Assembly (NCBI RefSeq): GCF_002735925.1
Contig: NZ_PEDL01000001.1
Span: 124,001-188,000 of the forward strand
Reading direction: 5' to 3'
Length of the DNA stretch: 64,000 nt
Source: Sporanaerobium hydrogeniformans
GTDB taxonomy: Bacteria; Bacillota; Clostridia; Lachnospirales; Cellulosilyticaceae
Position 1 is the stretch's first letter, and each line of letters opens with the position of its first letter. The notes under the pieces were generated by a model. The model was not told the origin of the DNA and did no database searches. It was given only the letters and a program-made list of their open reading frames with translations. Shown in pieces: positions 1-64,000 of the stretch. The position numbers were made by a program, and so were the translations under genes.

Positions 1-753
1 ACCAAAGGGTTTCCACTGACCAAAGATAAGCGCTGCTAATGCAAGGAAACCAAAACCAGCTACACCACCATTAAATTCACCAGCAAAGGTAACAAGATAT
101 ATACCACCACCAAGGCCTGCAAAAGCACCGGAAAGGATAACACCCATATAGCGCATACGTGCTACATTAATACCGGCAGCATCCGCAGCATGAGGATGTT
201 CACCACAAGCCCTTAAACGAAGACCGAAGGTGGTTTTATAAAGGATAAAGGTAAAGATAATTAAAATGATAAGTACTAGCCAAGTAGTTGCATAACTATT
301 TTTAAAGAAAAGAGGTCCGATAAGTGGAATATCAGAAAGAAGAGGCCAGTTGTATTTACCTAAACTATTTGTTAAGCGGATATTTCCGCTACCTGTTATA
401 TTTCTAGCAAGGAAAACAGTAAGTGCACTTGCTATCATATTAATGGCAGTACCACTAATTACTTGATTTGCTTTTAAGTTAATACTTGCAAAGGCGTGGA
501 GAAGAGAAAAAAGAGCACCTACTACTAGAGCTGCGAATAGTCCAACTAAAATAGTCCATGAGCTACCTGGAAAAGCCTTTTGAAGCAAAAAGATTGTTAA
601 GGCACTTGAAAAAGAGCCAATAATCATTAAGCCATCTAAACCAATATTAACAACGCCACTTCGCTCACAATAAAGCGCACCTAGGGCAGTAATAAGAAGT
701 GGTATTGTATAGGCAATGGCATAAGGGAAAATTTGTTCAATGATTTGCCACAT
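1..753 (-). CDS. nupQ: Nucleoside ABC transporter permease, second subunit (partial, 3' end outside window)
   Basis: Inner-membrane permease of a BMP-type nucleoside importer (B. subtilis YufQ/NupQ family). I translated it from the ATG at 753; 251 codons are visible and the frame is open to the left edge, so perhaps 60 C-terminal residues are missing. It starts MWQIIEQIF, is almost wholly hydrophobic with several membrane segments, and has the family-typical stretches CERSGVVNIGLDG and NLKANQVISG. The start lies 2 bp beyond the stop of the first permease gene, and its AAGGGAG ribosome site lies inside that gene, so the two are translationally coupled. It should pair with the upstream permease and be energised by the ATPase encoded by nupO. 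Function is assigned by family; the exact nucleoside is unknown. Confidence 0.88.
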   Translation of the reverse strand, partial: MWQIIEQIFPYAIAYTIPLLITALGALYCERSGVVNIGLDGLMIIGSFSSALTIFLLQKAFPGSSWTILVGLFAALVVGALFSLLHAFASINLKANQVISGTAINMIASALTVFLARNITGSGNIRLTNSLGKYNWPLLSDIPLIGPLFFKNSYATTWLVLIILIIFTFILYKTTFGLRLRACGEHPHAADAAGINVARMRYMGVILSGAFAGLGGGIYLVTFAGEFNGGVAGFGFLALAALIFGQWKPFG

Positions 754-755
754 GA

Positions 756-1922
756 TTATTCATCTCCCTTCTTAGCATTATTTTTGCTTGAATCACTTGA
801 ATTAGGCGGCATAAAACCATAGTTTTCATCTTTATTATCTGTACTGGATACAGCCCCACCTGTAAGGGCAGCACTTTGTGTTTTTTTCTCTTTGCGACTT
901 TTAACAAATTTATCAAGGAGACGTTCAACAAGAATACTTGTAGCTGCAAAATAGATAATGGTTGCAATAATGGTATCTGCGATTTCTGGGGGGACACCTG
1001 TCATAGCACTCATAAAACCACGGCCAGAGTATAAAAGTCCAAAGAAAAGAGCAGAGAGTAAGGCGCCAATAGGTGTATTTGCACCTAAAAGAGCAACAGC
1101 AATGCCATCAAACCCTTGAGAAGGCATCACACCAATTTGAATATTATTAGCATTACCAGCATATTGAACGACACCAGCAAGACCAGCAAGGCCACCAGCA
1201 ATCATCATAGATAAAATGATATTTTTATTAACAGAGATACCTGCGTATTCAGCTGCATGACGATTAAAGCCTACAGATTTAAGTTCATAACCAAAAGCAG
1301 TTTTGTTAAGGATAAAAGCAATAATAATAACAGCAAGAATAGCAACAAAAATACCTAAGTTAAGGTAAGAACCACCAAATAAGTTAGAAAGCCAAGGAGC
1401 ACGTAAGGTAGCAGTGTCTGCAAGAAGACGTGACTCTGTTTCCATATTTCCTTTAAAATAACCTTGAATAGTATAATAAACAACCCAATAGGCTATCCAG
1501 TTCATCATAATAGAAGAAACCACTTCATGTACATTGAAAAGTGCTTTTAAAATACCAGGGATAAAGGCCCAAAGAGCACCTCCTAAAAAAGCTACAAACA
1601 CCATGAGAGGAACAAGAAGTCCACTTGGAAGGTTATAAGTAAGACCAACAGCAGTTGCACAAAAACCACCAAATAACATTTGACCAGGAGTTCCAATATT
1701 AAAGAGACCTGTGCGGAAAGCAAAGGCAACAGAAAGACCTGTTAGAATCAGTGGTGTTGCTGTTGCAATGGTGTTACCAATGCGTTCTAGGTTAAGAGTA
1801 CCTCCTTGGATAAGAGACTTGAATCCTTCAAGGGGGTTATGACCTGTAATAAGCATAAAGATAGCACCAGCTATAAGACCTAAGAGGACAGAAATAAGGG
1901 ATACAAGACCTTTTTTATTCAT
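756..1922 (-). CDS. nupP: Nucleoside ABC transporter permease, first subunit
   Basis: First integral-membrane subunit of the nucleoside importer (YufP/NupP family), 388 residues. It has an N-terminal membrane anchor (MNKKGLVSLISVLLGL), repeated hydrophobic segments up to about residue 330, and the family motif FRTGLFNIGTPGQ near residue 70. The final 55 residues form a polar, low-complexity tail ending NNAKKGDE, longer than I expect for the family and probably cytoplasmic. Its start overlaps the last 8 bp of the ATPase gene and its stop is 2 bp from the start of nupQ, so the three form one tightly coupled unit transcribed right to left. The tail is the only oddity. Confidence 0.9.
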   Translation of the reverse strand: MNKKGLVSLISVLLGLIAGAIFMLITGHNPLEGFKSLIQGGTLNLERIGNTIATATPLILTGLSVAFAFRTGLFNIGTPGQMLFGGFCATAVGLTYNLPSGLLVPLMVFVAFLGGALWAFIPGILKALFNVHEVVSSIMMNWIAYWVVYYTIQGYFKGNMETESRLLADTATLRAPWLSNLFGGSYLNLGIFVAILAVIIIAFILNKTAFGYELKSVGFNRHAAEYAGISVNKNIILSMMIAGGLAGLAGVVQYAGNANNIQIGVMPSQGFDGIAVALLGANTPIGALLSALFFGLLYSGRGFMSAMTGVPPEIADTIIATIIYFAATSILVERLLDKFVKSRKEKKTQSAALTGGAVSSTDNKDENYGFMPPNSSDSSKNNAKKGDE

Positions 1923-3441
1923 TTTTACTTCCTCCTTTTACACCGGCCATCATAAGTCCAACTTCATTTTCATTAGTTGTCTTAGCATCTACAATACCAA
2001 TAAGTTCACCATTATTGACAATGGCAATACGGTCAGAGACATTCATTACTTCATCTAGCTCCAAAGAAACAAGCAGAACAGCTTTGCCATTATCACGTTG
2101 TTCAACCAGTCTTTTGTGAATATACTCAATAGAGCCTACATCGAGGCCACGTGTAGGTTGGACAGCAATGAGAAGCTCTGGATCAAGTTCAATTTCACGA
2201 CCAATGATAGCTTTTTGTTGATTACCACCAGAAAGGGAACGTGCAATAGAAGCACCACCTTCACCTGAACGAACGTCAAAATCTTTAATAATTTTATTAG
2301 CATAGTCAGTAATAGCTTGGCGATTTAAGAGGCCATAGTTAGAAAATGGTTTTTTATTATAGACCTCTAAGACCATATTATCCTCCATTGTATAATCGAG
2401 GACAAGGCCACGTTTATGACGATCTTCTGGAATATGAGCAATTCCTGCATTGATTCGTTCACGAATAGAATAGTTACTAATGTCCTTACCTTTTAAACGA
2501 ATGGTACCACCTTCAATTTTACGAAGACCTGTAATGGCTTCAACAAGTTCACTTTGTCCATTTCCTTCTACACCAGCTATCCCCACTATTTCACCAGCAT
2601 GCACCTCCAGAGAGAAGTCTTTAAGACCTAGAACCTTTTTATTATTTTGCACACTGAGTTTCTCAATTTTTAAGATTGTTTCACCAAGCATCGTATCCTT
2701 TTTAGCTACAGCAAAAGATACAGGGCGCCCTACCATCATTTTTGCCATATCAGCTTCAGTTGTTAACTTAACATCCACTGTCCCTATACATTTACCACGT
2801 CTAATAACAGTACATCTGTCAGCAACAGCTTTAATTTCTTTAAGCTTATGGGTAATAAGGATAATAGATTTTCCTTCTTTAATGAGATTTTTCATAATTT
2901 CAATAAGATCATTAATCTCTTGAGGAGTAAGTACAGCTGTTGGTTCATCAAAGATAAGGATATCGGCATTACGATAGAGCATTTTTAAAATTTCTACACG
3001 TTGTTGCATTCCTACAGAGATGTTCTCAATCTTTGCATAAGGGTCGATGTTAAGACCATAACGTTTGGAGAGCTCATCCACCTTTTGTGCAGCCGATTTA
3101 ATATCTACAGTGAGACCTTTTTTAGGCTCTATACCAAGAATAATATTTTCCGTCGTTGTAAAGTTGTGTACAAGTTTAAAGTGTTGATGAACCATCCCAA
3201 TTCCTAAATCATTAGCAACATTAGGGTTAGTGATTTTAACCTCGCTACCATTCATTTTGATAGTTCCTTTATCAGGTTGATACATCCCAAATAACATGCC
3301 CATAAGAGTAGACTTACCGGCCCCATTTTCACCGAGTAAGGCATGTACTTCACCACGCTTAAGCTGAAGAGTCACATCGTCGTTGGCTACAATACCAGGG
3401 AATTCTTTTCTTATATTAAGCATTTCAACAACATAATCCAT
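1915..3441 (-). CDS. nupO: Nucleoside ABC transporter ATP-binding protein (two fused ABC domains)
   Basis: Cytoplasmic ATPase that powers nucleoside uptake (YufO/NupO family). It is 508 residues long and carries two ABC cassettes. The first has a full Walker A (GENGAGKST, residues 37-45), signature ISVGMQQ and Walker B ILIFDEPTAV. The second has the degenerate P-loop GVEGNGQSE and signature LSGGNQQ, as is normal for this family, where one site is catalytically weak. A consensus AAAGGAGG site precedes the ATG at 3441. It follows the lipoprotein gene across a 124-bp gap that contains a terminator hairpin, and overlaps nupP by 8 bp. Dual-cassette architecture and neighbours make the assignment firm; substrate specificity is inferred. 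Confidence 0.93.
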   Translation of the reverse strand: MDYVVEMLNIRKEFPGIVANDDVTLQLKRGEVHALLGENGAGKSTLMGMLFGMYQPDKGTIKMNGSEVKITNPNVANDLGIGMVHQHFKLVHNFTTTENIILGIEPKKGLTVDIKSAAQKVDELSKRYGLNIDPYAKIENISVGMQQRVEILKMLYRNADILIFDEPTAVLTPQEINDLIEIMKNLIKEGKSIILITHKLKEIKAVADRCTVIRRGKCIGTVDVKLTTEADMAKMMVGRPVSFAVAKKDTMLGETILKIEKLSVQNNKKVLGLKDFSLEVHAGEIVGIAGVEGNGQSELVEAITGLRKIEGGTIRLKGKDISNYSIRERINAGIAHIPEDRHKRGLVLDYTMEDNMVLEVYNKKPFSNYGLLNRQAITDYANKIIKDFDVRSGEGGASIARSLSGGNQQKAIIGREIELDPELLIAVQPTRGLDVGSIEYIHKRLVEQRDNGKAVLLVSLELDEVMNVSDRIAIVNNGELIGIVDAKTTNENEVGLMMAGVKGGSKNE

Positions 3442-3500
3442 ATTTTCGCCTCCTTTACTATATTATATAACATTATGGTGAATTTATAAGGTTTATCATA

Positions 3501-3530
3501 AAAAAAAGACGGAAGCTCCGTCTTTTCTTT
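3501..3530 (-). terminator. Hairpin between nupN and nupO (likely partial terminator)
   Basis: Perfect 10-bp stem AAAAGACGGA/TCCGTCTTTT (3504-3513 with 3517-3526) closed by a 3-nt loop, with A and T runs on both sides so it can act in either direction. It lies inside the transporter operon, after the lipoprotein gene. It probably lets only part of the transcription continue into the ATPase and permeases. Confidence 0.75.
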
Positions 3531-3565
3531 TACATTAAATACTTATTTGAATAGAAAGTATTTAA

Positions 3566-4660
3566 TTATTTAATAAGTCCATCACCAGTTGCTGCAACTA
3601 CAATCTCACCTGACTTAATTTTTTCAAAGACTTCATTAACTTTTTTAACAGTATCATCACTTAAGTTAGGATTTGTAGCAGGAATACCTACACCATTATT
3701 TTTAGCATCAAAAGTAAGTTGCTTACCACCAGGGAAGTTTCCTTCTGCTTCGGCTTTGATCATATCATAGGTCGCTTGATCAATATATTTTACAGCAGAA
3801 GTAAGGATGGCAGATTTACCATTTGCTTCATCATAGATACCATCAGCATATTGGTCAACGTCTACACCAATTACCCAAACGTCATCCCCTTTTTTAGCGC
3901 GTTCTTTTACTTCAGTAATGGCACCTACACCTACGCCACCAGCTGCTGTAAAGATGGCTTTTACACCTTTATCAAACATTTGAGCTGCAAGTTGTTGACC
4001 TGCTGCTACGTTATCGAAAGAACCTTGGTATACTATGTTTTCTTCTTTCATTGTTACAGAAGTACCAAGATTTTCGTTGGCATAGTTTACACCTTGTTGG
4101 AAGCCCCAATTAAATTTTTGAACAGCAGGAATTTCCATACCACCGATGAAACCAAATTCACCTTCTTTAAGTTCTACAGCAGCAGCCACACCAGCTGTAA
4201 AACCTGCTTCATGTTCTGCAAACATAATAGAAACAGTATTTTCTTTGATTACGTTGTTATAGTCTCCAGCATGAGGAGCACCATCTAAAATAACAAATTT
4301 TGCGTCTGGATATTTATCTTGTGCTTTAAAGATACTTGTTTCAAATTTGTAACCTGGTGTAACAATGAATTTAAAGCCTGCATCATAAAGATTACCAATT
4401 TCTTTTAAGTAGTCTGCTTCAGTTGTTCCAGCTGGTTTTAAGTAGCTAGATTTAAGGGCTGAACCTTGCACACCTTCCCAAGTTCCTTGATTAAATGATT
4501 TGTCGTCGATGGTACCTGCATCAGTTACCATACCTACAGTGAAGTCAGCTTTAATTGGTTCAAATTTACTAGTAGCGGTCTCTTTTTTTCCACCACAACC
4601 AGTAAGGGTACTAAGTGATAAAATACCACAAAGTGCAAGAGCTAAATAATTTTTTTTCAT
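3566..4660 (-). CDS. nupN: BMP family nucleoside-binding lipoprotein
   Basis: Extracellular substrate-binding lipoprotein of the nucleoside importer (Med/BmpA/YufN family), 364 residues. The N-terminus MKKNYLALALCGILSLSTLTGC has a lipobox LTGC with the lipidated Cys at position 22. The mature part contains family motifs such as VGMVTDAGTIDDKSFNQ and GVDVDQY. I chose the ATG at 4660 because GGTGGTG precedes it at good spacing and the signal peptide then starts normally; an in-frame ATG at 4702 would add 14 non-signal residues. It is first in the transporter operon, with a good promoter 70 bp upstream and a hairpin after it, which should make it the most abundant subunit. Confidence 0.93.
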   Translation of the reverse strand: MKKNYLALALCGILSLSTLTGCGGKKETATSKFEPIKADFTVGMVTDAGTIDDKSFNQGTWEGVQGSALKSSYLKPAGTTEADYLKEIGNLYDAGFKFIVTPGYKFETSIFKAQDKYPDAKFVILDGAPHAGDYNNVIKENTVSIMFAEHEAGFTAGVAAAVELKEGEFGFIGGMEIPAVQKFNWGFQQGVNYANENLGTSVTMKEENIVYQGSFDNVAAGQQLAAQMFDKGVKAIFTAAGGVGVGAITEVKERAKKGDDVWVIGVDVDQYADGIYDEANGKSAILTSAVKYIDQATYDMIKAEAEGNFPGGKQLTFDAKNNGVGIPATNPNLSDDTVKKVNEVFEKIKSGEIVVAATGDGLIK

Positions 4661-4726
4661 TTTTTTCACCACCATTAAGTATTTGTATGTATCTTTGTAC
4701 AATAATACAAGTACATACTACATTTT

Positions 4727-4755
4727 ATCATATTAAATTTTAAAGAGAATTTCAA
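4727..4755 (-). promoter_or_regulatory. Sigma-A promoter of nupN
   Basis: On the minus strand TTGAAA (4750-4755), a 17-bp spacer, and TATGAT (4727-4732), about 65 bp upstream of the nupN start. Fits the housekeeping consensus well. Confidence 0.75.
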
Positions 4756-4919
4756 TGTAAAAATCACATATTTTACCTGTTTTCTTTTGCTTACTGAAAA
4801 AGCAGTGACTGAAAAGAAAAATTTCTTAAAAAAGAAAGGTGCAAGGTTGTTAATTTATAGGAAATATTATACCAATAAACCTTTTTTATTATACGAGTCA
4901 ATGATAAAAACTTCTATTT

Positions 4920-4948
4920 TTGTAAAGTTCAGCTTTTTTTGATATACT
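4920..4948 (+). promoter_or_regulatory. Sigma-A promoter of the amidase gene
   Basis: TTGTAA (4920-4925), 17-bp spacer, TATACT (4943-4948), 32 bp before the chosen ATG at 4981, leaving a short leader with a GGGGG ribosome site. Confidence 0.7.
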
Positions 4949-4980
4949 GAAATAAGATGATTGGGAAAATGGGGGATAAA

Positions 4981-6411
4981 ATGAAAAAGGAATTGGTAAA
5001 ATGGTTAATTTTAATGAGTTTTGTAATATTAAGTTCGACTATTCTTAAAGCAGAACCACTTCAACTTATATATGATGGAAAAGTACATAATTATACACTA
5101 CCGCCTATTACGCTTTATATAAATGGAGAAATGCTTCAGACACAAGTTATGCCGGCTATTCAATTAGAAGAACGTGTACTAGTACCCGCTAAAGAAGTGT
5201 TTGAGAAGATGGGAGCTAGTGTAGAATGGAATGAAAGTGAAAAGAGTGTGTATATTTGTAAGCGAGAGATGCTTATTGTTCTTAAAATGAACAGTCAAGA
5301 AGCATGGGTTAATGGTATACGCTATACACTAGATATGCCTGCTAAAAATGTAAATGATAAAATGATGATTCCACTTCGTTTTATAAGTGAAGCAATGGGA
5401 TATGATGTTATTTGGGAAAATGGACCGCGTAATGCTTTTATTTTAATGCCAGAAGAACTTTCTTTTCCAGAAGAACCTTCTTTTGTAGAACAAGAAGAAG
5501 TTGTCTTATTGCCAGGGGCAATTACTGCATTAACGGGTATCTATTATGATGCGCTAATAGGGGCAATTACGGTAGATAAGCCAAGTAATTTATGTGCAGA
5601 AGACTTAGTTTGCATGGATGATCCCATTGACAGAAAATGGATAGTGGATTTTAAAGCTGATTATTCAGCTGTTTTAAAGGAAGGTGTCTATGAGCTAAAT
5701 ACAGGTCCTCTCAAGAAAGTTTCTATAAAAACAGATGTTACTACATGTATGATCATAGAGACGCAAACCGTACAAGCTTTAACGATTTATGAAATGAATG
5801 AGAAACTTTACTTTAATTTGGTAACGCCTCGTGAAAAATACGATAAGCTTATCCTTATTGACCCAGGACATGGTGGGAGTGCACCAGGGACTAGTGGTGG
5901 GGGTATAGTTGAAAAGAATCAGACACTTTTATATGGTATGGATTTCTTTCGGCTTTTAGAGGAAGACCCAAGTATTAAAGTTTATACAACACGTAGTCAA
6001 GATATAGATGTCAGCTTGGAGGAAAGGGCACAACTCGCCAATGAGATTATGCCAGATTTATTCATTTCCATTCATGCCAATGCTATTACAGGAACTGCCC
6101 AACGTCAAGAAAGTGTAAAAGGGACAGAAACTTACTATTACGATAATCCAAATGATTTAAGAGGAAAAGCATTTGCTGAGATGGTACAACAAAATTTGGT
6201 GAGTACTTTTAATATGGTAGATCGTAAAGCAAAGGCAGATACAGGGTATGTGGTGTTAAAACGTACGAATATGCCTGGAGTCATCATAGAAGTAGGTTTT
6301 TTAACCAACTCAGAAGATAGGAATAAAATGATGCAACCAGACTTTTCAGCTCGTTTAGCAACTGTCCTTTATGAGACGGTGAAAGCTTACTATGCAGAGG
6401 GATATAAATAG
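4981..6411 (+). CDS. Secreted N-acetylmuramoyl-L-alanine amidase with stalk and AMIN-like domains
   Basis: Cell-wall hydrolase that cuts the bond between muramic acid and the stem peptide. The 476-residue protein has a signal peptide (about 1-24), a copper-amine-oxidase-N-like stalk domain (about 35-150), an AMIN-like beta region (about 180-285), and a C-terminal Amidase_3 domain. Zinc ligands and catalytic residues are visible: DPGHGG, the Glu in GIVEKNQ, SIHANA and IIEVGF. An in-frame ATG at 4957 exists, but the ATG at 4981 has GGGGG at good spacing and gives a normal signal peptide. It is a single-gene unit with its own promoter and a strong terminator. The stalk domain is shared with the protein at 39171-40274. 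Confidence 0.9.
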   Translation: MKKELVKWLILMSFVILSSTILKAEPLQLIYDGKVHNYTLPPITLYINGEMLQTQVMPAIQLEERVLVPAKEVFEKMGASVEWNESEKSVYICKREMLIVLKMNSQEAWVNGIRYTLDMPAKNVNDKMMIPLRFISEAMGYDVIWENGPRNAFILMPEELSFPEEPSFVEQEEVVLLPGAITALTGIYYDALIGAITVDKPSNLCAEDLVCMDDPIDRKWIVDFKADYSAVLKEGVYELNTGPLKKVSIKTDVTTCMIIETQTVQALTIYEMNEKLYFNLVTPREKYDKLILIDPGHGGSAPGTSGGGIVEKNQTLLYGMDFFRLLEEDPSIKVYTTRSQDIDVSLEERAQLANEIMPDLFISIHANAITGTAQRQESVKGTETYYYDNPNDLRGKAFAEMVQQNLVSTFNMVDRKAKADTGYVVLKRTNMPGVIIEVGFLTNSEDRNKMMQPDFSARLATVLYETVKAYYAEGYK

Positions 6412-6435
6412 TAAAATAATTTAATAAAAATCAAG

Positions 6436-6482
6436 AAACTACTTTAAAGTAAGTAATAAAGAAAACTTTAAAGTAGTTTTTT
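6436..6482 (+). terminator. Terminator after the amidase gene
   Basis: Perfect 15-bp stem (6436-6450 with 6465-6479, AAACTACTTTAAAGT on the left arm), 14-nt loop, then a T run. Confidence 0.85.
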
Positions 6483-6571
6483 GTTTTTAATACTTTTTAT
6501 AAAAAAGAATAAAAACAAGAGGATAATAAGAGGAAATTTATTTTGGTAATTAAAAAAATAGTAATATTATC

Positions 6572-6600
6572 TTGAAATGAGTAATAAATTATGATATAGT
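6572..6600 (+). promoter_or_regulatory. Sigma-A promoter of the pheB-hom-apgM-lysC cluster
   Basis: TTGAAA (6572-6577), 17-bp spacer, TATAGT (6595-6600), about 48 bp before the pheB start. No T-box or lysine/threonine leader structure is visible in the short 5' leader. Confidence 0.75.
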
Positions 6601-6648
6601 TTGTAATCGATAGACAAATGTTCACCATGAACGAACAAGGAGAATATA

Positions 6649-7092
6649 ATGAGAGAAAGACGTCAGTTCTATGTGGTAGATAAAAAAGTATTACCGGAAG
6701 TTTTTTTAAAGGTAGTGGAGGCAAAAAATCTACTTGAAAAAGATAAGACATTGACAGTACAAGAAGTAGCTGAACGAATGGGGATTAGTAGAAGTTCTTT
6801 TTACAAGTATAAAGACGCGATTTTACCTTTTTATGAAAAAGGTAAAGGGGAAGCACTTACAATGCTTATTCATCTACAAGATGAAAGAGGACGCTTATCG
6901 GATGTGCTCAATTGTATTGCTGATGCAGGGGCTAACATCTTAACCATTAATCAAATGGTACCAATGAATGGCATTGCTATTATTAATTTGTGTTTGCAAA
7001 CGTTTAACATGAAAAGTGAAATAGAGGATCTTATTAGTCAGTTAGAAGAATTAGAAGGTGTACAGGAGATTAAAATTCTTGCGAGAGAGTAG
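6649..7092 (+). CDS. pheB: ACT-domain protein PheB (UPF0735 family)
   Basis: Small regulatory protein of 147 residues with an N-terminal helix-turn-helix-like segment (TVQEVAERMGISRSSFYKY, about 36-55) and a C-terminal ACT domain (about 70-147) that usually senses an amino acid. B. subtilis PheB belongs to this family. The gene opens the aspartate-family cluster: hom begins 24 bp after its stop. That position suggests it senses threonine or another product and regulates the pathway, but no biochemical role can be read from sequence. The ATG at 6649 follows CAAGGAG, and the promoter lies just upstream. Confidence 0.85.
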   Translation: MRERRQFYVVDKKVLPEVFLKVVEAKNLLEKDKTLTVQEVAERMGISRSSFYKYKDAILPFYEKGKGEALTMLIHLQDERGRLSDVLNCIADAGANILTINQMVPMNGIAIINLCLQTFNMKSEIEDLISQLEELEGVQEIKILARE

Positions 7093-7116
7093 CAAAATAA
7101 GTGGAGGGATTGATTT

Positions 7117-8331
7117 ATGAAAATAGCACTACTTGGGTTTGGAACAGTAGGAAGTGGCGTAGTAGAAGTTATAGCAGAAAATCAGGAAAGTATTAATAAA
7201 CGTGCAGGTAGCCCTATTGAAATTAAATACATATTGGACAAACGTGATTTTGAGGGTCAACCTATCAATAAATTAATTGTTAAAGATTTTAATAGTATCA
7301 TAGAAGATGAAGAAGTAGAAATAATAGCAGAGGCTATGGGTGGCATTGAACCGGCCTATAGTTTTGCCAAAGCAGCTTTGGCAAGAGGAAAAAGTTTTGT
7401 AACCTCTAATAAAGAGTTAGTTGCAAAGCATGGAGCAGAGCTTTTGGAGCTTGCACGCCAAAATAAAACTAACTTCCTATTTGAGGCGAGTGTAGGGGGA
7501 GGCATTCCAATCATTAGACCCCTTAATCAATCTCTTACAGCAGATGAAATCTATGAAATTACAGGGATTTTAAATGGGACCACAAACTTTATTTTATCAA
7601 AGATGAAAAATGAAGGACGTACTTTTGAGGAAGTTCTTAAAGAGGCACAAGAATTAGGTTATGCAGAGAGAAACCCAGAAGCAGATGTGGAGGGGTATGA
7701 TGCTTGCCGTAAAATTGCTATTTTAGCTTCTTTAGCTTTTGGAGAACATGTTAACTTTGAAGATATTCCAACAACAGGTATTACGAAGATTACAGAGGAA
7801 GACATGGAATATGCTGCTCAAATGGGTTGCAGCATTAAGCTTCTTGCAACTTGCCAAAAGCAAGAAGGAGGGATTTTTGCAAGAGTAGCACCTTCTCTTA
7901 TTTCTTTAGAGCACCCATTAGCTATGGTAAATGATGTGTTTAATGGTATCTTTGTAAAAGGGAATGTCATTGGTGAGGTGATGTTCTATGGTAAGGGAGC
8001 AGGTAAATTACCAACAGCTAGTGCTGTAGTAGCGGATATTGTAGATGCGGCAAAGCATAAGGGCACAAATATTATTTCTTTTTGGAATAAAGAAAAGTTA
8101 GAGTTAAAGGATAAAGGACAGGTGAAGGTAAGTTATTTTATCCGTGTACAGAAGGATAGAGAAGATATCAATAAATGCATTGAAGCCATCTTTGGCAAGG
8201 TAACAGAGGTGAAAGCATTAGCAAATGAATATGCCTTTATCACAGATGTACAAACAGAAGCAACCTTTAGTGAAAAAATGAATGCACTTGGGGATATTAA
8301 AGTGAAGAGTAAACTTTATTTTATAAAATAA
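7117..8331 (+). CDS. hom: Homoserine dehydrogenase
   Basis: Reduces aspartate semialdehyde to homoserine with NAD(P)H, the branch step to threonine and methionine. The 404-residue protein has an N-terminal Rossmann motif (GFGTVGSGV near residue 7), the catalytic domain with GGIPIIRPL and the ILNGTTNFIL signature, and a C-terminal ACT domain (about 325-404) for feedback control, likely by threonine. AGTGGAGGG precedes the ATG at 7117. It sits between pheB (24 bp) and the phosphoglycerate-mutase-like gene (11 bp) and so belongs to one operon with them. Length and motifs are all typical. Confidence 0.96.
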   Translation: MKIALLGFGTVGSGVVEVIAENQESINKRAGSPIEIKYILDKRDFEGQPINKLIVKDFNSIIEDEEVEIIAEAMGGIEPAYSFAKAALARGKSFVTSNKELVAKHGAELLELARQNKTNFLFEASVGGGIPIIRPLNQSLTADEIYEITGILNGTTNFILSKMKNEGRTFEEVLKEAQELGYAERNPEADVEGYDACRKIAILASLAFGEHVNFEDIPTTGITKITEEDMEYAAQMGCSIKLLATCQKQEGGIFARVAPSLISLEHPLAMVNDVFNGIFVKGNVIGEVMFYGKGAGKLPTASAVVADIVDAAKHKGTNIISFWNKEKLELKDKGQVKVSYFIRVQKDREDINKCIEAIFGKVTEVKALANEYAFITDVQTEATFSEKMNALGDIKVKSKLYFIK

Positions 8332-8342
8332 GGGGCGATGAC

Positions 8343-9554
8343 ATGAAATACGTAGTTATACTGATGGATGGTATGGCAGACGAACCAATAGAAGCATTAG
8401 GTGGGATAACACCTTTAGAATATGCAAACACAGAAACAATAGATGCATTAGCACCTTATAGTCACATTGGAATGGTACATACTATTCCAGAAGGCTGTGC
8501 AAAAGGGAGTGACACAGCTAATCTATCGGTTCTTGGCTATCATCCTAAAAAATATTATTTTGGAAGAAGCCCACTTGAAGCATTAAGTATGGGCATCACA
8601 TTAAAGGATACAGATATCACTTTTCGTACCAATGTAGTAACATTAAGTGAAGAAGAAGATTATGAACAAAAACGTATATTAGACCATAGTGCAGATGAAA
8701 TTACAACGGAAGAAGCAAAGGAACTCATAGAAGCAGTACAAGAGGCTTTTGGAGATAAAGAGAAAACCTTTTATCCAGGTGTAAGCTATAGACATCTTTT
8801 AGTATGGGATAAGGGAAGTAAAGCAGTGAATTTAACACCACCTCATGATATTTTAGAAAAGTGCATAGCTGAGTATAAACCTCAAGGAGATTATAGTGAA
8901 GAGATTTGGGAGATGATGAAAAAAAGCTATGAGATTCTCAATCATCATCCAATAAATGAGAAAAGAAGAGAAAAGGGTCTAAAGCCTGCTAATAGTATTT
9001 GGATCTGGGGAGAAGGAAGTAAGCCGCAGCTTCCAGATTTTAAGGAAAAATATCAGGTAGAAGGGGCTGTTATTTCAGCTGTTGACCTCATTAAGGGGAT
9101 TGGCATTGGAGCAGGGATGACTTCTATTGATGTAGAGGGAGCTACTGGTAATGTTCATACCAATTATGATGGAAAAGCTCAGGCAGCTATTAAATGGCTC
9201 ATTGATGAGGATAAGGACTTTGTATATGTCCATTTAGAAGGACCAGATGAATGTGGTCATCGTAATGAATTAGAAAATAAGATAAAAGCTATTGAGCTGA
9301 TTGATAGTAAAGTAATTAAGCCTATTCAAGCAGCTTTAGATGCTAAAAATTTAGAATATAAATTGTTAGTGGTACCCGATCACCCTACACCACTTCGTTT
9401 AAGGACACACACAGATGATCCTGTGCCTTATATGATTTATGAAAGTGGTGCCTCTCTAATTAATAAAGCTAATTGTTATACCGAACGTTTTGCTAAAGCA
9501 ACAGGCAAGATGCTAGAAGAAGGTTATACTTTAATGGATTTATTCTTAAAGTAG
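8343..9554 (+). CDS. apgM: Cofactor-independent phosphoglycerate mutase, archaeal type (possible homoserine kinase-like role)
   Basis: Alkaline-phosphatase-superfamily enzyme of the archaeal-type phosphoglycerate mutase family, 403 residues. Visible family motifs are LMDGMADEP at the N-terminus (metal ligand Asp), GSDTANLSVLGY (phosphoacceptor loop), HLEGPDECGHR and DHPTPLRLRTHTDDPVP (metal ligands). It begins 11 bp after hom and is followed by lysC, so its setting is amino acid biosynthesis, not glycolysis. Such apgM-like genes beside hom have been proposed elsewhere to act as an alternative homoserine kinase. Here a normal GHMP homoserine kinase (thrB) also lies nearby, so the true substrate is open. 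Family assignment is firm; role is uncertain. Confidence 0.88.
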   Translation: MKYVVILMDGMADEPIEALGGITPLEYANTETIDALAPYSHIGMVHTIPEGCAKGSDTANLSVLGYHPKKYYFGRSPLEALSMGITLKDTDITFRTNVVTLSEEEDYEQKRILDHSADEITTEEAKELIEAVQEAFGDKEKTFYPGVSYRHLLVWDKGSKAVNLTPPHDILEKCIAEYKPQGDYSEEIWEMMKKSYEILNHHPINEKRREKGLKPANSIWIWGEGSKPQLPDFKEKYQVEGAVISAVDLIKGIGIGAGMTSIDVEGATGNVHTNYDGKAQAAIKWLIDEDKDFVYVHLEGPDECGHRNELENKIKAIELIDSKVIKPIQAALDAKNLEYKLLVVPDHPTPLRLRTHTDDPVPYMIYESGASLINKANCYTERFAKATGKMLEEGYTLMDLFLK

Positions 9555-9615
9555 GTACTTAGTATGCAATTACTCTTATTATAACTTGTAACAATAAATT
9601 GAAGGAGGAGACAAT

Positions 9616-10824
9616 GTGTTAATTGTACAAAAATTTGGTGGTAGCTCTGTTGCCAATGCAGAAAGAGTCTACAATGTAGCCAAAAGAGTAGCTGAGACTT
9701 ACAAAAAAGGAAATGATGTAATTGTTGTGCTTTCTGCACAAGGAGATACAACAGATGATTTAATCGCTAAAGCAAAAGAAATTAGTAAAAATCCAAGTAA
9801 GCGTGAAATGGACATGTTACTTTCTACAGGAGAGCAACAATCTGTAGCCCTTATGGCTATGGCACTTACAGAACTTGGTTATCCTTGTGTTTCACTTAAT
9901 GCGTATCAAGTGGGAATGATGACAACTTCTGCCTATGGAAATGCAAGACTTAAAAAAATTAAACCCGATCGTATTCGTCGTGAATTAGATAGAAAAAACA
10001 TCGTCCTTGTAACAGGTTTCCAAGGCATGAATCGTTTTGATGATATTACAACGCTTGGTAGAGGCGGTTCAGATACAACAGCAGTAGCTATTGCAGCAGC
10101 TCTTCATGCAGATCAATGTGAGATCTATACAGATGTAGAGGGTGTTTACACAGCTGACCCACGTATTGTAAAAGAGGCAAGAAAGCTTAATGAGATTACT
10201 TATAATGAAATGTTAGAGCTAGCTTCTCTTGGAGCGAGAGTACTACATAATCGTTCTGTAGAACTAGCTAAAAAATACAATGTAGAGATGGTTGTTAGAT
10301 CAAGCTTAACTCAAGCAGAAGGAACCGTTGTTAAGGAGGTATGTAAAGTGGAAAGAATGTTAATTAGTGGTGTAGCAGGTGATGATGAGATTGCACGTGT
10401 ATCTTTAATTGGAATTGAAGACACACCAGGAAAAGCGTTTGATATTTTTGCAACACTTGCAAAGAAAAATATTAATGTAGATATTATTTTACAATCTATT
10501 GGTAGAGACAATACAAAAGATATTTCTTTTACTGTTCAAGATACAGCTCTTGAAGAAGTAAAAGCAGTTATTGAAGAAAATAAAGAGCGTTGGAATCTTA
10601 AAAAAGCAGATTATAATGAAAACTTAGCAAAAGTTTCGGTAGTGGGTGCAGGTATGGTAGCAAATGCAGGAGTTGCCTCTAAAATGTTTGAAGCCATGTA
10701 TGATTCACATATTAACATTCATATGATTTCAACTTCAGAAATTAAGATTTCTGTTTTAATTGATAAAAAAGAAATGCATAAAGCAATGAATGCGATTCAC
10801 GATAAATTTAACATTATTGATTAA
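9616..10824 (+). CDS. lysC: Aspartate kinase
   Basis: Phosphorylates aspartate, the first step to lysine, threonine and methionine. It is a monofunctional 402-residue enzyme with the N-terminal KFGGSSV motif (residues 6-12), the kinase domain with TLGRGGSDTTAVA and YTDVEGVYTADPR, and two C-terminal ACT domains (from about 265) for allosteric control. The start is GTG at 9616: AAGGAGG precedes it, while an ATG two bases earlier at 9614 reads ATG TGT TAA and stops at once. It lies 61 bp after apgM in the aspartate-family cluster. A 164-bp gap without a clear terminator separates it from thrB. Confidence 0.96.
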   Translation: MLIVQKFGGSSVANAERVYNVAKRVAETYKKGNDVIVVLSAQGDTTDDLIAKAKEISKNPSKREMDMLLSTGEQQSVALMAMALTELGYPCVSLNAYQVGMMTTSAYGNARLKKIKPDRIRRELDRKNIVLVTGFQGMNRFDDITTLGRGGSDTTAVAIAAALHADQCEIYTDVEGVYTADPRIVKEARKLNEITYNEMLELASLGARVLHNRSVELAKKYNVEMVVRSSLTQAEGTVVKEVCKVERMLISGVAGDDEIARVSLIGIEDTPGKAFDIFATLAKKNINVDIILQSIGRDNTKDISFTVQDTALEEVKAVIEENKERWNLKKADYNENLAKVSVVGAGMVANAGVASKMFEAMYDSHINIHMISTSEIKISVLIDKKEMHKAMNAIHDKFNIID

Positions 10825-10988
10825 GGTAAGGAATAGTTTGGAATTAATGAAAGAAGTTTAATAAAGGGGTTTTCTCATAGCCACATTTTTAAGCACAAAG
10901 CTTTTGATGTCTTAAAGAAAAGGAAGAGAAAGCCTCTTTGATTTTTAATATAAAAGTAAGATATCTATAGGGAGAAAGGAAAAGGAAA

Positions 10989-11897
10989 ATGATAAAAGTA
11001 AAAGTACCTGCAACAACGGCAAATATGGGACCAGGTTTTGATAGTATAGGTATGGCACTTAGCCTTTATAATATTGTTTATGCAGAAGAAATTGAAAGAG
11101 GTCTTGAGATTATTATTCAAGATGGTAATCCGCATATTCCAAAAGATGAACGTAATTTGATTTATAAAACGATAGAACATTTTTATAAGGTTATTAATAA
11201 ACCGATACCGGGGATGCGTATTGTACAACAAGATAGTATTCCTCATACAAGGGGCTTAGGGAGTAGCGCCGCTTGTATTGTAGCAGGACTTCATATTGCC
11301 AATGCCATGAGTCAAAGCTTCTTTTCTAAAGAAGAACTTGTACAGATGGCAGCTCAGCTAGAGGGACATCCTGATAATACGACTCCTGCTTTATTAGGCG
11401 GTATGACTATTGGGGCAATGAATGAAGAAGATATGAAATATGTTAAGGTAAGGGTGCCAGAAAATATTCATTTTGCTGTAATGATTCCAGACTTTACTCT
11501 TTCCACGGAATTGGCACGTAGTGTACTACCTAAAGAAGTGAGCTTAAAGGATGCGGTGTTTAATGCATCACGGGCAGGACTATTAGCAGCTTCTATGATT
11601 ACAGGAGATGTAGAAAATCTAAGTTTAGCAATGGAAGATTGTTTGCATGAACCTTATCGTAGTAAGCTTATTCCACATATGGATGAAATATTAAAGACGG
11701 CTAAAATCCATGGAGCTAAAGGAGCCTATTTAAGTGGGGCAGGTCCAACTCTTATAGCAGTGGTGAAAAACGTTGTAGCCTTTAGACGTGAGATGGTTGA
11801 ATACTTAGCAGGACTTGAAAATAATTGGCAAGTTCAGATGCTTCAAGTGGATAATGAAGGCGCAAAGGTTTGGATCAATGAGGAACTTAGGTATTAG
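10989..11897 (+). CDS. thrB: Homoserine kinase (GHMP family)
   Basis: Makes O-phosphohomoserine, the last intermediate before threonine synthase. The 302-residue protein has VPATTANMGPGFDSIG at the N-terminus, the GHMP phosphate-binding loop HTRGLGSSAACIVAG (about residue 86), and the C-terminal motif GAKGAYLSGAGPT. GGAGAAAGGAAAAGG precedes the ATG. It lies 164 bp behind lysC and is followed by a clear terminator, so it is either the last gene of the cluster or has its own weak promoter. Threonine synthase is not in the window. Confidence 0.95.
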   Translation: MIKVKVPATTANMGPGFDSIGMALSLYNIVYAEEIERGLEIIIQDGNPHIPKDERNLIYKTIEHFYKVINKPIPGMRIVQQDSIPHTRGLGSSAACIVAGLHIANAMSQSFFSKEELVQMAAQLEGHPDNTTPALLGGMTIGAMNEEDMKYVKVRVPENIHFAVMIPDFTLSTELARSVLPKEVSLKDAVFNASRAGLLAASMITGDVENLSLAMEDCLHEPYRSKLIPHMDEILKTAKIHGAKGAYLSGAGPTLIAVVKNVVAFRREMVEYLAGLENNWQVQMLQVDNEGAKVWINEELRY

Positions 11898-11903
11898 ATA
11901 ATC

Positions 11904-11937
11904 AAAAAACAGATGCTGTAAAGGCGTCTGTTTTTTT
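11904..11937 (+). terminator. Terminator after thrB
   Basis: 10-bp stem (11907-11916 with 11924-11933, one G-T pair), 7-nt loop, seven-T tract. Closes the aspartate-family cluster. Confidence 0.85.
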
Positions 11938-12034
11938 GGAAGAATTTGTGATACACTAAAATAATGTTAACTTGGTGAATGGGGCTCAGATTGGAGTAAA
12001 AGCATCAAGAGTTTAAAAAGCAAGGAGAAAGCAA

Positions 12035-14170
12035 ATGGATATTGTACAAGTTTTGCAAGAGGAACTGAAAATAAAAAAAGGACAAGTGGAAAATACCATT
12101 AAACTTATTCAGGAAGGAAATACAATTCCTTTTATTGCACGTTATCGTAAAGAGTTAACTGGTGGATTAAATGATGAAGTTCTTCGTCAATTTGGGGAGC
12201 GTTTTGCTTATTTACAGAACTTAGAGGCACGTAAAGAGCAAGTGACAAAGAGTATTGAAGAACAGGGAAAAATGACAGAGGAGTTAAAGGCAGCTATTGA
12301 GAAAGCAACAACTGCAACGGAGGTAGAAGACCTTTATTTACCTTATCGTCCGAAAAAACGTACACGTGCTACGATTGCCAAGGAAAAAGGATTAGAGGAG
12401 CTAGCTAGAGCGATTAGGAACCAAAAAGAAAAACATATAGAAGCTTTAGCAGAAAGCTTTATTGCTGAGGAAAAGGGAGTCTCTACAGTAGAAGAAGCTT
12501 TAGCAGGAGCAAAGGATATTTTGGCTGAGGAGATTTCAGATGAAGCCAGTCTAAGGGGGGCTATTCGTAAGTTTACCTTTCAAAAAGGCTTATTGGTTTC
12601 TAAAGCCAAAGACGAAAAAGAAAAAACGGTTTATGATATGTACTATGATTACAGTGAAAAGCTAAGTACCATACCAGGGCATCGTATTTTAGCCATTAAT
12701 CGTGGTGAAAAGGAAAAGGCACTTTCTGTAAAAATTGAAGCGCCCATTGATGAAATCCTTACCTATATGGATAAAAAGGTGATTTACAAAGAGAGTACCA
12801 CAAGAGCTTTACTTGAAGAGGTACTTCAAGATAGCTATAAAAGACTTATTGCACCAGCAGTGGAAAGGGATATCCGTAGTGAGCTTTCAGAAAAAGCAGA
12901 AGAAGGTGCCTTAGAAGTATTTAAAAAGAACCTCTATCAACTTCTTATGCAGGCACCTATTAAAGGGCATAATGTAATGGGAGTAGACCCTGCCTATCGT
13001 ACAGGGTGTAAAATTGCAGTAGTGGATAGTACAGGTAAAAAGCTTGCCAAAACAGTTGTTTTCCCAACACCACCTCAAAATAAAACAGAGGAAGCCAAGG
13101 AGACGTTAAAAAAACTTATTGAAGGATATAACGTAGATCTTTTATCTATTGGAAATGGAACGGCTTCAAGAGAGACTGAGAAGTTTGTAGCAGAGATGCT
13201 TAAAGAAATCCCAAGACCGATTCACTATGTGATTGTCAATGAAGCAGGAGCTTCTGTTTACTCCGCTTCGAAGTTAGCAACAGAGGAGTTCCCTCATGAT
13301 GATGTAGGTGTGAGAAGTGCGGTGTCTATTGCAAGGCGCCTTCAAGACCCTCTTGCTGAATTAGTTAAAATTGATCCTAAAGCCATTGGAGTAGGGCAAT
13401 ATCAGCATGATATGAACCAAAAACGTCTCGAAGAAAGCTTAGGTGGTGTGGTAGAAGGGGCTGTAAATGAGGTAGGAGTAGATATTAACACAGCATCTGC
13501 TTCCCTTCTTCAATATGTAGCGGGAATTAAGAAAACTGTCTCTCAAAATATTGTGGCTTATCGTGAAGAAGTAGGTAAGTTTAGTAGTCGGGCGGAGATT
13601 AAAAAGGTAAAAGGCTTAGGACCTAAGGTATTTGAACAATGTGCAGGCTTCTTGCGTATTACAGATGGTAAAAATTTCTTAGATGCCACGGGTGTTCACC
13701 CTGAATCTTATGAGGTAGCTAAAAGCTTAATTGAAAAATGTGGTTATACGAAAGAAGATTTGAAGAAACGTCAATTTACAGGAATTAGTCAAAAAATAGA
13801 TGATGTAGAAAAGCTTGCTAAAGAATTAGACACAGGAGTCCCTACACTACAAGATATTATTAAAGAACTAGAAAAACCAGGACGTGACCCTCGTGAAGAT
13901 ATGCCGAAACCAATCCTACACAGTGAAGTATTAGAAATGAAAGATTTAAAGGTAGGCATGAAGCTGAAAGGAACAGTAAGAAATATTGTAGATTTTGGTG
14001 CTTTTGTAGATATCGGTGTACATCAAGATGGCCTTGTACATCTTTCTCAAATGAGTCATAAGTTTATTAAACATCCTTTAGAAGTGGTAAAGGTAGGAGA
14101 TATTGTAGAAGTTTCTATCCTTAGTGTAGACATGGAGAAGAATAAAATTGCTTTAAGTATGAAGCAATAA
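12035..14170 (+). CDS. tex: Tex family RNA-binding transcription accessory protein
   Basis: Conserved cytoplasmic nucleic-acid-binding protein of 711 residues, close to the usual family length. Domains in order: Tex N-terminal helical region (1-about 300), YqgF/RNase H-like domain (from about residue 320, VMGVDPAYRTGCKIAVVD), helix-hairpin-helix pair (about 485-560, VKGLGPKVFEQCAGF), and a C-terminal S1 domain (about 640-711, GTVRNIVDFGAFVDIG). CAAGGAG precedes the ATG at 12035. It stands alone between the thrB terminator and the FMN riboswitch. The precise cellular role of Tex is still unclear. Confidence 0.95.
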   Translation: MDIVQVLQEELKIKKGQVENTIKLIQEGNTIPFIARYRKELTGGLNDEVLRQFGERFAYLQNLEARKEQVTKSIEEQGKMTEELKAAIEKATTATEVEDLYLPYRPKKRTRATIAKEKGLEELARAIRNQKEKHIEALAESFIAEEKGVSTVEEALAGAKDILAEEISDEASLRGAIRKFTFQKGLLVSKAKDEKEKTVYDMYYDYSEKLSTIPGHRILAINRGEKEKALSVKIEAPIDEILTYMDKKVIYKESTTRALLEEVLQDSYKRLIAPAVERDIRSELSEKAEEGALEVFKKNLYQLLMQAPIKGHNVMGVDPAYRTGCKIAVVDSTGKKLAKTVVFPTPPQNKTEEAKETLKKLIEGYNVDLLSIGNGTASRETEKFVAEMLKEIPRPIHYVIVNEAGASVYSASKLATEEFPHDDVGVRSAVSIARRLQDPLAELVKIDPKAIGVGQYQHDMNQKRLEESLGGVVEGAVNEVGVDINTASASLLQYVAGIKKTVSQNIVAYREEVGKFSSRAEIKKVKGLGPKVFEQCAGFLRITDGKNFLDATGVHPESYEVAKSLIEKCGYTKEDLKKRQFTGISQKIDDVEKLAKELDTGVPTLQDIIKELEKPGRDPREDMPKPILHSEVLEMKDLKVGMKLKGTVRNIVDFGAFVDIGVHQDGLVHLSQMSHKFIKHPLEVVKVGDIVEVSILSVDMEKNKIALSMKQ

Positions 14171-14245
14171 ATTGCCATTATTTAAGGTTGAATTTTCTAA
14201 CTACAGGGTGTATACTTTGGATAAGTGAATAAAAAAGTTAATCGC

Positions 14246-14366
14246 ATTCTTCGGGGCAGGGTGAAATTCCCGACCGGCGGTGATAGTCCGCGACTGAGGC
14301 CAAATGGCTTCATTGATTTGGTGAAATTCCAAAACCGACAGTAGAGTCTGGATGGTAGAAGAGTTG
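14246..14366 (+). promoter_or_regulatory. FMN riboswitch (RFN element)
   Basis: Contains the conserved RFN segments in order: TCTTCGGGGCAGGGTGAAATT, CCGACCGGCGGTGATAGTCC (14270-14289), GGTGAAATTCCAAAACCGACAGT, and CTGGATGGTAGAAGA, closing a P1 helix with the 5' side. It sits directly ahead of a terminator and ribU, the classic arrangement for repressing riboflavin import when FMN is plentiful. Confidence 0.96.
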
Positions 14367-14407
14367 TAATTTATGAAGTAGGGTCTTTTTACTTACGCCT
14401 AAATTAG

Positions 14408-14440
14408 AGCAATCCACGAAGAAGAGTGGATTGCTTTTTT
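14408..14440 (+). terminator. Riboswitch-controlled terminator ahead of ribU
   Basis: Perfect 10-bp stem AGCAATCCAC/GTGGATTGCT (14408-14417, 14426-14435), 8-nt loop, T6. It lies between the FMN aptamer and the ribU ribosome site and is the probable expression platform. Confidence 0.88.
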
Positions 14441-14476
14441 GATATTCACATAATCTATTATTTAGGAGGAGTAAAA

Positions 14477-15043
14477 ATGAAAAAAAATGCAAAACAATTA
14501 ACTTCTATGGCGGTGCTCATTGCCCTGTCTATTGTACTGGTGTATCTCATTCACTTTCCTATTTTTCCCATGGCACCTTTCCTTGAATACGATCCAGCAG
14601 ATATTCCTATTTTAATTGGAACCTTTGTATATGGTCCTGTTGCAGGACTAGTGATTACGATTATTGCAGCGATTATTCAGGGTACAACTGTAAGTGCAGG
14701 AAGTGGCTGGATTGGTATACTTATGCATGTCTTTGCAACGGGAAGCTTTGTATTAGTGGCTGGAACAATTTATAAAAAACAGCATACTAAAAAAGGTGCT
14801 ATTATAGCATTAATAGCAGGCAGTATTACCATGACTGTTACGATGGTGCTGTGGAATTTAGTCTTTACACCTTTATTTTTAGGAATGCCTTTAGAGGCAG
14901 TTTTGCCCTTATTAGTACCAGCTATTATTCCTTTTAACTTATTAAAAGCGAGTGTTAACGGAGCAGTAAGTTATCTTCTTTATAAACGTATAAAAAGCTT
15001 TCTTGTTGCACCCCATCAAGAATTATCTACAATTAAAGAATAG
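14477..15043 (+). CDS. ribU: Riboflavin ECF transporter S component
   Basis: Membrane substrate-binding subunit that captures riboflavin and works with a shared ECF ATPase/transmembrane module encoded elsewhere. The 188-residue protein has five or six hydrophobic segments and the RibU-typical early motif LEYDPADIPILIGTFVYGP. The ATG at 14477 follows TTTAGGAGGAG. The longer open frame reaching back to 14426 would begin inside the terminator stem and is rejected. Expression is controlled by the FMN riboswitch immediately upstream, which supports riboflavin as substrate. A strong terminator follows. Confidence 0.95.
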   Translation: MKKNAKQLTSMAVLIALSIVLVYLIHFPIFPMAPFLEYDPADIPILIGTFVYGPVAGLVITIIAAIIQGTTVSAGSGWIGILMHVFATGSFVLVAGTIYKKQHTKKGAIIALIAGSITMTVTMVLWNLVFTPLFLGMPLEAVLPLLVPAIIPFNLLKASVNGAVSYLLYKRIKSFLVAPHQELSTIKE

Positions 15044-15050
15044 TGAATAC

Positions 15051-15095
15051 AAAAATAACTGTGAGTCCAAGATTAAGGATTTACAGTTATTTTTT
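15051..15095 (+). terminator. Terminator after ribU
   Basis: 18-bp stem containing two G-T pairs (15051-15068 with 15077-15094), short loop, T-rich 3' arm. Confidence 0.8.
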
Positions 15096-15255
15096 AGGGT
15101 ATTAAATACAAACTAATAGGAAAATAGTTGTCTATTAAAGGGAGCAAGTTATAATTGAGAAGTGAATAGGAAAAAGCATACAGTATAAAGAATAGTATTT
15201 CGGCAATATTTATAAGATAAAATAGGGAGAGAGAGCAGGGGAGAAGGGAAAGAGG

Positions 15256-15284
15256 TTGAAAGTTTAAAAGCCTCGTATTAAAAT
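15256..15284 (+). promoter_or_regulatory. Sigma-A promoter of tsaE-tsaB-rimI
   Basis: TTGAAA (15256-15261), 17-bp spacer, TAAAAT (15279-15284), 34 bp before the tsaE start. Confidence 0.65.
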
Positions 15285-15318
15285 AGGTTAATAGGTAAAA
15301 ATAAGAGAGGGTCAAAAG

Positions 15319-15738
15319 ATGCGCATTTATGAAAGTCTATCAGAAGAGCAAACTTATCAAATAGGATATGAAATAGGGAATAAAGCTAAGGTAGGGGATG
15401 TTTATTGTCTCATTGGTGATTTAGGTGTAGGTAAAACAGTATTTTCTAAAGGTTTTGCCAGTGGCCTTCAAATTACAGAGCCTATAACCAGTCCGACCTT
15501 TACGATTGTACAAGAATATGAGGGGAGTATGCCTCTTTATCACTTTGATATGTATCGTATCGAAGACATAGATGAACTTGAAATGATTGGTTATGAAGAT
15601 TATTTCTTAGGACAAGGGGTTTGTTTAGTGGAATGGGCTAATAATGTAGAAGAAGTAATTCCAAAGGAAGCCAAGTGGATTACAATTGAAAAAGATTTAG
15701 AAAAAGGCTTTGATTATAGAAAAATTACAATAAAGTAG
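15319..15738 (+). CDS. tsaE: tRNA threonylcarbamoyladenosine biosynthesis ATPase TsaE
   Basis: ATPase needed to form the t6A modification at position 37 of ANN-decoding tRNAs, acting with TsaB and TsaD. The 139-residue protein has Walker A GDLGVGKT (about 33-40), the SPTFTIVQEYEG segment and the YHFDMYRIED motif. AGAGAGGGTC precedes the ATG. Its TAG stop is immediately followed by tsaB, making a compact tsaE-tsaB-rimI operon as in many Firmicutes. TsaD and TsaC are not in the window. Confidence 0.96.
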   Translation: MRIYESLSEEQTYQIGYEIGNKAKVGDVYCLIGDLGVGKTVFSKGFASGLQITEPITSPTFTIVQEYEGSMPLYHFDMYRIEDIDELEMIGYEDYFLGQGVCLVEWANNVEEVIPKEAKWITIEKDLEKGFDYRKITIK

Positions 15739-15747
15739 GTGCAGGAG

Positions 15748-16458
15748 ATGAACATATTAGCAATAGATGCCTCAGGTATTGCTGGAAGCGTAGCATATAT
15801 TAAAGAGAATCGTCTAGTAGGAGAATATTATATTTGTCATAAATTAACCCATTCGGAAACAATTATGCCTATGCTTGAACATATGAAAAATATACTCGGT
15901 ATAGATTTAGAAGCCTTAGATGCTATTGGTGTAACGAGTGGACCTGGCTCTTTTACAGGATTACGTATCGGTGTAACCACAGCTAAAGCATTAGCCCTTG
16001 CACTTGATATTCCAGTTGTAGGTATACCTACCCTAGATGCGTTAGCCTATAACTTGGTAGAAACAGAACATTTGATTTGTCCGATGATGGATGCAAGGCG
16101 TAATCAAGTTTATACTGCTCTTTATAAATGGGAAGGAAAACAACTTAAAAGGTTAACAGATTATCTAGCTATTGACTGTGATGAATTTATAGAGACTTAT
16201 TTACAAGATGAAAAGGCAGTGATTTTCTTAGGAGATGGCGTTTGGAATTATAAAGAAAAGCTTCAAAGTGTTTTAGGTGAAAAAGCCCACTTTGCACCAA
16301 GTTATCTCAATCTTCAACGTGCTAGTACCCTTGCACAAGTGGCATGTGAAAGCTATGCACGTGGTGAAGCAGTAGAAGCATCAGTTTTTGTACCGATGTA
16401 TTTACGCAAATCTCAAGCAGAGCGTGAACGTGAGGAGAAAGAGAAAAATGAAGCCTAG
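15748..16458 (+). CDS. tsaB: tRNA threonylcarbamoyladenosine biosynthesis protein TsaB
   Basis: Inactive-paralogue partner of TsaD in t6A synthesis, 236 residues from the ATG at 15748. That start gives the conserved N-terminus MNILAIDASG; a GTG nine bases earlier adds three residues and has no better ribosome site. The family motif GVTSGPGSFTGLRIGV is present near residue 70. Its 3' end overlaps the rimI start by 11 bp, so the two are translationally coupled. Function follows from the family and the tsaE neighbour. Confidence 0.95.
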   Translation: MNILAIDASGIAGSVAYIKENRLVGEYYICHKLTHSETIMPMLEHMKNILGIDLEALDAIGVTSGPGSFTGLRIGVTTAKALALALDIPVVGIPTLDALAYNLVETEHLICPMMDARRNQVYTALYKWEGKQLKRLTDYLAIDCDEFIETYLQDEKAVIFLGDGVWNYKEKLQSVLGEKAHFAPSYLNLQRASTLAQVACESYARGEAVEASVFVPMYLRKSQAEREREEKEKNEA

Positions 16459-16882
16459 ACCCATGCTTTTTAAAGATTTACCCCTCGTTTATGCGATTGA
16501 ATGTGAGAGTTTTAGTACGCCTTGGTCTTTAGAAGCATTGAAAGAGGAAATGTGTAATTCATTAGCCTATTATGTAGTTGTGGAAAAAGAAGGGCAAGTA
16601 GTGGGTTATGGTGGATTATGGGTAGTAGAAGGAGAAGGGGAAATTATCAATATAGGAGTAAGAAAAGCTTATAGGGGTCAAGGTATTGGCAAAAGTATAT
16701 TGGAGGAGTTAATAGCTTATGGTCAGCAGAAGGGTGCCTGTCAAATGACTTTGGAGGTAAGAGAAAGTAATGAGGTGGCACGATATATGTATACAAGCTT
16801 TGGTTTTCAAGTGATTGGTAAGCGAAAAGGATATTATAATGCGCCAAAGGAAGATGCCCTAATGATGCAGTTGCAACTTTAG
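16448..16882 (+). CDS. rimI: Ribosomal protein S18-alanine N-acetyltransferase
   Basis: GNAT acetyltransferase of 144 residues, the usual RimI length. It has the N-terminal segment FSTPWSLEAL, the acetyl-CoA loop YRGQGIGKSILEEL (about 75-90), and the C-terminal YNAPKEDALMM typical of RimI. I chose the ATG at 16448, preceded by GAGGAG; an upstream in-frame ATG at 16388 would add 20 residues translated from inside tsaB. Clustering with tsaE and tsaB is common. The exact protein substrate (S18 or another) is inferred from the family. Confidence 0.93.
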   Translation: MKPRPMLFKDLPLVYAIECESFSTPWSLEALKEEMCNSLAYYVVVEKEGQVVGYGGLWVVEGEGEIINIGVRKAYRGQGIGKSILEELIAYGQQKGACQMTLEVRESNEVARYMYTSFGFQVIGKRKGYYNAPKEDALMMQLQL

Positions 16883-16903
16883 TCGTTTTTGGTTTAAAAA
16901 CTT

Positions 16904-16912
16904 TGGTATAAT
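16904..16912 (+). promoter_or_regulatory. Extended -10 promoter of the Lon-family protease gene
   Basis: TGGTATAAT (TG at 16904-16905, TATAAT at 16907-16912) with no good -35 at 17 bp. The extended -10 probably compensates. Confidence 0.6.
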
Positions 16913-16973
16913 TTGTAGAGAATTGGGAAATTGTTCTAGCCCTTTTGAATATAGTAATAAAGGGGGGGATCAT

Positions 16974-19328
16974 ATGAACCAAATAAATGAGCTGAAATGG
17001 AATGAACTTAAGCTTTCATATCAACCTTCTGATTTTTCTTTTACCACTACCAATGAGTTAGTGGGGAGTCATGAAATAATTGGTCAAGAACAGGCTAAAC
17101 GTGCACTGGAAATGGGACTTAGGATAAAGGCGAAAGGCTATAATCTTTATGTTTGTGGAGACTGTGGAGTGGGAAAGTTAAGTTGCATCATGCATCAGCT
17201 TACTTCTCAAGCTAAAGAAGCCACTACACCTCCAGATTTATGCTATACCTATAATTTCAAAATGCCAGAAATGCCAAAACTCTTACTCCTTCATGCTGGT
17301 GATGGTATAAAATTTAAAGAAGACATGGATGAACTGATTGAGTTTATTAGGAATGAATTACCTTTAAAATTACAAACTCTCGAAGTAAATAAAAAAAGAC
17401 AAAGTATACTTGATGCATTCGAAGAAAAAAAGCAAGCTTTAATTGCGGACTTAAGCACCGCTTCGGAAAAAGTAGGTATTTTAGTAAAGCTCACAAAAGA
17501 TGGAATAGGATTTGCTCCTTTAGGGTCTAAAGGTCAGGGTATTACAAAGGAGGAGTATAATCAGCTTCCAGTAGATGAGCGAAAGAACCTTGATCAAAAA
17601 CTAGCAAAGCTCTATACACTTGCAGATGAAATTTTAATGGCTATTGATGAAAAAGAAGAACAGTGTGTAGAAGAACTTGAAGATATTGACAAAGAAGTGG
17701 TACTTTATGAGATAGGAAGTCTTTTAAAATATTTAAAAGAAAAGTATAAAGATTACGCACAGATAAAAGATTATCTTGATGAAGTAGGAGAAGACATACT
17801 CTCTCACATGGAGGCGTTTGTACCAAAACAAGAGGATAAAGGCAAAGAAGTTAAAGAAATATTTCCTTGGTTAGGTGAAAATGATAGGGAGCATTTAGTA
17901 AAACATTATCGCATTAACGTACTCGTAGATAATAGTCAAACGCAAGGTGCACCTATTATTACTTCCCGTGAATTAGATAGCACACCTTTAAATGGAAAGA
18001 TACTCATGGATACGGAGATGAATGTATTGCGTAGTGATTTTATGACCCTAAGACCAGGGTTACTTCATAAAGCCAATGGAGGTTATTTGATTTTAGAGGT
18101 ACAAAGCCTACTTAATCATGTGGGAAGCTGGGAAGCGCTTAAACGTGTGTTAAAGTCAGGCAAAATTGTGATGGAAAGTAGTGAAGATACAGCAATTGGC
18201 ATGGTTTCTAGTGTTAGGCCAGAGCCTGTAGCTGCCAATATCAAGGTCATACTTCTAGGTAATTATTATTTTTATCGCACACTTTATGAATATGATCCAG
18301 ATTTTAAAAAGCTTTTTAAAAAGCGTATTGATTTTGAAAGAGAGCTTAAAAATAGTAAGGAAATAGTAAGTCAGTTAGCTTGTTTGATCAAAGAAATAAG
18401 CGATACAGAAAAATTACCACCTCTTACATCAGGAGCACTGGTAAAACTTTGTGAGTATGGAAATAGGCACATGCAGGATCCTAAAAAGTTACCTGCCAAC
18501 CTAGAGATGCTTTTAGATGTAGTGAGAGAAGCGAGCTTATATGATAAAGAAGTAATAGATGAACAGTGTATAACAATGGCTCTTGAGCAGCGCCAGCTTT
18601 TTATAAAATCTTTAGAGGAAAAGTTAGATGAACAGATACTAGGCTGTCATGTACTCATTGATACACAGGGAGAGCGTATAGGAACGATTAATGGTCTTGC
18701 GATTTATACAGTAGACAATTGTTTGTTAGGACGTCCTACTCGTATTACTGCAACGACATATAGAGGTAAAAAAGGGATTATTGATATTGAAAAGGAAAGT
18801 GGTTTAAGTGGAGAAATTCACAGTAAAGGTGTTCAGATTATTACAGGCTTTTTAGGACAACATTTTGCTCAAGATATGCCATTATCTTTGAATTGTAGTC
18901 TTTGTTTTGAACAAAGCTATGGAGGAATTGATGGGGATAGTGCATCAAGTGCAGAGCTTTATGCTATTTTATCCAGTCTTTCTGAACTCCCCATTAAACA
19001 GCATTTGGGGGTAACAGGTTCCGTTAATCAGTTTGGTCAAATTCAACCTATTGGTGGTGTCAATGAAAAGATAGAAGGTTTTTACGCTATTTGTAAAAAA
19101 AGAGGTCTTCAGGGAAATGAAGGAGTTATTATCCCTAAGCAAAATGTGAAGGATCTTCTGTTAAAGGATGAAATTATTGAGTCTGTAAAAAACAATGAAT
19201 TTCATATTTATGCCATTACAAACATTGAGGAAGGTATAGAGTTATTAACCAATACTCCTTATGAAGAATGTAAAAAAAGAGTACTTCAAAAACTTAAGAG
19301 ATACAATGATTTAACGAGTAGAAATTAA
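16974..19328 (+). CDS. Lon-family ATP-dependent protease (AAA_32 type)
   Basis: Cytoplasmic ATP-driven serine protease, 784 residues. Order of parts: an N-terminal nucleotide-binding region with P-loop CGDCGVGKLS (61-70), a charged helical insertion (about 90-270), the rest of the ATPase module, and a C-terminal Lon protease domain (about 570-770). The Ser-Lys dyad is visible as GDSASSAEL and VNEKIEGF. The P-loop has Leu directly after the Lys where Ser or Thr is expected, although a Ser follows next. The ATG at 16974 follows AGGGGGG; an upstream TTG at 16923 has no ribosome site. Single-gene unit with its own promoter and terminator. Confidence 0.9.
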   Translation: MNQINELKWNELKLSYQPSDFSFTTTNELVGSHEIIGQEQAKRALEMGLRIKAKGYNLYVCGDCGVGKLSCIMHQLTSQAKEATTPPDLCYTYNFKMPEMPKLLLLHAGDGIKFKEDMDELIEFIRNELPLKLQTLEVNKKRQSILDAFEEKKQALIADLSTASEKVGILVKLTKDGIGFAPLGSKGQGITKEEYNQLPVDERKNLDQKLAKLYTLADEILMAIDEKEEQCVEELEDIDKEVVLYEIGSLLKYLKEKYKDYAQIKDYLDEVGEDILSHMEAFVPKQEDKGKEVKEIFPWLGENDREHLVKHYRINVLVDNSQTQGAPIITSRELDSTPLNGKILMDTEMNVLRSDFMTLRPGLLHKANGGYLILEVQSLLNHVGSWEALKRVLKSGKIVMESSEDTAIGMVSSVRPEPVAANIKVILLGNYYFYRTLYEYDPDFKKLFKKRIDFERELKNSKEIVSQLACLIKEISDTEKLPPLTSGALVKLCEYGNRHMQDPKKLPANLEMLLDVVREASLYDKEVIDEQCITMALEQRQLFIKSLEEKLDEQILGCHVLIDTQGERIGTINGLAIYTVDNCLLGRPTRITATTYRGKKGIIDIEKESGLSGEIHSKGVQIITGFLGQHFAQDMPLSLNCSLCFEQSYGGIDGDSASSAELYAILSSLSELPIKQHLGVTGSVNQFGQIQPIGGVNEKIEGFYAICKKRGLQGNEGVIIPKQNVKDLLLKDEIIESVKNNEFHIYAITNIEEGIELLTNTPYEECKKRVLQKLKRYNDLTSRN

Positions 19329-19335
19329 AATATTT

Positions 19336-19374
19336 AAAGGATTTCTTAAAATTATATTAAAGAAATCCTTTTTT
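19336..19374 (+). terminator. Terminator after the Lon-family protease gene
   Basis: 12-bp perfect stem AAAGGATTTCTT/AAGAAATCCTTT (19336-19347, 19360-19371), 12-nt loop, T run. Confidence 0.83.
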
Positions 19375-19376
19375 AT

Positions 19377-19405
19377 TTGCACTATTCATAGGGTTTAGAT
19401 ATAAT
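19377..19405 (+). promoter_or_regulatory. Sigma-A promoter of ilvH
   Basis: TTGCAC (19377-19382), 17-bp spacer, TATAAT (19400-19405). The leader is about 80 nt and holds an AATAGT...ACTATT inverted repeat around 19430-19450, but no T-box motif. Confidence 0.75.
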
Positions 19406-19492
19406 ATTTATTAAATAGAGAATAGTATATACTCGATATAGACTATTTTGGAGTAAAAGAATAAAAATGGGCATAGAGGATTAGGTGAGACA

Positions 19493-19981
19493 ATGAAAAA
19501 CAGTATATTATCTGTTCTAGTGGAAAACAATTATGGAGTTGTAGCCCGCATTGCAGGGCTTTTTACACGAAGAGGTTTTAACATGAATAGTTTTGCGGGA
19601 GAAGAAACACATGATTCAAATATTTCTAGAATTACTATATCCATTACAGAAAACGAAGACTCCATTGATCAGATACAAAAACAAGTAGAAAAACTAGTCG
19701 ATATTAAAAAAGTAGAACGTCTTGATGTAAAGAAAGATATTATTAGAGAGTTAGCACTTATTAAAGTACGTAGTCAAGAAACACTCCTTCCACGCATTAA
19801 GGATTTAACAGATGCATTTAATGTAAAAGTAATTGATATGGATACTCAAGTGGTTGTATTTGAAATATGTAACACTAAAGAAAAGCTTGATGCATTTATT
19901 GATACAGTAAGGGAATATGAGATTATAGAAAGTGTTCGTACAGGTGTAATTGCCTTACAGCGAGGGAATAAGCATATATGA
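19493..19981 (+). CDS. ilvH: Acetolactate synthase small (regulatory) subunit
   Basis: Regulatory subunit that activates acetolactate synthase and gives valine feedback control of branched-chain amino acid synthesis. The 162-residue protein has the N-terminal ACT domain (LVENNYGVVARIAGLFTRRGFN, residues 8-29) and the C-terminal domain typical of IlvH/IlvN. The ATG at 19493 follows TTAGGTGAG. It stands apart from any large-subunit gene: the neighbours are a protease and a c-di-GMP protein. A short gap (31 bp) leads to the next gene, so the two could be co-transcribed. Confidence 0.93.
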   Translation: MKNSILSVLVENNYGVVARIAGLFTRRGFNMNSFAGEETHDSNISRITISITENEDSIDQIQKQVEKLVDIKKVERLDVKKDIIRELALIKVRSQETLLPRIKDLTDAFNVKVIDMDTQVVVFEICNTKEKLDAFIDTVREYEIIESVRTGVIALQRGNKHI

Positions 19982-20012
19982 CGCTGCACAGGTAAGGTAA
20001 AGGAGAAAAAGT

Positions 20013-21716
20013 ATGCAACAGGTTCAAGAGATCCATAAAGTAGAACTAGTGGATATACTAGAGAAGGTAGTAGATGAAATGCAAGATTGGCTCATTATAG
20101 GAGATCAATATGGCAAAATTATGTATGCCAATAGCAATGTCTATACATCTTGTGACTGCACAAAAGAAGAGGTTCTTGGAAAAGATATGTGCATGTTTGT
20201 AGGTGTAGATTTATCTGACCAAGTTGTGTTAAATAAAATTAATAAATTTCTTAAAGATGGAGAGAAGTTTGAGTTTGTGACGAATCGCTTTATCAAGGGA
20301 AATAAACGTATTTATTTAACCAATACCTTGACAACTATTTGGTATAATAATCAACTGGAGTACTTCGTTTGCTTATCTAAAGATATTACAAATACAGAAA
20401 AACTTAAGGCAGAAGTGTATCGTGCGAACTATATTGACCCACTTACAAATCTACCAAACCAAAGATTTTTTCTTCAGAGTCTGTATAAAGCAGTACAAAA
20501 AGTTAAAAGTAGTCATACTCAGCTAGCTGTAATAATAGTAGATATTCGTAAAATAGGGGAAATTAATGAGAACTATGGCATGAATGTAGGAGATATCGTT
20601 ATAAAGGCTGTGACAAAACGCCTTAGAAATATTTTAAATGATAAACAAGAAATGTTTAGGTACGGCGATGGAAGTTTTATAATTATTCATCAATATATTA
20701 CAGGTCAAGAAGATGTAGAAATATTACTTAGACAGATGAATGAAAAGATTAAGGAACCTATTTCCGTACATAACAGTTACCTTTATATAGAAGCAAAGGA
20801 AGGGATAGCCCTATTCCCTAATGATGCCAAAGGAGCTAGTGAGTTAATCAAAAATGCAGAAATTGCTTTAGCTAAAGTAAAAAGAGAAAAGCCTACTATA
20901 CCTTATATCTTTTATACAAAGGATATTCATGAAGAGATTGAGAGTTCTATGCTATTTGAAGCAGAACTTAAAATTGCTGTTCAAAATGAAGAGTTTGTGG
21001 TTTACTATCAGCCCTTTATAGATCTTAAGACGAACACGGTAGTGGGTATGGAAGCCCTTTTGCGTCAAATAAAGCATAATGGTGAAATGGTGTTACCTAA
21101 TAAGTTTATAGGTGTATTAGAACAGATGAATCTCATTGAAAAAGTAGGAATTATGGTCATTGAAAAAGTCTGCATACAACTTAGGAGGTGGTTAGATAAA
21201 GGTTATAAAGTGGTACCTATTTCGGTAAATTTATCAGCATTACAGTTTAAAAACCCAAATCTTGCCAAGAATATTATAGAAATCCTTGAACATTATAATA
21301 TAAAACCTGGTTATATCATACTTGAAATTACAGAATCCACAGTGATGGAAGATATAGGACTTGCACACTTTACTTTAAATGAATTAAAAGATTATGGCTT
21401 CTGTATTTCTATTGATGATTTTGGAACAGGTTATGCTTCCATTGGGTATCTTAAAAAGTTTATGTTTAATCATTTAAAGATAGACATTTCCTTTATAAAA
21501 GAGATTACAAAGAATAACCAAGATAGGGCTATTGTAGAAGCCATTATTTCCATTGCTAAAAGTCTTCATTTAACCACTATTGCTGAGGGTATTGAGGACG
21601 AAGAACAACTAGCTGTAATGAGCGAAATGGGTTGTGAAATTGGGCAAGGCTTCTTATGGGATAAGCCTATTAGTTCAACACAGATAGAAGAAAAATATTT
21701 AAAGAGAAATGCTTAA
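20013..21716 (+). CDS. PAS-GGDEF-EAL protein, probable c-di-GMP phosphodiesterase
   Basis: Signalling protein of 567 residues: PAS domain (about 15-125), GGDEF-like domain (about 135-300) and EAL domain (about 320-560). The cyclase signature is degenerate (RYGDGSF in place of GGDEF), so synthesis of c-di-GMP is unlikely. The EAL domain keeps its active-site residues: MEALLR, SVNLSALQF, LEITEST, IDDFGTGYAS, LKIDISFIK, AEGIED and GQGFLWDKPI. It therefore probably breaks down c-di-GMP under control of the PAS sensor. There is no membrane segment, so it is cytoplasmic. It follows ilvH by 31 bp with AAAGGAG before the ATG. Confidence 0.92.
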   Translation: MQQVQEIHKVELVDILEKVVDEMQDWLIIGDQYGKIMYANSNVYTSCDCTKEEVLGKDMCMFVGVDLSDQVVLNKINKFLKDGEKFEFVTNRFIKGNKRIYLTNTLTTIWYNNQLEYFVCLSKDITNTEKLKAEVYRANYIDPLTNLPNQRFFLQSLYKAVQKVKSSHTQLAVIIVDIRKIGEINENYGMNVGDIVIKAVTKRLRNILNDKQEMFRYGDGSFIIIHQYITGQEDVEILLRQMNEKIKEPISVHNSYLYIEAKEGIALFPNDAKGASELIKNAEIALAKVKREKPTIPYIFYTKDIHEEIESSMLFEAELKIAVQNEEFVVYYQPFIDLKTNTVVGMEALLRQIKHNGEMVLPNKFIGVLEQMNLIEKVGIMVIEKVCIQLRRWLDKGYKVVPISVNLSALQFKNPNLAKNIIEILEHYNIKPGYIILEITESTVMEDIGLAHFTLNELKDYGFCISIDDFGTGYASIGYLKKFMFNHLKIDISFIKEITKNNQDRAIVEAIISIAKSLHLTTIAEGIEDEEQLAVMSEMGCEIGQGFLWDKPISSTQIEEKYLKRNA

Positions 21717-21810
21717 GTAAGTAGGCTATATTAAAAGTTTTATTGGAATAAATAGATGAATTGTGTTAAACTAGGTTATAAAAATGGAAGATTGAAGGAG
21801 TTATTAAAGG

Positions 21811-23196
21811 ATGAGCAGTTTAGAAGAAATGACTTTAGTTCAGCTTAAGGAGATGGCTAAAGGATATGGTATCAAAAATGTAAATAAAATGCGTAAAAGT
21901 GAAGTAATTAGTCATTTGCAACAATACAATAACTCCTCTCCTAGCCAAGTAGATGTTATAAAGGAAATAGAAACTACTGTACCTTTAGAGCAAGTATTAT
22001 TCGAGGAAGAAATAGTGCAAGAAGAAGAACTTCCTTTAGAGGAGCTACCTAGTGAAATGAGCGAGGATAGCCGTAGTGACCGTATGACAGGAGCAGGTAT
22101 CTTAGAAATCATGGCAGATGGTTATGGCTTTTTGCGTTCTCAAAACTTTATGCGAGGAGAAAATGATATTTATCTTTCTATTTCTCAAATTCGCCGCTTT
22201 AACCTTAAGACAGGAGACTGGATCGAAGGGGACATGCGTCGACCTAAAGAAGGAGAGAAAGCAGGTGCGCTTCTTTATGTGCATAAGGTGAATGGAGACA
22301 GACCTGAAAAAGCTAAATATCGTCCTAACTTTGAGACACTTACCCCTGTGTTTCCAAAGCAACGTTTACGTTTAGAAACAGAACGTGATATTTTATCTAC
22401 TCGCATCATTGATATAATAGCTCCTATTGGAAAGGGGCAAAGAGGGCTTATTGTAGCTCCACCTAAAGCTGGTAAGACAGTACTTCTTAAGCATATTGCC
22501 AATGCAATTACGCGTAATCATCATGATGTATCACTTATTGTCTTGCTTATAGATGAAAGGCCAGAAGAGGTAACAGATATTCGTCGTTCTATCCAAGGCA
22601 AGGATGTTCAAGTGATTGCTTCTACCTTTGATGAACCACCAGAGCACCATAAGCAGGTAGTTGAGATGGTTCTTGAAAGAGCTAAAAGAATGGTAGAGCA
22701 AGGAAAAGATTTAGTTATTTTATTAGATAGCATTACACGTATGGCAAGAGCTTATAACTTGACAATTCCTCCTAGTGGAAGGACTTTATCAGGGGGACTA
22801 GATCCAGCTGCTCTTCATATGCCCAAGAAGTTTTTTGGTGCAGCTAGAAAAATTGAACATGGAGGAAGTTTAACCATATTAGGGACAGCTCTTGTAGACA
22901 CAGGGAGTAAGATGGATGAAGTGATTTTTGAGGAATTTAAAGGAACAGGTAATATGGAGCTTGTACTAGACCGTTCCTTATCTGAAAGGCGTATTTTCCC
23001 TGCTATCGATATTTATAAGTCAGGAACCAGAAGAGATGATCTTCTTTTAACACAAGAAGAGATGGGAGTAGCTTATTCCATTCGAAAGGATTTAAGTCGT
23101 AATAGTACATCAGAAGTGACAGAGAATCTACTTAATGCCTTGATTCGTTCAGAAGACAATAAGACTTTTGTAGAACGTAGGAAAAAAAGTGAGTGA
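21811..23196 (+). CDS. rho: Transcription termination factor Rho
   Basis: Hexameric RNA helicase that ends transcription. The 461-residue protein has an N-terminal Rho_N/SAP-like helical domain (about 1-45), an acidic Glu-rich linker (about 50-90), the RNA-binding OB fold (about 95-165, [11 protein letters not shown]), and the RecA-like ATPase with Walker A APPKAGKT and the Q/R-loop region [18 protein letters not shown] precedes the ATG at 21811. It opens the rho-rpmE-DUF1385-prmC-prfA cluster, a gene order common in Clostridia. Confidence 0.97.
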
Positions 23197-23323
23197 TTTT
23201 CATTAAAATGGGACGAGAAGTCTTGCATAATGGTAAAACACATGCTATAATACTAACGTTGTCACGAAAATTGCTAGGGTTAAAAAATTAATATAGAAAA
23301 GTGTATGAAAGAGGTGAAGCGAA

Positions 23324-23524
23324 ATGAATAAAGAAATCCAACCAAAGTATGAAGCTGTTAGTGTAACTTGTAATGGGTGTGGAAATACTATTGAAACACG
23401 TTCAACTAAAGAAGCAATTAATGTTGAAGTATGTTCAAAGTGTCATCCTTTCTATACAGGAAAACAAAGAGCTGCATCTGCAAAAGGTAGAATTGATAAA
23501 TTCAACAAAAAATATGAAATGTAA
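23324..23524 (+). CDS. rpmE: 50S ribosomal protein L31, zinc-binding form
   Basis: Ribosomal large-subunit protein of 66 residues. Four Cys ligands are intact (C16, C19, C37, C40 in CNGCGN and [10 protein letters not shown]), so this is the zinc-containing form rather than the zinc-free paralogue made under zinc starvation. The ATG at 23324 follows AGAGGTG. It lies 127 bp after rho and ends in its own terminator. A second open frame overlapping it in another phase (23373-23573) is only a shadow. Confidence 0.97.
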
Positions 23525-23531
23525 TCAGTTT

Positions 23532-23569
23532 AAAAAAGGGGTTGAGAGGATGGTCTCAACCCTTTTTTT
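23532..23569 (+). terminator. Terminator after rpmE
   Basis: 9-bp stem GGGTTGAGA/TCTCAACCC (23539-23547, 23554-23562), 6-nt loop, T7. It lies inside the rho-prfA cluster and may uncouple L31 expression from the genes behind it. Confidence 0.85.
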
Positions 23570-23591
23570 ATAAAAAAGAGGAGGCGGACGC

Positions 23592-24521
23592 ATGGCGAGA
23601 GTAAATATTGGGGGCCAGGCCGTAATTGAAGGCGTTATGATGAAAGGACGCACTCATTACGCTGTTTCAGTAAGAAAAGCAGACGGTAATATTGTGACGG
23701 ACGCTCAAAAGTCTGAAAGCATTATGGATCGTTTTAGAATATTAAAGTTGCCTATCTTAAGAGGTATGGCTGTTTTTGTAGAGTCTTTAGTGCTAGGTGT
23801 TAAAACTTTAAGTTTTTCAGCAGAGCTTTATGGCGATGAAGAGGTAGAAGAAGAACCTAGTCGTTTTGAAATATGGCTTCAACAGGCTTTAGGGGATAAA
23901 GGTGAGAAAATTATTATGGGGCTTACTATGTGCTTATCCTTTGTTTTGGCCATTGGTCTATTTATGATACTACCCATGTTAATCAGTAGGCTTTTTAAAG
24001 GCTTTGTAACAAGTTCCTTTTTTCAGAATTTAATTGAAGGAGCTATCCGTATCATCATCTTTTTAGGTTATATGAAGTTAATTACAAAAATGAAGGATAT
24101 TGAAAGAACCTTCCAGTATCATGGAGCCGAACATAAAACGATTAATTGTTTAGAGCAAGACAAGGAGTTAACAGTAGAAAACGTAAGGCAGTGTACAAGA
24201 CTTCACAAAAGTTGTGGAACCAGCTTCTTGTTTATTGTTATGATTGTTAGTATTTTGGTATTTAGTGTGTTTACCACTCAGATTTTATGGCAAAGAACAC
24301 TTGTGCGTATTGTTATGGTACCTTTTGTAGCAGGTATTTCTTATGAGTTTATTAGGTGGGCAAGATTATCACCAGATAATCCAGTTGCAGATTTTTTAAG
24401 TAAGCCAGGTATGTGGCTTCAAAGAGAGTTTACAACCATTGAACCAGATGATTCACAAATTGAAGTAGCTATTGCAGCGGTAAAAGGAGTACTTGAACAT
24501 GAGCCAATTAGTAGCAAGTAA
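23592..24521 (+). CDS. DUF1385 family membrane protein (YqhQ-like)
   Basis: Conserved integral-membrane protein of unknown biochemical function, 309 residues. It opens with ARVNIGGQAVIEGVMMKG, the family hallmark, has hydrophobic segments at about 110-135, 145-165 and 215-260, and carries QYHGAEHKTINCLE and RLHKSCGTSFLF, conserved His/Cys-rich motifs of the family. AGAGGAGGCGG precedes the ATG at 23592. Its end overlaps prmC by 23 bp. The family almost always sits beside prmC and prfA in Clostridia, which hints at a link with translation, but no function can be assigned from sequence. Confidence 0.9.
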   Translation: MARVNIGGQAVIEGVMMKGRTHYAVSVRKADGNIVTDAQKSESIMDRFRILKLPILRGMAVFVESLVLGVKTLSFSAELYGDEEVEEEPSRFEIWLQQALGDKGEKIIMGLTMCLSFVLAIGLFMILPMLISRLFKGFVTSSFFQNLIEGAIRIIIFLGYMKLITKMKDIERTFQYHGAEHKTINCLEQDKELTVENVRQCTRLHKSCGTSFLFIVMIVSILVFSVFTTQILWQRTLVRIVMVPFVAGISYEFIRWARLSPDNPVADFLSKPGMWLQREFTTIEPDDSQIEVAIAAVKGVLEHEPISSK

Positions 24522-25386
24522 TACAAAAGAAATAACTGTTTATGAGGCAGTTCACCATGGTGAATCTGTTCTTAAAGCTTACGATAAGAAGGATGCCCGA
24601 ATTGATGCAAGGTTACTTATGCGTCATTTACTGGCTTGGGATGAAGCAAAACTAATTTTAAATCAAACAATGATTCTTTCAGAACATATTAAAGAATCAT
24701 ATCTTTATTTAATTGCTAAAAGAGCTCAAGGTATTCCCCTTCAATATATTACTAAAAATCAAGAATTTATGGGATTAGAGTTTTTTGTAGATGAAAGAGT
24801 ACTTATTCCAAGACAAGATACGGAGACTCTTGTAGAACATCTTTTAGAGTTAGCTAAAAGTGAAAGCATAAAAAAGGTTATTGAAATAGGAGTTGGCTCC
24901 GGTTGTATTAGCATTTCATTAGCACATTACAGAAGGGATATGAAAATCACAGCTATTGATATTTCAGAAGACGCTTTAGATGTAGCTAAAAAAAATGGAA
25001 ACTTGCATGGCGTAAATGCACAAATTGAGTATGTAAAGAGTGATGGTTTCATAAATTATAAGGGGGAAGAGGAGAGTATCGATTTAGTGGTTTCAAATCC
25101 ACCTTATATCTCACAGGAAGAGTGTATGACATTAATGGCAGAAGTAAAGTGTTGTGAGCCTCTTATTGCTTTAACAGATAGAGGAGATGGCCTATCCTTT
25201 TACCGAATACTTTCTAAAGATGCAAAGAAGTTTTTAAAGCCCGGTGGCATTATAGCTTATGAAATTGGCTATAATCAAGGGGAAGCTGTAAGACATATTC
25301 TTACACAAGAAGAATATAGTCATATAGAGGTCATAAAAGATTTAACGGGTAAAGACCGTGTTGTTATAGCAAGAAAACCCCTTTAA
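24499..25386 (+). CDS. prmC: Peptide chain release factor N5-glutamine methyltransferase
   Basis: Methylates the Gln of the GGQ motif in release factors, using S-adenosylmethionine. The 295-residue protein has an N-terminal helical domain, the SAM-binding motif EIGVGSGCISISLA (about 130-145) and the substrate-binding NPPY motif (VVSNPPYIS). I chose the ATG at 24499, nine bases after AAAGGAG; a TTG at 24493 is the alternative. It overlaps the DUF1385 gene by 23 bp and is followed after 24 bp by its substrate gene prfA, a classic pairing. Confidence 0.95.
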   Translation: MSQLVASNTKEITVYEAVHHGESVLKAYDKKDARIDARLLMRHLLAWDEAKLILNQTMILSEHIKESYLYLIAKRAQGIPLQYITKNQEFMGLEFFVDERVLIPRQDTETLVEHLLELAKSESIKKVIEIGVGSGCISISLAHYRRDMKITAIDISEDALDVAKKNGNLHGVNAQIEYVKSDGFINYKGEEESIDLVVSNPPYISQEECMTLMAEVKCCEPLIALTDRGDGLSFYRILSKDAKKFLKPGGIIAYEIGYNQGEAVRHILTQEEYSHIEVIKDLTGKDRVVIARKPL

Positions 25387-25410
25387 ATAGAATTTAGATG
25401 AGGTGAATAA

Positions 25411-26484
25411 ATGTTTGCGCAGTTAGAAGATTTAGTAACCAAATATGAAATGATTGGTGAGCAAATTAGCCAACCAGATATTATAGCAGATCAAGAGAGA
25501 TGGCAAAAACTCATGAAAGAGCATAGTGACTTAAAAGATATTGTAGAAAAATATCTTGAGTACAAGAAGACACTTGAAGCCATTGACGAGGGTCTAATGA
25601 TGTTAGAAGAAAATTTAGATGATGATTTTAGAGAACTTGTAAAAGAAGAACTTGCTGAAAATAAAAAGAAGGTTGATCCGCTTCAAAATGAAATAAAACT
25701 TCTTCTTTTACCTAAAGACCCTAATGATGAAAAGAATGTTATTGTAGAAATTCGTGGGGGTGCAGGTGGAGATGAAGCAGCTCTTTTTGCAGCAGACCTT
25801 TATCGTATGTACTGTTACTATGCAGAGAATAATGGCTGGAAAACAGAATTAATGTCTGTCAATGAAAGTGGTATTGGTGGTTTTAAGGAAGTTATCTTTA
25901 TGATCAAAGGCCAAGGTGCCTATTCCAAGCTAAAATATGAGAGTGGTGTACACCGTGTGCAACGTATTCCAGCAACAGAATCAGGTGGTCGTATCCATAC
26001 TTCTACTGTAACAGTAGCTATTATGCCAGAGGCAGAAGAGTTAGATGTAGAGCTTAATTTAAATGATGTACGTATTGATGTATTTAGAGCATCTGGAAAT
26101 GGTGGACAATGTGTTAATACGACAGATTCTGCCGTACGTGCGACACATATCCCTACTGGTTTAACTGTTTCTTGTCAAGATGAAAAGTCTCAACTTAAAA
26201 ATAAAGATAAAGCACTTAAAATTCTTCGTACTAGACTTTATGATATGGAGCAAGCAAAGCAACATGCAGAGCTTGCTGCTGAAAAAAAGAGTCAAGTAGG
26301 AACTGGTGATAGAAGTGAACGTATTCGTACGTATAACTTCCCACAAGGACGTGTAACAGACCATCGTGTAGGTCTTACCCTTCATAAGCTTGATCAAGTG
26401 TTAGACGGTGACCTAGAAGAAATTATTTCTACACTCACTACTGTCGATCAAACGGAAAAATTAAAGCTCGTTACAAATGAATAA
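25411..26484 (+). CDS. prfA: Peptide chain release factor 1
   Basis: Recognises UAA and UAG stop codons and triggers peptide release. The 357-residue protein has the stop-codon-reading PAT tripeptide (RIPATESGG) and the catalytic GGQ at residues 231-233 (GNGGQCVNT), which is the methylation target of PrmC encoded just upstream. GATGAGGTG precedes the ATG at 25411. It closes the rho-prfA cluster and is followed by a very long hairpin. RF2 would lack PAT, so the RF1 assignment is firm. Confidence 0.97.
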
Positions 26485-26498
26485 TTTATTTAAAAACT

Positions 26499-26560
26499 TC
26501 AAGTACACATAAAAAAGTAGCTAAAACCTAGGTTTTAGCTACCTTTTTATGTGTACTTGA
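26499..26560 (+). terminator. Very long hairpin after prfA
   Basis: A 62-nt inverted repeat with 31-bp arms and one mismatch, centred on CCTAGG at 26528-26533, with essentially no loop. The inner part (GTAGCTAAAAC/GTTTTAGCTAC followed by CTTTTT) alone would make a terminator. The outer arms continue without a break. Confidence 0.75.
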
Positions 26561-26643
26561 GAATAGTTGATACTTTAGAGAGTTCTGAAAGAAGGTTCCT
26601 GTCCATAAAATAGTAAAGAGAAGATATTAGGGAGTAGGAAAAG

Positions 26644-27939
26644 ATGGAGCCGTTATGTAGTCTTGTTTTAGGTATGTGTATAGGTGTGGAATATTTTTTA
26701 AGTTTTAGCCCAGGACCTTATAGTCGATTGTTAGTTATTATAAAATATAGCATGTTACTTCTCTTATGTCGTGAATATAGTAAGGAACGATTTTATCAAA
26801 AGATAAATGGTTGTATAAGAGGTGGAAAAAAATTAGGTTGGAGAGAGCGAATGATAGAAGGTCTATTGCTATTAGTGGGCTTAGCTGGTACATGGGGGGC
26901 TTCCAAGTTAAATGCTTTCCTCCAACAAAATATACGGCAAGGAGAGACATTAGGACCTTATGAAAGTTTATTTGTATTGGTATTAGTACCATCACTTGTT
27001 TATATGGGATTTTGTATAATGCGTCTTAGAGAATATAAAGGGTGGCTAGAAAAAAACAAGAAAAAGCTTATTTTAGGTGTTTATCTATTTGCTTGGTTAT
27101 GGTTTGGGTGTTTGTATTTTTATTTGGCACAGCAGGCACAAGGGGAATATTATACATTTACAGATACGGGTAAGCGTGATGCAGTTATTAGAGGGATGAT
27201 GCAAGAGAAAGCGTATTCGTCAGAGTTGGCATTTTATATGAATAATATAGTAAAAGAAGGAGGACAAGAAAAAAGTTTTTTAAGTCTAGCCCTACAAGAG
27301 AATATTATTTATTTTACAGAGGAACAAATAGGGGAAAGTTGGGGGCGATTTTACGAACAACGCCTTGTCGAGCAAGGTTATACCCACTTTTTACCACAAG
27401 GTGTTATTAAAAATTATATTTTAAACAGTAAAGCTATTCAAGATACTAACTATGAAATTAAATGGAAGAAATATTTAGGGAAAGAATATGTTGTTGTTAA
27501 GATAGCACTTTATAAATTAGCCTTTTTTGATGAAGAACGCTGCACCTACATGCTAGATGATAGTAGATACTATGCTTATTATAAAACACTTAAGCCAGAT
27601 AAAACCCTAATACTTATTTATACACCTGAGGAATATATTATTAACTATCACAATGAACGATTACGTCCTACACACTATTTAACGAGTGTGCTAAGAGACT
27701 CTCATACGTTACTTGATAGGGAAGCTGAGGAAATTAAAGAAGGGCTAGAAAGCTATGTCTACTATCCGTTAGAAGATTTTTTGTACTTTAGTGCAGTTAT
27801 TATTTCTACTTTAGGATTAGGTGATATTACCCCTAATGATAGCGTGGTAAGAGTATTTGTTATGTTAGAAACTTTATTCGGTGTTGTAATAATGGGGATT
27901 TATGTATCACTTATAGGAGCTTCTCAAAAAAAGGAATAA
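26644..27939 (+). CDS. Membrane protein with C-terminal ion-channel pore module
   Basis: Unusual 431-residue protein. The N-terminal half has about four hydrophobic segments (about 5-45, 72-90, 102-125 and 141-162). A polar domain of roughly 215 residues follows (about 163-377), then a pore helix, the filter-like sequence TLGLGDITP (389-397), and a final helix (about 400-424). Pore helix, filter and last helix match the two-transmembrane potassium channel module (Ion_trans_2), with Leu where Tyr or Phe is usual in TxGYGD. If the module is real, the large domain occupies the outside turret between first helix and pore. No ribosome site is very strong (GGGAGTAGG before the ATG). A zinc transporter gene follows by 27 bp. 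Ion selectivity cannot be told. Confidence 0.7.
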   Translation: MEPLCSLVLGMCIGVEYFLSFSPGPYSRLLVIIKYSMLLLLCREYSKERFYQKINGCIRGGKKLGWRERMIEGLLLLVGLAGTWGASKLNAFLQQNIRQGETLGPYESLFVLVLVPSLVYMGFCIMRLREYKGWLEKNKKKLILGVYLFAWLWFGCLYFYLAQQAQGEYYTFTDTGKRDAVIRGMMQEKAYSSELAFYMNNIVKEGGQEKSFLSLALQENIIYFTEEQIGESWGRFYEQRLVEQGYTHFLPQGVIKNYILNSKAIQDTNYEIKWKKYLGKEYVVVKIALYKLAFFDEERCTYMLDDSRYYAYYKTLKPDKTLILIYTPEEYIINYHNERLRPTHYLTSVLRDSHTLLDREAEEIKEGLESYVYYPLEDFLYFSAVIISTLGLGDITPNDSVVRVFVMLETLFGVVIMGIYVSLIGASQKKE

Positions 27940-27966
27940 CTATCTATATAAAGAGGGGGCATTAGG

Positions 27967-28695
27967 ATGAGTATACAAATAGTTGGATTAATGGGGTGTA
28001 TAGCAGAAGGTCTAGGTCTTCTTGTAGGAATTATTGTGTTTTATCTTTTTAAGGTAACACATAAGCGGAGTATTGGTATGTTATTTGGAGGCACATCAGG
28101 ACTTATGATTGCCATTATCTGTTTTGATGTACTTCCAGAAGCACTTTCTAAAAATCGTATGGATTTAGTTTTATTAGGTACAATAATAGGAATACTAATA
28201 GGATTGCTACTAGATGAAATGATGCCTTATTTAGAAGAAAGAGTGGGAAACAAGGGAGGGAAATTAAGCACAGCTCTTGTACTTGTTATAGGTATTGCCA
28301 TACATAATATTCCGGAAGGATTTGCTTTAGGGGCATTAGCAGCAACAGGAACGGATGCAGTTAAGCAGTTTATTATTATTTTAGCACTTCATAGTATTCC
28401 AGAAGGTATTGCTGTTGCTATTCCTTTTAAGGCAGCTCAAGTTAACTTAAAGAAGATCTTTTTTATTCCCTTTATTTTAGGAAGTATTATGGGAATAGGT
28501 GTTATTTTAGGACATGTATTAAGTCACTCAAGTGAATCTTTTGTAGTATTGGCATTAGGTATCGCAACAGGAGTCATTCTCTATATTGTATGTGAAGAGC
28601 TTTTGCCTGAATCACGTAAAAGCTGGAATGGGCGAATGACAACAGTAGCAACTATTTTGGGTATTATTTTAGGCCTAGTACTACTAGGTAAATAA
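27967..28695 (+). CDS. ZIP family metal transporter
   Basis: Cytoplasmic-membrane metal-ion permease of the ZIP/ZupT type, 242 residues with about eight hydrophobic helices. The paired metal-binding motifs of helices IV and V are clear: HNIPEGFALG (about 115) and HSIPEGIAVA (about 140). GAGGGGGC precedes the ATG. It begins 27 bp after the channel-like gene and is followed by a DUF1540 gene 68 bp later. Likely substrates are zinc, iron or manganese; sequence alone does not decide. Confidence 0.92.
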   Translation: MSIQIVGLMGCIAEGLGLLVGIIVFYLFKVTHKRSIGMLFGGTSGLMIAIICFDVLPEALSKNRMDLVLLGTIIGILIGLLLDEMMPYLEERVGNKGGKLSTALVLVIGIAIHNIPEGFALGALAATGTDAVKQFIIILALHSIPEGIAVAIPFKAAQVNLKKIFFIPFILGSIMGIGVILGHVLSHSSESFVVLALGIATGVILYIVCEELLPESRKSWNGRMTTVATILGIILGLVLLGK

Positions 28696-28763
28696 AAGGT
28701 ATATTTTTTTCTATTTTTGTCATAATAAGTGTAAAATCCTAGAGAATATAAAGGAGAAAGTAT

Positions 28764-29081
28764 ATGCCGTTATTAAGATGTGATGTAGATAATTGTGTAC
28801 ACAATGGACAAAACTGTTGTGAACTTGGACAAATTGCTGTGAAAGGACGTTCAGCTCAAAATGCAAGTGAAACCTGCTGTAGTACCTTTTGTGAGTGTAC
28901 AGGGAGTATGAGTAATGCTTGTATAGATATAAATCCACAAGCGGAGGTACAAATTAAATGTAGCGCTCAAAACTGTACACATAATGAAAACTTCTATTGT
29001 AATGCGAGAGATATTAATGTGTGTGGCTGTGGAGCTAGTTCTGCAGAGTATACCTCTTGTTCAAGCTTTCACATGCGATAA
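28764..29081 (+). CDS. Cysteine-rich protein with two DUF1540 domains
   Basis: Small soluble protein of 105 residues made of two related Cys-rich units, about 1-45 (CDVDNCVHN, CCELGQI, CCSTFCE) and about 60-105 (CSAQNCTHN, FYCNARDI, CSSF). The spacing of Cys and His-Asn resembles a metal-binding fold, probably zinc, but the DUF1540 family has no assigned function. AAAGGAG precedes the ATG at 28764. It lies 68 bp after a ZIP transporter gene and ends in a terminator. The family is common in spore-forming Clostridia. Confidence 0.88.
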   Translation: MPLLRCDVDNCVHNGQNCCELGQIAVKGRSAQNASETCCSTFCECTGSMSNACIDINPQAEVQIKCSAQNCTHNENFYCNARDINVCGCGASSAEYTSCSSFHMR

Positions 29082-29112
29082 GACATATTCACTTAATAAA
29101 GTTGCCCATAAT

Positions 29113-29160
29113 CAAAAAAGGTGCTATGTCATACCTAAAGGTGTGCTGTAGCACTTTTTT
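29113..29160 (+). terminator. Terminator after the DUF1540 gene
   Basis: Stem GTGCTA/TAGCAC extended by A6/T6 with one bulge, an inner ACC/GGT pairing, then T6 at about 29155. A wider AATCAAAA/TTTTGATT pairing surrounds it. Confidence 0.7.
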
Positions 29161-29203
29161 AATAACTACTTTTGATTAAATGGCATTAAGAATTTAAAAA
29201 ATC

Positions 29204-29245
29204 TAAACACAAGAGGTAGTATATGTTAAAATAGAACTACCTCTT
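29204..29245 (+). promoter_or_regulatory. uvrB promoter with flanking inverted repeat
   Basis: TAAACA (29204-29209), 17-bp spacer, extended -10 TGTTAAAAT (TAAAAT at 29227-29232). A perfect 10-bp inverted repeat AAGAGGTAGT/ACTACCTCTT (29211-29220, 29236-29245) straddles the -10, as an operator might. No LexA-type box is visible. Confidence 0.5.
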
Positions 29246-29356
29246 TATGGTATGTACAAAAAGGTAAGCTAGTTAGATGAAAAACAATAAAAACAAATAT
29301 CTAAAAGTAGATGAAGCATAAAGATACATCCTACTAAGAAAAAGGAGGAATGATAG

Positions 29357-31342
29357 ATGAGTACATTTAAACTGATTTCAGAATTCGTACCTACGGGAGA
29401 CCAACCTCAAGCTATTGAAGAGTTAACAGCCAGTTTAAAAGAAGGACATCGTTTTCAGACATTACTAGGAGTAACAGGTTCAGGAAAAACTTTTACCATG
29501 GCAAATATTATTCAAAAGCTGCAAAAACCAACTTTGATTATTGCCCACAATAAAACGTTAGCAGCTCAGCTCTATAGTGAATTTAAAGAATTTTTTCCAG
29601 ATAATGCAGTAGAGTATTTTGTATCTTATTATGATTATTATCAGCCAGAAGCTTATGTACCTCATAGTGATACGTATATCGAAAAAGATTCTAGTGTCAA
29701 TGAAGAGATTGATAAGCTACGTCACTCAGCAACAGCTTCCTTATGTGAGCGTAAAGATGTTATTATCGTAGCGAGTGTTTCCTGTATCTATGGTTTAGGG
29801 GATCCTATTGATTATGCAAATCAAGTGCTTTCTCTTCGTACAGGTATGGAAATGGATCGTGATGATGTTTTAAGAAGGCTCATTCATATCCAGTACACAC
29901 GAAATGACATGGACTTTGCCAGAGCTACTTTTCGGGTAAGGGGAGATACTGTAGAGATTATTCCTGCTAATATGTCGGAGAAGGCTATCCGTATTGAATT
30001 CTTTGGTGATGAAATTGACCGTATTGCTGAGATTGATGCTTTAACAGGGGCGGTTCTTGGTTACAGGGAGCATGTTGTTATCTTTCCAGCTTCTTTTTAT
30101 GCTATTTCTAATGAAAAGATGCAAGAAGCCATTGCACGTATTGAAGAAGAGTTAAAAGACCGTGTGCAGGAACTTAAAGAAGAAGATAAACTTTTAGAAA
30201 TGCAACGTATTACACAACGTACCAACTTTGATATAGAAATGCTAAGAGAAATGGGATATTGCTCAGGTGTAGAAAACTATTCAAGGCATTTGTCAGGAAG
30301 AGAGGAAGGCAGTACGCCTTTTACTTTGCTAGATTATTTCCCAGAAGATTTTTTAATGATTATTGATGAGTCTCACATGACCATTCCTCAAATAAAAGCT
30401 ATGTATAATGGAGATAGAGCGAGAAAGACTGTACTAGTTGACTATGGATTTAGATTACCTTCAGCTCTTGATAATAGACCTTTACGTTTTGAAGAATTTG
30501 AGAGTAAGATTCATCAGCTCCTGTTTGTATCAGCTACCCCTGCTCAGTTTGAACTAGAGCATTCTTTGGTGATTGCAGAACAACTTATTCGCCCAACCGG
30601 ACTTTTAGACCCTACTATTGAGGTAAGACCTGTAAAGGGACAGATAGATGATTTATTAGGAGAGATTAATAAACAGGTAACAAGTGGAGATAAAGTTCTT
30701 GTAACGACCCTTACAAAGCGTATGTCAGAAGATTTAACAGATTATCTTAAGGAGATGGGCATTAAAGTAAAATATCTTCATTCAGATATCGATACTTTAG
30801 AACGAATAGAAATTGTAAGGGACTTACGATTAGGTGTGTTTGATGTTTTAATAGGGATAAATCTGTTAAGAGAAGGACTTGATATTCCAGAGGTATCCCT
30901 TATTGCCATACTAGATGCTGATAAGGAGGGATTCTTACGTTCAGAAACTTCCCTTATTCAGACAATAGGACGTGCTGCGCGTAATGTAAAGGGACGTGTT
31001 ATTATGTATGCAGATACTGTAACGCGTTCAATGGAGGCAGCTATTTCAGAAACAATTAGAAGACGTAAAATTCAAAGTGAGTATAATAAAGAACATGGCA
31101 TTGTACCTCAAACCATTAAAAAGAAAATTCGTGATGTGATTGTGGCAACGAAGAAAGTAGAGGAAGGAAATAACCTCTTTAAAGAAAAAGATCCTGAGTC
31201 TATGTCACAAGAAGAATTAGAAAAGACCATCAAGAAGCTTGAAAAGGAAATGAAGAAGGCTGCTATGGATTTACAGTTTGAAAAAGCAGCTGAACTTCGA
31301 GATACGCTAATGGAGTTGAAGAAAATTTTTGTAATGCGTTAA
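29357..31342 (+). CDS. uvrB: Excinuclease ABC subunit B
   Basis: DNA-damage verification helicase of nucleotide excision repair; takes over from UvrA and recruits UvrC. The 661-residue protein has Walker A GVTGSGKT (about 40-47), the beta-hairpin region [16 protein letters not shown] Walker B ([11 protein letters not shown]), the helicase motif QTIGRAARN, and a C-terminal UVR motif that binds UvrC. AAAGGAGGAATGAT precedes the ATG. uvrA lies about 5 kb downstream and uvrC about 9 kb downstream, with unrelated genes between. Confidence 0.98.
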
Positions 31343-31363
31343 AATGATATAAGATATAAAGCA

Positions 31364-31415
31364 AAGCGCCCCTTTAAATATAACGAATTTTTATGTTATA
31401 TTTAGAGAGGCGCTT
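31364..31415. terminator. Bidirectional terminator between uvrB and vanW
   Basis: 21-bp arms (31364-31384, 31395-31415) with one mismatch and one G-T pair, 10-nt loop, between converging genes. Confidence 0.8.
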
Positions 31416-31416
31416 A

Positions 31417-32787
31417 TTATTTAGGGAAGCCTGTTCGGTAAATAGTAGGAGAAGGACGATAGATATCGTCAGCGATTTCCTCGGTGCTTACTAATTGGTT
31501 ATTTGTATAAAGCTTTCGATAAGATTTTGCCTTGTAGCCTATTGTACCTTTTTGAACTAAAATTCTGTCAGTAGGAGAAAGACTGGAATCGTAACGATAG
31601 GTAACTGGGGAAGGTAAAAGTTGATAAACATCATTTTCTATACGGTAATCTTTTCCTGACAAGGAAGAATGTGAGTAGACAGTGATATAAATCTGTGAGG
31701 CATCTGTATAAGCTTCTATGTAGAGAGGGTAATTAAAAGTATTTTTAAACTTGTAGTCAATAGTTCCATAACTTACTGTGGCATCTAAACCAATAGGTAC
31801 ATAAGTAGATATTTTAGAATGTGGTCTACGCTCTAATGAGCAAAGGCCTGTTCGAAGAATAGCATTATAAAGTGTACTAGAAACTTGACAAATACCACCA
31901 CCCAAACCTTGAGTTATAGTGCCGTTTGAGATAACAGGAGCCATCTTATAACCTTTCTCAAGAGTGGTTTCTCCTACTGTTTCGTTAAAACTAAACACAT
32001 CTCCTGGCATAAGTAGAGTACCATTAATAGCTTCCGCACTCAAACGAATATTTTCTGTACGTCCATCGGGTGTATGTGGAAAACTAGTAGAAAAAGAAGC
32101 AATTTTAGTAGTAGAGGCAGCCATATATTCTGTTGTGTACTGAGGCTGAACCTCTGTTATAGGAGCTGTAATTGCAATGTTTTCGGTTATTTTCTGTGAT
32201 AAAGCTGTTTGAATAAGAGAAATAAGCTTGGGTTCATCTAGGGAGTATGCAGCTTGACTAGGAATAACTTCAAGTTTTCCTCTTCCTTTTTGAATGATTT
32301 GTGCATTCTTAACTTCACTATTAAGAGAGGAAGCTATCTGATGTACAAATCTTTTGATAATTTTCTCATCATATTCAAGACTTAAAGTATACTTTTTAGG
32401 GAAACCATGTTTAATATATTGATATTTCAAAAGAAGAGAATCCTCTTTTCCTAAGTAGAGAGCTTCTTTAATAATAGCTTCAAGATTATTTCCTTTTAAA
32501 ACCTGATCAAGAGATAAGGTATAAGTTTTAGGACCAGCATGAACAAAAATTACTTTATTTTGTATAAGTTCCATATAATTTTTTTGAAGAGAGCTCCTAG
32601 CTTCATCTAGGGTTTTACCAGACAAGTCTAAATCCTCTACAAAAACATGGTTATAAATTAAAGAGTCCCATTCTTTGACAATGGGACTTACTTCCTGTAT
32701 AACAGTTAAGAATAATGCTAAGAAGTAAAGGGAAGCTTGTAAAAATAAAAGGGTTAAGGTACGTTTAATAGAAATAGATTTTAGCAT
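31417..32787 (-). CDS. VanW family protein
   Basis: Membrane-anchored cell-envelope protein of 456 residues. Parts in order: an N-terminal hydrophobic anchor (about 7-25), a peptidoglycan-binding-like (PG_binding_4) region (about 55-200), the VanW domain (about 245-370, with GGGICQVSSTLYNAI and ERRPHS), and a C-terminal G5-like extension. The family occurs with vancomycin-resistance loci and also widely in Clostridia with an unclear wall function; no resistance genes are nearby. I chose the ATG at 32787, preceded by GAGGT; an ATG at 32799 is less well placed. It is the last gene of a three-gene operon with two unknown proteins. Confidence 0.9.
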   Translation of the reverse strand: MLKSISIKRTLTLLFLQASLYFLALFLTVIQEVSPIVKEWDSLIYNHVFVEDLDLSGKTLDEARSSLQKNYMELIQNKVIFVHAGPKTYTLSLDQVLKGNNLEAIIKEALYLGKEDSLLLKYQYIKHGFPKKYTLSLEYDEKIIKRFVHQIASSLNSEVKNAQIIQKGRGKLEVIPSQAAYSLDEPKLISLIQTALSQKITENIAITAPITEVQPQYTTEYMAASTTKIASFSTSFPHTPDGRTENIRLSAEAINGTLLMPGDVFSFNETVGETTLEKGYKMAPVISNGTITQGLGGGICQVSSTLYNAILRTGLCSLERRPHSKISTYVPIGLDATVSYGTIDYKFKNTFNYPLYIEAYTDASQIYITVYSHSSLSGKDYRIENDVYQLLPSPVTYRYDSSLSPTDRILVQKGTIGYKAKSYRKLYTNNQLVSTEEIADDIYRPSPTIYRTGFPK

Positions 32788-32808
32788 GCAATACCTCATA
32801 AACTTTCA

Positions 32809-33405
32809 TTATTTTTTAAAGAAACTCACAATTTTTTCAATACGAGCAGTTTCCTCTTGAATAATTGTATCCTGTCCTTTAAGAAGGAGCTCTTTTCCTT
32901 TGATTTTTTCTTGAAGTTGGTTAATAGAAGCTGTGAGTTCTGCAATTTGCTCACGATAAGTAGCGATCTCTTCTCTTGTATAAGCGGTATAATCTTTTAT
33001 AAGTGCATGAAGAGCTTGAAGTCTTTCTTCTCCATCTTTTAAAAGTCCTTCAAGATTTAAATGAGAGACTGTAATAATATTTTTAACAGTATCTTTAAGT
33101 ACTTCTTCCGTTAAACTTTCAGGGAGGGCTGCAAGAAGTCCTTCAAGCATAAAAATAGTATCTGTAGAAGATGCAGCAGATAAATGATAGTGACTATAAA
33201 TTTCTTCTAAGCTTAGGTTGGCAGTATACCTAGGAGCTTGAACAACAACTTTCTCTTCTGGTTCTGGAAGAGGTGAGGGCATAGTAGGTGCCGGTTGTTC
33301 CTCTGTGGCTACTGATATAGGTGCGGTTGTAATGTCTTCTGGAAGCACCTCGTTATCCGTTTTTTCAACTAAATTGTACTTTTCTAATACAGACATGAGT
33401 TTCAC
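32809..33405 (-). CDS. Unknown protein with C-terminal coiled coil
   Basis: Protein of 198 residues that I do not recognise. A GTG at 33405 has GAGAGGT eight bases upstream and is the best start; an ATG three codons in is the alternative. The first 60 residues are rich in Pro, Glu and Thr (a linker such as PTMPSPLPEPEE), the middle is helical, and about residues 140-190 form a probable coiled coil. There is no signal peptide or membrane segment, so it is probably cytoplasmic. It lies 21 bp before vanW and 41 bp after a small membrane-protein gene, all three with similar ribosome sites. Confidence 0.7.
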   Translation of the reverse strand: MKLMSVLEKYNLVEKTDNEVLPEDITTAPISVATEEQPAPTMPSPLPEPEEKVVVQAPRYTANLSLEEIYSHYHLSAASSTDTIFMLEGLLAALPESLTEEVLKDTVKNIITVSHLNLEGLLKDGEERLQALHALIKDYTAYTREEIATYREQIAELTASINQLQEKIKGKELLLKGQDTIIQEETARIEKIVSFFKK

Positions 33406-33446
33406 TGTACCATACCTCTCTCATATAAAATTTTAATTATCAAAGC

Positions 33447-33641
33447 CTATAATAAATAGGATATAATCCATTTGCCAGCTAATAAGCCAGATAAAAACAT
33501 ACCAATACTAGGAACAATATAATAAATTTTGGTTGCTAAGCGATAATTCTTTTTATGAAGAATACGATTAATAAAAAACAAAAGAGAATTAAATCCAATG
33601 AGTCCAAGTACCAATATACATAAAGAAACAAATTTCCACAT
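33447..33641 (-). CDS. Small membrane protein, unknown function
   Basis: Protein of 64 residues with two hydrophobic helices (about 3-24 and 43-62) joined by a basic loop (NRILHKKNYRLATK), so a small hairpin membrane protein. ATGAGGTATATAT precedes the ATG at 33641, and a strong promoter lies 65 bp upstream. It leads the operon that continues with the coiled-coil protein and VanW. I do not recognise the family. Confidence 0.7.
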   Translation of the reverse strand: MWKFVSLCILVLGLIGFNSLLFFINRILHKKNYRLATKIYYIVPSIGMFLSGLLAGKWIISYLL

Positions 33642-33705
33642 ATATATACCTCATGAAAGTGTAATGAATGAAGATAAATGGTTATGATTTGTACCATTAT
33701 ATAAT

Positions 33706-33734
33706 ATTATAATATAATATAAAAATTGTTACAA
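33706..33734 (-). promoter_or_regulatory. Sigma-A promoter of the vanW operon
   Basis: On the minus strand TTGTAA (33729-33734), 17-bp spacer, TATAAT (33706-33711), in a very AT-rich stretch. Confidence 0.7.
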
Positions 33735-33790
33735 GTTATAGGTGAAATACTTTACAAAAAGATTAAAATAATTTTTTAAAAAAACTTGTA

Positions 33791-33832
33791 AAAAGTCATA
33801 GGTGGGTCATTATAGACCCACCTATGACTTTT
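33791..33832. terminator. Terminator of degV
   Basis: Perfect 18-bp stem (33791-33808, 33815-33832; left arm AAAAGTCATAGGTGGGTC), 6-nt loop, with T tracts in both directions. It lies 19 bp past the degV stop. Confidence 0.87.
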
Positions 33833-33850
33833 ATGAAAAAAGATGGCAAT

Positions 33851-34696
33851 TTATAAAGTATAGTAAGCTAGACCAATACTACCAGGTCCGACATGGAGTC
33901 CAATAACAGGTCCGATGGATTGGATTTTTACCTTTAAGTGAATATGTTTCTCAAGTTCTGCTGCTAAAAGTTGTCCTTCCTCAGGACAATTAATATGATG
34001 GACAATGACTTCGCCTAATTGAGCAGATTGGATATCCATTAAAAACTGCTGAATAATGGTGTCGATAGCTTTCTTTTTAGTACGTACTTTTGTAAAAACA
34101 GTAGTTTTACCTTTTTCTACAGTTAGGATAGGCTTGATTTGGAGAAGAGTACCTAAAAGAGCAGAAGCCCCTCCAATACGACCACCTTTTCTAAGATAAT
34201 CAAGAACATGCGGGGTAAATAAAAACCTGCTATGCTCACGTATAGCAGTTGTATGTGCTATGACTTCTTGAAGGGAATGGCCTGCCTTTGCAAAACGAGC
34301 TGCCTCTAAAACCATATAACCCATTTGCATACAATTAGAAGTAGAATCAAAAAGTTCGATTGTAGCTTGAGGGTATTTCTCAAGAATGATGTTTTTAATA
34401 AGTTGAGCACTTGTATAAGTCCCACTCATTTGAGAAGAAAGGAAAATACCTAAAATGCTATCACCTTGAGAAACAATAGATTCAAAGGTAGTTAACATTT
34501 CTTCTGGAGAAGGCTGGGAGGAAGTAGGGAGCTCTGTGGATTTTCCCATTTCTTCATAAAAAGTGTCATTACTTAAGTCAAGTTCACGATAAGATTTACC
34601 ATTTAAAACCACATTAAGGGAAACAATCCGAATATCATAGGTATCGCTATATTCCTGAGGCAGATAACAGGTACTATCTGTAACTATTTTAATCAT
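33851..34696 (-). CDS. DegV family fatty-acid-binding protein
   Basis: DegV-fold protein of 281 residues that binds a long-chain fatty acid; some relatives serve as FakB in the fatty acid kinase system. It begins IKIVTDSTCYLPQ, has the TSQPSPEEM motif (about 57-65) and the LRKGGRIGGASALLG segment (about 165-180), all typical. AAAGGAG lies before the ATG. It is transcribed alone to the left from a promoter at about 34.8 kb, ending in a strong hairpin. No fakA is nearby, so the kinase link is inference. Confidence 0.92.
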   Translation of the reverse strand: MIKIVTDSTCYLPQEYSDTYDIRIVSLNVVLNGKSYRELDLSNDTFYEEMGKSTELPTSSQPSPEEMLTTFESIVSQGDSILGIFLSSQMSGTYTSAQLIKNIILEKYPQATIELFDSTSNCMQMGYMVLEAARFAKAGHSLQEVIAHTTAIREHSRFLFTPHVLDYLRKGGRIGGASALLGTLLQIKPILTVEKGKTTVFTKVRTKKKAIDTIIQQFLMDIQSAQLGEVIVHHINCPEEGQLLAAELEKHIHLKVKIQSIGPVIGLHVGPGSIGLAYYTL

Positions 34697-35001
34697 TTAA
34701 ATTTTCTCCTTTCACCTCTTTACATTTTTATCTAAAGACATTTAAAAAACACCAACTCCAAGGACGCTGTTTACTAGCAAGTATTATACAATAGATTTTT
34801 CGATTTGATAAGGTAATTTGTAAAATCTATAAACAAATTGAATAGGTGATAGCTTCCAGTTAGTTTTAGGATTAAAAGTATAGATAAAGTGATGAAGCTA
34901 TGCTATTCTATTAAAGATAAATAGGTGTTATTTTAAATAAAAGGGGCGGTATGAAATGCCTAGTTTAAATGAAATATAAAAATGAATAAGGTGGTAAATA
35001 G
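34697..35001. other. Divergent intergenic region between degV and udk
   Basis: This 305-bp gap holds the degV promoter on the minus strand (listed separately). On the plus strand the udk leader is AT-rich with a possible but unconvincing -10; no riboswitch, RNA or repeat was seen. Confidence 0.5.
34783..34811 (-). promoter_or_regulatory. Sigma-A promoter of degV
   Basis: On the minus strand TTATCA (34806-34811), 17-bp spacer, TATAAT (34783-34788), about 90 bp before the degV start. Confidence 0.65.
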
Positions 35002-35622
35002 ATGGATAATACAATTATAATTGGTATAGCTGGAGGAACAGGCTCCGGTAAAACAACATTGACGCAAAAAATTAAAGAAACCTTTGAAGATCAAGTTGTA
35101 GTACTCTCTCATGATTATTATTATAAATCAAATGCCCATTTAATGTTTGAAGAAAGGGTGAAGCTTAACTATGATCATCCCAATGCATTTGATACAGATT
35201 TACTGATTGATCATATTCGAAAGCTTAAAGAAGGGGAAAGTATTTGGCATCCTATCTATTCCTTTGTGGAACATACACGTTTAGCAGAAAAGATAAAAGT
35301 AGAGCCTACTAAGGTGATTGTAGTAGAAGGGATTCTTATTTTTGAAAATCAAGAGCTTTGTGATTTAATGGATATTAAAGTGTTTGTAGATACAGATGCA
35401 GATGTGCGTATTATCAGACGTTTATTAAGAGATGTAAAAGATCGAGGACGTGATATGGATTCAGTTATTAAGCAATATTTAGGAACAGTAAAACCTATGC
35501 ATGAACAATTTGTAGATCCGAGTAAAAAGAGGGCAGATGTTATTATCCCAGAAGGTGGTTTTAATTCAGTAGCTCTTTCAATGATTTTAGAGCGTATTCG
35601 TAATTTTATTGCGAATAACTAA
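35002..35622 (+). CDS. udk: Uridine kinase
   Basis: Phosphorylates uridine and cytidine in pyrimidine salvage. The 206-residue protein is the usual length and has the P-loop GIAGGTGSGKTTLT (about 8-21), the SHDYYYK substrate motif and the RRLLRDVKDRGRD lid segment. AAGGTGG precedes the ATG at 35002. A 133-bp gap separates it from a DUF503 gene. It fits with the nucleoside importer at the left end of the window as a salvage function, though they are not linked genetically. Confidence 0.94.
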   Translation: MDNTIIIGIAGGTGSGKTTLTQKIKETFEDQVVVLSHDYYYKSNAHLMFEERVKLNYDHPNAFDTDLLIDHIRKLKEGESIWHPIYSFVEHTRLAEKIKVEPTKVIVVEGILIFENQELCDLMDIKVFVDTDADVRIIRRLLRDVKDRGRDMDSVIKQYLGTVKPMHEQFVDPSKKRADVIIPEGGFNSVALSMILERIRNFIANN

Positions 35623-35755
35623 CAAGTGAAAGAGAAGTAAAAGAGATCAAGGGTATAAAATGGGTTGATGAAGGGGAAAACTATACGAGAATTAGATTAT
35701 TTTCCAAAAGACAGGTTGATTTTTAGACATTTTCAAATCGCCTTGAGGAGAGCGT

Positions 35756-36037
35756 ATGTTTATAGGAACATTAAAAATAACTTTTAGAGCCAGCTGGGTA
35801 CATTCTCTTAAAGAGAAAAGAATGATTGTGCAGAGCTTAATAAGTAAAACGAGAAATACTTTTAACGTATCCATTCATGAAGTAGAGAATATGGACAGGC
35901 ATCAATGGATTGTTATAGGTATCGCTCTTGTGTCCAATTCTCCTAGAGAACTGAATCATACATTAGATAAGGTATTGCAGTTTATGGAGGCTCATACAGA
36001 AGCTGAATTAATAGCAAGTGAACTAGAAATTTTATAA
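35756..36037 (+). CDS. DUF503 family protein (YlxP-like)
   Basis: Small protein of 93 residues of the DUF503 family, to which B. subtilis YlxP belongs. It has the family pattern GTLKITFRASWVHSLKEKR at the N-terminus and VEENMDRHQ-like VENMDRHQWIVIGIALV in the middle, suggesting an alpha/beta fold. It usually neighbours translation factors, but here lies between udk and uvrA. TTGAGGAGAG precedes the ATG at 35756. Its function is not established. A terminator follows at once. Confidence 0.88.
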   Translation: MFIGTLKITFRASWVHSLKEKRMIVQSLISKTRNTFNVSIHEVENMDRHQWIVIGIALVSNSPRELNHTLDKVLQFMEAHTEAELIASELEIL

Positions 36038-36039
36038 TG

Positions 36040-36093
36040 AGCAATGAGAATGCGGCCTTACTGTGTTAAGGTAAGTTTCTTATTGCTTTTTTT
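36040..36093 (+). terminator. Terminator after the DUF503 gene
   Basis: 11-bp outer stem AGCAATGAGAA/TTCTTATTGCT (36040-36050, 36077-36087, one G-T pair) with an inner CTTAC/GTAAG pairing, then T7. Confidence 0.78.
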
Positions 36094-36179
36094 GAATTAA
36101 TACACATAAATGAAATAAAGTGTTTAGAAATTTAACAAATAGCTTAAACAAATAATTTATAAAAAAAACGAGGAAAAAT

Positions 36180-36193
36180 CGAACATGTGTTTG
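36180..36193. promoter_or_regulatory. LexA (SOS) box of uvrA
   Basis: CGAACATGTGTTTG matches 13 of 14 positions of the Gram-positive SOS consensus CGAACRNRYGTTCG. It overlaps the uvrA -35 element by three bases, an effective place for repression by LexA. Confidence 0.82.
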
Positions 36194-36218
36194 AAATAGT
36201 GAAAAAACATGTTATAAT
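36191..36218 (+). promoter_or_regulatory. uvrA promoter
   Basis: TTGAAA (36191-36196), 16-bp spacer, TATAAT (36213-36218) preceded by TGT, so an extended -10. The -35 is covered by the LexA box. Confidence 0.8.
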
Positions 36219-36254
36219 AAATAAAAAATTTGTAGATTTTAAGAAGGGGAATAT

Positions 36255-39080
36255 ATGAAAAATAAAATTGTGATAAAAGGAGCTAAGGAACATAATCTTA
36301 AAAATATTGATTTAGAATTAGAAAGAGACCAATTTATTGTTTTTACAGGCCTAAGTGGTTCAGGAAAATCCTCCTTGGCATTTGATACAATTTATGCAGA
36401 AGGACAGCGTCGTTATGTAGAATCACTTTCTTCTTATGCGAGACAGTTTTTAGGGCAGATGGATAAACCAGATGTGGAGAGCATTTCTGGCTTATCACCT
36501 GCAATTTCTATTGATCAAAAGACGACTAGTAAAAATCCACGTTCTACTGTAGGAACAGTGACAGAAATTTATGATTATCTAAGACTTCTTTATGCAAGGA
36601 TAGGGATTCCACATTGTCCTAAGTGTGGTAAGGAAATTAAAAAACAGACCATAGATCAAATAGTAGACATACTGATGGCACTAGAGCCCCGTACTAAGTT
36701 ACAACTTTTAGCACCTATTGTAAGAGGAAGAAAGGGACTTCATGAAAAAGTACTTGAGCATGCTAAAAAACAAGGGTATATTAGAGCACGTATTGATGGT
36801 GAAATCTATGATTTAACTGAAGAAGAAATTGTATTAGATAAAAACAAAAAGCATACTATTGAAATTTTAGTGGACCGTATTGTGATAAAAGAAGGAATTG
36901 AAAAACGTCTAACGGATTCCATTGAGACAGTTATGAAGCTAACAGGTGGTTTATTACTCGTCGATGTTGTTGGGGGGGAAGAGCTACACTTTAGCCAAAA
37001 TTTTGCTTGTTCAGACTGTAATATCAGTATTGATGAAATAGAACCTCGCCTTTTTTCTTTTAATAACCCACATGGAGCTTGTCCGGCTTGCACAGGCTTA
37101 GGAGAAAAATTAGAACTAGACCCTGAGCTAGTTATCCCTAATCCCAATTTAACTTTAAGACAAGGGGCCATTGCTGTTATTGGATGGGGGTCTATAGGAA
37201 ATCAAGATAGTTTTGCCTATGCTTTATTTCAAGGATTAATGCAAAGATATTGTTTTGATTTAGATACTCCCTTTAAAGATTTACCACCCAAAATACAACA
37301 TATTATTCTTTATGGAACAGGCCATGAGACCATTCAGTTTACTTTTGAAGGAGAATATGGAACAAGAAATTATGATTATGCCTTTGAAGGTGTATTAGCC
37401 AATACACAAAGGCGTTACAAAGAAACCAATTCACAAAGCATGAAGGAAGAATATGAAAGCTATATGACAAGCATCCCTTGTAGTAGCTGTAAGGGGGCAC
37501 GTTTAAAGCCAGAAGCCTTAGCGGTTACAGTAGGAGATAAGAATATTGACACTATTACCAGATTAGCTATTGGAGACTTAAAAGATTTTTTTGATCATAT
37601 AGAGCTCACAGAAAGGCAACAGCAAATCGGGGAATTAATATTAAAAGAAATTCATGCCCGATTGGGTTTTTTAGTAGATGTTGGTTTAGATTATCTGACT
37701 CTTTCACGTTCCTCAGGAACACTTTCAGGAGGGGAGGCACAACGTATTCGTCTAGCCACTCAAATTGGTTCAGGTTTAGTAGGTGTACTTTACATTTTGG
37801 ATGAACCAAGTATTGGCCTACATCAAAGAGATAATGATCGTTTGATTGAAACGCTTATCAAGTTAAGAGATTTAGGAAATACCCTTATTGTAGTAGAGCA
37901 TGACGAAGAGACCATGCATGCAGCTGATTGGATTGTGGATATTGGGCCAGGGGCTGGAGAACATGGTGGAGAAATCATTGCATCAGGTCCCATTGAAACC
38001 ATTACGGCATGTGAAGCTTCTGAGACAGGTGCTTATTTAAGTGGGCGTAAGAAAATCCAAATACCTGAGAGAAGGCGTAAAGGAAATGGCAATTTTTTAA
38101 AAGTTATTGGAGCTAAGGAAAATAATTTAAAAAATGTCAAATTGGAATTACCTCTAGGTACGTTAACTTGTATTACAGGTGTATCAGGTTCAGGGAAAAG
38201 TACGCTGATTAATGAGATTCTTCTCAAACGTTTGGCACGAGATTTAAACGGAGCCAAGTTAAAGCCTGGTGACCATGAAGAGATTTTAGGAATTGAGAAC
38301 CTAGATAAGGTTATTAATATCGATCAATCACCTATAGGACGTACACCACGTTCTAATCCTGCCACTTATACGGGGTTATTTGATCCTATTCGTGATTTGT
38401 TCTCCCAGACACAGGAAGCTAAGATGAAGGGGTATCAAAAAGGCCGTTTTAGCTTTAATGTAAAAGGTGGGAGATGTGAAGCTTGTCAAGGGGATGGCGT
38501 TATTAAAATAGAGATGCACTTTTTGCCAGATGTCTATGTACCTTGTGAAGTATGCAAAGGTAAGCGTTATAACCGAGAAACACTAGAGGTGAAATACAAA
38601 GATAAATCCATTGCAGATGTACTGAGCATGACGGTAGAAGAGGCTTTACATTTCTTTGAAAATATTCCTTCTATCGCACGTAAGCTTCAGACACTTTATG
38701 ATGTAGGACTATCTTATATTCGATTAGGACAACCTTCAACAACCTTATCAGGTGGAGAAGCACAGCGTGTTAAATTAGCAACGGAGCTGAGTAAGAGAAG
38801 TACAGGAAAAACCATGTACATTCTAGATGAACCAACCACCGGTTTACATTTTGCAGATGTGCATAAACTTATTGGTATTTTAGAACGTTTAGTAGAAGGT
38901 GGCAATAGTGTGGTTGTTATTGAGCATAACTTAGATGTGATTAAAGTAGCTGATTATATTGTGGATTTAGGACCAGAGGGTGGTCATAAAGGTGGGACTA
39001 TTATAGCTAAAGGAACGCCGGAACAAGTTGCTAAAAATAAAAAATCTTATACAGGACGGTTTTTAGAGAAATTACTATAG
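36255..39080 (+). CDS. uvrA: Excinuclease ABC subunit A
   Basis: Damage-recognition ATPase of nucleotide excision repair, 941 residues. It has two ABC modules, each with P-loop ([23 protein letters not shown]) and signature ([24 protein letters not shown]), plus the zinc modules CPKCGK, CPACTG and the C-terminal [25 protein letters not shown] precedes the ATG. It has its own SOS-controlled promoter and a bidirectional terminator. Length and motifs are standard for the housekeeping UvrA, not the UvrA2 paralogue. Confidence 0.98.
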
Positions 39081-39123
39081 TGTTTTATTTAGCATAGGTA
39101 AAGTTTATATTTGTTCCAAAACC

Positions 39124-39172
39124 AAATAAAAAGTCGCCTACTGAGTTAGGGTCAGTAGGCGACTTTTTATTT
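39124..39172. terminator. Bidirectional terminator between uvrA and the stalk-domain gene
   Basis: Perfect 21-bp stem (39124-39144, 39152-39172), 7-nt loop GTTAGGG, A/T tracts at both ends. The right arm overlaps the stop codon of the converging gene. Confidence 0.9.
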
Positions 39173-40274
39173 AGCGTACATTTGTATTTAAATAGATGGT
39201 ACCATTAGATGTATAATCGCAAATCTTAGTACTTGTTGCAGAGTCATAAATATATCCCTCAATAGCATCATACTTATCAAAATCGTATTCGATATCTTTA
39301 ACGATTTCTTTAAATAGACGATCTTTTAAATAGGTTTTACTATCACCAGAGAGATTATTCCAACTATTAACAAAATCATTACCATTTGGTTTAAGGTTAG
39401 TAGTTATTTTAAAGGTCAGAGTATCTCCTCTACTGTTTTCAGAAAGCTCAATAGACGTAATAGGAATATTAAAACCAATATAATTAATAGCAGTATAGGC
39501 TCTTTCTAATTTATCCTCTAAATCATCCAAATCAACATAAGATGTAAGCTCAAAGGTATAGCTACCAGATTTAGTATATCTAAAGCTTGCCCTTTCTATA
39601 TCTTTATTAGTTTCTTCAATGGTTCCACGGATTTCAATGTCAGAGTGAGCTTGTGCAATATCATAGCACATGTCTTTGATGAATTGTTTAAGTTTACCTT
39701 CGGTAATTCTATTATAAGCTTTTTCGTCATAACGTTCATTGTAACCTACAGTTAATTCTAAACGACCAGAAACAAGGCGTAAATCTATTTCCCAATCCAC
39801 ATCATAATCTTCATCATAGGTATTTCTAAGCTTGTCAAGTGTTGCGCTAACAGCAGATGTACCAATATTCGTACCACTTGTACCAGAGCCTTTATAGTTT
39901 TCCAGTTCTTTTTGTGCAGCTGCTAGTTGTTGCTGTAAAGAAACAATTTGTAGGTTTTTATCAGCAATTTGTGCGGCAAGATCTGTTGAAGTGACATTGC
40001 TACTTGTTAAAATAACCGTATTGTTAGAGAAATCCACACCTGCACCTAAGATTTCAGCAATACCTCTTAAAGGTACATAGGTACGGTCATTTACAATAAA
40101 GGGTTCCATATCAGAACTTAAGGTTTTAGTTGTTCCATTGTAAACAATTTTAATATTGTTATAATAAGCTTTTAGATTTTTAGTACCAGTTGAAGCATTA
40201 AGAGTTGTTCCCAGTAATAAAGTGCCAACAGCTAATGTCAAGCAGACTAGCTTAAGATGTTTAGCTTTTTTCAT
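39171..40274 (-). CDS. Secreted stalk-domain protein (copper amine oxidase N-like)
   Basis: Exported protein of 367 residues. Signal peptide about 1-27 (LTLAVGTLLLGTTLNAS), a copper-amine-oxidase-N-like stalk domain (about 37-95, with VNDRTYVPLRGIAEILGA), a short coiled coil (about 97-127), a Gly/Ser linker, and a C-terminal domain of about 220 residues that I do not recognise, rich in charged residues and beta-prone. GGAGGTAG precedes the ATG at 40274 and a strong promoter lies upstream. The stalk domain is also found in the amidase at 4981-6411, suggesting both sit at the cell surface. The amine-oxidase name does not imply enzymatic activity. Confidence 0.82.
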   Translation of the reverse strand: MKKAKHLKLVCLTLAVGTLLLGTTLNASTGTKNLKAYYNNIKIVYNGTTKTLSSDMEPFIVNDRTYVPLRGIAEILGAGVDFSNNTVILTSSNVTSTDLAAQIADKNLQIVSLQQQLAAAQKELENYKGSGTSGTNIGTSAVSATLDKLRNTYDEDYDVDWEIDLRLVSGRLELTVGYNERYDEKAYNRITEGKLKQFIKDMCYDIAQAHSDIEIRGTIEETNKDIERASFRYTKSGSYTFELTSYVDLDDLEDKLERAYTAINYIGFNIPITSIELSENSRGDTLTFKITTNLKPNGNDFVNSWNNLSGDSKTYLKDRLFKEIVKDIEYDFDKYDAIEGYIYDSATSTKICDYTSNGTIYLNTNVR

Positions 40275-40336
40275 TGAATACTACCTCCTAAAATTTTGAT
40301 TCAGTATAAAAAGATATTTTTATATTTGTTTATACC

Positions 40337-40365
40337 AGTATATAAGAAAAAACATAACATTTCAA
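40337..40365 (-). promoter_or_regulatory. Sigma-A promoter of the stalk-domain gene
   Basis: On the minus strand TTGAAA (40360-40365), 17-bp spacer, TATACT (40337-40342). Confidence 0.75.
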
Positions 40366-40428
40366 TGAAGAAGTACCAAAAGATGTATTTTTTAACAGAA
40401 ATGAAATGCTATAGTAATATAGAAGCTA

Positions 40429-40437
40429 TGGTATAAT
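40429..40437 (+). promoter_or_regulatory. Extended -10 promoter of uvrC
   Basis: TGGTATAAT (TATAAT at 40432-40437) without a good -35. No LexA box is visible here. Confidence 0.6.
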
Positions 40438-40469
40438 AAATAGATAAAATAAAGAAGTAAGGAGAAAAT

Positions 40470-42299
40470 ATGTTTGATATAGCTGAAGAACTTAAGAAGC
40501 TTCCTGACAAGCCAGGCGTTTATTTAATGAAAAATGATAAGGAGCACATTATTTATGTAGGTAAGGCTATTAATCTTAAAAATAGGGTTCGCCAATATTT
40601 TCAAGATTCTAAAAACCATTCTATTAAAGTCGTAAAAATGGTTTCACATATTGCTTCTTTTGAATACATTGTTACACGTTCTGAAATGGAAGCATTAATA
40701 TTAGAGTGTAACTTAATTAAAAAATATAGGCCTAAATACAATATTCTTTTAAAGGATGATAAACAGTATCCTTATATTAAAATCAACGTACAAGAAGGTT
40801 TCCCACGGATGCTTGTAGTAAGAAATAGGAAGAAGGATGGAGCTAAATATTTTGGCCCTTATACAGATGCTCAAGCTATGTGGGAGCTTGTAGACATTAT
40901 AAAAAGCACGTGGCCCTTACGTACTTGTTCTAGAAGTTTGCCGAGAGATATAGGAAAGGAAAGGCCTTGTTTAAATGGACATATTGGCAAGTGTCTATCA
41001 CCTTGCAATAGTCAGATAGATGAGGAGGCTTATGGCAAGATGGTGCAAGAAATAATCAGTTTTTTAAGTGGAAAATATGGTGAAGTTATTAAACGCTTAA
41101 AGAAAGAAATGGAAGTTGCTTCTGAAGCATTAAATTTTGAGCGTGCAGCTACATTACGTAATCAAATAAGTGCTATACAAAAACTTGAGCAGAAACAGAA
41201 TGTCACGATGAATAACATGCTAGATCAAGATGTGATAGCTTTTGCCAAAAGCCCAGAAGACACACTTATTCAAGTTTATTTTGTACGACAAGGTAAGTTA
41301 GTAGGGAGGGAGCATTTTTATTTAGAAGACACACAAGATGAAAAGATTGAAACTATTTTTAGAGATTTTGTAGTACAATTTTATGCCAATGCTACCTTTG
41401 TTCCAAAAGAAGTTATCATTGAAAGAATACCCGAGGAACTAGAGGTTTTAGAAGAATATTTGAGTAACAAAAAGGGCTCTAAGGTACAGTTAGTGACACC
41501 AAAAAAGGGCGTTAAACATGGACTTTTAGAATTAGCAAGTAAAAATGCTGAACTAACCCTTGGACAGTTTGGTGAACAAATCAAAAAAGATGAACAGCGT
41601 ACAAAGGGAGCTCTTTTAGAAATTCAAAAGGCGTTAGGTCTTAAGGAAATACCGTATCGGATTGAAGCTTATGATATCTCTAATACTCAAGGAATTGAAT
41701 CAGTAGGTGGTATGGTCGTATTTGAAGGGGGCAAGCCTAAGAAAAGTGATTATCGTAAGTTTAAAATAAAAAGTGTAGTTGGTCCTAATGATTATGGGAG
41801 CATGGAAGAGGTATTAGATAGGCGTATTGCCCGTCTTATAAGTGAAGAAAAAGAGAATAGTTTCAGTAGAATGCCAAATACTATTTTTATGGATGGAGGA
41901 AAGGGGCAAGTAAGTAGCGCTCAAAAGATTTTAGACAAATATGGTTTAGACATTCCTGTTTGTGGCATGGTGAAAGATGAGAAACACCGAACAAGGGGAC
42001 TACTTTATAAAGGGGAGGAAGTTCTTTTACCAATAGGAACAGAAGGTTTTAAATTAATTACGCGCATTCAAGATGAAGTTCACCGATTTTCTATTGAATA
42101 CCATAAAACTTTACGAAGCAAAGCACAAGTTCAATCTGTTTTAGATACTATTAAGGGAGTAGGTAAAGAACGTAAAAAACTTCTTATGAAGCATTTTAAG
42201 AGTATAGAGAATTTGAAAAAGGCATCAGTAGAGGAAATTAAAGAAGCTGGAATACCTAATCAAGTAGCAGAGAGTATTTATAGGTATTTTCATAAATAA
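40470..42299 (+). CDS. uvrC: Excinuclease ABC subunit C
   Basis: Nuclease that makes both incisions in nucleotide excision repair. The 609-residue protein has an N-terminal GIY-YIG domain (GVYLMKND and IIYVGKAINLKNRVRQYF, about 14-45), a UVR motif (about 205-240) that binds UvrB, the RNase H-like endonuclease half (DISNTQGIESVGGMVVF, FMDGGKGQVSSA) and a C-terminal helix-hairpin-helix (about 560-605). AAGGAG precedes the ATG at 40470. It is followed after 66 bp by hprK with a separate promoter. Confidence 0.97.
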   Translation: MFDIAEELKKLPDKPGVYLMKNDKEHIIYVGKAINLKNRVRQYFQDSKNHSIKVVKMVSHIASFEYIVTRSEMEALILECNLIKKYRPKYNILLKDDKQYPYIKINVQEGFPRMLVVRNRKKDGAKYFGPYTDAQAMWELVDIIKSTWPLRTCSRSLPRDIGKERPCLNGHIGKCLSPCNSQIDEEAYGKMVQEIISFLSGKYGEVIKRLKKEMEVASEALNFERAATLRNQISAIQKLEQKQNVTMNNMLDQDVIAFAKSPEDTLIQVYFVRQGKLVGREHFYLEDTQDEKIETIFRDFVVQFYANATFVPKEVIIERIPEELEVLEEYLSNKKGSKVQLVTPKKGVKHGLLELASKNAELTLGQFGEQIKKDEQRTKGALLEIQKALGLKEIPYRIEAYDISNTQGIESVGGMVVFEGGKPKKSDYRKFKIKSVVGPNDYGSMEEVLDRRIARLISEEKENSFSRMPNTIFMDGGKGQVSSAQKILDKYGLDIPVCGMVKDEKHRTRGLLYKGEEVLLPIGTEGFKLITRIQDEVHRFSIEYHKTLRSKAQVQSVLDTIKGVGKERKKLLMKHFKSIENLKKASVEEIKEAGIPNQVAESIYRYFHK

Positions 42300-42320
42300 A
42301 TATTCAAACAGGTTTAGGGG

Positions 42321-42329
42321 TGTTATAAT
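42321..42329 (+). promoter_or_regulatory. Extended -10 promoter of hprK-glcK
   Basis: TGTTATAAT (TATAAT at 42324-42329). The hexamer 17 bp upstream, TATTCA, is only a weak -35. Confidence 0.6.
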
Positions 42330-42365
42330 AGGACAAGAGATTAAATGAGATGAGGAGGAAAAAAA

Positions 42366-43304
42366 GTGTATTTTGTAACTGTCAGTCAAATTAAGGAGCA
42401 TTTTAAACTAGAAGTACTTACTCCTGATATTGACTATAAAAATAGAAAAATTACGGAATGTGATGTAAATCGTCCAGCTCTGCAATTAGCAGGATTTTTT
42501 GATTATTTTGATCCTACTAGGCTTCAAATCATTGGTAAGGTAGAGCATACTTATTTGGAGAAGGTAAGCCAAGAAGAACGTGCTCAAAAGATTAGACGTC
42601 TTATGAGCTATAAAGAAATACCTTGTATTGTCATTTGTCGTGAAGAAATTGAAGCTTTTCCAGAAATGTTAGAGTGTGCGAAAGAAAATGGAATTCCTAT
42701 TTTTAAAACAGACCTCCCTACTACTAGCTTTTTAGCAGAAGCGAATCGTTGGCTCCATGTAGAGCTAGCACCACGCATCTCTATGCATGGAGTGCTGGTA
42801 GATATTTATGGGGAAGGAATCCTTATTACAGGGGAAAGTGGTATTGGTAAAAGTGAGACAGCCCTTGAGCTTGTTAGACGTGGTCATCGCTTAGTGGCTG
42901 ATGATGCAGTAGAAATTAAACGTGTATCAGCTAGCACACTTTTAGGTTCTGCACCGGAAGTCATTCGTCATTTTATCGAAGTACGTGGTATTGGGATTGT
43001 AGATATCAAACAAATTTTTGGTGTAGGTTCTGTTAAAGAAATGAAAAATATTGATTTAGTTATTAAGCTAGAGTTATGGGATCAAAATAAGCAATATGAC
43101 CGTTTGGGACTAACGAATGAGTATACAGATATATTGGGGATAAAAGTAGTGACCAATGCTATTCCAGTAAGACCAGGAAGAAATATTGCTATTATTTGTG
43201 AGACAGCAGCCATTAACTTTAGACAGAAAAAAATGGGTTACAATGCTGCAGAAGCATTGAACAATAGAGTGATGAGTAATTTGCAAAAGAATAATTTTAA
43301 TTAA
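42366..43304 (+). CDS. hprK: HPr kinase/phosphorylase
   Basis: Phosphorylates HPr of the sugar phosphotransferase system on Ser46 and removes the phosphate, setting carbon catabolite repression. The 312-residue protein has the Walker A GESGIGKS (156-163), the following motif RGHRLVADDAVEI and the C-terminal capture region (EVRGIGIVDIKQIFGVGSV). The start is GTG at 42366 with GAGGAGG six bases upstream. glcK follows by 11 bp, so regulator and glucose kinase are co-transcribed. Length and motifs are standard. Confidence 0.97.
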   Translation: MYFVTVSQIKEHFKLEVLTPDIDYKNRKITECDVNRPALQLAGFFDYFDPTRLQIIGKVEHTYLEKVSQEERAQKIRRLMSYKEIPCIVICREEIEAFPEMLECAKENGIPIFKTDLPTTSFLAEANRWLHVELAPRISMHGVLVDIYGEGILITGESGIGKSETALELVRRGHRLVADDAVEIKRVSASTLLGSAPEVIRHFIEVRGIGIVDIKQIFGVGSVKEMKNIDLVIKLELWDQNKQYDRLGLTNEYTDILGIKVVTNAIPVRPGRNIAIICETAAINFRQKKMGYNAAEALNNRVMSNLQKNNFN

Positions 43305-43315
43305 GGGGGACCAAG

Positions 43316-44272
43316 ATGTACTATATTGGTGTGGATTTAGGTGGAACAACTATAAAAGTAGGCCTAGTAGATGAAAACTATCAAATAATTGAAAGTATAA
43401 GTGGACCTACTAAAAGGGAAAGAGCACAAGAAGAAGTATTAAAGGATATGGCTATGCTTTGCAAAGAAGTTATGGCAAAAAGAAATTTAAGTGAAAAGGA
43501 TATTCACTCTATCGGTATTGGAAGTCCCGGCATTGCCTCACCTACTGAAGGGATTATTTTGAGTTCAAGTAACTTAAACTTCAATCATGTAAATGTACGT
43601 TCAGAAATTCAAAAATATATTCATTTAGATGTTTATGTTGAAAATGATGCGAACTGTGCAGCCCTAGGAGAAGTAATGAGTGGTGCAGCAAAAGGGCAGA
43701 AAAATGTAGTAGTTGTTACTCTTGGAACAGGAGTAGGTGGGGGGATTATACTAGATGGTAAAATCTACAGAGGTAGCTTTTGTGGAGCAGGGGAAATTGG
43801 ACATTTAGTTATTAAATTTGATGGGGGTCAACCTTGTGGATGTGGCAGAAAAGGATGTTGGGAGCAATATGCTTCAGCAACAGCACTTATTCGTGAAGCA
43901 AAAGCCATAGCAAAGGTACATCCAGAAACACAAATTCTTGCTTTGGCAAAGGATAAAGAAGTGGATCATATTAATGCAAAGAATGTATTTGATGCAGCAC
44001 AAAGAGGAGATGTATTTGCTCTTGAGGTATTAGATACATATTATAGAAATATAGCTTGTGGTGTCACTAACCTTATTAATATACTAGAGCCTAATATGAT
44101 TGTTTTAGGTGGAGGAATGAGTGCACAAAAGGAATATCTCACGGATCCTGTTACCAAATACGTTAAAGAAGAGATGTATGGTGGACTTCAACTTAAGACG
44201 CAAATTAAAGCAGCAACACTTGGCAATGATGCTGGTATTATTGGTGCAGCACTCTTGGGGACAACCCTATAA
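43316..44272 (+). CDS. glcK: ROK family glucokinase
   Basis: Phosphorylates glucose to glucose 6-phosphate with ATP. The 318-residue protein has the phosphate loop GVDLGGTTIKVGLVD (about 4-18), the sugar-binding ENDANCAALGE and the ROK zinc motif CGCGRKGCWEQYAS (about 175-190). AAGGGGG precedes the ATG at 43316. It sits between hprK and a small Spo0E-like gene, in one likely transcript. The ROK family includes other sugar kinases and repressors; with no DNA-binding domain and this length, glucokinase is the best call. Confidence 0.93.
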   Translation: MYYIGVDLGGTTIKVGLVDENYQIIESISGPTKRERAQEEVLKDMAMLCKEVMAKRNLSEKDIHSIGIGSPGIASPTEGIILSSSNLNFNHVNVRSEIQKYIHLDVYVENDANCAALGEVMSGAAKGQKNVVVVTLGTGVGGGIILDGKIYRGSFCGAGEIGHLVIKFDGGQPCGCGRKGCWEQYASATALIREAKAIAKVHPETQILALAKDKEVDHINAKNVFDAAQRGDVFALEVLDTYYRNIACGVTNLINILEPNMIVLGGGMSAQKEYLTDPVTKYVKEEMYGGLQLKTQIKAATLGNDAGIIGAALLGTTL

Positions 44273-44303
44273 ACTAAAAGATTACACAACTAGAGGAGAA
44301 TCT

Positions 44304-44450
44304 ATGCGTCATCAGTTATTTCAAGAGATAGAAAAGCAACGAGATGAGTTAAACGAATTGCTGCAAAGTCCGAAGGGAAAGCAGTATGATGTGATTGAGC
44401 AAAGTCAAAAACTTGATCAGCTTATTTTAGAATATATAAAACAACTATAA
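44304..44450 (+). CDS. Spo0E-like aspartyl-phosphate phosphatase
   Basis: Protein of 48 residues that I translated from the ATG at 44304, preceded by AGAGGAGAA. It reads as two helices and carries the family signature SQKLDQLI near residue 34, the core of Spo0E-type phosphatases that dephosphorylate Spo0A and delay sporulation. The helix-one pattern EIEKQRDELNELL also fits. It lies 31 bp after glcK, with a strong terminator directly behind, so it probably ends the hprK-glcK transcript. The longer open frame in this phase (from 44121) starts inside glcK and is not the gene. Related YlbF-like or Spo0E paralogues of unknown target are possible. Confidence 0.82.
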   Translation: MRHQLFQEIEKQRDELNELLQSPKGKQYDVIEQSQKLDQLILEYIKQL

Positions 44451-44457
44451 GAGAATT

Positions 44458-44505
44458 AAAAAGAAGGTTTAAATGACACTAAAAGTCAGTTAAACCTTCT
44501 TTTTT
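44458..44505 (+). terminator. Terminator after the Spo0E-like gene
   Basis: About 19-bp stem with one mismatch (44458-44477 with 44485-44504), 7-nt loop, T6. Confidence 0.83.
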
Positions 44506-44541
44506 GGAAAATAGAACAGCATAGTAATTCTAGATAAACAG

Positions 44542-44550
44542 TGCTATAAT
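44542..44550 (+). promoter_or_regulatory. Extended -10 promoter of the YcxB-like gene
   Basis: TGCTATAAT (TATAAT at 44545-44550), 30 bp before the start; -35 weak. Confidence 0.55.
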
Positions 44551-44580
44551 ACTAAAGATACAGCAAGAGGAGGAAAAAGT

Positions 44581-45114
44581 ATGGAAAACAGTAAAAAACA
44601 AAGTTTAACTATCGATGTAAAATTTAAGGTTAAAGACGTTTTACGTTATAATATGTCAGTAGCATGGAAAAGTCTTACCAATAAAATCATTTGTCTTTTA
44701 GGGATAGGGATTTTAGTTTATTATTTTTATAAAATGTTTCATCGTACGGTAACTTTAGATGTATTTATTGCTCAGAATATACTTTATGTAATGGTACCTA
44801 TTTTGATTTTTGTACTTATTCCATGGCGAGTGTGGAAAGTGACAGTAACTCAAATGCAAAATCCAGCTTTTGCTTATGGTGTAACCTACATTTTTACAGA
44901 GGATGCCATTACCTTAGATTTAGGAGAGGCAAAAGATGAAATGCCTTGGACAATCTTTGTAAGTATTGTAGAAACTAAAAATGATTTTCGTTTATTTGTA
45001 GATGACATACGCGCTCAACTTGTGCCTAAGCATAATTTGACAAAGGAACAAATAGTAACCTTTAAGGAATTGGCACAAAAGGCATCAACAACTGGTACTT
45101 GTAAATTTAAATAG
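44581..45114 (+). CDS. YcxB-like membrane protein
   Basis: Membrane protein of 177 residues with two central hydrophobic helices (about 35-53 and 63-83) and a C-terminal PH-like soluble part (about 95-160, with YTFTEDAI-like YIFTEDAITLDLG and the motif WTIFVSIVETKNDFRLFV). This layout is that of the YcxB family, whose function is unknown. AAGAGGAGG precedes the ATG at 44581. A TIM-barrel gene follows 25 bp later and shares the terminator beyond it, so the two form an operon. Confidence 0.8.
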   Translation: MENSKKQSLTIDVKFKVKDVLRYNMSVAWKSLTNKIICLLGIGILVYYFYKMFHRTVTLDVFIAQNILYVMVPILIFVLIPWRVWKVTVTQMQNPAFAYGVTYIFTEDAITLDLGEAKDEMPWTIFVSIVETKNDFRLFVDDIRAQLVPKHNLTKEQIVTFKELAQKASTTGTCKFK

Positions 45115-45139
45115 CCCAAATGAGAGAAAGAAGGCATTC

Positions 45140-46120
45140 ATGAAGAGACTATTTCACTTATCAACTACTCCTAAACAGTTAGAGTGGTTTGAGGAAGACT
45201 GGGAGCAAATCCAGCATTTTATAGAAAAACAATTGATAGATGGTATTGAATTAGGACTAACGTCTACGTATCCTATAGACCGCATTCCACAAGGACTTGT
45301 AGAGGGGGTACATCTTTCTTTTTATCCTATGTGGTTAGATTTTTGGCGAGGCGATACTGAAAAAGTGACTTCTATTTTGGGAAGCCGTGATGCACTATTA
45401 GCTTATTATGGAGGAGAAAAAAAAGAGGTGATGGTTACTTCTTATAAGGCTCAATATGAAAGGGCTAAGGCATTAGGAGCTAAGTATATGGTATTTCATG
45501 TGAGTCATGTGCTTATTGAGGACACTTTTACTTTCAAGTATGATTATACGGATGAAGAGGTAATGGAGGCGGCAGTAGAACTCATCAATACTGTTTTTGA
45601 AGATGAACAAGGTCCTACGCTTCTCTTTGAGAATTTATGGTGGCCAGGACTTAATTATATGGATCCTAAGCTTACAGCTTCTTTTTTAGATAAAATAACC
45701 TATCGCAATAAAGGATTTTTACTAGATGTATCTCATCTTATTTTGACGAATCCACAGATTAAAACAGAAGAGCAAGCTTATATTTACATTAAAAAAGTAG
45801 TAGAAGCATTAGGAACAACAAAAGATTCTATAAAGGGAGTACATTTGAATAAAACACTTCCCAAATATTACATGCAGCGTGATCATAGCTATATGCTTAA
45901 AAAATATCAGGAAGCAAAGCAAGGTTATGCAAGGGATACTATATTAAAAAATCATATTAGACAACTAGATGGCCATCAACCTTTTGATCATCCAATTGCT
46001 AAAAAGATTATAGAGCTTATTCAGCCTGAATTTTGTGTTTATGAGACAGCTCCCAATTCACGTCATGAACTTGCTTATTTTATTAAAAAACAAAATAAAG
46101 CTTTAGGTATTTTATCTTAA
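45140..46120 (+). CDS. TIM-barrel protein, sugar phosphate isomerase/epimerase-like
   Basis: Cytoplasmic protein of 326 residues with the look of the xylose-isomerase-like TIM-barrel superfamily (AP_endonuc_2 fold). Features in order: DGIELGLTSTY (about 35), GVHLSFYPMW (about 56), KYMVFHVSHV (about 115), LLFENLWWPG (about 160), LLDVSHLILT (about 195) and GVHLNKTLP (about 232). The acidic and His residues at strand ends could bind a metal. The substrate is unknown. AGAGAAAGAAGG precedes the ATG. It lies 25 bp after the YcxB-like gene. Confidence 0.75.
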   Translation: MKRLFHLSTTPKQLEWFEEDWEQIQHFIEKQLIDGIELGLTSTYPIDRIPQGLVEGVHLSFYPMWLDFWRGDTEKVTSILGSRDALLAYYGGEKKEVMVTSYKAQYERAKALGAKYMVFHVSHVLIEDTFTFKYDYTDEEVMEAAVELINTVFEDEQGPTLLFENLWWPGLNYMDPKLTASFLDKITYRNKGFLLDVSHLILTNPQIKTEEQAYIYIKKVVEALGTTKDSIKGVHLNKTLPKYYMQRDHSYMLKKYQEAKQGYARDTILKNHIRQLDGHQPFDHPIAKKIIELIQPEFCVYETAPNSRHELAYFIKKQNKALGILS

Positions 46121-46127
46121 AGCTATA

Positions 46128-46199
46128 AAATAGCTGGCACAAAGTAAGATTTTATGTTTCTCATAAAGAGGATCCCATTACTTTGTGACAGTTATTTTT
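46128..46199 (+). terminator. Terminator after the TIM-barrel gene
   Basis: 20-bp stem with one mismatch and one G-T pair (46128-46147, 46178-46197), 30-nt loop, T5. Confidence 0.75.
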
Positions 46200-46275
46200 A
46201 TGTAACTTTATAAGTATGTATTAACATTTAATATTTAATGTTTTACGACATATTAACACTAATTTAATTAAAAGA

Positions 46276-46304
46276 TTGACACTAAAGTTAATCAAGTATA
46301 TAAT
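46276..46304 (+). promoter_or_regulatory. Consensus sigma-A promoter of the NlpC/P60 gene
   Basis: TTGACA (46276-46281), 17-bp spacer, TATAAT (46299-46304): a perfect match in both hexamers and spacing. The AT-rich DNA upstream carries an imperfect AACATT...AATGTT repeat. Confidence 0.9.
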
Positions 46305-46382
46305 AATTTTGTAACATTTAGTTAATAAATAGAGAGAAAAATAAAAATAAACTATTGAGAGCAAAAGAGGAGGATTTATTGT

Positions 46383-47345
46383 ATGGGATTACATAAGATG
46401 ATTCTAAGCACCTTTTTAGCGGTTAGTGCATTGATGTTACCTAACATCGTTTATGGGCAAGCTTTTGGGAAGGTGAAAGCAGATACTTTAAATGTTAGAG
46501 AAAAACCCAATACTTCTTCACGTATTCTTCAACAAGTAGGGGAAGGGACATCTGTAGAAATTATTGAAGTAAAAGATGGGTGGTTTAAACTGCGTTTAAA
46601 GGATGATTCTATTGCCTATGTGAAATCAGAATTTATAGATATAGATCGTGTAGTAGCTAATGTTGAAGTAGCAGGTGGTTTAAATGTAAGAGATTACCCT
46701 TCCACAGATGAGGGAGATATTATTGGCAAGTTTTATTCAGGAGACGAAACAGGTGTGCAGTACAAGATAGGAGATTGGTATAGCATTCGCCAAGAAGGCT
46801 TTGAAGGCTATGTACATAAAGATTATGTGAAACAAGATTTGCTAGCCTATTTGCCAGAAAAGCCATTAGCTGAGGCAAAGCGTGTAACAGTGACTCAAGA
46901 ACAAGTTACTCTACCTGCACAGGTAGCAAGTAAGAAAACGACTACACAGCAGAAGCAAACTATTACACCTGCAAGTGGTAAAAGTGGTGCAGAGGTTGTT
47001 GCTTATGCCAAACAGTTTGTAGGAAATCCTTATGTATATGGTGGAAACAGTTTGACAAATGGTGTAGACTGTTCGGGTTTTACACAACAAGTGATGAAGC
47101 ATTTTGGAATAAGTATCAGTAGAAGTTCAAGTGCACAGTATGCTAATAACGGTTATGCAGTAGGTAAAAATGAACTACAAAAAGGCGATTTACTTTTCTT
47201 TGGTTATAAAGGTCGTGTTTCACATGTAGGCATCTATATAGGTGGGGGACAAATGGTACATGCATGTGATGAAAGAACAGGTATTATCATTAGTGATGCT
47301 TTCTCTAATAGCAAGCCATTTATTGGTGCAAAAAGGGTATTATAG
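46383..47345 (+). CDS. Secreted NlpC/P60 endopeptidase with two SH3 domains
   Basis: Peptidoglycan peptidase that probably cuts stem peptides during wall growth. The 320-residue protein has a signal peptide (about 1-25), two bacterial SH3 domains (about 28-85, LNVREKPNTSS; about 92-150, LNVRDYPSTDE), a Thr/Gln-rich linker (about 160-200) and a C-terminal NlpC/P60 domain (about 203-320). The catalytic Cys-His-His set is visible: VDCSGFTQQ, SHVGIYIG and MVHACDE. GAGGAGG precedes the ATG at 46383. It is a single-gene unit driven by a perfect consensus promoter, so expression is likely high. Confidence 0.94.
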   Translation: MGLHKMILSTFLAVSALMLPNIVYGQAFGKVKADTLNVREKPNTSSRILQQVGEGTSVEIIEVKDGWFKLRLKDDSIAYVKSEFIDIDRVVANVEVAGGLNVRDYPSTDEGDIIGKFYSGDETGVQYKIGDWYSIRQEGFEGYVHKDYVKQDLLAYLPEKPLAEAKRVTVTQEQVTLPAQVASKKTTTQQKQTITPASGKSGAEVVAYAKQFVGNPYVYGGNSLTNGVDCSGFTQQVMKHFGISISRSSSAQYANNGYAVGKNELQKGDLLFFGYKGRVSHVGIYIGGGQMVHACDERTGIIISDAFSNSKPFIGAKRVL

Positions 47346-47653
47346 GAATTGAAAGGATTATCTAATTAATAAGTTGAGTTTTTAATAAAAGCTTAGAAAT
47401 AAATTATTAAAAAGGTTCTAGAATCTACTGTATTCTAGAACCTTTTTAACGAGAATAGGAAGTAAAAGAATAAGATAGTCATGTTCTATAAAAAGTGAAT
47501 AAGTTAAAAATCTTTAAGGAGATATTGACAAATAGATCTATAAAGCATAGTGTAATCACATATTGATAAGAATAACAGAGAAAGAAATAGATAAATAATG
47601 AGAGAGGGTCAATGGGAAAATTAGAAGTTTAATCAGAGGAGAAGTAAAAGCAA
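47346..47653 (+). other. Intergenic region between the NlpC/P60 and MATE genes
   Basis: This 308-bp gap has a terminator at 47407-47449 and a possible promoter at 47525-47553 (TTGACA, 17 bp, TAGTGT, the -10 poor). Beyond these I see no gene or structured RNA. Confidence 0.5.
47407..47449 (+). terminator. Terminator after the NlpC/P60 gene
   Basis: Perfect 18-bp stem (47407-47424, 47432-47449), 7-nt loop CTACTGT, with T5 at the end of the right arm. Confidence 0.87.
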
Positions 47654-48973
47654 ATGCAACAAATAGATTTAACTGAAGGTAAAGTAATAAAAATTTTATT
47701 AGCACTGGCATTACCTATTATGGGAAGTTCATTTTTGCAGTTTACGTATAGTTTAGTAGATATGCTTTGGATTGGACATTTAGGAAGTAATGCTGTCGCA
47801 AGCATTGGTTCATCTAGTTTCTTTATTAATTTAGGCTATGCTCTTAATGCTCTTATTATGATAGGGACAGGGATCAAGGTGTCTCATTATATGGGGAAAG
47901 CAGATGTTAAAGGTGTTAAAGGCTACATCCACTCGGGGATAGTACTAAGTGCTATAATAGGTATTGGTTATGCTTTTATTCTTCTATTACTAGGGAAAGT
48001 GTTTATTGGTTTTTTAGGGTTAAATGACCAGCAGGTTGAACAGGATGCCTACAAGTATTTGGCATGGAGTGCACCTATGTTATTTTTCTCTTTCTTTAAC
48101 AATGTTTTTTTAAGAGTATTTACGAGCTTAGGAAATAGTAAGAGCGCTTTTAAAATAAGTGCAGCAGGAGTGCTTTTAAATATTGGACTTGATCCTCTCT
48201 TTATTTATAGTTTGAAGGGAGGAATAGTAGGTGCTGCATTAGCAACACTCATTGCACAGGGAGTTATGTTTGGGCTATACTTAGTAATTGGAAAGGATTT
48301 TTTACTCTTTAATTGGAAAAAACCAGTAAATTTCAATAAAATGAAAGAAATCATTACACTAGGAAGTCCCATTGCCTTTCAGCGCATTTTGTTTACATTA
48401 ATTAACATTATACTAGCTAAGATGATTGCTACTTTTGGCACAGATGCAGTAGCAGCTCAACGTATAGGTATTCAAGTGGAGTCTATAATCTATATGGTGA
48501 CAGGGGGCTTGAATGGAGCAGTAGCTAGTTTTATTGGACAAAACTATGGAGCAGGAAAAGGAAAGCGGCTTTATAAGGGCTATCAGATGGCAATGGGCAT
48601 AGGGATTGTTTATGCGGCGGTAAGCAGCTTAGTATTTATTTTTTTCTCCGAACAATTAGCTGGGCTATTTGTAAAAGAAGGAAATACCATTACCATTGCA
48701 GTAAGTTACTTAAAAGTCATTGCCTATTCGCAATTATTTAATGCTATGGAAATGGTAGCAAATGGCTTTTTCACAGGACTAGGTAAACCTAATATTCCAG
48801 CTACTATAAGTATCATTTTTACTGCTTTAAGGCTACCCATGGCTTATATAGGTATACGTTACCTAGGTATAGAGGGAATCTGGTGGAGTATTACCCTGTC
48901 TACATTCCTTAAAGGGAGCTTATTAGTGGGAATTGCTATGCCAGTAATAAAAACCATTAAAATGAATCAATAG
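47654..48973 (+). CDS. MATE family efflux transporter
   Basis: Integral-membrane exporter of the MATE family that expels drugs or metabolites using a sodium or proton gradient. The 439-residue protein has about 12 hydrophobic helices in two related halves; the start (LTEGKVIKILLALALPIMGSSFLQ) and the WIGHLGSNAVASIG motif are characteristic. CAGAGGAGAAG precedes the ATG at 47654. A lysophospholipase-like gene follows 15 bp later. Substrate cannot be told. Confidence 0.93.
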   Translation: MQQIDLTEGKVIKILLALALPIMGSSFLQFTYSLVDMLWIGHLGSNAVASIGSSSFFINLGYALNALIMIGTGIKVSHYMGKADVKGVKGYIHSGIVLSAIIGIGYAFILLLLGKVFIGFLGLNDQQVEQDAYKYLAWSAPMLFFSFFNNVFLRVFTSLGNSKSAFKISAAGVLLNIGLDPLFIYSLKGGIVGAALATLIAQGVMFGLYLVIGKDFLLFNWKKPVNFNKMKEIITLGSPIAFQRILFTLINIILAKMIATFGTDAVAAQRIGIQVESIIYMVTGGLNGAVASFIGQNYGAGKGKRLYKGYQMAMGIGIVYAAVSSLVFIFFSEQLAGLFVKEGNTITIAVSYLKVIAYSQLFNAMEMVANGFFTGLGKPNIPATISIIFTALRLPMAYIGIRYLGIEGIWWSITLSTFLKGSLLVGIAMPVIKTIKMNQ

Positions 48974-48988
48974 GGATGGAGGTATAAC

Positions 48989-49945
48989 GTGGTAACGAGA
49001 GAAGAATTTTTCTTTCCTTCTAAGGATGAAAAACATCTACTACATGCTTTTTTATGGCAAGATAGGCAAGTTAAGGCAAAGGGGATTTTACAAATTTCAC
49101 ATGGGATGATTGAATATATTGGGCGCTATGATGAATTTGCCACTTATTTAGCAAAAAGAGGATTTATTGTAGCAGGACATGACCATTTAGGACATGGACA
49201 ATCCGTAAATAGTCCAGAAGAATGGGGTTATTTTACCCAAAAAGATGGAAGTCGTATGGTAGTAGAGGATATTTATAAATTAACAACTTTATTGAAAAAG
49301 AAGTTTAGTAGTCTGCCTTATTATGTATTAGGGCATAGTATGGGTTCTTTTATGATTAGACGCTATATGATGACTTATGGAAAAGAGATAGATGGAGTAA
49401 TCATTATGGGGACAGGTAAGCAGTCTAAAGCTAATTTAATAGCAGGAAAAGCTATTACTACGATGATTAAAGCCATTAAGGGAGAACATTACCGTAGTCA
49501 GTTTATTGCAGATCTTATGTTTGGAACATATAATAAAGATTTTGGAAAGGATAAAAGAGGAAAAGAGTGGCTTACAAGAGAGGAGAGCTTTGTAGCTAAA
49601 TATATAAACGAACCTTCTTGTAGCTTCTTATTTACATTAAATGGAGTAGAAACGCTATTAAACACCATTCTTTTTATACATGATAAGCATAATATTTCTA
49701 AACTTCCTAAGGACTTACCCATGTATATTGTTTCTGGAGCTAAAGACCCAGTTGGTAACTATGGAAAAGGGCCTAGGGCAGTCTATGAAGACTATAAAGC
49801 ACATGGCGTAGAAGAAATTGTGCTAAAGTTATATCCAGAAGATCGCCATGAAATCCTTAATGAAAAGGATAGAGGGCAGGTGTATGAAGATATAGCTTGT
49901 CATCTTGAAGGATGGCTTGCTTTAAAAGAAAAGAGAATACTTTAA
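48989..49945 (+). CDS. Alpha/beta hydrolase, lysophospholipase-like
   Basis: Serine hydrolase of 318 residues (Hydrolase_4/monoglyceride-lipase-like family). The triad is visible: Ser in LGHSMGSF (about 119), Asp in SGAKDPVG (about 250) and His in EDRHEIL (about 290). The early HGM motif (LQISHGMIEYIGRYDEFA) and GHDHLGHGQS match the family. The start is GTG at 48989, preceded by GGATGGAGG. There is no signal peptide, so it acts in the cytoplasm or at the inner membrane face, perhaps on lysophospholipids or monoglycerides. It follows the MATE gene by 15 bp. Confidence 0.9.
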   Translation: MVTREEFFFPSKDEKHLLHAFLWQDRQVKAKGILQISHGMIEYIGRYDEFATYLAKRGFIVAGHDHLGHGQSVNSPEEWGYFTQKDGSRMVVEDIYKLTTLLKKKFSSLPYYVLGHSMGSFMIRRYMMTYGKEIDGVIIMGTGKQSKANLIAGKAITTMIKAIKGEHYRSQFIADLMFGTYNKDFGKDKRGKEWLTREESFVAKYINEPSCSFLFTLNGVETLLNTILFIHDKHNISKLPKDLPMYIVSGAKDPVGNYGKGPRAVYEDYKAHGVEEIVLKLYPEDRHEILNEKDRGQVYEDIACHLEGWLALKEKRIL

Positions 49946-49952
49946 ATCCAAA

Positions 49953-49981
49953 TTGACAAACACTGTTTAGTTGGATAACAT
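49953..49981 (+). promoter_or_regulatory. Sigma-A promoter of the NhaC-type antiporter gene
   Basis: TTGACA (49953-49958), 17-bp spacer, TAACAT (49976-49981). Confidence 0.7.
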
Positions 49982-50029
49982 AAAACATATTTAACTAAAA
50001 AGGTATAGAAATGAAGAAGGAGAAAGAAG

Positions 50030-51340
50030 ATGCAAAAAGCAATAAAGAAGGGAAATCCTTTGGCACTCTTGCCACTAGGTGTTTTTTTGATTTTATTTGT
50101 GGGGACAGGTATTGTAACAGGTGATTTTTATAAGATGCCCGTATTAGTAGCTTTTATGATTGCAGCAGCTAGCGCTTTTATATTAGGTAGAAAGCAAAGT
50201 TTAAATGAGAAGATTAATTTATTCTGTAAGGGCGCAGGAGATAGCAATATTATTTTAATGTGTATGATTTTTTTATTGGCAGGTGCTTTTTCCAATATAG
50301 CAGAGGCTATGGGAGGGGTAGAGGCCACTGTTAACCTTAGTTTATCCTTAATACCTCCTAATCTTTTAGTGGGTGGAATATTTCTTATTGCTTGTTTTAT
50401 TTCTATTTCTATGGGAACCTCTGTAGGAACCATTACAGCATTAGCATCCATTGGGGCAGGTATAGCTCAGATGACAGGTATTTCTCTACCACTTATACTT
50501 GGAGCAATTGTAGGGGGAGGAATGTTTGGAGATAATCTTTCAATGATTTCAGATACGACCATTACAGCAGTAAGAACTCAAGGATGTGAGCTTAAAGATA
50601 AATTTAAAGTGAATTTCTTTATTGTCTTACCAGCTGCAGTTGTAACTCTATTACTACTTATTATCATGACAGGTCAATATGAAAGCATAGAAACAGAAAA
50701 ATATAGTTATGAACTTATTAAGGTAGTGCCTTATGTAGCTATTCTAATAGGGGCACTAGCTGGACTCAATGTGTTTGTTTTATTAGGTGGAGGAACCCTT
50801 TTTGCTGGGCTGATTGGTGTCTTTACAGGAAGCTTTACTGTTTTTGAAGGTATTGAGGCGGTAGCAGCAGGGATAATGGGAATGTCAGAGATTGCTCTTT
50901 TATCTATTATTATAGGTGGAACCTTGGCACTTATTAAAGAAAATGGAGGAATCGACTATGTCCTTTACTTTATTACTAGTCGAATTAAAAGTAAAAAGGG
51001 GGCAGAACTTGGTATAGCAGCTCTTGTAGGTGCAGTAGATGTATGCACAGCTAATAATACGATTGCTATCGTGATGGCAGGGCCATTAGCGAAAGATATT
51101 GCTGAGCAGTATGCTATTGATCCTAGGAGATCAGCCAGTATTTTAGATATTTTCTCAGCTTGTTTTCAAGGCATTATTCCTTATGGTGCTCAGCTTTTAG
51201 TGGCAGCGGGACTAGGAGGAATTTCGCCAATGGAAATTTTAAGATACTTACATTACCCTCTCTTAATGGGACTTTGTGGTATTCTTGCCATTGTCTTTGG
51301 TTTTCCAAACTTAAAACCTAAAGAAAAAAATTATACTTAA
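50030..51340 (+). CDS. NhaC family Na+/H+ antiporter
   Basis: Membrane antiporter of 436 residues with about 11 or 12 hydrophobic helices. Family motifs include GTSVGTITALASIG (about 130), GGGMFGDNLSMISDTTI (about 160) and VDVCTANNTIAIVMAGP (about 335). It may exchange sodium for protons; NhaC-family relatives also exchange malate/lactate or amino acids, so the substrate is tentative. GAAGGAG precedes the ATG at 50030. Its own promoter lies 50 bp upstream, and queA begins 40 bp after its stop with no terminator between them. Confidence 0.88.
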   Translation: MQKAIKKGNPLALLPLGVFLILFVGTGIVTGDFYKMPVLVAFMIAAASAFILGRKQSLNEKINLFCKGAGDSNIILMCMIFLLAGAFSNIAEAMGGVEATVNLSLSLIPPNLLVGGIFLIACFISISMGTSVGTITALASIGAGIAQMTGISLPLILGAIVGGGMFGDNLSMISDTTITAVRTQGCELKDKFKVNFFIVLPAAVVTLLLLIIMTGQYESIETEKYSYELIKVVPYVAILIGALAGLNVFVLLGGGTLFAGLIGVFTGSFTVFEGIEAVAAGIMGMSEIALLSIIIGGTLALIKENGGIDYVLYFITSRIKSKKGAELGIAALVGAVDVCTANNTIAIVMAGPLAKDIAEQYAIDPRRSASILDIFSACFQGIIPYGAQLLVAAGLGGISPMEILRYLHYPLLMGLCGILAIVFGFPNLKPKEKNYT

Positions 51341-51380
51341 AAAGTAATAAAGATTTTAAAAAGAGAGATAGGAGATACAA

Positions 51381-52427
51381 ATGAAAACATCTGACTTTTA
51401 CTTTGATTTACCTGAAGAGCTTATTGCTCAAGTGCCACTTAAGGATCGTACTACCTCACGTCTGATGGTACTTGATAAAAATACAGGAGATATAACACAT
51501 AAACATTTTTATGATATTGTAGAGGAGTTAGAGGAAGGCGATTGCTTAGTTTTAAACAATACCAAAGTTATACCGGCTCGTCTTTTTGGTTCACGTAAAG
51601 GTTCGGGTGGGAAGGTAGAGCTTTTACTTTTAACAAGAAAAACAGAAAAAACTTGGGAGGTACTTGTTAAGCCAGGGCGTAAAGCACGTATCGGAGAACA
51701 AATTGAGTTTGGAGAAGGTTTACTTATAGCTACAGTAAAGGACATTATAGAAGATGGGAATCGTATTGTAGAATTTGAATATGAAGGAATTTTTGAAGAA
51801 GTCTTGGATAAGCTAGGTGAAATGCCACTACCTCCTTATATCCATGAAAAGCTAGAAGATAAAAATCGCTATCAGACTGTTTATGCAAAATATGAGGGGA
51901 GTGCAGCAGCACCTACAGCAGGTTTGCACTTTACAGAAGAACTTTTAGATCAAATTACAAGTAAAGGTGTGACGATTGCTTATGTAACACTTCATGTAGG
52001 TCTAGGAACCTTTAGACCTGTTAAAACAGAAGATGTGCTTAATCATGAAATGCACTCAGAATACTATAGTATTTCCAAAGAGAATGCAAAGCTTATTAAT
52101 AAGACAAAAGAAAGGGGAGGGCGCGTTATTGCGGTGGGAACAACGAGTACGCGTACACTTGAATCCAATGCAGATGAAAAGGGGTATGTTCAAGAAGGGA
52201 GTGGCTGGACGAATATTTTTATTTACCCAGGTTATACCTTTAAATGTATCGATGGGCTTATTACTAACTTCCACTTACCTGAATCTACCCTTATTATGCT
52301 AGTAAGCGCTTTAGCAAGCAAGGAATATGTTCTAGCAGCCTACGAAGAAGCAGTAAGAGAAAAGTATCGATTCTTTAGCTTTGGAGATGCTATGTTTATT
52401 AAGGGCTCATCTCCACATTTTCTTTAA
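51381..52427 (+). CDS. queA: S-adenosylmethionine:tRNA ribosyltransferase-isomerase
   Basis: Makes epoxyqueuosine at tRNA position 34 by moving the ribosyl group of S-adenosylmethionine to preQ1-tRNA. The 348-residue protein is the usual length, with [21 protein letters not shown] at the N-terminus, [11 protein letters not shown] (about 178) and the C-terminal [26 protein letters not shown] precedes the ATG at 51381. The tgt gene of the same queuosine pathway lies 8 kb downstream, so the two are not in one operon here. Confidence 0.97.
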
Positions 52428-52529
52428 ACGAGAGGTCTAAACTAGAGGAGCTATAGAAGACCACTAAAGGATTCTTTAAGTCAAGTGACTTAATAAAAAG
52501 AGATAAGAATGAAGACGGGGAGAGGAAAA

Positions 52530-53270
52530 ATGGAATTACATTTAAAAGAGGAACACCGTGTAGAGTTTGGTGAGGTAGATTTTAAGGAAAGGCTGACTCT
52601 TAATGGTATTATTTACTATATGCAGCAGGTAGCAGCCAATCATGCCCTTAAGCTTAATTTTAGTTATTATAAAAATGAAGAAAAGACTTCTTACTTTTGG
52701 ATAGTGGCACGTGTTAAATTTATTATTGATAAGTATCCTAAATGGCAGGAGCAAGTAGCCATTGAAACCTATCCTGGTGGTCATGATAAACTTTTTGCAG
52801 TAAGACTCTTTGATTTAACGAATGTAAAGGGAGAAAAGATTGGGCACATTATAGGAGACTATATACTGATGGATGCTAAAACCAATCGTCCTGTTAAAAT
52901 AAAAGGAGCACCTGCGCCACTAGATATTTTAGATTTTCCTTATAAAGGAGAAACATTAGAAAAGATTCAAGTACCTACTACCTTTGAGAAGGAAGATTTT
53001 CGTAAAGTACGTTATTCAGAGCTTGATGTCAATGAGCACATGAATAATGCACAACATGTGAGATGGGCTGTAGATATGCTGCCTATTGAAATCTTTGAGC
53101 ACAAAGAAATTGCCACGCTTCAAATCAATTATACAACAGGAATAGAGTATGGGACTTCAGTATGGATGCGTCTACATTATGATGAACAAGGAGAAGTGGT
53201 TATTTGGGCTACAAATAGAGAGGATACTATACAATATTTTATTGTAAAGCTTACTCTTCGTAATCTTTAA
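52530..53270 (+). CDS. Acyl-ACP thioesterase
   Basis: Releases free fatty acids from acyl carrier protein (FatA/FatB-like bacterial family). The 246-residue protein has two hotdog domains; the first begins VEFGEVDFKERLTLNGIIYYMQQ and the second has the NEHMNNAQHVRWA motif (about 165) with the catalytic Asn and His. I chose the ATG at 52530, preceded by GGGAGAGG; an ATG at 52509 would add seven residues without a good ribosome site. It lies about 100 bp after queA and ends against a convergent unit. Confidence 0.92.
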   Translation: MELHLKEEHRVEFGEVDFKERLTLNGIIYYMQQVAANHALKLNFSYYKNEEKTSYFWIVARVKFIIDKYPKWQEQVAIETYPGGHDKLFAVRLFDLTNVKGEKIGHIIGDYILMDAKTNRPVKIKGAPAPLDILDFPYKGETLEKIQVPTTFEKEDFRKVRYSELDVNEHMNNAQHVRWAVDMLPIEIFEHKEIATLQINYTTGIEYGTSVWMRLHYDEQGEVVIWATNREDTIQYFIVKLTLRNL

Positions 53271-53281
53271 ATAGTAAAAAG

Positions 53282-53322
53282 GCTCTTTTGGACTAATAAA
53301 TATCCAAAAGAGCTAAATTTTT
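53282..53322. terminator. Bidirectional terminator between converging genes
   Basis: 11-bp perfect stem GCTCTTTTGGA/TCCAAAAGAGC (53282-53292, 53303-53313), 10-nt loop. The right arm lies inside the last codons of the minus-strand gene. Confidence 0.78.
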
Positions 53323-54327
53323 ATAAGCTTCTAAAGCAAGACAGTAGTCGAAGGTATTTGTCTGGAGATTATAAATACAGATATAATTACTATAAAAAGG
53401 GTGGTAACTATTATAATATAAGATATAGAGTTTATCATTTCTTAGAAAGCCACGTAAGAGCTCACTGTGTGGATGAGGTAGAGGAAGCTTATCAGTTCTT
53501 ATTACTTCATGCGCTTTATCTAGGAGGCTATAGTTTAACGTATCTCGGGTAAAGGCAATAGCTACAGTAGAATTTTCTTGACTAAAAACGAATTGAGGGC
53601 TAAAAGAGAGTGGTATTTCATCTAACTGCTTGTTTTTTTGACAAAATAGCAAAAGTCCTTTTTCTTGTACAAAATAGGCATCTCCCTCAGCGGTTAAAGT
53701 ACAATTTTGCTTAGAGATAGCTAAAGTAGAAGTTTTAAAATACATTTTATTACGAATGGTTAAAGAGGTAGCATCCATTTCATAAATCATAGAAGCATAA
53801 GCATTGGCTTCACCTCCTAAGAGAATATAACTATCATTAAGGCGCTTAATATGAAAGACATACATAGTACCTAAGTTATCTTCAGCTATATAATTAAGTG
53901 GAGAAAGTTCTTGTGTTTGTTTGTTTAAAACATAAATATTTTCTAGCCCCCCTATAAAACATAAAATAACAATATCCTTGTCTTCATAGTAATTATAGAA
54001 ATTCTGAAAAGGAACTAATCCTTCATTTTGGCGATAAGTATTTACCTTGTTTAAATAATACTTTTGGGTATGCCAAGGTAAAAAGCCTTCTCCATAACTT
54101 GTGTAGCGAGTAGTAATGGGTTGGAGTTTATTAGCTTTATATTGAAAAGCACGAGTAGTCTTAAGCGAAATATCACTATAAATGAGGGAGAGCTGATTGA
54201 GGACATGACAAGAGAGATTATTTACTAAAACAGTAGAGGTAGGTAGCTTAGTGAGCTGTAGGTAGACAAAAATTCCTATAAGAATAAGAAAACAAAGACT
54301 GCCTATCCAAAAAGATTTAGTTTTCAT
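53293..54327 (-). CDS. Membrane-anchored protein of unknown function
   Basis: Protein of 344 residues that I do not recognise. A single hydrophobic anchor (about 7-25) is followed by an outside domain rich in beta strands and aromatic residues, with short repeats of the kind YVFHIKRLNDSYILLGG and KGLLLFCQKNKQL that suggest a propeller-like fold. No catalytic motif is seen. I chose the ATG at 54327, preceded by AAAGGAGTGG; a start at 54357 would read back into the neighbour. It begins one base after the stop of the papain-like gene, so the two are translationally coupled and probably act together at the cell surface. Confidence 0.7.
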   Translation of the reverse strand: MKTKSFWIGSLCFLILIGIFVYLQLTKLPTSTVLVNNLSCHVLNQLSLIYSDISLKTTRAFQYKANKLQPITTRYTSYGEGFLPWHTQKYYLNKVNTYRQNEGLVPFQNFYNYYEDKDIVILCFIGGLENIYVLNKQTQELSPLNYIAEDNLGTMYVFHIKRLNDSYILLGGEANAYASMIYEMDATSLTIRNKMYFKTSTLAISKQNCTLTAEGDAYFVQEKGLLLFCQKNKQLDEIPLSFSPQFVFSQENSTVAIAFTRDTLNYSLLDKAHEVIRTDKLPLPHPHSELLRGFLRNDKLYILYYNSYHPFYSNYICIYNLQTNTFDYCLALEAYKNLALLDIY

Positions 54328-54328
54328 G

Positions 54329-55174
54329 TTACCACTCCTTTTTGGCAGAAAAACCAATAAATTGTAGGGTTTCTAAAAGAGAACTTTTAGCAATGTTTTC
54401 TGGGGAAACAAAGTAACCTTTATTGCTATCTAGGTCTATGCCTAATGTGTAATAGAAGGATTGCCATATCAAAAGGGAACAGTGCGTTTTTTGAGGTGTT
54501 TGTCCTTGCTCTTTACTGGCTAAAATACCATAAGGTATACCATTGAGATGAGTGAGGGCATAGTTAACAACCTCTTGTTTTTGCTCAGATGTTATATTTA
54601 TAACACGAAGCATTTTGAAAGTAGGATAATAACGCCATCTATTGGCATCATTCTCAGAGCTAATAGTTCCAGGGCTAAAAGCTTCTAAAGTTTTACCTCG
54701 CTTTTCATCAACAACTAATCCACAATGGCCATGGCGCCAGCCTAAAGTATGTGTAGACTTAGTCAAAAAAATATCCCCGTTCTTGTAAGGAGCTATTTCA
54801 AAGTGTGCATAGGCTAAGCCCTTTTCATTAAGTAAATAATCCTCTTTAGTAACTAAGTTAAGAGGGCGATCTGCTAGTTTTACTTTTTTAAAAAAATTTT
54901 CTTGAAACTCGAGAAGTTTTTGTTCAAAAGCAGAGTGTTTTTTGAGTTCATTAACAATAGGAGCAGCTAGACCTGTTTGTTCATAAATAAGTGCGTAATC
55001 AGCTTCATTAAAAGTTTGATTTGATAAAACAGTTAAAAGATCTTGCCTCATTGCATGAGGAACAGTATAGCCACTCTTACGTACCCCAAAAATACAAAGC
55101 ATATAAAGAGATAAAAAAAATAAAAAATAAAAGTAAACCTTATATTTTAAGGAAGGTTGTTTAATACGAAGCAT
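54329..55174 (-). CDS. Membrane-anchored permuted papain-like amidase (YiiX/YycO type)
   Basis: Protein of 281 residues with one N-terminal membrane anchor (about 12-30) and a cysteine-peptidase-like domain (about 125-275). The order of motifs is that of the circularly permuted papain fold: GDIFLTKST, then His in GWRHGHCGLVV, a strand region, and Cys in THCSLLIWQS late in the sequence, followed by YFVSPENIA. This matches the YiiX/YycO group, which hydrolyses amides in wall peptides or lipids. TGAAAGGATG lies before the ATG at 55174. It is the first gene of a two-gene unit with the unknown anchored protein. Confidence 0.78.
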   Translation of the reverse strand: MLRIKQPSLKYKVYFYFLFFLSLYMLCIFGVRKSGYTVPHAMRQDLLTVLSNQTFNEADYALIYEQTGLAAPIVNELKKHSAFEQKLLEFQENFFKKVKLADRPLNLVTKEDYLLNEKGLAYAHFEIAPYKNGDIFLTKSTHTLGWRHGHCGLVVDEKRGKTLEAFSPGTISSENDANRWRYYPTFKMLRVINITSEQKQEVVNYALTHLNGIPYGILASKEQGQTPQKTHCSLLIWQSFYYTLGIDLDSNKGYFVSPENIAKSSLLETLQFIGFSAKKEW

Positions 55175-55286
55175 TAAGTCATCCTTTCAAGGGCGAGTAT
55201 GTAATTTGAGGGGGGCTTTAAAGGAAATTAAGCCAAATAAGATGCTAAAGAAATAGAGAAGAAAACGTGCTTTTAAGATAGGCTTT

Positions 55287-55295
55287 TGCTATAAT
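55287..55295 (+). promoter_or_regulatory. Extended -10 promoter of the YaiI/YqxD gene
   Basis: TGCTATAAT (TATAAT at 55290-55295), about 38 bp before the start; no clear -35. Confidence 0.55.
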
Positions 55296-55332
55296 TTTTA
55301 TAATAATATGACGAGAGAGGTGGGAGAAGAGC

Positions 55333-55785
55333 ATGAAGATTCTCATTGATGCAGATGGTTGCCCAGTTGTGGAATTAACGCTACAAATGGCAAGACAATT
55401 TAATATAGAAGTGTGTATTTTGTGTGATACGTCACATCGCATTGAACGTCAAGGAGTAGAAACCATTGTTGTTTCTAAGGGGGCAGATGCTGTGGACTTT
55501 GTACTCATTAATAAGGTGCAAGCAGGTGATATTGTAGTTACGCAAGACTATGGTTTAGCTGCCATGGTTCTTTCAAAAAAAGGGCATCCTATTCACCAAA
55601 ATGGCATGCTTTATACGGAGGACAATATTGATCAGCTTTTGTGGACGAGACATCTGGCTAAAGAGGCAAGACGTCAAGGCGGACATTTAAAAGGACCTAA
55701 AAAGAGGCAACATGAAAACAATGAGGCTTTTAAGCAAAATCTTTATCAATTGATTGAGGAGTTGCTTGAAACTAATGCTTTATAA
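55333..55785 (+). CDS. YaiI/YqxD family protein (DUF188)
   Basis: Protein of 150 residues of the UPF0178/DUF188 family. It opens ILIDADGCPVV, has SKGADAVDFVLINKV and DIVVTQDYGLAAMVL, and ends with a Lys/Arg-rich segment, all family hallmarks. The fold resembles PIN-like nucleases with conserved Asp residues, but no activity is established. GAGAGGTGGGAG precedes the ATG at 55333. It stands alone between the divergent papain-like unit and the convergent chemoreceptor gene. Confidence 0.93.
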   Translation: MKILIDADGCPVVELTLQMARQFNIEVCILCDTSHRIERQGVETIVVSKGADAVDFVLINKVQAGDIVVTQDYGLAAMVLSKKGHPIHQNGMLYTEDNIDQLLWTRHLAKEARRQGGHLKGPKKRQHENNEAFKQNLYQLIEELLETNAL

Positions 55786-55840
55786 AGTATGCTCTTATTC
55801 TAAAAAATATAAACCAGTTTTATAAATTTTTGAGCACATA

Positions 55841-55874
55841 AAAAGGGTGTCACATCATCGGTGACACCTTTTTT
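55841..55874. terminator. Bidirectional terminator before the chemoreceptor gene
   Basis: 13-bp stem with one G-T pair (55841-55853, 55861-55873), 7-nt loop, T6; serves two converging genes. Confidence 0.83.
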
Positions 55875-55881
55875 AATAAAA

Positions 55882-57963
55882 TTATTTTAATTTGAAGGTT
55901 TGAATAGATTCGTTAAGTGAAGTCATGCTTGTTGTTAAATTATGAGAAAGGGCGAGAAGCTGTTCAATCACATGCTTTTGTTCTTCACTTAAGGCGCTTA
56001 CTTCTTCAGTAGAAGCAGCAGATTCTTGAGTGATAGAAGCGATGTTAGCAATTTTAAGTAAGGTTGCTTCCTTGAGTTGTTCCATATCTTCAAGTTGGTT
56101 GTTAATTTCATTTAGCTCTGTTTCCATTACTTTAAGGGTATCAATAATACTTGTAAAACTACTAGACACTTCTTCTACTGCTACGACTTGGTCAGAGAAA
56201 ATAGTATTCGAACGATCAATGAGTTTTGTTGTACTGGTATTTTTTTGACCGATTTCATTAAGTGTTTGACGCACTTTAACAGTAGACTCCTTAGACTGTT
56301 CAGAGAGGTTACGGACTTGTTGAGCAACTACAGCAAAACCACGTCCAGCATCTCCAGCACGTGCTGCCTCAATACTAGCATTAAGAGCAAGCAAATTAGT
56401 CTGTTCACTAATACCATCTACTAATTGCATCATACTTTCAATCCCTTTATTGAGTTGGCTAAGCTCCATAATGCTTGTACCAATGGAACTGGCAATTTGA
56501 GTAGAAGAGGTTGTAGAGGTATTAAGTGCGGACATACTTTGTGTAGCTTTTTGAATAAGAACTTTGGCACCTTGATTCTTTTCATAGATTTGATGACTTT
56601 TTTCTAAGAGACGTTGAATGCTTAGGGCTAGATTAGACATAGCGAGGGAACCAAGATGAGCGTCCTCTGCTTGAACAGCTGTACCTTTAGCAATATCTTC
56701 CACAGAAGTAGCCAGTTGACTAAAGGTATCTACAGAATGCCTTGTAGAATTAGTAAGCAATTGACTATTTTCTAGTGTTTGTGCAATAACTACTTGTGTC
56801 TGTTCTAATAAGGTGCGGATATTGGTTATCATATAATTAAAACTATTACAAAGTTGAGTCACTTCATTATTACCTTTAGGTAACATATGTACAGTTAAAT
56901 CGCCTTCCTCAGCTTTTTTCATAAGCTGCATAAGATTAATAATAGGTTTGGAAAAGCTATTGGCTACTTGAGAACCTACTAAAATAGCTAAAAGACCCAA
57001 TACTAAAACTAAAAACCAAATAAGGCGACTTGCTAAATTTAATCTTTGAGTTAAGGAGACAACAGGTACTTCCGAAACTAGTTTCCAAGAGTTATCTAAG
57101 GTAGTAAAGGTAGTTAAAAGATTATCTTGCTCAATAGAAGTTAATTCAGCTGTAGTTGAAATAGTTGACCAAAGATCATCAGGAAATGCAGTTGTTTCAG
57201 GATTACTATTATAAATTAGATTTTTTTCTGTATCTAACAAAGTGAGGTTGGCATTATCTAAAAGTTCAATACTATCTAATATAGAAGTAATAATAGACTG
57301 ATTAATTTCAGCTACAAAAGTACAAGTATTACCCGTTGTACTACCTGCATATTGAATATCTCGAATAAGGAATAAAGCCTTTTCATTTGTACCTAATCCC
57401 TTTTTCCAAGTACAACGATTGCCAACTTGGAGCTCTCTAGCAAGAGCTAGATCTTCTGTGGTTAGAGAAGGTATTTTGCCCAGCATCTTGTTATCACTAC
57501 AAATAATTGCCACATTGCTTATGGTATTATCAAGACTTTGTAAATAAATCATTTGTTTCTGAATGTTAGAGACTGCTTTGACCATAGTCAAAGTATCCGT
57601 AGAAAAATATTGTGCTAGAAGGTTACTTTGTAAAAGGTCGACTACAATAAATTGCGTAAGGTTCTTTTCAACTTGTGAGGTAAAGGAGGTAATGTTAAGA
57701 GACGCTTGGTGAAGCATTTGTTCTGTTAAATGTTGACTGGTTTCTCTTAAGGTACTTTTTGCAATAGAGGAAGAAAGTGTATTAATGATGAGAAGTGGGA
57801 CAATAGCAAAAAGTATACAAATGGTAATAAGTTGCCGTTTAATAGGAACAAATCTCTTCTTAGTCTTAGTAATTGGCTGTTGAGACTGGACTTTTTTCTT
57901 TTTTAAAAACGGAAGACTAGGAGAAAATTTGAGTAATTTTTTGGGTTTTTTTATAGAAAGCAT
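55882..57963 (-). CDS. Methyl-accepting chemotaxis protein
   Basis: Transmembrane chemoreceptor of 693 residues. After a basic N-terminus come a first helix (about 47-69), an outside dCache-like sensor (about 70-305), a second helix (about 310-335), a HAMP domain (about 335-390) and the signalling domain (about 430-693). The hairpin tip reads [20 protein letters not shown] followed by [18 protein letters not shown]. The Gln-Gln where Asp/Gly-Glu is usual is odd. AAAGGGGGG precedes the ATG at 57963. The ligand is unknown and no other chemotaxis genes are nearby. Confidence 0.93.
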
Positions 57964-58263
57964 GCATAAGCCCCCCTTTATGATTTTAATTCATTTTACC
58001 ATGTAATCATTTATATAAAAATGGGAAAAATTAAAAAAATAAATAAATATATTTGGGTACATTGCTAAAAAAAAATAAAAAAACATGAAAATGCTTGACA
58101 AATAATAAATTATACATTTTTTTCTATTTTTTTCAAATAAAATGACTTATGGTAAAGCAGAGAGAATGCAAAGAGAAAGGGAAGACCTAGACGTTAAGAA
58201 AGAAATCAGTTAAAATAAGAGTAATAGGGAGTTAACTAATTTGAAGAGAGTAAAGGAAAAAGA
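57964..58263. other. AT-rich divergent intergenic region
   Basis: This 300-bp gap separates the chemoreceptor from an orphan gene. It is very AT-rich with A and T tracts. TTGACA at 58095-58100 has no -10 at normal spacing. A minus-strand TGGTAAAAT near 58000 could serve the chemoreceptor. No sigma-D-type motif was found. Confidence 0.4.
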
Positions 58264-58905
58264 ATGAGTGAAAATAAATTAACTAAAGAAAATGATAAAG
58301 ACTTTCGCGATTTAGGCGCAGAAGCTATTTGGAAGGAGGTTTATGGTCAGCCATTAACGACCAAGAAAAACCTTCTTGAGTATATGGAAATCTTAAGACA
58401 ATTTTCTAAGCAGGCTCTAGATGAAAATCAGTTACAGGAAAGTTATATTTTTATTGAGGAACATATTCAAAAAATGAGTAAGCAGGTAAAAGCTAATACC
58501 TTAGTTTTTCTAAAAAAAGAGCTTGAAGCAAAGCTTGGTAAATTTAAAAAGGAAAAAAAGAAAACCGAGGATTATTTCTTAGAGTTTTTTAGTCAAACCT
58601 ATCCTCAGAATAAACGTACACGAGAGTATACTTTTGTTTTAGCAGATAAGAACCGCATAAGTGATACTCAGGTATTAGAAACACTTAAAAGGGTGAATAC
58701 CTTTTGCTTAAAGGGTAAGTTAACAAAAGAACAAAAAGAAGATATTTTTCCAATGATTGAGAGGATGGTAGATACACAAAGTCTCGGTTTCATTAATCAA
58801 CTAAAAAGTATGGAGGGGCTTCGTAAAGCTTTTGGTTTTCGGATTGTAGAAGATCACGAGATGTTTCATATCAAAAAGACAAATAAAAAAAGAGCTACCT
58901 CATAA
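58264..58905 (+). CDS. Unknown protein, helical and basic
   Basis: Protein of 213 residues that I do not recognise. It is rich in Lys and Glu, has no signal peptide or membrane segment, and is predicted mostly helical, with a very charged stretch around 80-105 (KKELEAKLGKFKKEKKKTED) and a C-terminal basic tail. It is probably cytoplasmic and may bind nucleic acid or another protein, but no motif supports this. AAAGGAAAAAG is a modest ribosome site. Its stop codon lies in the loop of the following terminator. Confidence 0.65.
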   Translation: MSENKLTKENDKDFRDLGAEAIWKEVYGQPLTTKKNLLEYMEILRQFSKQALDENQLQESYIFIEEHIQKMSKQVKANTLVFLKKELEAKLGKFKKEKKKTEDYFLEFFSQTYPQNKRTREYTFVLADKNRISDTQVLETLKRVNTFCLKGKLTKEQKEDIFPMIERMVDTQSLGFINQLKSMEGLRKAFGFRIVEDHEMFHIKKTNKKRATS

Positions 58906-58923
58906 AAAAAGAGGTAGCTTTTT
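58893..58923. terminator. Bidirectional terminator between the orphan gene and aroC
   Basis: 9-bp stem AGCTACCTC/GAGGTAGCT (58893-58901, 58911-58919), 9-nt loop, T run on the right and A run on the left. Confidence 0.8.
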
Positions 58924-58960
58924 AAAATAGTAAGGTGAAAATTTGCTACGAGTTAAAAAT

Positions 58961-60058
58961 TTATTTATAAAGTTTTTTTACAGTTTCTAGGTTAGAACCT
59001 AGATGACTAAGAAGTAAGTCAGCTAGAGTTAAGGCTACCATAGATTCTACCACAACAACAGCCCGTGGAACGATAACAGGATCATGACGACCTTTGATTT
59101 CTAAAACTGTATTTTGGAGTGAAGCAGTAATGGTTTTTTGCTTTTGACTAATAGAAGGTGTAGGTTTAAAATGTGCACGGATACAGATAGAACTACCATC
59201 AGAAATACCACCTAATATACCACCCGAATGATTGGTTTTTTTATGGACAGTGCCTTCTTCAGCGTAGAAAGCATCATTATACTGAGAACCTAATAAAGTA
59301 GAAGCCTGAGTGCCAACACCTACTTCAAAAGCTTTTACTCCACCAATACCCATAATAGCATAAGCTAAAAGTGCATCAAGCTTATCAAAAACAGGTTCAC
59401 CAAGGCCTGGCTTCAAACCGTGCACGATACATTCAACAGTTCCACCTACAGAATCCTGTTGGCTTTTTACTTTAGCAATATAAGCTAGGGCTTCTTCTGC
59501 TTTTTGCATATGGGGCATATTTACTGGATTTAATAGAATTTGAGAAAGATCTATTTCATCAGCAGGAACCATCACAGGACCAATGGAACGAGTATAAGCA
59601 GTTATTTGAATACCCAGTTCTTTTAGAAAGGCTATGGCTATAGCACCACCAGCTACTCGAGCAGCTGTCTCTCTGCCAGAAGAACGACCACCACCTCTAT
59701 AATCACGAAAGCCATATTTTTGATCAAAGGTATAATCTGCATGGGAAGGGCGATAAACCTCTTTAATCGTGGAATAATCATGAGATTTTTGGTCCATATT
59801 TCTAATAAGAAGGGCAATAGGTGCTCCTGTTGTTTTTCCTTCAAAAATACCAGATAGGATTTCAACCTGATCCGTTTCAAGACGGGCTGTAGCAACCTGT
59901 GGATTTCCAGGCTTTCTGCGATTTATATTCTTCATAATATCTTCTAATGAAAGGGATATATTAGAAGGACAGCCGTCTATAATAGCACCTAATGCAGGAC
60001 CGTGAGATTCTCCAAATGTAGACAAACGAAAATTTTTACCAAACAATGAGCCAGACAT
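58961..60058 (-). CDS. aroC: Chorismate synthase
   Basis: Last enzyme of the shikimate pathway, making chorismate with a reduced flavin. The 365-residue protein has the family signatures STFGESHGPALGAIIDG (about 12-28), YRGGGRSSGRETAARVAGGA (about 115-135) and GGILGGISDGSSI. I chose the ATG at 60058, preceded by AAAGGAG; an in-frame ATG at 60088 adds ten residues. It is a single-gene unit with its own promoter, divergent from tgt. Confidence 0.97.
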   Translation of the reverse strand: MSGSLFGKNFRLSTFGESHGPALGAIIDGCPSNISLSLEDIMKNINRRKPGNPQVATARLETDQVEILSGIFEGKTTGAPIALLIRNMDQKSHDYSTIKEVYRPSHADYTFDQKYGFRDYRGGGRSSGRETAARVAGGAIAIAFLKELGIQITAYTRSIGPVMVPADEIDLSQILLNPVNMPHMQKAEEALAYIAKVKSQQDSVGGTVECIVHGLKPGLGEPVFDKLDALLAYAIMGIGGVKAFEVGVGTQASTLLGSQYNDAFYAEEGTVHKKTNHSGGILGGISDGSSICIRAHFKPTPSISQKQKTITASLQNTVLEIKGRHDPVIVPRAVVVVESMVALTLADLLLSHLGSNLETVKKLYK

Positions 60059-60097
60059 AAGTGACACTCCTTTTGTGTGAATTGACAAATAAACTTA

Positions 60098-60126
60098 ATT
60101 TTATCAGACAACCCTACACTCTTCAA
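60098..60126 (-). promoter_or_regulatory. Sigma-A promoter of aroC
   Basis: On the minus strand TTGAAG (60121-60126), 17-bp spacer, TAAAAT (60098-60103). Confidence 0.68.
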
Positions 60127-60177
60127 TATGCTTTGATTAATAATGTACAAAATTGCTTAAAATAATCGTATGGATTA

Positions 60178-60206
60178 TTGAAAAACAGTAGGTTTTCTTG
60201 TAAACT
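60178..60206 (+). promoter_or_regulatory. Sigma-A promoter of tgt-yajC
   Basis: TTGAAA (60178-60183), 17-bp spacer, TAAACT (60201-60206), 33 bp before tgt. Confidence 0.65.
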
Positions 60207-60236
60207 GTATGAGAGTATGAAAAAGATTGGAGATAA

Positions 60237-61367
<1,131 letters not shown>

Positions 61368-61384
61368 AAATGGAGGAATGAAAA

Positions 61385-61795
61385 ATGGCTAGTACAGTAT
61401 TAGGTTTTGCAGCACCAGGAGGGGCAGGGTTAATGATTACAATAGGCTACATGGCAGTATTCTTTGGGATTATGTGGTTTTTAGTTATCCGCCCACAAAA
61501 GAAAAGAGAAAAAGAAGTAGCACAAATGCAACAGTCTATTAAAATTGGGGATCAAGTATTATTACAAGATGGAATTTATGGTAAAGTTGTAGACATTATC
61601 AATGATTTATTTATCATTGAATTAGGTCTTAACAAAAGTGTACGTATTCCAGTTAAGAAAGTAGCTGTAGCAGGTGTACAAGCTCCTAACTTGACAATTG
61701 GTAAAAAAGCTGAAGAAGAAGATCCAAATGTAGAATACGAATATGTAGAAGTAGAAGTGGAAGTTGACGAAAATGGAAATGAAATTGTAAGATAA
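61385..61795 (+). CDS. yajC: Preprotein translocase subunit YajC
   Basis: Small membrane partner of SecDF in protein export. The 136-residue protein has one helix (about 18-36, MAVFFGIMWFLVI), the RPQKKREKE motif just after it, and the typical beta-rich domain (IKIGDQVLLQDGIYGKVVDI). The final 25 residues form a very acidic tail (EEEDPNVEYEYVEVEVEVDE), longer than usual. GGAGG precedes the ATG. It lies 17 bp after tgt, but secD and secF do not follow, unlike the common order. Confidence 0.95.
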   Translation: MASTVLGFAAPGGAGLMITIGYMAVFFGIMWFLVIRPQKKREKEVAQMQQSIKIGDQVLLQDGIYGKVVDIINDLFIIELGLNKSVRIPVKKVAVAGVQAPNLTIGKKAEEEDPNVEYEYVEVEVEVDENGNEIVR

Positions 61796-61824
61796 TCTCT
61801 TTAATTTAAAGTTTATCTGAAATG

Positions 61825-61892
61825 AGAGCTCTGTAATTTTCTTGTAAGGTAAGGTTTAAGTCCTATCTAACAAGGAATTAGAGGGCTTTTTA
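61825..61892 (+). terminator. Terminator after yajC
   Basis: Imperfect long hairpin: AGCTCT, TAATT and CTTGT on the left pair with ACAAG, AATTA and AGAGGGCT on the right, then T5. Confidence 0.65.
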
Positions 61893-62085
61893 TTTACTAG
61901 AAATCAGCTTAGAAAAAGACAACTACAAGAAAGGATAAAAAAGTTTACATAAAATATTAACTCGTCATTCATACTTTATTAAAAAATAGAGTGTATAGTT
62001 ATATTAAGCAAGAGATGCAAGTCTTTTGCTTATAAAATCTCCCCATAATATATCTATTTTCCTGTTTTAAAATATGAACGGAACG

Positions 62086-62121
62086 AGAAGAAGCTAATCC
62101 CCAATAGCTTCTTCTTTTTTT
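62086..62121 (+). terminator. Second terminator downstream of yajC
   Basis: Perfect 10-bp stem GAAGAAGCTA/TAGCTTCTTC (62087-62096, 62105-62114), 8-nt loop, T7. No gene lies between this and the previous terminator. Confidence 0.85.
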
Positions 62122-62202
62122 GTAAAGGTGCTAAAGCAGATGGTATTGATCCGTACGTATTATAGGAGGCTGCGGATGACAGTATTTATTTAAAATTGTA
62201 CA

Positions 62203-62231
62203 TTGACCTCTACGTAGATAGCGATTAAAAT
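62203..62231 (+). promoter_or_regulatory. Sigma-A promoter of the YczE-like gene
   Basis: TTGACC (62203-62208), 17-bp spacer, TAAAAT (62226-62231), 54 bp before the start. Confidence 0.75.
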
Positions 62232-62285
62232 TGGAATAGAGGGAACAGGAGTAATTAATATAGATTAATGGGTTGGAGAATAAAA

Positions 62286-62915
62286 ATGCATTTTAATACA
62301 TTTAAAAAGATGACTCCTATGGAGTGGATTAAAAACTTAGTTTTATATACAATAGGTGTAGGATTTATGCCACTTGGTGTAGTGCTTACAATTAATGCAC
62401 ATCTAGGAGCAGGTGGATATGATGCACTTAACTTTGCATTGGCAGATAAACTACATATTAATACGTCTCTAGCTATTTATAGTACGGCACTATTGGTACT
62501 TCTTTTATCAGCTTTTATAAGACGTAGTTATCCAAGAATAGAAACCTTTCTTTCTTCTTTCTTTCTTGGTTTTTTTACAGACTTTTGGAAAGGTATGCTT
62601 TTAAATTTAGAAGGGACTTCTATAAGAAGTTCCTTTCTCCTAATGCTTGCAGGAATGCTAGTTATTGCCTTTGCAGTTGCTTGTTATATTATATCTGTTT
62701 TTCCAACGAATCCAACAGATGATTTGGTGGTAGCATTAAATGAAAAAGGTATAAGTCTTGGCATGGCTAAGATGGGATTAGATGTAATTTGTGTAATCAT
62801 TGCTTTTTTATTAGGTGGGGAAATAGGAGTAGGAACACTTATTTGTACCTTGGGTTTAGGGCCTATTATTGATGTGTTTCATAAGTTGGTCAATAGGATT
62901 GTTTGTACTATTTAA
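62286..62915 (+). CDS. YczE/YyaS-family membrane protein
   Basis: Integral-membrane protein of 209 residues with about five hydrophobic helices. The start region (VGFMPLGVVLTINAHLGAGGYDALN) is characteristic of the YczE/YyaS family, whose role is not known. I chose the ATG at 62286, preceded by TTGGAG; an ATG at 62268 is further from any ribosome site. It has its own promoter and ends in a strong bidirectional terminator shared with lysA. Confidence 0.85.
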   Translation: MHFNTFKKMTPMEWIKNLVLYTIGVGFMPLGVVLTINAHLGAGGYDALNFALADKLHINTSLAIYSTALLVLLLSAFIRRSYPRIETFLSSFFLGFFTDFWKGMLLNLEGTSIRSSFLLMLAGMLVIAFAVACYIISVFPTNPTDDLVVALNEKGISLGMAKMGLDVICVIIAFLLGGEIGVGTLICTLGLGPIIDVFHKLVNRIVCTI

Positions 62916-62936
62916 AGGAAAAGAATAAATAAAAAG

Positions 62937-62993
62937 AGCTGTTGCAGTAAGAAGATTTTTTGAAAAATCTTCTTACTACAACAGCTTTTTTTT
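62937..62993. terminator. Bidirectional terminator between the YczE-like gene and lysA
   Basis: 24-bp arms with one mismatch (62937-62960, 62963-62986), 2-nt loop, T7. It reaches the stop codon of lysA. Confidence 0.88.
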
Positions 62994-64000
62994 ACAACAT
63001 ATTACGAATTAAATCTTCAAAGGTATCACGTTTACGAATAAGGCGAACAGTATCTGCTTCTGTAATGAGTATTTCAGCTGGTCTAAAACGTTGATTATAG
63101 CAAGAAGCCATGCTGTAACCATAAGCACCTGCATCTAAAAGAGCAAGAGCATCACCTCTGTAAGCTGGAGGAAGTACTCGTCCTTTTGCAAGGATATCAC
63201 CACTTTCACAAATATTACCTACAATAGTAAAAGGCTCGGCGGCTAAAGTACGTTTTTCTTTTGAATAAATTTCGATATCGTGATGTGAATCATACATAAT
63301 AGGACGTTGAAGAGCATTGAAACCAATGTTACATCCGATATAATTAACACCACCATTACTTTTAGTAGCAGTAACATCGCCGACCAGAACGCAAGATTCA
63401 CAAGGAATATAACGTCCTGGTTCAATTTGGAATTGAATCTCTTTGCCATACTCTTTTGCAAAAGCAAAAAGTACAGGGTCTAGAGCCTCTCCAAGAGCTT
63501 TAATATCTAGACGTGCTTCACCATCTTGTTTATGATAAGGAATACCAAAGCCACCACCAAGATCTACAAAATCTAAGTCTTCAAACTGTCTTGCAATATT
63601 TAAGATGGAATCTAAGCTCTTTATATAAGGTGCATAATCCATAAAGAGCGAGCCAATATGTTGATTAATCCCAACACATTTAAGGTTATAGGTTTCAAGG
63701 ATTTTTTTGACTTCTGAAATATCCTCTGGGTTTACTCCAAATTTAGTTTTCTTACCGCCTGTAACTACTTTTTCATGATGCCCAGCACCTACTCCTGGAT
63801 TAAAACGAATAGCTACCTTACCTCCTTTGTTAAGCTCACCAAAAAGTTTAAGTTGATCTAGAGAGTCAATACTTGTAATAACGTTTTCAGTGATAGCATA
63901 ACGCATATCTTCAGCTGTTACATTGTTTGGAATAAAAAAGAGTTCTTCACTTGTATAGCCACTTTGCTTTGCTAAGAAGATTTCCCCTGGACTCATAACA
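62992..64000 (-). CDS. lysA: Diaminopimelate decarboxylase (partial, 5' end outside window)
   Basis: Pyridoxal-phosphate enzyme for the last step of lysine synthesis. About 336 residues are visible; the reading frame stays open to the right edge, so the N-terminus with the PLP-binding Lys is missing. Seen motifs are FNPGVGAGHHEKVVTGGKKTKFG, the glycine-rich FVDLGGGFGIPY, IEPGRYIPCESC, and the C-terminal CESGDILA and DAGAYGYSMAS. It converges on the YczE-like gene. Together with lysC and hom it shows aspartate-family synthesis is spread over several loci. Confidence 0.94.
   Translation of the reverse strand, partial: VMSPGEIFLAKQSGYTSEELFFIPNNVTAEDMRYAITENVITSIDSLDQLKLFGELNKGGKVAIRFNPGVGAGHHEKVVTGGKKTKFGVNPEDISEVKKILETYNLKCVGINQHIGSLFMDYAPYIKSLDSILNIARQFEDLDFVDLGGGFGIPYHKQDGEARLDIKALGEALDPVLFAFAKEYGKEIQFQIEPGRYIPCESCVLVGDVTATKSNGGVNYIGCNIGFNALQRPIMYDSHHDIEIYSKEKRTLAAEPFTIVGNICESGDILAKGRVLPPAYRGDALALLDAGAYGYSMASCYNQRFRPAEILITEADTVRLIRKRDTFEDLIRNML

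Follow-up and report, generated by a model that had tools for sequence, protein, structure and literature searches.

The window, a stretch of 64,000 nucleotides from the genome of Sporanaerobium hydrogeniformans, contains an intact reading frame for a protein of 431 amino acids whose C-terminal part is predicted to form the pore of a potassium channel. The features discussed below are as follows (window coordinates):

26517..26542, forward strand: terminator-like hairpin after prfA, found by pattern scan
26629..26634, forward strand: SD-like AGGGAG, 9 nt 5' of the ATG, read by eye from the sequence
26644..27939, forward strand: channel gene, 431 aa, an intact ORF with an Ion_trans_2 match
26647..27024, forward strand: four predicted N-terminal membrane helices, residues 2-127, from an AlphaFold2 model of low confidence
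27058..27132, forward strand: outer helix M1/S5, residues 139-163, from the homologue alignment and the homologue model on solved channels
27133..27759, forward strand: predicted extracellular turret domain, residues 164-372, conserved in homologues, with its fold taken from the homologue model
27769..27810, forward strand: pore helix YPLEDFLYFSAVIIS, residues 376-389, from the Ion_trans_2 match and the AlphaFold2 model
27808..27825, forward strand: selectivity filter T389-L-G-L-G-D394, from the sequence (TLGYGD in homologues)
27841..27921, forward strand: inner helix M2/S6, residues 400-426, from the alignment and the AlphaFold2 model
27967..28695, forward strand: ZIP-type transporter gene, 27 nt downstream of the channel gene, an ORF matching PF02535 at 2.1e-19

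The gene order is prfA, channel, ZIP, DUF1540. The first-pass annotation had named a ZIP transporter and a Cys-rich protein as neighbours, and the matches to PF02535 and DUF1540 (8.6e-21) confirm this. The hairpin follows the end of prfA at 26484, which makes it likely that the channel gene is transcribed separately from prfA; the pattern scan found two sites, versus 1.3 expected by shuffling. The ZIP gene is probably co-transcribed with the channel gene rather than being part of the channel. Nine of the other 23 family genomes have prfA directly next to the ZIP gene, with 82-139 bp between the match ends and no channel; the neighbours thus give no clue to the channel's function. The occurrence of the prfA-ZIP pair without the channel, or with other genes, indicates that the channel gene is accessory and occupies a site that holds other insertions as well, and this junction may be one that often takes up genes. 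At loci L058 and L059 (genomes G001 and G021), 7 and 4.6 kb of unrelated genes lie between prfA and ZIP. The Clostridium loci that encode homologues commonly have a gene that we take to be cysS upstream of the channel (9 of 14) and what is presumably an alaX-like gene downstream (7 of 14). A functional link through the neighbourhood was rejected because the neighbours differ between the window and Clostridium.

Codon use favours the frame of 26644-27939 over the other five, and it does so for codons 1-136 alone. Translation from an internal start (ATG 27004 or 27019) would yield a 2TM protein of about 306-311 aa resembling the homologues, and the N-terminal four-helix part, which is absent from every homologue, would not be made. 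However, from 26644 onwards the frame is open and looks coding, and the SD-like site lies there, whereas no such site is evident by eye upstream of either internal ATG, and the pattern of loop charges described below extends into the N-terminal part. We therefore consider an internal start very improbable.

The pore helix, TLGLGD filter and inner helix that the first-pass annotation had recognized are borne out by a match of Ion_trans_2 (PF07885) to residues 377-425 (E 2.7e-11; 43.6 bits against a cut-off of 22.5), the sole Ion_trans_2 match in a search of the whole genome at E 0.001. The homologues L087 and L098 score 48.9 and 43.8 bits with the same profile. The pore makes up the C-terminal 55 residues and is of the standard P-loop type. 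In the PDB it matches K+ channels best by sequence, with TOK1 first at 4.6e-6 over the pore only and at 6.4e-9 with the family profile. E409 and G413 of the inner helix are invariant in all 23 rows of the alignment, as are R403, also in the inner helix, and S353 and D358 at the end of the ectodomain. T389, G391, G393, D394, P397, R403, E409 and G413 are all kept in the window protein, and K+ selectivity of the predicted channel is read from the filter motif. The protein has a single Ion_trans_2 stretch, where a K2P channel has two pore domains per chain. About five residues follow M2, too few for a cytosolic RCK, cyclic-nucleotide or Kir-type domain.

The leucine in the filter had been called unusual, and locally it is rare. 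The filter tyrosine position in 30 Ion_trans_2 loci of a class sample holds Tyr in 27, Phe in two and Leu in one, the window protein; none of the 22 homologues has Leu there, and all 22 read TTLGYGD. Nevertheless, the claim was overstated, since GLG is found in the first pore of TOK1 and, according to the available excerpt of PMC8616229, figures among the K2P filter motifs.

The domain before the pore, put at about 215 residues in the first-pass annotation, does prove to be very large, with about 205-211 residues depending on the cuts. Helix 139-163/164 aligns with M1 of the homologues, so this domain is an M1-P (S5-P) turret; the insertion between M1 and the pore comprises 211 residues in the window protein and 197-203 in 14 homologues. 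The statement that no familiar potassium channel shows this order is correct about the order itself, but the plan is better described as an ordinary S1-S4 / S5-P-S6 arrangement with a huge S5-P turret. This class sample contains 35 Ion_trans_2 matches in 33 of 132 genomes, and 32 of these matches cover M1 (profile start 1-6) to M2 without interruption, over 69-89 residues. Late profile starts occur in the window protein (26) and a homologue (21), both of which are split, and in a 97-aa frame (30). The last (G528:C10:5743-5868, profile 30-71) is perhaps a truncated or short channel.

In global alignments of the window ectodomain with those of 14 homologues, Z ranged from 3.6 to 9.3 (300 shuffles each); the real score exceeded all shuffles for 13 of the 14, and a shuffle won for the remaining one. 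An 18-member profile gives 32.1 bits for the window M1 plus ectodomain. Without M1, the ectodomain reaches 11.9 bits with the profile of the other members, versus 10.3 for the best of 1000 shuffles. Because the alignments rise above shuffles, yet the score without M1 is only 11.9 bits, sequence comparison indicates a turret that is homologous to those of the relatives but has diverged strongly in the window protein. The ectodomain has no convincing sequence match in the PDB (best E 0.2 with the profile and 0.96 with the consensus). Pfam matches to DUF5659 (0.0015, in two of 19 members) and, for the consensus, to PNGaseA (0.035) were taken as chance, and no ligand-binding family was recognized in the PDB and Pfam searches.

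The membrane segments before the domain had been counted as four. Membrane helices do precede it, but the number differs: the low-confidence AlphaFold model has five helices (2-21, 26-60, 66-98, 105-137 and 139-164), and a plain hydropathy scan at 1.4 finds three segments (1-22, 103-126 and 142-160). The loops placed inside contain nine Lys and Arg residues in 42-70 and seven in 127-141, with none in the N-terminus 1-8; those placed outside contain none in 20-27 and one in 92-107. These charges fit an N-in six-helix topology with the domain outside. Residues 1-136 are absent from all 22 homologue rows, and residues 1-140 have no relatives in PDB or Pfam and one chance-level match (E 0.02) in the 24 genomes of the family. 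Among the relatives found, only the window protein thus has the four extra predicted N-terminal helices. The fourth of them carries one basic residue, not the spaced Arg/Lys of an S4, and Ion_trans (PF00520) scores 10.3 bits, below its cut-off of 25.

In a class sample of 391 genomes, a search with the whole protein matched eight at 1e-4: its own, four from one other family and three with pore-only matches. The four genomes of the other family align over approximately residues 137-429 (E 6.6e-21 to 5.0e-19; 27-31 % identity). Sampling 194 genomes of that family gave 23 with a match, 22 nearly full-length and one as a broken fragment, and the window protein shares about 21-30 % identity with the 22 homologues in the alignment. 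The homologues have 289-301 aa and consist of a short N-terminus, M1, about 200 residues, the pore helix, the filter and M2. The search that the first-pass annotation had proposed thus recovered a conserved domain order, M1-[~200 aa]-P-M2, with the filter motif in 22 of 22. Since order and motif are kept and the pore type is supported, neither outcome that the annotation had named as counting against it, a C-terminal segment that is no pore module or homologues lacking the motif, was found. L085 (genome G909), a 67-aa remnant of a homologue pore interrupted by TGA and likely a decayed copy, was excluded from the alignments; the near-duplicates L068, L069, L073 and L074 were excluded from alignment A3, and L051-L054 are repeats of genomes already counted.

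A second scan of genome contigs, with one restrictive peptide pattern that may miss more distant carriers, confirmed 14 of 25 stretches, and all 14 loci are titled Clostridium or Clostridiaceae; the named carriers include C. drakei, C. carboxidivorans, C. magnum, C. ljungdahlii and C. tyrobutyricum. A single-sequence scan of genome contigs gave 41 stretches, none of which was confirmed. Two of the 24 genomes of the window's own family match at 1e-3, its own and G023 (two short partial matches), and the protein is full-length in one of the 24. In the order sample, three of 392 genomes match at 1e-5, its own and two with pore-only matches, and the ectodomain profile finds only its own genome, both in the order sample (1 of 392) and in the phylum sample (1 of 398). 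The ectodomain is frequent in some Clostridium genera; given this distribution, transfer between the two groups and wide loss are both possible.

A mobile or viral origin of the channel gene was rejected after searches of plasmids, phages and viral contigs. With tblastn, the window protein matched nothing in plasmids and nothing in phages at 1e-2; at E up to 10, two pore-only records appeared. The homologue L087 had no plasmid match and, at E up to 1, matched 11 phage records, none of which spans 80 % of it. These include a 117-aa channel gene in phiK7A1 and a 235-aa protein of a Dulem virus in which the pore lies close after the last upstream helix. Scans of viral contigs gave 14 and 32 pattern stretches, none confirmed. 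PHROG 7872 matches residues 195-287 of L087 (E 7.9e-9), that is, the pore and about 45 residues before it; this phage family, whose function is unassigned, may show whether phages carry a form with a shorter turret.

The AlphaFold2 model of the C. drakei homologue, computed with 14 other rows, has a pLDDT of 80.6 and a pTM of 0.66, whereas the model of the window protein is poor (59.7 and 0.42). The homologue model places M1 at 3-42, the pore helix at 240-253 and M2 at 264-288. Its M1 and P-M2 superpose on SthK 8vtb (Z 11.1, 2.3 Å, 91 residues), GORK 9la7 (Z 11.0, 2.0 Å, 99 residues) and GsuK 4gx5 (Z 10.8, 2.0 Å, 92 residues), although according to the comparison tool's own note a helical Z below about 13 is not decisive alone; all three superpositions skip the ectodomain. 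The window model shows the same M1/P/M2 arrangement at low confidence. The modeled ectodomain contains helices 52-66, 74-85 and 112-125, strands 94-98 and 101-105, and long strands 130-142, 145-157 and 176-187 followed by more helices, which gives the order helix-helix-strand-strand-helix-three long strands. Foldseek searches with the whole homologue model return mostly pores (best E 0.05, none at or below 0.001; top probabilities 0.99-1.00). Four of the first 50 rows are non-channel, among them 3hx8, 2chc and 5u9o (probability 0.23-0.35, rmsd 11-15 Å), which we take to have the NTF2-like fold. ERF proteins reach a comparable probability (0.30-0.38) in a structure search of a viral library, and Pfam gives no support for an NTF2-like ectodomain; we treat this modeled resemblance as a lead only.

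Sequence and models place the protein and its homologues within the Ion_trans_2 kind of K+ channel, with a conserved but unusual architecture. They share the pore helix, the TxGxGD filter and the inner helix with prokaryotic members such as KcsA, NaK, SthK and GsuK, and the modeled M1 and M2 of the homologue superpose on the last two; they differ in that some 200 residues separate M1 from the pore helix and in having no cytosolic domain. In the available excerpt of PMC4436565, turrets measure 6-12 residues in bacterial channels such as KcsA and NaK and 6-60 residues across K+ channels, and the K2P insertion is described as likely the longest among potassium channels. K2P channels resemble the window family in carrying an extracellular M1-P1 insertion over the pore (excerpts of PMC4906011 and PMC4565861), a cap that, as of 2015, was absent from other solved channel structures according to the latter excerpt. 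However, the K2P insertion has about 60 residues, is helical and belongs to a chain with two pores, whereas that of the window protein has about 200, is predicted to be alpha/beta and precedes the one pore of its chain; the window turret is thus some three times as long.

Fungal TOK1, the best PDB sequence match, has the first pore TVGLGDILP but contains two pores per chain, seen as two matched stretches, and leaves the ectodomain unmatched. The six-helix K+ channels (Kv, plant GORK/SKOR/AKT1 and HCN) have the same order of helices, and the window model aligns on six-helix chains, in some cases over all six helices at an rmsd of 6-7 Å. The window protein differs from them in lacking an arginine-rich S4, in its giant S5-P linker and in N-terminal helices without sequence relatives. 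Eukaryotic four-repeat Cav and Nav channels also have long extracellular loops over the pore, which in T-type calcium channels reach about twice the K2P length; these loops are cysteine-rich (both in the excerpt of PMC4436565), whereas the ectodomains here contain 0-4 Cys and stand over a K+-type filter. A literature search, with subscription papers and preprints mostly outside its coverage, found no such channel.

From motifs and models, we estimate a probability of about three in four that the protein is a subunit of a homotetrameric P-loop K+ channel, or a K+-permeable cation channel, with a giant outer domain. The M1-P loops of P-loop channels face the outside. This rule for the class, together with the loop charges, would place four ectodomains of about 24 kDa over the mouth of the pore, where they may form a canopy over the filter with side openings through which ions reach it, an arrangement known on a far smaller scale from the K2P cap. 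Such a channel would let K+ flow down its gradient and contribute to setting the membrane potential. As there is no cytosolic regulator, any regulation would be exerted by the ectodomain, by the membrane or at the filter. The ectodomain may gate the pore, in response to a bound solute, an ion, a proton or a wall component; the canopy could serve for gating or sensing, or it could be a roof with a structural or protective role. The window protein would combine this canopy with a six-helix plan that lacks a charged S4, and its GLG filter might relax selectivity or alter filter gating. TOK1 and K2P channels have GLG in part of their four filter positions; by comparison with them, a channel with GLG in every subunit would be expected to conduct differently, but still to conduct.

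The channel may be a constitutive or filter-gated leak channel whose ectodomain senses nothing and only stabilizes the assembly or shields the mouth from blockers. We give this reading slightly less than even odds: no ligand-binding family is recognized in the ectodomain, and the role of the K2P cap outside the membrane is described as poorly understood and linked to dimerization and to shielding from blockers (excerpt of PMC4906011), but a 200-residue alpha/beta domain with conserved positions outside the membrane part appears, as an argument only, large for a spacer. Another reading is less likely than not: an undescribed class of K+ channels would extend across Clostridium in which a folded extracellular sensor of about 200 residues, possibly NTF2-like, is inserted in the turret and gates the pore from outside, and the window protein would be a six-helix derivative of it whose four filters all carry Leu.

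The window copy might also have lost or changed its function, conducting poorly, conducting another cation or serving as a non-conducting sensor, a change of which its GLG filter, extra helices and divergent ectodomain would be the marks. The leucine found in none of the homologues, the low identity to them and the full-length match in a single genome of the family agree with such a change; however, the frame is intact, codon use is normal, the conserved filter and inner-helix residues named above are kept, and GLG occurs in the filters of TOK1 and K2P channels. We judge a lost or changed function unlikely and prefer the reading as a channel subunit with a giant outer domain. If the turret of about 200 residues folds by itself, it would be a novel means of covering or controlling a K+ pore, and this in a minimal 2TM protein without a cytosolic regulator. 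If it senses something, these proteins would offer a simple bacterial system for studying how a signal from outside is relayed to the selectivity filter. The version in the window, a fusion with four added helices and a GLG filter, would be a natural variant for testing the roles of those parts.

A different channel was observed in the same family. Tandem pores in one chain are familiar mainly from the K2P and TOK channels of eukaryotes. Genome G023 encodes (L003:598-1992, forward strand) a protein of 464 aa with two Ion_trans_2 stretches and two P-loops per chain (TTTGFGDI and STNGFGDI), a bacterial tandem-pore channel.
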